A stretch of 35,424 nucleotides of DNA from Saccoglossus kowalevskii (lineage: Eukaryota > Hemichordata > Enteropneusta > Harrimaniidae): assembly GCF_000003605.2 (NCBI RefSeq), contig NW_003143807.1, positions 4,252 through 39,675 of the forward strand, written 5' to 3'. Of the stretch, positions 1 through 35,424 are shown in pieces (the stretch's first letter is position 1; each line of letters opens with the position of its first letter). A program made the translations under genes and the position numbers. The notes beneath the pieces were generated by a model. The model saw nothing but the letters and a program-made list of their open reading frames with translations. It ran no database searches and was not told the origin of the DNA.

Positions 1-160
1 AACGTGAACACAACTATTCTCGTTGATAAGTTCATGTCTCCAGACTGATCACGTGGATTAATTTAGCATTTATCTCCCTGTACTTGTACTCTTTTTAGAC
101 AATGTCTTTGTCTAATCGAATCATATATTATAAGTACGCTGTTTAATGTTTATTCTGTAG

Positions 161-561
161 ATGTGAAAACCTTATGCACCTCTAATCGGTTTATGCCAAA
201 CCCATTCCTCGAATGCAGGGCGTTCGTATTGGATCTGGTTGGCATGGAGATCTTCACCAGGGAAAGTATACATTTCATAATATCGGCGGTAGATATCGAC
301 GACTTTGGTTGGAGCTGTTTTTTTAATAAATTCCCGCGCAGCGTTGCCGAACCCGAGCATGACCCAAGTACGAAAATCTTCCGATTACAACCCATAGGAT
401 TCAACGACCCAGTTGATCCCACAGGTGGACCTGTAGATCCTACCGATGATGACGTAGTTCCGACAGATAATACTGCTACTGAAGTCTCCTCAGTCCATGT
501 ATTGAAAGATTCATTTTCACTTTTAATATGGACTTTATGTTTAGCTCTTTCAATGAAGTAA
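161..561 (+). CDS. Last exon of a VirK-like surface protein gene (5' part outside window)
   Basis: The exon follows a polypyrimidine/AG acceptor (AG at 159-160), enters in phase 1 and stops with TAA at 559-561. Its translation parallels the last exon of the gene at 2873-7367: a segment with EIF, an alternating hydrophobic strand and VDIDDFG, then a proline/aspartate run ending DPSTKIFRLQP (the downstream gene has DPPTKIFQMVPR). A low-complexity D/P/T linker follows (DPVDPTGGPVDPTDDD), then a hydrophobic C-terminus (SLLIWTLCLALS) that looks like a GPI-attachment signal. It has the same orientation as the downstream gene, so the two form a head-to-tail pair. The remaining exons must lie left of base 1; bases 1-160 are intron. 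Divergence from the downstream copy is high, so this is an old duplicate or a different family member. No stop or frameshift suggests decay. The function is unknown. Confidence 0.72.
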
Positions 562-2769
562 CACTGTCACGCAAGGCAATACGCTTGAACATTGATATGT
601 GAAATGTACCCAGCTGTAATAAGATACCCCTCGTCCCTGCATTTGATGCGTTACTTATATAAGTTACACAAAATAACATTGACATAGAGAGTACACTGAA
701 AAACATCAAACGATGTGAATTCTCCAAATTGTGTTTATCAAAATGTGCCCTCATGAACAGTCTAGTTTCACCAACCAACACCAACCAACCGTCGATGATT
801 GTTTGTACGTACCTTTTAGTAAAATACCTTCTTGTCATATTCTTGAAATTTGTTTGATACATTTCTCCATGAAGTGTTCTAGCTCTTCCTTACTTCTTAT
901 AGGATAACTATTTTTCGGCAAGCACACCGATGTTTTATTTCAATGAATTTGCAATATTTGTGAAAGCTGTTTGTGCTGATTTCGATGTTCAATGTCACGC
1001 TTACTGTATGGACGCATGGTAGCCATTTTTACCTCGCTTTTGAAAGAAATAATAACTCAACATATCACAAATGTTATATTACGCATGTCTTCAGTTTCTA
1101 AAAGTATATGCACACGTTAATATGTACTTGGAATTAGTTGTACGTATTAGTAATTCAAAACGCATGCGCAAAAACATACTTTGGAAACAAACTGAACATT
1201 CTGTTTATAACCTACTTTGAACACTACTACGAAACAGACTTTTCGTTTTCTTACAACAGCTGTTAAAAATACTACATGTACATAGTTTTTAATTCAATTA
1301 TTCTTGCTTCCGTCATACAAATTATGTTGTTATTTTTTCTGAAATATTGCGTAATAATTATTTATGAAAATGCTCACTGATGTGCATAAGAAATACATTT
1401 CTTGATGAATTATTTTTGATGTCTTTAATTTCTGAATTCTCTTTTCAAAATCATTTGTTTTCAGCCGCCCCCCCCCCCAAATAATTTCACAATGTCGAAA
1501 ACGGAATGTCTTTATCGTAGTGTTTGTAACAGACAATTGGTTCATGAAGAAATTACATTTAGAATTTCATTTTCACGGCGTCAATATAATTGTTACAGTC
1601 CTGTTAATATGGCATTGGGCCAGGCTATAAGGTCACAATAAGGTTAAAAAATAACACTTGTTTAAGATGAATTTGATTACAATATAAAAAGACTGGCTGA
1701 TTGCATCCATATATGACGTCATATTTATATGTAAAAACCTGAAAACATAAACTTTCGGTTCTTGCATAGATTTTGATGTCGGGAACATTGGACCCCGACT
1801 GATGGTAATATGGCTGTACAATGCCCCTCGATACCGATAAACAAGATCCATAAGGTAGTTTAATTGTTGGCGTACAATACAGCATAGAAAACTACTGGTA
1901 CTGGGTTACCACTACTTCGCATTGTAGTGTTTGAACAAAAGTGTTTCGTGAGGGGTGGTGTATGTAAGGAGACGCTGTCAGCAGATACAACAACAAGTAC
2001 TTTTATTTTATGTAAATTTGTTTTCTACGTGCTTGTTTGATATGAATTAAACTATATATCACTTGTTTAAGTTTAAGTCTTCTTTAAGTAGATATATGTA
2101 TTGGTTCGTATTTATGGTCCCAATAAAACTGATATTTACATTTCGTGACTCGACCTATAAAACAAGTGTCAATGGCACACTAATAACAAGTTCAAGTTGA
2201 GATACACTTGTACCTATGTATTGCAGAGAATCAGGGCAGCTTGACCCTTTTATATCTGACGGCTTTTGCAAATAAAATAGAAGCATTAAACCATTTATTT
2301 AAACAGATGAATATTATGTCAATTGTATTGTTATTTTATCGGGGCAATAACAACTAAAGACTGGCCTTCGTAACGGCTGTTGAATGCTCCCTAATGTACG
2401 CGAACATTTTCAGGACACATCTAGCCTGAACTCTGATCCTGTAGTTGACCTTTGTGTCGGACACCCTCAACATTGTTAGGTAGATTCCAATGTTTGTCAA
2501 TTCGATGTGTTGATTAAATTAGGTAGCGTTGAGAGACATTGTACCTGTGTGGCTTTATTGAATCACATCATTATGCACGTAATTCACCTATTAGTTCGAA
2601 ATAATCAAACCAATTATTTTATTCCTACTAATAGTTGTTTCTTGTATATTTCAACACATTTGATCGAAAACCTGGTTTCACTCATCGTCGCCTTTATTAA
2701 TGCAATAAAGCAGGCATCAACTATCTTATTTGTATGAAATAAATTGAAAATCTCGTGATCATTTTATAA
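562..2769. other. Spacer between the two VirK-like genes
   Basis: About 2.2 kb of AT-rich DNA with no exon I can support. Short open frames on both strands lack recognisable domains or convincing splice sites. The only structural item is a run of 11 C at 1468-1478. The 3' UTR of the left gene and the promoter of the right gene must lie here. I saw no clear AATAAA close after the stop at 561. Confidence 0.5.
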
Positions 2770-2799
2770 CCAATAAATCGATAAAATATCTCTCTAGAG

Positions 2800-2806
2800 T
2801 ATAAAA
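2800..2806 (+). promoter_or_regulatory. TATA box of the VirK-like gene
   Basis: TATAAAA lies 67 bases upstream of the ATG at 2873, with a CCAAT motif at 2770-2774. A start site about 30 bases downstream (near 2830) would give a 5' UTR of roughly 40 bases. Position and match are good, but AT-rich DNA makes chance matches common. Confidence 0.5.
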
Positions 2807-2872
2807 CTACGAACCGGCGTAGGATTAACATCACTGGCGGAAACATCATTGATCTCGCTCAACCATCCCACG

Positions 2873-5800
2873 ATGATCTCTTTCAAATACGTTGTTTTTC
2901 TTTCGTGCTGTATATCAGTGCAGTGTGACGGTAAGTATAATTCACTCTCGCGTGTAGTAAGAACTACATACATTTTGCAAAAAATTGCTGCAATCCTTTA
3001 AAAAAATAGTACTACTACATCAACCTTACCAAGTGACTCGGTCACAAATTCTGGTCGAGATTTAGTTCTTACAAAATTGTCCACTCATATATTTATGTTA
3101 CATCTTACATGCTAAAACTAGAATAACAATTGTCGATACCGCCGCGACTTCTGACACACCATCATGACAGATTGCATTTAAATTTCATTTATTGAAATAA
3201 TAATGAACGACTATTTAATATCTTCTAGAATCCTCGCGTTATGACCAGCTGACGGATGCCAAGCAAGTAAAAGAAGCTCTGGTTGATGGATACCCAGTCA
3301 AATTTTTTGTCGATTTTGAGAAATGTGAAACGACGAAAATACCTATTGCAATTCCCGAGGTGGACCTGCAGGTAGGTGGAATTGGTCAACAGCAAATCGC
3401 CGATAAATCATGCGGAATGGTGTAAAATATTATTTCTTCTGAAGAAATTATTCATTTTCATTTTCATGGTAGAGCTATAATTTTATTCAAAAAAATATAA
3501 TTATTGTTTTCACTCTTACAGCCACCTTCACAGTACGGCTCGATTATCACGGAATTCCGCGCGACACAAGACGTAACTGGGGAACCAGTCGACATGCGAT
3601 TCACTACAACAAATATCATGCAATTTCCTGGCGTATTAGGTAATTATTGATATCACAATTTATACCAAATATGTAAAAATATGTAACACTACTTCAAAAA
3701 CTGTGGATGTTATTTTGCACATTGGTGTGTAGTATGAACCAACGATATTCTCGATAAATTAACGGTTAGACAACACACTGAGATAACAGTGCTACCCCTG
3801 CAATTGGTCCACTTAAATACTGAATGGTGACATTGTAAGCCTGTTTTCAGATGTTGTCCTGGGACGTCGACTTTCAAACGATCCGCATCAAGGGTACACG
3901 TGATATAGTTAATTGCTTTGTTAAATGTTCACCATTGTCTTATATGTTATTATTTCAGAGCATATATACGTGCACACCGAGGTTGTGCTATACCCAACTG
4001 GCAACGTCACCGTCAATACCCATTATATCCAACGTAAGGGACTCGTCAATGCTGGAACATCTGAGAACGACTGTCTGCTGAATGACGGTACCAACGACGA
4101 GGGCGCCTTCTTTTACAAGTCGACTTTGTATGAACCTGTTGCTATGACAACCTATGATGAAATCGAGTCAGCGCTGGTTGATGGATACAGTGTACGGTAT
4201 GGTGTGGTGTTCACGCGTTGTGGGGATTTTGGTGGTAGCTCAGATATGTTGGGTGCAGGGGACATGCCACAATATTACATTACAAGAGGTTAGTGTACTC
4301 GTTTTGAAACACGATCATGGATTCGATCGCTTAGGGACAATCCAGGCATATTTTGTTTTTGATTGTTATTGTTTGTGGGAAGTTATTCTAAAACATAAAT
4401 CCTATATGACTTGGTCTTCCAACACATCAGAATATGTGGGCAAACTCAAAACATCCACTGAGGAGACACTCCGGGTCTGTATAAAGGCCTGCAACCGCAT
4501 TTGGGCGAAGATAACTGTATTTTGGTTGTATTTGTTAGCCAATTCAGACAAAATATTAATGTAGACAAATGTTATTACAGAAACATTTTCCCTTCTTTCC
4601 TTCGCGATGCTTTTCACCACCGGACTTTCTCATCTAAATTTGCCTGCGCCTTTTTCTTATATACTTCAATATTTCTGGAAATGAACCCTAATTTTGAAGC
4701 CAACAAACAAAATTTGAGTCAATTTTCAGTTCTTACTGAAAATATTGTCTATTTTGGTCCCACTCTCTGAAAGAAAGTGCAGACTTTAAGCGGGATTATT
4801 TTGTGAATGTGTTATGAAAGGAGGGAATTAGTGAGGAAAACGTTAAGTCCTGATAACTCACTACTATCGCCATACTATATGTTGTTTACTAGGTGAGCAA
4901 ATTTCCACTGCTACTAGAAGGTTTGCCGCCAATCCAACTTTAAATGGTGAATTTGTATTAGACACATTCAGAGTAGACATCTTCAAAAATGCTACAGTGA
5001 AACTGTCAGTGGCGTCCTTAGATTTTGATGATTTCTCGAGTGTCAGGGATGAAGAGGTGCTGTGCAGCCTCGAAGACCCAGCTAGTGATCCACCAGCCTC
5101 GATATTCAAACTTGTTCCACGCGTTGATGAGCAGTCCACAGCTCCTGGTATATTGGTCACATTTTCTTTTATTCAATTTTAATTACAATACACTTTGTAA
5201 ATCTTTGCAGGGATATGATTCAAAATGGCTTTCTCGTTTGTCTAACTGTGTCATTCTGAACTAAATACGTTATATGACGTTTCCAAATGTTAACTATGCA
5301 GAACAAAAACAAAAACTCTAACTTATGAAAAGTCATAATCACATATAGTTATTGTAGCTGACAATGTTTTGTTACGTGTATACAATCGCTAAGACGTCTA
5401 TCAAACTATAAAATCAGGTGTTTTTGTCAAAAGGTACAGGAACTGATGCTAAAACAGATGCATTGGCGATACTGGTGACTTTGAATGCCTCGATGTCAAT
5501 AACATAATTACACAATTACTCCTTTTATATGATAGTTATTGTCAAAACATTTGACGTCCCTGCCTATTCTACATTCCTTTCGGTCCATAATTCCACACGA
5601 ATTAGATCATATACTGACCATATGATGTGTGTCACTAAGTTCCCCTTAGTTTACGTAATTAGTAAATTTTGATTAGGCATGTTACTGTATCCCTCAAAGA
5701 TAAATTGTGTATTTATATATTGTTCTACCTAAATAATACATAAATAATAGAGGTATCAACAAGTGTATTCATTTTGATCTATATTATATAACACACGCGG

Positions 5801-7367
5801 TATTTTTATTCTGACATAGACTCACCGTACCTTAGTCAGTTGGTGACTTCGACGCAAATTGGGGAAGCATTGAGTGAAGGTTATCCGATGCAGTTCTTTG
5901 TCAATTTTGAAAATTGTGATAGGGATTTGGTAGTTACACCACCGGAGATAAGCTTGGAGGTGAGTATGAGCACGAATCTTCATGACCGGAAGCTCGCCTA
6001 ATTGTAATTACCATTCTCGTTCCAAATGTCTTTATAGCACACTGAGATGTAATATATCGCACACCATGAGTTCATACAGTTCACATTGAAATGCCATTCT
6101 CGATTATGATATATTTGATTTGTGGGAATATACTTCTACTTCTGTATAGGAACCAACGGACTTTGGAACAATTATAGATGAATTCCGTGGTACCCGAGAC
6201 GTCACGGGAATGGCGGTACAGCTACAATTCACTGCAACAAAAGTCGCTAAATTCAGAGGCGTTGATGGTATGTATGCTTTTCTTAAATTAAATAATACAA
6301 GTTATTAGGATCAAGCTTTCAATTTACACAATTAAAACAATTGCCCAAGTCAAAAATACTATTTCATTGTCTACTGAAGATAAAATAAAACTAGTTGGTT
6401 TGCATTATAGACGTACAATTACATTCCTATATTTCCCATAAACTTACAATAATATGAATTTAAATATATATTCAATTGTTTCTCCACAGACCCCGTGATC
6501 GTTCATGTTAGTGTGGTGACCAACCCATCAGGAGCAGTGAGCGTAGCGGTCCATTATATTTCACAGGCCAACTATACATCGTTCGGAGTGTCCAACAACA
6601 TTTGCCAACTGAATGATGGAACGAGCGGTGGTGGTGGTGCTTTCTTCTATAGGTCGACTCTGTACGAGCCTGAGCCGTTGCAATCATTCAAAAATATACA
6701 GACAGCTGTGACTGACCAATATAATGTCCGTTACGGTGGTTCGTTTAGTCGATGCGATGAGGTGTTTAGTGGTGCTGAAACCCTTAGCTCAGGATTCATG
6801 AAAGTGTTCTATATTCTCAAAGGTAAGTGCAATATATTGTTTAGCGTTATATAGATGGGAAATATGCGCGGAAAACAAGAATAAGAACAACAATAATACT
6901 TCTACTATAATTATAATTTACCCTGCTCTAAAATAAACAGATTCATCGACTAACTATAAACATGTTTCTGTTTTTCAGACCAAAGGATCACTGCATCAAT
7001 CAACAAGCTGTATCAGAATCCATATTACAATGGTGGCTACGTACAGGACGTATTCCGTGGTGATATATTCAGCAATGACACCATGCATGCCTCACTACAA
7101 ACTTTAGACATTGACAACTTTTTTCAACGTATCACTGATGTGAATGTAGAATGTCCCATCAACGACCCGCCTAACGATCCACCCACAAAAATATTTCAAA
7201 TGGTCCCCCGTAAAAACGCGCTGCAGACAACTGCCGGCGCTGTGACTGTGACTGTGACTGAGACAGCCGGAACAACAAAGCAGCCCAAAACTGAAACATC
7301 TCGGAGTTCTTTGACGAAGTCATCTTTCATAGTCACATCCATTGTTTTGTTAGTATTCTTTTTCTAA
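2873..7367 (+). CDS. Secreted, probably GPI-anchored protein with four tandem VirK-like domains
   Basis: Nine exons join in frame to 627 aa: 2873-2930, 3229-3371, 3522-3639, 3959-4288, 4893-5147, 5820-5959, 6150-6267, 6490-6822, 6979-7367. All introns are GT-AG. Exon 1 encodes a signal peptide (MISFKYVVFLSCCISVQC). Four related domains follow at about residues 24-161, 172-290, 305-435 and 445-560. Each opens with a pattern such as ALVDGYPVKFFVDFEKC and carries a second cysteine near its end, suggesting one disulfide per domain. The pattern Y-x-x-L...AL-x-x-G-x-x-V...C followed by beta-strand repeats resembles Pfam VirK (PF06903), known from bacteria and some animals; I judge this by eye. Exons 2-5 and 6-9 are duplicated cassettes. 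The tail is Thr-rich (TVTVTVTETAGTT) and ends in a hydrophobic stretch (SFIVTSIVLLVFFF) typical of GPI attachment. The gene model is strong, the family name moderate, and the biochemical role unknown. Confidence 0.82.
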
Positions 7368-10300
7368 ACTTGGGTAAAACGCTAATTATTGCCGGGTGCT
7401 GAAATTTACTAACAAGTACATTGAATGTATAATAGTAGAATATCCCAGGAAACAGGGCTGGTTCAGATATACTGTTATTGTTTGCTTTGTTTTAATGATA
7501 ATGTATGAGTAGATATCCGGTTTGCGTTAGTTTAGTTAACAGTGACAGTGCAATGCATCATATGAGTTAGGTCACAGTGTATTGCTTTATTAAGGTGGCA
7601 ACAAGAGAGAAACTATTTATCTGTGATTCAGACACTCTCTATAAGTTACTAAGCATACTACCATAACAATCTACGGTGCTTTCAAGAAAAGCACAATAGC
7701 GCAATTGACCGCCAGGTAATCCCTTAGACAAACATGCACATAGGCAAACATATTCGCCTATATCTAAGCTTTCAGGTGTACGTTGAAATAGTAGCAGGTT
7801 TGGTAAGTTTTAGAGAATTTCTGAATCACAGAATAATTTACTTTTTACTCGTTGCACCCCATGTTGCTACTTTAGTAAGTAACCAATCAATAATTTCGCC
7901 ATGTGTTCTTCAATTGTAGTTCAACGTGCAATTGGTTTACATCATTGTCATCACTTCAAAGTGGTATATCCTTAGCAGTTAACTCTTTTCCACCAACAAC
8001 AAAAACGCCCCCATGGTGATGTGTTTATCTGAGAACAGAGCCGAATGACACAACACAACAAATCATCGTCGCAAATGTAAAAATAACTGTTTTCAGTCAA
8101 AAGTAGCGCCCGGTACAGTTACAAAAGTTGTACATTGAATTCAGTTGTGTTATGACGTTCCAAAATAAGGGAGCCGAGCACTTTAGCATTATGATTAAAT
8201 ACTTCATGTGCCGCAAATGACGAAAAACTTAAAGGGCGGCAGTCGTCGCGCTGCGCATATGCGACATTTGTGTTGAATAACAGATAAACATTGATTGTCA
8301 TAATCCAATGCGCTCTTCTAATTGAAATCACAAGTATGAGGTTTGACCTGGGCGCGACTTGCACTAATTATCACCGGTGACTCCTTTGATAACTTCCAAT
8401 CACCCTTCAAAAATACTTAATTAATGCTCAGTTAGGACTCGTTGATCTGCTCAACAGTCGCCATCTTTCTTCATATATCTCGACCTATATATCTCGCGCC
8501 TGCGTGGCGCGACTACTACCGCCCTTCAACATTTTCCGATAGCATTCAACGGCGAATATTTTTGTGCATATTGTTAACTGAATAATGTAAAATAATGTAT
8601 ACAAGTTTTCCGGTGAGCGTTCTTTAAATGTCCGGTTTAAAATAAATGACGAAAACAATAAAGTTTTCTGAAACGCATAAAAGTTTAAAATATGTTTGAG
8701 ATTTGTGTTTTATTTCCCAAGGTGTAAAATTAATCGGGAATTTGGGTTTAGAAGCTGTAATGTGACGGGTCTAGGTCGCTATGTATGTTAGGTGTCGATA
8801 AAAGGCATGAAATGATACATATTTTTTTAAAAAACGATGAATACCAACGGTCCACAATTAGACGGAGTATGCTAATCTAATTCATTTTGAATTCATAATA
8901 TCAGTTATGAATCAGTTAATTTTGAGAAATTACTCGTAAACTGCGTCATAAACATAACATTACGTCTTGGCTTTGATCCTATCGGACAGTTTCTGGGTCA
9001 ACTTCACATATTTCTGGGGAATGAATACAACGTTCCCATTGTTACATTTGTTTCATTTCGGCTGTATATTGTGTGTATGCTGCCACCAACGGCATTTGTT
9101 TGAAACATACGCGGGATCCAAATTAACCAAGCTATGTTTTGTGTGTGGAGCATATCATATACACCCAAATAAGGTAGAGATGTAGGTTCGTGGGCACGTG
9201 GGAGTGAAATTTTTTGTTTTGCTTCTTATTATCCAAATATTCCTGGCAATAGACTGTTAAAATTTTGTAGAATTGTGAATAATGGAACATACTCAAAAAA
9301 CGATTTTAAAATATAGATAACAAGTGCAAACATTCTCTCTTTTGAATGCTAAGCAAGATTTAGCAAGGCTGTACATAAATACTAAAAAAGAAACATGGTG
9401 AAAAAAAGAAATGACGGGATCTCCATATTATGCACTATATTTAACTTTTAACAAAACGATAATACATTTAAATTTGGAACTGTTACAGTCATTTTAATTA
9501 TGAGTATTAGCAAACTTCTTACTGAGTGAATTGTTATGCAAATTAGCAAATATCTCAGCTTCTTTTTAGCGCACATCCCAGAACTTTAAAAAAATAGCTC
9601 CTAGACGCTTTGACCTTTTGTTTTGAAATTTTCACAAATGATTGACAATGTACTGTGTTTATCTTCAAAACGCCGTTGGGGCATTGTTTTTGGTTGAACA
9701 GTGTTACAACAATCGCACAGACAACTAGCCTGGGTGTTAATTTATGCATAAACTTGGAGTAGTGAAATTTGGGCTGCTGCCCTGCAAAATTGATAAGTAG
9801 ACAGTTTTCAAGGCGGCACTTTCTTCATAGTAAACAGATGTACCCATGAACCAATTTTGACAGGAAACAGAAGCATGGTTTAGGAGCTAATTTGTTTAAA
9901 TAACTTTTGACCAAACAAGCACATTTTTGTGCATATTTCAAACTACAGTGTCCATTAAAAAAATACTAACAAAATTGTTAAATTCATACAATAAGCTTTC
10001 CGAAAATATATACTTTTGTGGACAAGGGAGATCATCTTGGTTTCCTAATTAACTAATTAAAATACCTGTCAGGTAAACTGCATCTCTGCCTTAAGAGAAC
10101 AATTCAGCCATTTTACAAGACCAGGTTACGACTAGAGTACAAAGTGAATTATAAATAGTTTGTTTATTTAATTCTTTAGCTGTTTATCACAGAAATGTTA
10201 ACATAATAACCGCCGACAGCTACGCAAAAGGTTACCATGCAGTCAAGCCAGTCGATGATGCACATGGTTGAGTAACCCTTTTTTCCATTTTGCTGAATAA

Positions 10301-10405
10301 ATTAAATAAAATTGCGGGTTTCATAGTCGTCATGGAAATACGCCCAATGCTATCTGTGGGATGTAAAACCAATCACTTTTGGTCCGCATACTTTCCTGAC
10401 CCAGT
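7368..10405. other. Spacer without supported genes
   Basis: AT-rich DNA holding the 3' UTR of the VirK-like gene and unassigned sequence. Open frames are all under about 85 codons, without domains or splice support. A slightly GC-richer patch at 8450-8530 has no coding potential I can defend. Confidence 0.45.
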
Positions 10406-10683
10406 CACAGTCAGCTGGCTCACGCGTGACAATAAAATAAATATGATATTTACTATATGGGGGCCGCCATCTTGAATGATGCTTAAGACTAAATAAGAGA
10501 CAAGCTGTGAAACGCGTTTTTCAGATTCCTACAAATCAGGACAAAAATACCAATCTTTCACAAAAATACGGACCGTTGGGGTTATATTAAGCCAACCGAT
10601 AACAAAATTCGGCCTAATCCGTCGTTTTTGTGTGGAAAAATCCCTTGCATACGAACACCTAATTACACGAAGAACCTAGAACA
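10406..10683. mobile_element. Truncated copy of the foldback MITE found at 21312-21756
   Basis: It starts with CACAGTCAGCTGGC and runs parallel to the left about 280 bases of the complete element at 21312-21756. Shared blocks include ATATGGGGGCCGCCATCTTG, AAATAAGAGACAAG, AGCCAACCGATAACAAAATT and CCTAATTACACGAAGAAC. Similarity stops near 10683, and the right inverted repeat is missing. It is therefore a 3'-deleted, non-autonomous copy. Confidence 0.8.
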
Positions 10684-13600
10684 CGAGAACACTGACATCA
10701 AACGAGATACTGAAAATCAGTTGACATTCGGTCGACACATTTAATTAGAAACAACATCTCGCAGGGTTACTTTTGTATGGGATCGATACTCAGGGTGTAC
10801 TTAGAGGTAGGGTTATATGGCATCTGACGCTTGTGTACATGCACGCTGTGATGTTGGATCATGCGCGTGTATTGGTTCTTCTGTTAACACATATATACGA
10901 CAGAATATGCTTAACCATAAAATATGTGTTTTCAAACCAAGTACCAAATGAATGAACAACGTGTGTACTTATCTTGCATTCCTATTGGCTGTGGCGTGAT
11001 GAGAGAAGAGAATGGATTGGTTAAAAATACATGACAACTCAGTATACTGTGTTGGCAGTTACACCGCCGGCCCCAGCCCACCCAATTACACACACGCACA
11101 CACGGTCATACATAGACATAATGTCGCCCAACTTTGAACTCATTGTACATGGATATTGGACTGTAGCTGTATAATCAGTTATTTGACTTACATGACGCAC
11201 TACAGTAGTTAATACAGCTTAGCAAGTGTTACATAATTCTACTCATACAAAAACTAGACTTGGATTTGAAAATCAATAATATAAAATATAATCAATGACT
11301 ATTTACTGACTTAATTTATTCAAGCAATTTTTTACAAATTTAAATGAAACAACGACCTTCAAAACGAATATGTAACTACTGTCTACGTATACATATGTTT
11401 TATAATTCCCTATTCCATGCTTATATTATTCACGTTATTCTCGCGTGACTTGGCTATGATCCGCATACTTTCTAACAATCCCCGAGTCAATACTGCATTT
11501 AACAGCGATTATCTGTCGCCGTCGAGCAGAAATTTATATTATCCTACAATACGGCCTGTAATATGATATAGCAAACAATACGTCACTCTCGGCTACACAC
11601 ACAAAGACGTCATACCGTATCGCTAGGTACGCCACCGTTCGCCACGGCGATAGAGAGGAACAGGTCTGCCGGGGATAGTTAACGGGGATCTGTGTTATAT
11701 TGATATCTGGCTTTGCATGATACATCACATCATTTGTGCTTCGTCTACCATATTAAAAAGTACTGAAATTGCTGGTATTTTTTACTTCGATTATTATCCA
11801 GTCAAGTTCTTAGTTGAATAACGGGTGAGTTATATTGTCTGTGATTCCGTGTTTGTTTTTCATTTTAAAAAAAAAAACGTTATCTACTAAATAAAATGAA
11901 ATTTGAGTCACTATTTTGTTCCTATTTAATTTCAAAAGTAAAAATCTTACATTGTTCATATTACATGTTTAAGACAACTTAATATGAATGAGCACAATCA
12001 GTGCAATATTTTCCCTGAACAAATTCGCAATCTCCTAAAGTGTGTTATGCGAGGTGGTTTATATGGCAACGCCGTCTTTTCACCAATTACCTCGATTGCA
12101 TTATTTACAAGTTGGGTATGGCAACGTCTCCTCAAAAACATCTTGTTTTCATTCAGGCAACTAGTCGTTCATCGCCACAATCGTGCGTACGAACGTATAT
12201 TGCTCCTATATTTGACATTTGTATAGAGAGCGGTAAGAGATATTTTCGTGAGCTGTAATCAATTGTTTTTATTTTCGTAATAATGTAATTAAAATAAATA
12301 AGCAAAGGTAAATTCGTAGACATGTACAAGGTGTAAAATGTAATCAGCTATTTTATTCGTCCGCAATTTGTACAAAGGTCTTATTTTTTGTAAGCGTGTA
12401 TAAAGCGTTTTCAACATTAAATTTCCTAATTCGTACGCAATTTCCAATTTTGATTCTTAAACACAAATTATCAAATATACTATACAGTGTAAAAAAAACT
12501 ATTTTTTACTGTAAATAGAAGTTTCCTTTTTATTTCCTGTATAATCGTGAAATGCATTTTTTTATTTCCTGTAACCTGTACCCTTTGTATAAGCGCTAAA
12601 CAACATTCTTAGCGTCACGGTAAAATCTTGAAAAAAAACTAATAATTTTATTTTTCTATCCAAAAAATCATGAGAGTGCTTTTCAACTTGAATAAAAGAT
12701 GATTATATTTATTCACTGTATCTAGGCAACCTTCTCATGATGCAGAGTAAACATACCTTGAAGGATTTAAGGCATAACTGAAAACTGTTGGTGCAGGGAA
12801 TGCTGGGTATTTCATACGCTGTCACACATTCACTCTTTATTTTTGAAATCAGTGCACTGAAATTTAACTGTATTAATGATATAATGATTTTGGTATTCTG
12901 TTTAAGATTACTGTGGAACGTTAGAATATTTTATGTACCGGTATTGTAACTTGCATGCATTATGTGACGTCGTTGTAAAAAAAATGGACTTTAGCAGTTT
13001 TGAGCGCCTTTAATTTTTTGGTTTAACGTTATTGCCATCTAAGCAAACCGCTGCACCGATGCATTGCATAACGCATCACCTCGACTGAAACGGCATTTAC
13101 AGTGGGACTCACGGAGTTGATTACTTCGCGGTATACAACCCAACATTGATTTTGAATTAACCCCTAAACTATCGGTAACCGATTATTGATTAAAGTTCTG
13201 ATCGATAATATGTGTCATATTTCAACACACTACCATTCATTTTCATAGTTCTGCATCAAATTACAATGTCACTTCGATACAGATGTTTCATATTCACACG
13301 AGTTGGTTCAGTTACGTGCCTCGTCATATATACCAACAAATCAAACATAAACCAGTGTGTATGGGTCGATTACATTAAGAGAAATATATTGCTTGGTCAC
13401 GAATCAAATGAAAATGAGTCTGAAACTTAACACGGTTCTACGAAAACGTGGCCTCAGACACGCGGATTGATAGTGAAATAAATAGCGGCAAATGTTCTTT
13501 TGATTGGGGTAGACCGGTCGCATGGTGTCTTCCTTGGCTTCTTGGTGGACAATAAAACTGAATATAACTTTATGCGGTATTTATTCGAATGAACGTAACC

Positions 13601-14280
13601 CACAAATATTTACGGTGAAAGAACCGATCCCTGGTTCCTTCATTCACATCACAGCATGATTTTTTTGTAAATGTTATTTTGTTACTCGAGTTAATAATAA
13701 CTGCACTGAATCTCGGTAATCTTATAGATATGGTTCAGATTGAGTCAATAAGTTCATGTGGTTAAAATGTGGCCTCATATATATGCAATGCTTGCTAAAA
13801 ATATTTATAAAAGCGTTCGTTGCCAAATGCTGAACAAGAAAATACAAGCTTACTATTTAGTAAAAAAACGATATACGCTTTATGTGGGTAGCACAAAGCG
13901 CACCAAAACGAATATAATTTTATTTTTCCATTCAGCTGTTTGAAAATGTTTGAATGGGACCGTGCACGTGGTTAGGTGTGAATTGAAATAAGCAATCATG
14001 TGCAAGCGTATTAACTATAAAAACGATTTGACAGAAAGAGCATAACGAATTCACAAAATTGTCACAATATCACAAGTAAATAGTGCATGTGTATTGGTAT
14101 AAATGCTAAGTTCCCAGTAACACCATTCTAAATAGAATTTTGTATTTGTCGAATAAATACTATATTTTATCATCTAGATGAGCATATGTCCCAGATCGAA
14201 GTTACAATGGGTCAAACAATATAAACAGTTACATGAAATGTGTATGTTTCTTTATTTCACCAGTTCCAGTGATCGGATTG
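10684..14280. other. Spacer upstream of the GalNAc-transferase gene
   Basis: No coding exon is supported. It contains a short CA-rich tract near 11088-11104 and many A/T runs. A 5' non-coding exon of the transferase gene could lie here: a pyrimidine-rich stretch ending in CACCAG at 14258-14263, just before the first ATGs of that gene, looks like a splice acceptor. I could not fix the matching donor. Confidence 0.4.
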
Positions 14281-15897
14281 ATGTACAAGAACGCCATGCG
14301 GATGAATACATTTAGAGTACATCTGTGGGTGACATGGTCTTTGGTAATTGTTGTTTCTGTGACTTTGATTCTGATATCGACGTGGTTATCAGAGAAGTCA
14401 GGTCATCTCTCACGTGACCCCGTCGCTCATCATCAGGACGTACATATCAACATGGACAGACGGGACATGAACGTTCGTCTCTTCTGTCAACAAATATGGA
14501 GCAGTCACAAACATGTAAATGTAAACAATGTTGCAACATCCAATACAAAAAGTTCGTGTTCGTGCGGCAACGATTCATTTACGATTGCGAACCAACCAGT
14601 GTTGCCGTGGCAACGAAAGGCATACGAATTGTGGGAGAATGAATATAGAGAGACGGAGGAACCAATCGTGTTCTGTCCCGCCCTGTCACCTTTTGGATAC
14701 ATAGGAGGCGGGATTACAGTGGAACCAGGAAAGTATGCGAACATCCGGGGACTGTATATACACCCGACGGCATTAACATGTTTCCATGGCAACTATGACA
14801 GTGACACTGTTTTACTGACAATCACTTGTAGTCGTGGCGTTGGTACCATGTTCGTTTCATCATCTCTACAGTACTCAAAATTTCTGTTCATTAGTGGAAA
14901 CAACACGAATCAACTACTTGTAATAACCAGTTTCCATGGCAACCATGAACTAATTAATAGTACCAACGAGTTCAACGTCTTACTGAACAATATTTTCTAT
15001 CAAAATGTATATTACGATATTTTCAGACGTGATTTGATTCGAATAACGCTTAAGAATATAACGGTGGAAATCAATGTTTTGATCAGAAGGCAACCTCTGC
15101 CTCGTCTCTATGACGTAAGAGATAATAAGGATATATCGTCCATGGTAACCATAGTTACCAAGACGTTTGAACGCTACAAAGCTGTCAATAATCTCATTCG
15201 CAGCATTAGAGTGTACTATCCCAATATCACCATAGTGATCGCCGATGACTCCGAATTTCCAAAACACATCCATGGTCAAAAAATTAAACAATTCGTAATG
15301 CCATTTGCAGAGGGGTGGTTTGCTGGTAGGAATCTGGCATTAAGCCAAGTTCGCACCAAATACTTTCTGTGGGTAGATGACGACTTCGAGTTCACCGATG
15401 GAACCAATTTGGAACTTTTTGTGGAGAAGCTGGACGACAAAAATGAGAAACTCGACATCGTCGCCGGAATTTTCGAAAAATCTCACGGACAAATTTCTGT
15501 CGATTCTTATTTCCAAATTTTCGATATTTCAAAAAGTGAAAACTTCGGGAGTTGCCTTGTTCGCAAAAGAGGCGCACATAGAAAACTTTCTTATAAAAAA
15601 TTTCCGCAATGTTACATGACCGACGTTGTGCTCAATTTTTTCATGGGTAAGACACAGTCTGTGAGAAAAATCGGGTTTGATCCCGAATTTCAGCGAGTTG
15701 CGCATTCCGAGTTTTTTATTGACGCTTTGGGTGAGCTACGCATAGCAGTTTGCTTAGACGTGAGTATCAAACATAAACCCGTGAAAACATCTAAGTATAA
15801 TTTGTACAGATCACGAGATATAGACCCACAGGACAAATACAGAAATATACAACATGTACTTTTTAAGAACAATCTGCAGTGTTATAAACTGTATTAG
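14281..15897 (+). CDS. Beta-1,4-N-acetylgalactosaminyltransferase, B4GALNT1 (GM2/GD2-synthase) type
   Basis: One uninterrupted frame of 538 aa encodes a type II Golgi enzyme predicted to move GalNAc from UDP-GalNAc to a galactose/sialyl-galactose acceptor on lipid or protein. After a short cytoplasmic tail a membrane anchor is visible at about residues 17-35 (VTWSLVIVVSVTLILIS), followed by a stem. The catalytic part starts near residue 287 (MVTIVTKTFERY) and contains VIADDSE, the conserved PFAEGWFAGRNLALSQV, the metal-binding motif WVDDDF (Asp at 366-368) and RVAHSEFFIDALG. All are hallmarks of CAZy GT12. Length matches human B4GALNT1 (about 533 aa). The frame is open upstream to 14233; I start at 14281 because the preceding bases look like a splice acceptor and the resulting tail is normal for the class. 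A Met at 14296 is also possible. The absence of coding introns is notable. The acceptor cannot be read from sequence. Confidence 0.9.
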   Translation: MYKNAMRMNTFRVHLWVTWSLVIVVSVTLILISTWLSEKSGHLSRDPVAHHQDVHINMDRRDMNVRLFCQQIWSSHKHVNVNNVATSNTKSSCSCGNDSFTIANQPVLPWQRKAYELWENEYRETEEPIVFCPALSPFGYIGGGITVEPGKYANIRGLYIHPTALTCFHGNYDSDTVLLTITCSRGVGTMFVSSSLQYSKFLFISGNNTNQLLVITSFHGNHELINSTNEFNVLLNNIFYQNVYYDIFRRDLIRITLKNITVEINVLIRRQPLPRLYDVRDNKDISSMVTIVTKTFERYKAVNNLIRSIRVYYPNITIVIADDSEFPKHIHGQKIKQFVMPFAEGWFAGRNLALSQVRTKYFLWVDDDFEFTDGTNLELFVEKLDDKNEKLDIVAGIFEKSHGQISVDSYFQIFDISKSENFGSCLVRKRGAHRKLSYKKFPQCYMTDVVLNFFMGKTQSVRKIGFDPEFQRVAHSEFFIDALGELRIAVCLDVSIKHKPVKTSKYNLYRSRDIDPQDKYRNIQHVLFKNNLQCYKLY

Positions 15898-16747
15898 TTG
15901 CCGTTATTATAAAGCAAAATATTCATAATCTGTGTCATGATTGGTCATTGCGAGTCACGTGGGTTTATATGTAAACATGAACTATTCTAAAGGATAACTC
16001 CACGTTTTGTTGTTTTTAATAACAATGAATTGACTGACTTGATACTTATTTAGTGCAGCGTCAGTTGCGCTGATTTTCTTTTTATTTTCAGTTATTGCAG
16101 CATTACAGATCAAATTGACAAATTATACAAATAATATAGCTGCCCACCACTAAGTGTTTCCAAATTGCCTCATCAAATGTATTTGTTGAATCAGGTCACA
16201 GCAGAAGTGTATGTTCTCATGGCAAGTTTACTATCCGCATTTATATGTATACCAGTATTATACGTTGGGTCGATGTGATGAATTGAATTTCAAGCGTTCC
16301 ATCACAACAGACAGATTGTCTCTGAGCTTACCACATCTATAGTGATTGAAGCACCATGCATCATAAGAAATAGGTCAGGATGTGTGTTAGTTATTGAGCA
16401 CATTCTTCTATAAGCTGTTAAAAAATGTGGCAGGTGAAAACTATCGATTTTTTGTGCGACATGTAGGTCCTATTTTTTGTGAGTTGTTCAGGAAAGTTAT
16501 GATATTAGCAGAATTTCTCGTATTTGCATCGAAACGTCGGTTGTTGTGAAGTTTCCACATACATGCGTAAAAGAAACCCTTGACTGAAGTGTGATAGATA
16601 ATAAACTTAGCATTATTGTTGAACGAACGACTCGCCCAACATTGATACTTTCGGGGGTACACTATAGTCTGCCCCCTTTTCTCGTGATGTATAAGAAGGG
16701 TAAATATACCCATTTCAAATTAATCGAAGACATGTTATGTTGCTAAG
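15898..16747. other. 3' flank of the GalNAc-transferase gene
   Basis: AT-rich DNA with no supported gene. The 3' UTR of the upstream gene is expected here, but I found no clear AATAAA near the stop codon. Confidence 0.4.
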
Positions 16748-17110
16748 TACTGTAAAATATGTCTTTTTCGCGAGCATGTCTTTTTAGCGAATTTAGTGAG
16801 AGCTGATTCGTTAATTCAAGATGTCGCTAATGACTTTATTATAAATTCAAAATGGGCAAGGATTGCGGATTTTTATACAGTAATCCGGAACGTAAAAATC
16901 TGGGGCGCTTCCTAATTACACTTGACAGTTTTTCTTTGTTTTTATGGAGGTGATAACTGCGCAAGTGTTTTGGCACGCGACAGACAAGTATTGTGGAAAC
17001 AGGAAATCAACAATGACAAGAGAGATTCGCTAAATCAACATTTCGCTATTACGTCATTTTACCACAATTCCCTAAAATTGCATTTCGCTTTTTCAACATG
17101 TTTTACAGTA
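16748..17110. mobile_element. TA-flanked MITE, CTGTAAAA family, copy 1
   Basis: TA-CTGTAAAA at the left is answered by TTTTACAG-TA at the right, 363 bp apart. The arms stay recognisably inverted for several tens of bases (TTTTTCGCGAGCATG with TAGCGAATT, against AGCGAAATG with AGGGAATT on the opposite strand). A TA target duplication with short inverted repeats and no coding capacity fits a Tc1/mariner-type non-autonomous element. It is the longest of four copies in the window and lies about 630 bp upstream of the COMMD8 start codon. Confidence 0.65.
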
Positions 17111-17739
17111 TATGCTTATTGCAATATATTAATATACACCATTAGTACGCATGTTTTCGTAGTTTAGAAAAAAGAACTGTTCAAACAGGGGCTGCGATCA
17201 GAAATGATCACTTTAATAAATTATCATGGAGCGAGTGTGTTGGTCATTGAATGGCACTTTGTCCCGTTTATAATTACGTCACTGAACTCTTTCGTGAATC
17301 TCAATCAAGCCAAGGAATTCGCAGTTTCTCTTTCTGCCTCGACTAAATAAGCCACGGGAACGGACATGAAATTGGGCTTACAGGGCTGTATATATCTTGT
17401 TGAATGGTTTCAATGACTCCGGGTTCGTACTGCGCCGTCGAACTTTAGAAAATAGCGCCACCACCGTTCGTTCTAGCGTTTAGGTAACATAAACGTTGTT
17501 GAACAGTCCCACAGTCCCTTGTCCACGCGGCGTAGTACAAGTTTAGGATAGTCGTGGCGGCGTAGCGTTACACATGGCGTTAAACTCTTCTTTGGCGGTC
17601 ATTTAAGATCGAAAAATGGTCAAAATGCATGAATTTGATGTTGATTTCGGGATCCAACTTCCATTTCGAACTGTACAAACGAACGTTGATTACTTTTCAC
17701 AGGTCACCACTGGGTGGCGTTGACTCCTTCTCAAGTGAA
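17111..17739. promoter_or_regulatory. Presumed COMMD8 promoter and 5' UTR
   Basis: The stretch from about 17420 to 17740 has more CpG and G+C than its surroundings (for example GGCGGCGTAGCG and CGCGGCGTAG). There is no obvious TATA box, as expected for a housekeeping promoter. An in-frame upstream ATG exists at 17629. I reject it as the start because homology to COMMD8 begins at 17740. Confidence 0.45.
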
Positions 17740-20700
17740 ATGGCGGAAATCGGGCAAGAAAATCTTGATTTAATAGAAAAATGTCCAGCAGAGTTAATAT
17801 CGTCGGTAAGTAATGAACTGAAACATTCAATACGTTCTAGATAGCAACGGGAAACGTTGAATGTTGTAACGTATGCATTGTAAATACTCAGAACAACCAA
17901 TAGTTCGTAGTCTGTATAACTATATACGTTGGGTGGGCGTGCGCTAGCCTTGTGTACAGTGCAGGAAATTAACGTTAATAAGCTCGAAATCAGAAGGACC
18001 GATGAAGTACCCAAGCCCTGATTTTTGGTTATCCCCCATACTGGTATTCGCGCAGCTTCATTTTCAGTTTTTTTTTTTTTTTTTATCTACTGTTATCCAC
18101 AGTATTTTTATAATGACACAAAATTTCCATGAGATCGTTTTTTAATTTGAAATATTTCGTACCTCAAAATTATGCGGAGTAAAGCTCAGGCGAACGATGT
18201 ATTTTTTAAAGTTTTACCTGGCATAGATTTCTACATGACATTTTAACATTTTTTGAAAAATTGTTATGCCCTTGCAATGGAATACTTGTAAATCTCGACC
18301 AAATATATCTATAGAGTCTGATATGCATCAAAGTGTCAGTACAATATTGCAGATATTGTCAATTTTATTCATTGATTTACTCAAATTTGACGATTTCGCA
18401 GAAATACATTTGGGTGTGGGGTATTTTATTTCAAACAGACATTCGGTTTTTAATGAATCTTTTTGACAGTCAATAATGTGGGCTGACTAATTTAAGATGA
18501 ATCTGGTACTCTTGTTGGTTGAAAAATCATAAATGATGCACATCATATGCACAATGTAGCTGAGTAGCTACTGTTCAGGCATGTTTAGATTATATCTCCC
18601 ATTGATACCTGCAAAAGATTAAATTAAAAAAGGGATTGTAATTTGTCTCTCCATATAAACCATATATCTCCATGTAGGACAGTTTTTACTGTAAAACTGC
18701 AGGCCCATGGCATTGTTTTTGTATAGATCAAACCTCTTGGTTTTCAAAGCTAACAGTCCTACACAAAATTAGTTTTTCTTGGACTGACAAACTGACAGAA
18801 AGACTGACAGAGAGACACTTTTCTCTCAAGCTGGCGACATATGTGACATTTCTCCCAGGGTCCCCGGGTCGCTTGACAAAACTAATTTCAATAGATAGCA
18901 TCCTCTGGAGACCTGGACGTAATCTCAGGGCCAACTTTTCACTTGCAAGTAAAATAATGATGCGTAGACAAAAGATTGATAGTTACAGGTATTACCACTT
19001 TAAACATGATTCAACTGGATTATGTTTTTTTTTATATATATACATGTGTATTTAGAAAACTGTTATACATAATATAAAACAAAAATTGAGTAACTCTGTA
19101 ATGAATTATTGTTTTCATATTGTAGTTTATTCACCAAGTGATTGACGGTGTATGCGGCCAAACTCAGCCCAGATTTCAGGATTACAGCAAAGTATGGAGC
19201 ATAGAGCAATGGTATACCGTGGTAGATTGCACAGAGAGATTATTTAAATCTGCAGTTAAAAGTAATACATCAAAACAACAGGTACATTATATACTTAAAG
19301 TGTTGTCACAAAAAAGTTTGTTCACTTTATCATATGAAGGTTTTTATACAATTTAATATCATTTAGCTTCATATCTGTGAAATATTCACTACTACAACAT
19401 TTACTCTGAATTTGTGAAAATTGTTTCTACACTATATTTTAGGCATCTGTGAATGTTTTTATTATTTAAAATTTCAATTTCAAATGACAGTTGAAAACAA
19501 CCATTTATATGATGCCTTTGCTGATGAAATTTTTCATATGGAAATTCTCAATAGTCAGTATGGCCATTCAACAATTTCCCAGCAACCTGAAAATGGTTAT
19601 CTTTTACAATACAAATATTTCCTGCTAAACTGTAGTGACAATACCAGTACTAATACTATTTAAAATATATAACGGTGAAAGACTAATCTGAAGCATGTTT
19701 CGCATAAATAGGTTGTGGTTAAAAAAAATCAGAGACTCATGGTTAATGAATGTTACCAAATGGCTCTTCTCTTAACATACCTTATTGTACTACCGCCGCA
19801 CATAGCAACAATGCTAACTGACTGGAAAATGTGCTTGCTAGTGCACTACATTAGTGTTTGAATGCTACATATTACGATAGTGATAAGGGTATAATACACT
19901 GTAGTAAACATACCCATGTTTGTATCTACAGATATGTATAAATCTAACTATTTTCATTTGTGATGATTGAATTGGTACGGTATATACCATCTTCATTCTG
20001 CAAAGTGCTCAAGTATAATAAACAACAGCCGATTATGGCAGATGCCAAAAAACAGTAATCAAATCACTCGTGTATGGCTTAATATTTTCATATATACCTA
20101 ATACTTTATTTTATACGTAAATAATTGTCCTACGGTGGTAATATTTTTCAAAACAAAACTGAAGATGAATCTAAACCTCAAAGTTCCCACTTTATCATGG
20201 TCTACTGCATTAGTCCACCAAATTTTTGAGTGAGGTCACGACACAATTCATAATATTTGTAACTTTAATATCAATATATAGTTTATCAATATTCAGGCTG
20301 GTGAAATGACAGATTGGGTGAGTGTGAGATTGATATATTGTAAAATGACTAATTTTCACTGGGTATAAATTTTGCTGATTTACCATTCCAGGTACATTCA
20401 GTGGGTTTTAAATTCACGGTTTTATCATTTAAATAATGTGTTCTATGCTAAATTTTACATATTCACTGGGTTTTAATTTAGCTCATTTTCCAGTCAGCGA
20501 AATAAGCAAAATTAAAACCCAGTGAATAATTAATCCTTTTACAGTATTTATTTTGTTTTGTTTTCTCAGTTTACCAAACATATAGAAGGATTATCCAAAG
20601 ACCGTCAACAGAGTATCATAGACTGTTACAGTGTTAGGTCAAATGATATTAGAAGAACACTCGTACAGAATACTACCGCCATTTCACAGGCACAGATGAC

Positions 20701-23700
20701 AGATTTTGACTGGAAACTTAAGGTACACAATATCAAATACTGTAAAATACTTTATTTTCTCTGGAATTAATTTTCACTGAAAAGACTTTGTATGGAATTT
20801 ATTTTCACTTATTTTTGATGAATTGAATGTAAAATATATGGAAAAAAGGTATATTTGCTGGATTTTTATTTTCACTGAATCATTCCTTCAGCGAAAATAG
20901 CAAAAATTAATTCTAAGCGAAAATAAAGTATTTTACAGTAGTGTGTTTCGATTAACATCATTAAAGCCTTAGGTAAAAAAAAAAAGTTTAGCTTCTTGTT
21001 CGAAGGGAAAATTAAAAAATGTTATGTAAGATTTGAAGTATTAATATCCAGTTCCAGTTTCAATACATGTATTGAATATTAAACATATCTGTCTCACAAG
21101 ACATGGAATATATGCATGCTCCATATTTCCTTATCTTATAATTTTGGGATACATATGCTCATCTGTTTGTTAAACAGTTGATTTCAAGATGGCTGACTGG
21201 TGGCTATTTTAGTGCTCAAATACAATCAAAATAAAATTCTGATTTCGGTCATGCATTAACAGGTTTAGTTCTAACTTGGTACGTACATTGAGCATCATAG
21301 AACCTTTATCAAACAGTCAGCTGGCACACACGTGATAATAAAGTAAATGCGATATTTACTATATGGGGGCCGCCATCTTGAATGCGGCATAAAACTAAAT
21401 AAGAGACAAGTTGTGAAACACGTTTTTCAGATTCCTAAAAATCAGGACAAAAATGCCAATCTTTCACAGAAATACGATAGGTAATATTGAGCCAACCGAT
21501 AACAAAATTCAGTCGAATTCGTCGTTTTTGTGTGGAAAAATCCCTTAAAATACAAACACCTAATTACACGAAGAACATAGAACATTGAAACCAACAATTT
21601 TCATTCCAACTCAGCAGCCAATCAGCGACGGTCTTACAGTTAGATGACAAATTTGGTTTCACAACTTGTCTCTTATTTAGTTTTATGCCGTATTCAAGAT
21701 GGTGGCCCCCATATAGTAAATTTATTTTATTATCTCGAGTGCGCCAGCTGACTGTGCTTTATCACTGTACAAATCTGATTCAAATTGGCTGACTGTCAGC
21801 CATTTGGTTTAAGAATTGATGTCCATATCTTGAATATGCATTGATTGATTGTGATCAACTTTTACAGCTTAATTTGCATATTAAGTATATTCTGCAATTC
21901 ATCAGCGCCACCAAGTGGGGGAGATAGGGTCCATACCAGGGTGTGGAGTTTTTGATAATTCTAAGTTAAAGTGGAGCATTCTATGGCTTCCTTGGGATCA
22001 AAATTACTATCAGACAGGTCACAGTTGAAGACTGTGACCACATATGACCCCTGGTCAATCAGATTTTTATGGTTTTCCAGAGGATCTGCTTCCAAAGGTA
22101 AGGGGACACATGGCCATGGCATGAGGGCTCTGCGCCCCTGTTCCCTTGTTTAAAAAATCCCTGTCAGTATTCATTTCAGTTTTGTTTGCTATTGCACAAC
22201 ATGGACTGTGTTACATGTATGTCAATGAGCTCTAATAATCCTCGGCTTACAGTGGTGATTATATGATTGTGTAATTTTAGCTTGTGATGTCCAGTGATAA
22301 AATAGCATCAGTACAAGAGCCACTGGTGTCAGTTGATTTAGACTTACAGGAAGAGAAAGGACAGAAAGTAGTGTCACTTGAAATGAACCAAACTGAGCTG
22401 AAAAAAATGATCACTTCATTGGAAGCAGCAAATAAGGTTAGTGTTTATAAGTAAGGTATGTTGGAGTTTATAACAGTGTTTTTGATTGGCTACACAACCA
22501 TAAGATATATTTTCCAACCAATCAGTGAAATGATTGCTTTCCTCAGATGGCTTAATTAATCATCTGATGGGAAATACTGTTCCAGTCATATTATATTATT
22601 CAAAATTTGTAATTTTGTAACTGTAAACAATCTGAGGCCTAATCTGAGCATTGAACGCTTCACCCATCATCACTCTGCAGTAGGAGTATATATAAAATGG
22701 TTATAGTAGCGTTGTGTTCCATGATCAACTTGTTCAGATAACCAGTTCTTATAGCAAGATGAGTTGAAAACTTGCAAACCACATGATATCACTTTTTCCA
22801 TGGATACATCCACAATTTAAATTTTCATAATAATACGTGTTTATTAAATTATATACAAATAGGTTACATGTATTTTGTTGTGTGTTCCAAATTTTAGTTA
22901 GAGGTTATAAACGGCATACCGCTTATACCCTTATTATAATACGACAACGTTGAATATATAATGGAAATAAGGCATCTTTCCGAAACGAAGTGTGGGGAGC
23001 GATGAATAACCACATTCTGGGGCCTCGTCATACACTCTTTCAATAGAAATCACTCCTAGACACGTTCGCACAGGCATGTAATTCCAAGAGAAAACGATAA
23101 AACAGATTATTATAAAATTGCAAATGTTCAAGTTTATTACCTAAAATACATCATCAATAAATAGAAAAGGTTTATACAAATATAAAACAGGACAAATATG
23201 AATCGACATTATAAATATCGCGGATTAATACATTAACATTTGTTAAGAGTGGTAAATTTGAACATGGTGGTTTGAAATTTGTCAAGTTGTCGTTTTCAAG
23301 GATTTTAGTTTGGTGTTGGAGAAATATAATTGTTAGTATACACATATACAGAGCCTTCGATATTGCAGTTTTTGAACAGGTTTTCTGTGGCGACTGAGCT
23401 TGAGCATACCCTTTCACTTGTGGAGATAATTCTCTGACACTGTACTTGAGCCATGCCCGATGTTGACGGCCAAACGACGCTGGAACTGGGGGCCATCGGA
23501 AGGTAATTGTTACCATGCTCATCGACGGTAGGAACACCGACTTTTGACATTAAAATGTCACTACACTGACGTTTTTGTTCACCAGACCTGTCGCGACAGT
23601 AACTCCTGATACTCCCTTCATTCCAATGGCCACTTAAATTCATGATTATCCATGTTGGTATTCCAGCGTCGTTCAATGATTTTATAGTGGTTGCTCTCAC

Positions 23701-25169
23701 ACAGTGGTTAGTGTACAGCATGCTCAACTCTGGGGCCCACTGATATTTTTTTTATCATTTCCCCCAAAGTATTGTGACCCAAAGGAGCGTTTGTATAACA
23801 AGTTGTTTTCCTTCCTGGAAAGTTACTAGGCCGCTGGAAAAAAGCATTATTGCTTGGGTGAAGCTTACTAGTATAATTTAGAATGGCCGTAACAGGACAA
23901 AGTGGGAAGTCTGTTTTGTACATCTGTTTCTCAGATTCAAAGTCATCCTTCAAATCCCCAGGATGGTTTTTGGTTGCTTCCAAATAGGCCAAAGTGATAT
24001 AATCCCGTCCCCTGTCATCTTTCTTTAAAACAAAAGTCTTTGTGTAAATCCCGAAGACCCTCCCGTCTCCTTCGGCAAAAGAAAAACTCTACATAAAACC
24101 ACACCAAACGTAAAAGGGACACCGGGTTACGGTCGGACAGTGTCCGGCTGGTAAACATCTTACTCATGTCTGCCGCACTGATAACCGTTTTGTGTTGGAT
24201 TTTATCTTTCCCTTCCCGCTTCAAACTTTTCACTTTCCCTATAAATACATTATTGGCAGTTTGGAATTCCCGAGTGTTGATAATGTTAACGGGGCAATTG
24301 AATGGAACATTGGTTATGTGGCGATGTATTCTTTCATGTCTCTAGCCCTGACCTCGGCATAAAAATGCTTCAATATTTTTGTCAGCTCTTGCATTTCCAC
24401 CATTTCGAAGGCTGGGTCGATTTTCCGTTCAGAACACCACACTATACAAAAAAAAACATAATTTTAGTACGGAAATTGGGTCATCATGGGGGTCAAACGT
24501 TCAACGCATTGTTTACAAACAATGAAAATGGCGGCATTTGGCGGTACAAACTATAGTTACGATATGTTATTTTTTTTTAATTTTGACTTTTATCACACTT
24601 ACATTTGAGTAATTTCACACCCCATTTTGTGGAGGTGTTAGTATTCACTTCATTTTTCTTTGCTGCCAAGTTGTCGACCATTTCTTCAGAAAATTCTGGG
24701 AATCTGTAGCATCAATTTCATCCAGCTGGTCCCATTTGAAATTAAGATCAAAATTGATCTGAGGCTCGTCGTCTGACATAATTACTATGTTCTGAAAATG
24801 CCGCTAGTGACTTGCAGACGACAATATTTATCATATTTCGATCCAGTTTATGTTTTATTAATTATTCATCAAACAGGGCCAGATATGAACCCTGGCTTCA
24901 GCCAATCAGATGGCTAGATTCACACTGGTCATATTATAATATTAAATAGTTTGACCATCTGACTTCATTTTACTTAGCACATAATACAAAATTACTGCAA
25001 GTTGCATGACTGTGAACCCAATTAAAACTCATGGTAGTATAGTGTACAGAAATGTATTTCTACTAACTTGCTGTTAAATCGATGATACACATTATAATGT
25101 CTCTGTACATGTTTTTATAATCACTTCATGTTTCTATTTTCACAGGCTGTTCTACAATTGAAGTCATAG
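17740..25169 (+). CDS. COMMD8: COMM domain-containing protein 8
   Basis: Five exons join in frame to 184 aa: 17740-17805, 19126-19281, 20570-20722, 22281-22436, 25146-25169. All introns are GT-AG and phase 0. The product is a subunit of the COMMD ring in the Commander/CCC complex, which acts with CCDC22/CCDC93 and retriever in endosomal recycling and modulates NF-kB and cullin ligases. The start is set by the COMMD8 pattern: CPAELISS, then FIHQVIDGVCG and QDYSKVW in exon 2, and SAQ-like ISQAQMTDFDWKLK in exon 3. The COMM domain (about residues 119-184) continues with LVMSSDKIASVQEPLV, a beta segment, and SLEAANK-AVLQLK at the C-terminus. Length and most motifs match human COMMD8 (183 aa). The last exon has only seven sense codons and lies 2.7 kb beyond exon 4 because intron 4 holds a Crypton remnant. 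The ATGGCGG start context resembles a YY1 site. Confidence 0.95.
18069..18084. repeat. Poly-T tract in COMMD8 intron 1
   Basis: An unbroken T run of about 16 bases lies in intron 1. It is a simple repeat with no evidence that it is a retroelement tail. Confidence 0.7.
20336..20546. mobile_element. TA-flanked MITE, CTGTAAAA family, copy 2, in COMMD8 intron 2
   Basis: The left end TA-TTGTAAAA...TTTTCACTGGG is inverted at the right as CCCAGTGAATAATTAATCC-TTTTACAG-TA. The 211-bp element shares its right half, including TTTTACATATTCAC and the terminal GTGAATAATTAAT, with copy 4 at 27824-27970. It ends 23 bases before COMMD8 exon 3, so the exon's branch point and polypyrimidine region lie at or inside its right arm. 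Confidence 0.8.
20738..20940. mobile_element. TA-flanked MITE, CTGTAAAA family, copy 3, in COMMD8 intron 3
   Basis: The left end TACTGTAAAATACTTTATTTTC is exactly inverted at the right end (GAAAATAAAGTATTTTACAGTA). Inside, TTAATTTTCACTG on the left and a related inverted AATTAATTCTAAGCG on the right extend the hairpin. The 203-bp element begins 15 bases after COMMD8 exon 3. The long near-perfect terminal repeats suggest it is younger than copy 2. Confidence 0.85.
21312..21756. mobile_element. Foldback MITE with about 110-bp terminal inverted repeats and 8-bp target duplication
   Basis: The element is bounded by CTTTATCA at 21304-21311 and again at 21757-21764, an 8-bp target-site duplication. 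The left arm runs AACAGTCAGCTGGC... to GACAAGTTGTGAAA. The right arm is its inverse, from TTTCACAACTTGTC to GCCAGCTGACTGTG. There is no coding capacity. An 8-bp duplication with CAG-containing ends suggests mobilisation by a hAT-type (or other 8-bp-TSD) transposase supplied in trans; that class is inferred. Both arms carry a YY1-like sequence (GCCGCCATCTTG left, CAAGATGGTGGC right). It lies in COMMD8 intron 3. A truncated relative lies at 10406-10683. Confidence 0.88.
23305..24779 (-). pseudogene. Degenerate Crypton tyrosine recombinase (DUF3504-type) inside COMMD8 intron 4
   Basis: Read on the minus strand from an ATG at 24779, disconnected frames add up to a Crypton-like recombinase. An acidic N-terminus (MSDDEPQINFDLNFKWDQLD) is followed in another frame by KWGVKLL, a possible GTAAG splice donor, LTKILKHFYAEVRARDMKEY, then REFQTANNVFIGKVK, SRTLSDRNPVSLLRLVWF, REGLRDL, TKNHPGD, FPLCPVTAILNYTSKLHP, FFQRP and APLGHNTLGEMIKKIS. 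The C-terminal catalytic block has HCVR (His codon 23704-23706), GHWN (His near 23628) and a Tyr at 23599-23601. With the Arg of REGLR these are the R...HxxR...H...Y residues of tyrosine recombinases. Frame changes near 24705, 24035 and 23730, plus an apparent deletion near 24318, show that it is dead. It is antisense to COMMD8. The true ends of the element are not visible, as Cryptons lack inverted repeats. Confidence 0.85.
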
Positions 25170-27369
25170 CAGTTGTTGTGTCAACGTATTCATCCTAATG
25201 TACATGTGGCCAGTGAATACAACCCATGGATTTCATTTCCATTATATGTTACAGAAAATTGAATTTTACCCATAAGCATGTTTTGTTAAATGTAAAGTAA
25301 ATACCCTTTATGTAAATTGTGTCTAGAAGTTATACCTTGAACAATTTTCATGTAAGCATATCAACCAAATGATTTGTTTGTCACAAAGACTAAACAGTGC
25401 TTAGTAAGATGAATGGCATACAAGTAAACTCTGAGAAATTGTTTCAAAGCCACTTCATTTCTGCTATTAAGTAACCTAAAACAAAATATTTTGCATTTTA
25501 CAGTTTTTCTTGTGAAGTATTTTAGATATTTGAACATGGCAATTGTTACTCCTAAAATATCATGAACAAAACATTTACTCCCAATGCCTGAAAGAAAAAA
25601 AGAAAAGAGAAAAAGGGTTTCTGGTCAGCAAGCACAGCGCCCTCTGTTGACAAAGTAGTAAAACATACAAAATTTATTTGGGTCAAGACATTTTTTTAGT
25701 AGGCCTAACATGTTTTCATCTCAGTATTCTCTTAAATTCTGAACCATGACGTCAAGCCAAGCTGCACTTTCAGATAATTAAATTATTGTGGTTGTAGGTC
25801 ATGTCCAGCTTGTGAGTAATATTGAGAATTCTTCCCTGTTTGGAATTAATCTGATAATTGTCGCGATTTCAACAAATTTACGTTAGTCACTACGAAAATT
25901 TGGTAAGGTCTATACAATTGTAAACTAATATTTTTAAGAAAAATGTCTATTTTGTTTCTGGTTATATCAATAAATTTGTCGCATAATATTTCAAAGAGCC
26001 CAATAAGTTTTTATCAGTGACCTTATAGTGCAAGTTTGAGTACAGAAATCTCTGGTGACACACTTTGCGTATGAACACAAGTGTGTGAGTTACAGAGACG
26101 AATACGCGTCTGAGCTAATGGGTGCAAGTGACGTGTATAATACGTTGTTTATAAAGAGTTTATTCACAGTATTAGTATGGGCAATCACACATCACGTTTT
26201 GACATCGTATACATAATAAATATAATATTGTAAACAAAATTTGTAGTTTATGTTTATTGCATTTTATGGTGTTTAATATACAATAGTATACAAATATTAT
26301 TTTCTGATCTGTATTGACTTGTGGAATGTACACATACAATACAAACAGTGTGGTCTATGTAATTGAGGATCATTCTATCTTAACACATTTCTGTTCGAGG
26401 TTTGCATGAAAAAATTCGAATATCAATGACATTTAAAAAAATAATAAGCCAAATCCCGTATTTTTCGTTTTTCGTCTTGTCACCCTGTGCAGTACGTCGG
26501 TTCACAGATGTGTATGTTGTAGCGCCCTCAATATGAATGCACTAGTTTCAAACACTTCGTTTATATTAGTTTTGTATGTCGTAAACCTTCAAGGCCACGC
26601 AGTCTCATGGTGGGAAAGTACGCGCGTAGCTAGGCACTATTAAAGTAATATTCGGGTCACCCTGTTGGACACTCGACATACCATAGGTTGAATTTTTTTT
26701 TTTAAATTAATTGTTCAATTCGAGGCGCAAACATCGTTATGCACACTGTATGTATATCCAAAAAGATGTATTAGTTATTGGGAGTTATGGTAGTATACAG
26801 TTACGAGACGTAACTACAAATATTTAATTTTCCCTTCAACTTCCGTGTAGTCATAATCTACCTTGGGGTTTACGGTACTTGTATAACAGCTCTCCTTGCT
26901 TAACAAAAACAAAACATGCACGTACATGTCTTGAGGGCAGTATGCCAAACACTTCATACTCTCGAATGAGTGGCATAAATCCGCACAGGACAATGGATGT
27001 TTGTGACAGCATGGTATTTTTACTAGATTAATCATCACTGATAAGGGAATTTCCCGGGTTTTTCCCATCACAACTTCCTCCTTTAATAGTCCCAGGCACG
27101 CGGAATTCCAGGTAATTCAACGTGTTTTGCTTAGTTAATGTGTGCATTGTGCGACACCTCACAGATGTACCCATTGTGTTTCCGTGACCCCGTATATTGT
27201 CTGACCTACAGGCATCGATTGTTTACAGTCAAGCGCTGCATTTCCTCTTGCAAACATGGCTGCCATGTTCAGGCAGTAGACAGAAAATTACCGTAACTAG
27301 TCGAATTTGCATATCCAAGGGACGATACAATCGGGTTGCCGCCGCGGGGTGACTCATCGCGACACTCAG
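25170..27369. other. COMMD8 3' flank and spacer before the DSTYK-like gene
   Basis: No coding exon is supported. Two AATAAA-type sites exist downstream of the COMMD8 stop, the clearer one annotated separately. The stretch nearest the next gene contains an octamer ATTTGCAT at 27305-27312 and an AP-1-like TGACTCA at 27350-27356 next to a GC-rich patch (GCCGCCGCGGGG). It probably holds the promoter of the DSTYK-like gene. Confidence 0.45.
25969..25974 (+). terminator. Candidate polyadenylation signal for COMMD8
   Basis: AATAAA lies 800 bases after the COMMD8 stop codon, followed by T-rich sequence. It is only a motif match; a weaker upstream variant could be used instead. Confidence 0.3.
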
Positions 27370-27381
27370 CAACATGGCGGT
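27370..27381 (+). promoter_or_regulatory. TISU-like / YY1-like element over the DSTYK-like start codon
   Basis: CAACATGGCGGT matches 11 of 12 positions of the TISU consensus SAASATGGCGGC, which couples YY1-driven transcription start to initiation on very short 5' UTRs. It supports 27374 as the start codon. Confidence 0.5.
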
Positions 27382-30300
27382 ACCACGGGAGAAAATAATT
27401 ACAGGTATGTAATGTTCAAACTCAGACAACCAACCCATATAGTCTACATGAACGCATATACAATATGTCTGCTCTAAGGTTTATGTCATTAGTAAACACT
27501 ACGACAACAGCATGTAATACCCAATTTTGTATATTTCATATATTCAACATTAAACATGTCCCCCTTTTCGAGGTATTGTACGTGTCATAGGAAAGGGGGG
27601 AGTGACTATGCAAGGACAGATCCTATATATTGCTGTGATATAACCGTTACCACATCAACTTAAATCAAAGAGACTAGAAAATACATAATATATCGAAAAT
27701 ATTTTCTCGTGTCTTTGCTTAAATCAACGTTTAATTTGAATTCATAGACAATTTCTGCTGCCTCAGAGTTCGGGGCTCGTTCCAGTCCAATAATAGAAAT
27801 TAACAAAAAATAAGGAAGAATACTACTGTAAAAACATTTATTTTCACTAATATTTAATTTCACTGTCATGAGTTATTTTACATATTCACGTGGATTTAAT
27901 TCAGCGGATTTTACTTATCGGCGAAAATGTCAAAATTAAAAACCCGTGAATAATTAATGCTTTTACAGTAGCGGATTCAAAATGAAATGCTACATAATGA
28001 ACTCGTATGCAAACCTAAACCTATTTTTTTTTTTGGCTTTATAATATTCGTAGTGTACGAGTTCGATTTAATTTTCATTGTATGGATTTATTATTCTGAT
28101 AGGCTATACAAAATCTTATGTTTCACGATATCTACCTACCAGTGTATTGTATCATATCAATTTAATTCTTACATTTGTGTTCCTTTCTAACATAGCACCC
28201 AAGGCCCACACTGATAGTCCATGCCCATCGGAATCGTTAGCCTTATTCCATAAAGAATTCACAGATTTTAAAGAATGGAAGCAGACATTGAAATCGGTGC
28301 ACGATTCCAGTAGGCGCTGCTTTGACAAACTGGTAGCAACATTACCCAACGCGGAGGAAGTACAAGGCACACTTATATCAGAGGAGGATTGGACTGCTCT
28401 GAGTCGCGTCTTGGAAAAGGACCCCACGGTACTTCTTCTTGGTTTGACGAACTGCGGTAAAAGCTCACTTGCTAATGAACTATTGGGAGGGAGAATTTTG
28501 CCAACAGCAGAAATACCCTGCACTTCACGCGTGGTACTTCTTGAGTACAGTGAAAATGAATACATTCAACTTCGAAACAGCGACAAAACAGTGACAAGAA
28601 AAACATCTCTTGATGGGGGAAAAAAACGTGTACCGAGAGATTTCATTGTTGTTTCTGAGGACGAACGAGCGCAAAGAGAAAAAGTCAAAACTGTGGTAGA
28701 AGTGGGTCTGAATAACGCCCTTCTGCAGAGTGGTGTAAAGCTGGTTGATGCTCCTGGAATGAGTGAAAACACAACACTCACAGAAATAGTGAGAGACTGT
28801 GTCAAAGGAGTATTGCAGCTCATTATCTATGTGCTGGATGGTAATAATGGCTTTCGACTAGAGGTAAGTAAATCATTTAATCAATTAATTAACTAGCTTA
28901 AAATATTGTTGAATATGTCAAAAGCTGTTTGGAGGGTCATGTATGCGACAAGGCCAAAATAAATAAATATGGTTTACTTGAGGATGCTCACTCACTGTTT
29001 CTAATTACTTGCATTCATATGTATATTTTCATGTTTTTAAAGTAATGGCGAAGTGAAATATTCATGGTCATAATATTTCTATGTTACTAGAAGACACTGT
29101 TTTGAATTAAAAATGCAAAATTAATAAATATAAGACTAATTAAACCTTTTTTCCTCTTGCCATAGGACCAGAGTGTATTGGGGTCCTTGTATGACATTGC
29201 CCCCGATCTCTCAATCTTCTATGTTTGTAACAAAATAGAAACGAACCTATCAGCGAGCAGAATGGACATGGCATCAGATGATGAAGACGAAGATGATGCA
29301 TCAGAAAACCCTGAAGAGAAGAAATTGCGCGTGTTTCAATCACTGGTGGATTATGGTTTCATAAATAGCAGAGAAAAGATGAAGGATTGTCGTTTCTTTC
29401 ATGGGATATCAACCAGAGAAATCAGTCGAGAAAGACGGCGTGGTGAGACTGGAAAGAATTACAGTAAAGCCTTTGATGTAATGAAGCAGGACTTTATGTT
29501 TTTTGCTGGTCAGATGTTACAGGGCCACATGTTACATGCCACTAACTCCCTCCTACAAGCACAGATACACTGTTTTGAATTCTTTATCTTAGATGCCCTA
29601 CGTCAAGGTATCCCAAATGTCACAAAAGCAGAGGAGCTTGGGCTTATGATTGAAGAACTACGAAACAATAGGGCACGTCTACACAAAAATGCCAGGTCGG
29701 CGCTTGACGCAAGAAAGGAGCGCATTGGAAAAGTAATTAAGAATGCAATTGAGGGGAAACAAGACGAAATTCTACTGGCAGTTCAAAACATGAAGTACAG
29801 TCCGGTTAGAGTTGGGGAAACCGTTAATAGGAACGAAATGGTTGAACAGTTACAAAATCAAGTGCAACGCCTGGTAGTGATGAAGATTACACAAGCTGTC
29901 AAAGAAAGTTTGCAGCCTGAAATCGAGGCCCTGGTGCAAGAAATGACTAAAGCAGGTGATCAACAACTGGAGGTGTTGAACCAAACAGCATGGGAAGGTT
30001 TCCGCAACATATTGACTAGTTTGACTTTCTCTTTATCAGTACCCAAGTTCTCAGGATTATTAAATTTAACTAACATATCGTGGAGCGTTGCCCGTCAGTG
30101 GATGGTTAATGATCTTCCAAGTAAGATTTCTGCAAAGTGGAAAGGAGCAGTAGTCGATACCAAATGGAGGTATAAGATTGCCAAGGAAACAATGGAACGC
30201 TTGAATTGTAAGGAGATGACAGAAATTGTATGCAAAGAAATTAGGTCGAAGATAGACAAGTTTTTCAATGATCTTCACAAAGAAATCTGTCGCATTGAAA

Positions 30301-31636
30301 CACTGAATAAAGCCAGCAAGATGCAGGAGGATAAGTCACGCAAAGTTGCTGCTGATATTGCAAAGGAGCTATGCCAAACTATCTGCAAAACGGAAGCTCT
30401 TATATACAGTTGCCGGCATGGTCGCCTGGTTTTAGAACCTGGTAAAATGCTTGGGCAAGGTTCTAGGAACCGTGTCTTTCTCATGAAAAAATGGCCATCC
30501 CTAGAACATAAGAGTGTTTCTGCAAGGATATCAAAAAATGGAGAAGCCATTGGAGAAGATGTTTCCATGCTGATAAAAATAAACAGGTAATCTTATAGTG
30601 GATGTTAATGTTTTTATTAGGAAACCATTATTATGTTCTGGTGGTCCAATGGTATTGATTGTGAAATTCTGATACCATGATTTCATATATTCGCAGAAGT
30701 TTACCATATCACCGAGGTATACTACCAGTGTTAGGTGTTGCTTTAGGGTCAGTAGACGGACTCACATCCACCGTTGTGATCACACCGAAAATAAAGTGGA
30801 ATCTGTGGACGACAATGGCTGACAGTAGCCTTGCTAAACAGTCTCTCTCAAAACGGCTTCAGATGGGTGAACAAATAGCAGATGGATGCGAGTTTCTTTT
30901 GAAACATGGATTCCCGATATCTGACCTCCGTGTGACAAACATACTTGTAAGTATAAGACACGTACGTGTTCATTTTCAAATGAAAACAATGTAAAACATA
31001 GTGTTCATATATTCTTCCACTCATTTAATATAATTTAATTTGTAGGTGTCCCCCAAGGAGCCGAACAGAAAAAACTGGACTCTTATAATCAATATGTTGA
31101 AACCTAGGGATGACAGTGTACTTTATCCTGATGATAAATTACCCTTTCACATCGCACCAGAACGCTATGGATTTCCCAAGCGCAGTCGACGACGCAGCAG
31201 TGTTACAGACCACAAAGACATACAGCTAAATGGTCGACACCTTCAACGCAGTGCAAGTACAGACAGCCAATTAAGTGAACGGCGTGCTCGACGTAGTTTT
31301 GTTGATGCTGACTGTGGAGATGACCCAGCTAACGTGTATGCGTTTGGAATTTTGTTATGGTTGCTAGTACGTGGCACTTTTGTGCGGCCTTCCTATGCAG
31401 AAAACACGGACATAGATGCCATGAAAACAGCTGTCTGCATTGAGCAAAAACGTCCCGAGCTTGACTGGCTTGAGGCCAAGAGCGATAATTTAAATCATAA
31501 AGGCCTAGCTGATTTGCTTAAAATGTGTTGGTCTGAAAATTCAAGCGAACGGCCCTCGTGGACTGAGGTATCTTACCGTTTAGCGACAGTCAGAAATTCA
31601 ATTTCCAGAAGGTCGACAAGAGTAACATCAGTATAG
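27374..31636 (+). CDS. DSTYK-like protein: dynamin-like GTPase fused to a pseudokinase
   Basis: Five exons join in frame to 986 aa: 27374-27404, 28196-28863, 29166-30586, 30697-30946, 31046-31636. A GTPase domain occupies about residues 80-300: P-loop GLTNCGKS (93-100), LPTAEIPCTSR as a candidate switch I, DAPG (195-198) and NKIE (255-258). This arrangement recalls bacterial dynamin-like proteins and mitofusins. An acidic stretch (DDEDEDD) and a long helical region follow; the block around AKWKGAVVDTKWRYKIAKE aligns by eye with the middle of vertebrate DSTYK (929 aa). The C-terminal kinase-like domain (about 655-975) has LGQGSRNRVF, APE (827-829), VYAFGILLW and CW...RPSW. However, the VAIK lysine is missing (VSARI), HRD reads ISD (781-783) and DFG reads INM (805-807). 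An Arg/Ser-rich insert fills about 834-876. Phosphotransfer is unlikely; GTP binding is likely. This could be the sole DSTYK orthologue or a divergent paralogue, so no symbol is assigned. Confidence 0.9.
27824..27970. mobile_element. TA-flanked MITE, CTGTAAAA family, copy 4, in intron 1 of the DSTYK-like gene
   Basis: TA-CTGTAAAAACATTTATTTTC at the left and GTGAATAATTAATGCTTTTACAG-TA at the right bound a 147-bp element without coding capacity. Its right half closely follows copy 2 (20336-20546), including TTTTACATATTCAC and AAAATTAAAA, so the two share a recent source. Confidence 0.8.
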
Positions 31637-33117
31637 TTACTGAGATCGGTACAGATGGTTTAAATAATGTGTAACATTTCATGATAAGCAGTGCACGTGA
31701 GATTCATTAAAATACTTCGTACGTATTCAGTAGATATCACAGCATATGTATATAATAATGCCAAATATGGTCATGCAATTGCCAAGCTATAACATTACGT
31801 ATATACACTAAGTATGTATACAAGTTTACACATTTCAAATATTATATGAAAGTTAATGTTATAGGATATAGTAGATAGTAGATAGAGTATATGAAAGTAT
31901 AGAAAGATCTCGAATATTAGGATTACCAAATTCAATACTTGATGCGCGATTCGAATTCATCCTTACAATGACAGTGAGGGTCAAGGGGCAAGGGAAAATC
32001 ACCACTACATGCAACACCATGTGTTTTGAGGTATCTGTTTTATACCTTGTTAGATACGAACAAGTTCGTTCCCTCAGACTCGTGTTTTTAACAACTGTTT
32101 ATGGTTTATAATGTTTATAATCCAGTGAATAAATGTGACTGCTGATATTTAAAGTTTAATCAACATTGTTACCACCAACCAAGGTCCGGAGAGATATGAT
32201 CATTGGCTCAACGTATAATGACAAAATGCATTCAATGTTGAAGAAGCATGATCTGTGTATTTTGTCTATTTTGTCGTATTTTTATCGATGCCAAACAGAG
32301 TTAAAACGGCATTCGTGTTAGCAAATGATCATCATATTAGGCTGTTCATGTTATGAATATGCGAAAAGTTTCTAAACAACAAAGAAAATAAATGTTTGGT
32401 CGACAACAAATCATATTGCAGGTATTTTTATTATTATAAATCTATATAATGTCACGTGATATAAACCATGTGTTTTACTCGTTCGCTACCATACGCTGCG
32501 TTATCTGGGGGTAAAGGTAAGTAACAATATGCGCTCGTCCCTTGCCACTAAACCACTCAGTGTCAAACTCGAATTCCGTGTATTAGAATACCAGGTGAAA
32601 CATTGTAGGCAGAATGGTATTTGGTGATATATAGATAATCCATTGTCTAAATGAAACTCTTTTTTCTAACAGACAATACCCGTTCAGTAATATCACTGCG
32701 TATTCTTGGCAAACGCCGCCGTTTTTTTTTTGTTTTTTTTTGTTATAAAGATTGGAATATTTGGCTATAAATCTGAGCTCAGTATGACACGTATTGCCCC
32801 CCCCCTGTATGACTCATGCGTTAGCTGAAACATTGATACCCGCTTCGTAGAAAACAACTTCAATTTTCCTTTTAACAGCAAACTTGCTAAATGCAGGGAC
32901 GAAACGAAAAGAATGATACACGTCCTATTTATTGGCCAGACGCTGTATTTTTTTGTTTCTTTCGACCCCATTTCGTTCACTTTCTTTGTCTTGATTTGCA
33001 TTTTCAATTTTCTGATTGGACACTATTGTCGTTCTCAAAAATTTTGGCGCCTCGCTCTAATTATATATTCATCACGCCATCACACCTGTGAATGGCCGTC
33101 ACGGTGAATAAACTATT
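31637..33117. other. 3' flank of the DSTYK-like gene
   Basis: No supported gene. It contains the candidate polyadenylation site, T-rich tracts near 32720-32742 and a C run near 32799-32806. The stretch around 32807-32860 is a diverged relative of sequence at about 34015-34067. Confidence 0.4.
32128..32133 (+). terminator. Candidate polyadenylation signal of the DSTYK-like gene
   Basis: AATAAA lies about 490 bases after the stop codon at 31636 and is followed within 40 bases by TG/T-rich sequence. A second AATAAA occurs near 32388. Motif evidence only. Confidence 0.4.
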
Positions 33118-33523
33118 TTGACGTAGCATTATGTTACTCAGAGCACGTTCCCAATTTCCCAGTAAATACTAATATTTATTAAATGATACAGGCTGCGAAT
33201 TAACGCACGGGTTTTATTCACGCTATTTTCACGGGGTGTAGGACTATAGTCGTTTTGTGCCACTAAAATATCCACGAATAGCATAGAACTTCAACGCTTC
33301 GGCTTCTTTCCAACTCTTGTCAATCGTGACTGCAGTATTGTACCTTGTACCGGTTTTGTCGTAGCATAATTTCACTCAGTGCACGTCCCCAATTGCCCAG
33401 TAAATAAGCATATTTATCGAATGATAAAGACTGCGAATTAACACACGGGGTTTATTTTCGCGGGAGGTAGGACTAAAGTCGTTTTGTGCCACTAAAATAG
33501 CCACGAATATATAATAGAACTTA
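33118..33523. repeat. Two-copy direct repeat, period about 238 bp
   Basis: About 175 bp at 33118-33292 recurs at 33356-33523. Shared blocks include GACTGCGAATTAAC/GGCTGCGAATTAAC, CGTTTTGTGCCACTAAAATA and CCACGAAT, in the same order and spacing. The copies differ at many positions, so the duplication is not recent. There are no inverted ends and no coding frame. Confidence 0.75.
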
Positions 33524-35003
33524 TCCGAACGTCGGGACGATCGTACGAGTACTAGTCGTAAACAACCCACAACACATCCGTACATAACTATTACAAAGTA
33601 ATGGGAGTAATAATAACAAAATCATTACTTTTATTCTCTAATTGCATTCACAGCAATGTAAGATTTCAGGTCGATGACCTGTTCAATTCTCCATTAAATA
33701 AACGTCATGCGACGCCGGCTAAAACTAGTCATCAGGGGATACACATTCGGATAACCATTCAGATGAACTAGTACTGACGCCAGGCAGTCAGTAATTTTCG
33801 AGCCCAGTGGCGTACGACAAAGTTGAACACGTCTACCAACGATTCCTTGGGAATTTGGTTTACATTCCAATTTATGATTTATATTCTCGGCTGGCAAAAT
33901 ATGGCGCATCACACCGTTAACACGCCTACCCTGCCCTACCCTACTCTACCAAATTATAATATCAATGTAGTTTGACCTCAGTGTACCACGCACTGTTAAC
34001 ATGCTTTGATGCCGCTGTATAACCCGCGTGTTAACTGAAGCCTTAATGCCGGATTCTTGGTAAACAACGATTCTTGGTAAACGACGTCAACTACTAGTAC
34101 ATTTCCTTTAGCAGTCAACATTCTCTAATGTACATTTCTGCTCATGCTTTGTGCATATTTCAGAATTCTTGCCTCTTGTTGAAAAATACAATATTGAAAT
34201 GGCGTCAAAAAGTAGCTCGTCAAAGTAACTATAACAATCAATACTCAGAACTGTATAGTGTTTTTAGTACATTTATTTATGTCATTACATTACTCTAAAA
34301 CATGTTGTATTCCAATATTAAAGATATCGCTGCCAATTAAACGTCGACGATTTTGTTGAAGAACGAGCATAAATTAATTTGGATTGTTAAGGACATTGAG
34401 AGGACAAATGAAAATCAAATCCAAACAAAGTCAAGATCGTACAAAGAAAAGTGGTATTATGAGATGACATATATCAATACATAATTTTATGTTACTGTCT
34501 ATACACTTGTCACTGGATATCATTGGATATCACGCTGTGCTGGTAATTCCGGTATATAAAATGACTTTATGAATAGTAAATTACATTACGTCATGATTAG
34601 TGACGTCATTGAATCAAACAATATACAGCCAACTAATACTGTGTCCTACAAATTAAATTAGTTCAAGTTAGCCCATAATTATTTATCTTTCTTTACAAAT
34701 TATATATGGTCATTCTACATTTTATTTTAGTCTTCCATGTTGTCAAGGACTAGCGTCTAGTTGTATAAAGTAAATATTATTATGAAATGATTTTAGATGG
34801 CATTTTAACAGATGCATTAATCCATGATTATGTAACTATAAGCGCAGCTCATTGGAGAACAAAGTTACAGGGCACGCCAAGTTTATTTTATTTGGATTAA
34901 GAATGACGAGAGACGGATCAGAACACGCATCTAATTATTTTGTAATTGCCGATGACAAATGTACCAAGGCCCAATCATCGATTTTTAACGTTATATACAA
35001 ACA
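33524..35003. other. Spacer before the right-edge gene
   Basis: No coding exon is supported. It holds a short direct repeat of GATTCTTGGTAAAC (34052-34065 and 34069-34082) and a CCCTACCCTACTCTACC tract near 33931-33950. The 3' UTR of the minus-strand gene to the right should lie in its last part. Confidence 0.4.
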
Positions 35004-35330
35004 TTAAACGTTACATATGCTATTTGGCAACAACGAGAAGGCGGGTCTCTTGACGGAAGAGCTAATTAATTCTAACAGTGCCTCAAAGGTAGATATGATA
35101 TCCGAAACGCCCACCTCCCCATTTATACAGTCCATCGCCATCCTGCGAAATATATTAGTATATTCAGTTTGTGTCGCCATAGTGTGGGGTGATCCTCGAC
35201 ACATCTGCAGCCATTCAAGCTGAACCATCAACTGACCAATCTGTTCGACGTCATATCTGACACTGTCATCTGCAAGTACTTTAAACTTCCCCTTTGTAGT
35301 GTTAATACGTGCCCTGGTATCTCTAGTAAC
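35004..35330 (-). CDS. Terminal exon of an unrecognised minus-strand gene
   Basis: On the minus strand a pyrimidine-rich acceptor ending TTATTACAG precedes an exon that opens VTRDTRARINTTKGKF and stops after about 108 codons (SLLPNSICNV, stop at 35004). The frame is open across the acceptor, so phase 0 entry is assumed. The peptide is soluble and helix-rich, with no signal or membrane segment; DVEQIGQLMVQLEWLQMC and SDIISTFEALLELISSSV look like amphipathic helices. I do not recognise the family. The rest of the gene would lie beyond the right edge. Codon usage and the clean acceptor favour a real exon, but a chance frame of this length is not excluded. Confidence 0.5.
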   Translation of the reverse strand, partial: VTRDTRARINTTKGKFKVLADDSVRYDVEQIGQLMVQLEWLQMCRGSPHTMATQTEYTNIFRRMAMDCINGEVGVSDIISTFEALLELISSSVKRPAFSLLPNSICNV

Positions 35331-35424
35331 CTGTAATAACAATGCACAGGACACGGACTGTTACTATGGGAACAATCGTTTTGTGTCCACCATATTTTAT
35401 ACCACCTGTGTTGTTTTCTGGAAA

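What the first reader, a model, noticed from the sequence alone, without database searches (positions are those of the whole stretch)
28196..31636. DSTYK-like protein with an intact GTPase and a dead kinase, the reverse of vertebrate DSTYK
Seen: canonical P-loop GLTNCGKS, DAPG and NKIE in the N-terminal half. In the kinase fold the VAIK lysine is gone, HRD has become ISD, DFG has become INM, and the aspartate before the VYAFG helix is Asn. Known, from memory: vertebrate DSTYK keeps a functional HRD/DLG kinase and has lost the GKS of its P-loop region. Inference: the ancestor was a GTPase-kinase fusion, and different lineages retained different halves. This one would act as a dynamin-like GTPase with the pseudokinase as a regulatory or scaffold module.
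Basis: partly seen in the sequence, partly recalled or inferred. Interest (0 to 1): 0.78.

Follow-up and report, generated by a model that had tools for sequence, protein, structure and literature searches.

The report
GTPase with dead kinase, DSTYK-like
An unnamed, probably invertebrate, genome carries a cluster of genes related to the human kinase DSTYK whose front half is a dynamin-like GTPase; in this gene the GTPase looks largely intact and the kinase looks dead, while two neighbouring copies look alive in both halves.

Summary
A spliced 975-codon frame encodes a dynamin-type GTPase, a stalk and a degenerate kinase, colinear with vertebrate DSTYK (a sequence recalled from memory and checked against published residues). 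Corrections: G4 is NKIE, not NKxD; the HRD Asp is kept (ISD); the DFG Asp column is best read as Asn. The evolutionary inference changes. This is not the DSTYK orthologue: another contig holds DSTYK-like exons, three of them 71-89% identical to the recalled sequence. The gene is one of eight modelled paralogues on its contig. Two (B, E) keep G1-G4 and the kinase Lys/Asp/Asp triad, so bifunctional-looking GTPase-kinases exist. Five (A, this gene; C, F, G, H) lack the DFG Asp and separate from B, D, E in a tree built without the kinase. F and G show dN/dS of about 0.24 in the GTPase exon and 0.35 in the kinase. A profile of the array matches the recalled DSTYK N-terminus as a degenerate GTPase. 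Most likely: a dynamin-like GTPase with a pseudokinase module, from an ancestor with both activities.

The parts
27374..27404 (+). candidate first coding exon (MAVPREKIIT)
   Evidence: Kozak-like ATG context, strong donor and matching phase 1; second of 8 candidates by donor score; no transcript, inferred
28196..28863 (+). exon with GTPase G1 (28441-28467), G2 and G3 (28747-28758)
   Evidence: Dynamin_N and BDLP matches
29166..30586 (+). exon with G4 NKIE (29229-29240), helical stalk and kinase N-lobe (glycine loop 30453-30479, VSAR 30516-30527)
30697..30946 (+). exon with the kinase middle part, catalytic loop ISDLRVTN (ISD 30917-30925)
31046..31636 (+). exon with degenerate DFG (INM, Asn at 31088-31090), APE, RRxS-rich insert, NVYAFG helix, C-lobe and stop

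Best explanation
The window gene is a DSTYK-family paralogue (not the orthologue) in a cluster of at least eight genes. It encodes a dynamin-like GTPase joined through a stalk to a kinase fold that is probably catalytically dead. Shown by sequence: the architecture, the motif states, the cluster, the tree split, and the bifunctional-looking relatives B and E. Inferred: GTP binding and GTP-driven self-assembly are the working activity; the pseudokinase serves as a regulatory or docking module, perhaps in mixed assemblies with kinase-live paralogues; the family arose from a GTPase-kinase in which the pseudokinase group of the cluster lost the DFG Asp and, separately, the DSTYK line decayed its GTPase.
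For: Dynamin_N E=1.5e-16 and BDLP E=5.4e-11. Colinear homology with recalled DSTYK, E=2e-27; local alignment scores 112, 167 and 108 for GTPase, stalk and kinase against maxima of 55, 64 and 49 in 200 shuffles each. Array profile against the recalled DSTYK N-terminus: 41.9 bits for the GTPase part, 106.3 for the stalk; best of 1000 shuffles 5.2 bits. G1-G4 strictly canonical in 5 of 8 paralogues (B, D, E, F, G), nearly so in H (SKID); kinase Lys, HRD Asp and DFG Asp together in 2 of 8 (B, E). Three introns at phases 0, 2, 0 in 8 of 8 models. Tree without the kinase: A,C,F,G,H against B,D,E 100/99; with recalled DSTYK counted on the B,D,E side 79/83, full length 97/97. F versus G: GTPase exon dN 0.222, dS 0.909; kinase dN 0.043, dS 0.122. 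DSTYK orthologue with VHRD, TDLG and DVYAFG elsewhere in the genome.
Against: The window gene's own G4 has Glu for Asp, which may weaken guanine recognition; F and G are cleaner live-GTPase/dead-kinase examples. Its catalytic Asp and loop Asn survive, so residual or unusual phosphotransfer is not excluded. Sister gene C has lost G3 and altered G1 (GKK), so the GTPase is not kept throughout. No selection test for the window gene itself (A-C synonymous sites saturated). The kinase tree supports the split only weakly (47/63, 68/87). No transcripts, no usable structure, no biochemistry. The root of the tree is unknown, so one loss or two cannot be settled. The DSTYK comparison rests on a recalled sequence.
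Confidence: 0.62

Rival explanations
1. Both halves are on the way out: the gene is a decaying duplicate, and the function lies in kinase-live paralogues and the DSTYK orthologue.
For: G4 Asp to Glu; sister C has lost G3; kinase stem branches of A/C and F/G are longer than the N-terminal ones (about 2.1 against 0.84, and 4.1 against 1.2).
Against: 975 codons open with sound splice sites; G1-G3 present; pseudokinase paralogues F/G under purifying selection in both halves; the H branch is no longer in the kinase than in the N-terminal tree (0.86 against 1.08).
Confidence: 0.15
2. The kinase is unconventional rather than dead: the kept HRD Asp, loop Asn and glycine loop support weak or non-canonical catalysis, with the GTPase as its switch.
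For: ISD keeps Asp and DLRVTN keeps Asn; some proteins classed as pseudokinases, such as CASK and HER3, are listed as active (PMC4718504, passages).
Against: VAIK Lys, alpha-C Glu and DFG Asp all absent; Pkinase score 23.8 bits, under its cut-off of 31.7, against 126-153 for B, D, E and recalled DSTYK.
Confidence: 0.1
3. The cluster is an innate-immunity module: dynamin-like effectors or sensors whose kinase-dead members act as regulators or decoys of kinase-live members.
For: Clustered, diverging copies with a pattern like gene conversion between F and G (dS 0.12-0.25 in the 3' half against 0.9-1.2 in the 5' half); human DSTYK acts on STING at late endosomes and needs its kinase for that (PMC11933320, passages).
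Against: No expression, infection or interaction data; clustering and conversion are common in other families.
Confidence: 0.13

Closest known systems
DSTYK (dusty kinase, RIPK5/SgK496)
   Same: Colinear GTPase-like region, stalk and kinase; shared kinase features (VYAFGIL, HxAPE); two exon borders in the orthologue's kinase fall, by eye, where the array's do
   Different: Vertebrate DSTYK (recalled) has a live kinase and no G1-G4; the window gene is the reverse and is a paralogue
Bacterial dynamin-like protein BDLP and mitofusin Fzo1
   Same: GTPase domain similarity over residues 34-311 (BDLP) and 70-226 (Fzo1), PCT switch I, DxPG
   Different: They carry no kinase fold (recalled); no membrane segment was looked for here
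LRRK2 / ROCO proteins
   Same: GTPase and kinase in one chain (Roc/COR-kinase architecture in PMC9573974, passages)
   Different: Roc-COR is a Ras-like GTPase with COR (recalled); no Roc, COR, LRR or WD40 hit here
MLKL and other pseudokinases
   Same: Altered glycine loop, HRD and DFG in a kinase fold (PMC4718504, passages)
   Different: MLKL's partner is a four-helix bundle (recalled), not a dynamin-like GTPase

Membership tests
DSTYK family | full-length colinear homology including the stalk | tested here: met
   against a recalled sequence; orthologue exons in the genome match that recalled sequence at 71, 75 and 89% (three exons), 54% (last exon); a fifth exon was aligned only together with intron
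DSTYK family | active kinase triad Lys/Asp/Asp | tested here: not met
   VSAR, ISD (Asp kept), INM
DSTYK orthologue | closest gene to DSTYK in its genome | tested here: not met
   the closest exons lie on contig C1729
Dynamin superfamily GTPase | Dynamin_N domain above its curated cut-off | tested here: met
   61.4 bits, cut-off 27
Dynamin superfamily GTPase | G1-G4 motifs | tested here: inconclusive
   G1-G3 met; G4 NKIE has Glu for Asp
Dynamin superfamily GTPase | GTP hydrolysis stimulated by self-assembly | not testable with these tools
   no bench data
Dynamin superfamily GTPase | fold match by predicted structure | tested here: inconclusive
   single-sequence model of exon 1 only, pLDDT 34; no fold search was run on it
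Pseudokinase | lacks at least one of VAIK Lys, HRD Asp, DFG Asp | tested here: met
   Lys and DFG Asp absent
ROCO/LRRK | Roc-COR tandem | tested here: not met
   no such Pfam hit at E up to 1

The most novel reading that the evidence does not exclude
Paralogues B and E are true bifunctional enzymes, a dynamin-type GTPase and a DSTYK-type kinase in one chain, in which GTP-driven assembly switches the kinase on; the kinase-dead members, including the window gene, co-assemble with them as regulators. Vertebrate DSTYK would then be a relic whose unexplained N-terminal half is a pseudoGTPase of dynamin type that still provides the assembly scaffold.
Probability: 0.27. Interest if true: 0.82.

Novelty: new variant of a known kind. 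Interest (0 to 1): 0.62.

Why it matters
DSTYK is linked to kidney and urinary tract malformation and spastic paraplegia (PMC8490499, start of abstract in the listing) and to STING signalling (PMC11933320, passages), yet most of what lies before its kinase domain (residues 652-906) is drawn as low complexity or without known function (PMC8490499, figure legend). These genes supply a missing intermediate: they link that region to dynamin-like GTPases, which Pfam does not detect in the recalled human sequence. They also give a natural set of motif states (both present, GTPase only, both impaired, kinase only) for asking what each half does.

Tried and rejected
Gene-model artefact: not favoured; the window frame is open with GT..AG sites and 8 of 8 models fit the same intron phases, though I chose splice sites by homology and, for gene H, to fit the phase. 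A hidden DFG exon in the 99-base third intron: none seen by eye. ROCO origin: not supported. Relatives in public collections: viral-contig scans found none, genome contigs none; plasmids gave 6 records with matches confined to the GTPase part, 5 annotated as dynamin family and 1 without annotation. Structure prediction of exon 1 alone: useless. The N-terminus of the DSTYK orthologue could not be read: the fetched DNA just upstream of its exons reads N, and neither the recalled sequence nor gene B's N-terminal part matched any such exon in the genome, so whether it has lost its GTPase is unknown. Gene H's second splice junction was wrong and was corrected; searches used the earlier form (two residues longer at the kinase N-lobe); trees were rebuilt. 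Pfam was not run on gene G. No description of this domain pairing was seen in listings for DSTYK with GTPase (20 of 39 papers listed), dynamin (7 of 7), P-loop/pseudokinase/pseudoGTPase/RIPK5 (20 of 177), AlphaFold (2 of 2), or Dynamin_N/Pkinase/domain combination (20 of 58); broader listings showed none either. These are titles and abstract starts of open-licence papers only, and the 2006 Dusty kinase paper is not held, so absence from print is not shown.

Full report
What is there. The window lies in an unnamed 572-Mb genome (contig C3472:4252-39675). At 28196-31636 (+) four exons with GT..AG introns join into 975 codons without a stop. Upstream, 27374-27404 is a plausible first coding exon, second of 8 candidates by donor score (inferred). 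The protein has a Dynamin_N domain (E=1.5e-16), a stalk region without a significant Pfam hit, and a kinase domain (PK_Tyr_Ser-Thr E=1.9e-9; Pkinase 23.8 bits, under its cut-off of 31.7). In the PDB the N-terminal part is nearest to BDLP (E=5.4e-11), another GTP-binding protein (2.1e-6) and Fzo1 (about 1e-4); the kinase part to the C-lobe of RIPK3 (5e-8).

Is it DSTYK-like? No tool here holds animal protein records beyond the PDB, so I compared it with a human DSTYK sequence recalled from memory. It is 929 residues long and carries the residues that papers place in DSTYK: L91 (PMC8490499, passages), L581 (PMC12432288, passages), K681 and D777 (PMC11933320, passages); three further variants (R29, D200, S843) are themselves recalled. 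The genome gives an independent check: exons on contig C1729 match it at 71, 75 and 89%, and 54% in the last one; a fifth exon was aligned only together with intron, 40%. Window protein against recalled DSTYK: E=2e-27, 21% identity over 860 columns, colinear. GTPase, stalk and kinase parts score 112, 167 and 108 against shuffled maxima of 55, 64 and 49, 200 shuffles each; a mismatched control (window GTPase against recalled stalk) scores 39, within its shuffles (mean 37, maximum 60).

Motifs. GTPase: GLTNCGKSS, PCT, DAPG and NKIE. The recalled vertebrate sequence has GQDCNVKCQ, SCK, VAPC and PKLG in the same columns. Kinase: Lys absent (VSAR), ISD with the catalytic Asp and loop Asn kept, INM where DFG should be, APE kept, NVYAFG for DVYAFG. 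Pfam mirrors this: recalled human DSTYK has Pkinase at 126 bits and no family in its first 321 residues; the window protein has 61.4 bits for Dynamin_N and 23.8 for Pkinase. The DFG columns were scattered by the aligner in the pseudokinase rows; the reading Asp to Asn in A, C, F, G and H is by eye.

The surroundings change the story. A search of the genome with the window protein returned 22 matches, all on this contig; a search with gene B's N-terminal part returned 13, again all on this contig. Both are capped first looks, so lower bounds. Eight gene models were built, in contig coordinates: A (window gene, 32449-35887, +), B (53551-58350, -), C (58608-61677, +), D (64362-67636, +), E (68634-72056, +), F (119997-123502, -), G (126460-129857, -), H (130439-136417, +). 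Splice sites were chosen by homology; the eight models have no internal stops and fit three introns at phases 0, 2, 0, gene H's second junction having been picked to fit. Pairwise identities run from 22 to 54% within the array, except F-G at 78% (earlier form of H).

Motif states over all 8. Strictly canonical G1-G4: B, D, E, F, G (5 of 8); H has SKID in G4; A has NKIE; C has an altered G1 (GKK) and no G3. Kinase Lys: B, E, H (3 of 8); HRD Asp: A, B, C, D, E, H (6 of 8); DFG Asp: B, D, E (3 of 8). All three kinase residues: B and E (2 of 8). D has Arg for Lys with the rest intact; B has PPE for APE. Canonical GTPase with a DFG-dead kinase: F and G (2 of 8), H nearly. Dynamin_N scores: A 61, B 78, C 33, D 93, E 86, F 66, H 69 bits; Pkinase: A 24, B 153, C 22, D 128, E 128, F 19, H 70 (G not run).

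Trees. With the kinase left out (633 columns), A, C, F, G, H and B, D, E separate with 100/99 support; with recalled DSTYK counted the split has 79/83 (same). The full-length tree places recalled DSTYK with B, D, E at 97/97. The kinase tree agrees only weakly: 47/63 (61/88 when DSTYK is not counted) and 68/87. The root is not known, so one loss of the DFG Asp is the simplest reading and two are possible. Kinase branches are longer than N-terminal ones on the A/C stem (2.1 against 0.84) and the F/G stem (4.1 against 1.2), not in B, D, E or H; recalled DSTYK shows the reverse (N-terminal 2.4 against about 0.8 including the stem shared with the orthologue). Lengths from separate trees are only roughly comparable.

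Constraint. Of five pairs computed (F-G, D-E, B-D, B-E, A-C), synonymous sites are saturated in three and dS is 1.8 in D-E. F-G gives dN/dS of about 0.24 in the GTPase exon, 0.22 and 0.16 in two parts of the second exon and 0.35 in the kinase region; dS falls from 0.9-1.2 to 0.12-0.25 towards the 3' end, as gene conversion would give. So two kinase-dead members are maintained; this was not shown for the window gene itself.

The orthologue. The recalled DSTYK finds, on another contig, exons with an intact kinase (CALK, VHRDIKLKN, TDLG, HMAPE, DVYAFG). The window gene is therefore a paralogue. The orthologue's N-terminal exons were not found; the fetched DNA just upstream reads N.

Vertebrate N-terminus. 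A profile of the eight array N-termini matches the recalled DSTYK N-terminus with 41.9 bits over the GTPase part and 106.3 over the stalk (full sequence 150.3); the best of 1000 shuffles reached 5.2. This supports a degenerate dynamin-like GTPase domain in DSTYK, pending a check with a database copy.

How it works (inference). A dynamin-like GTPase whose stalk allows assembly, with the pseudokinase as a regulatory or docking module. Human DSTYK works at late endosomes; its kinase is needed for STING signalling, while kinase-dead mutants still colocalise with LAMP1 (PMC11933320, passages). Zebrafish dstyk mutants have fragmented notochord vacuoles; wild-type Dstyk rescues, and a kinase-dead form was also tested, with an outcome not in the passage seen (PMC7012607, passages). 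A membrane-trafficking role for the array is plausible but untested.

Verdict.

Noticed in passing
31160-31325: Insert of about 45 residues between APE and the VYAFG helix, rich in RRxS-type sites (RRRSS, QRSAS, RRSF); short or not apparent at this place in the other cluster members by eye.
   Followed up: partly
31600-31636: C-terminus ends TSV, which resembles a class I PDZ-binding end (recalled motif).
   Followed up: no
14182-15897: Single open frame on the + strand with a Glycos_transf_2 domain (E=1.6e-11); looks like a B4GALNT-type enzyme (from memory).
   Followed up: partly
23172-24088: Minus-strand frames, one with a weak DUF3504 match (E=0.0055, under cut-off); looks like a broken Crypton-type tyrosine recombinase (from memory).
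   Followed up: partly
3925-6854: Two frames (3925-4293, 6453-6854) share a repeated module (LNDGT..GAFFY.STLYEP) by eye; no Pfam match at E up to 0.01.
   Followed up: no
L010, contig C3472:56675-57217 (-): Reverse-transcriptase-like frame inside the first modelled intron of paralogue B, by eye a LINE fragment.
   Followed up: no
L037, paralogues F and G between exons 3 and 4: A frame shared by both genes (SYITA.IPRIDES.YF) lies in the presumed intron; intron or extra exon not settled.
   Followed up: no
L011, paralogue D (C3472:64362-67636): Kinase with HRD and ADMG intact but Arg in place of the VAIK Lys (AVR), possibly an early step of kinase loss.
   Followed up: partly
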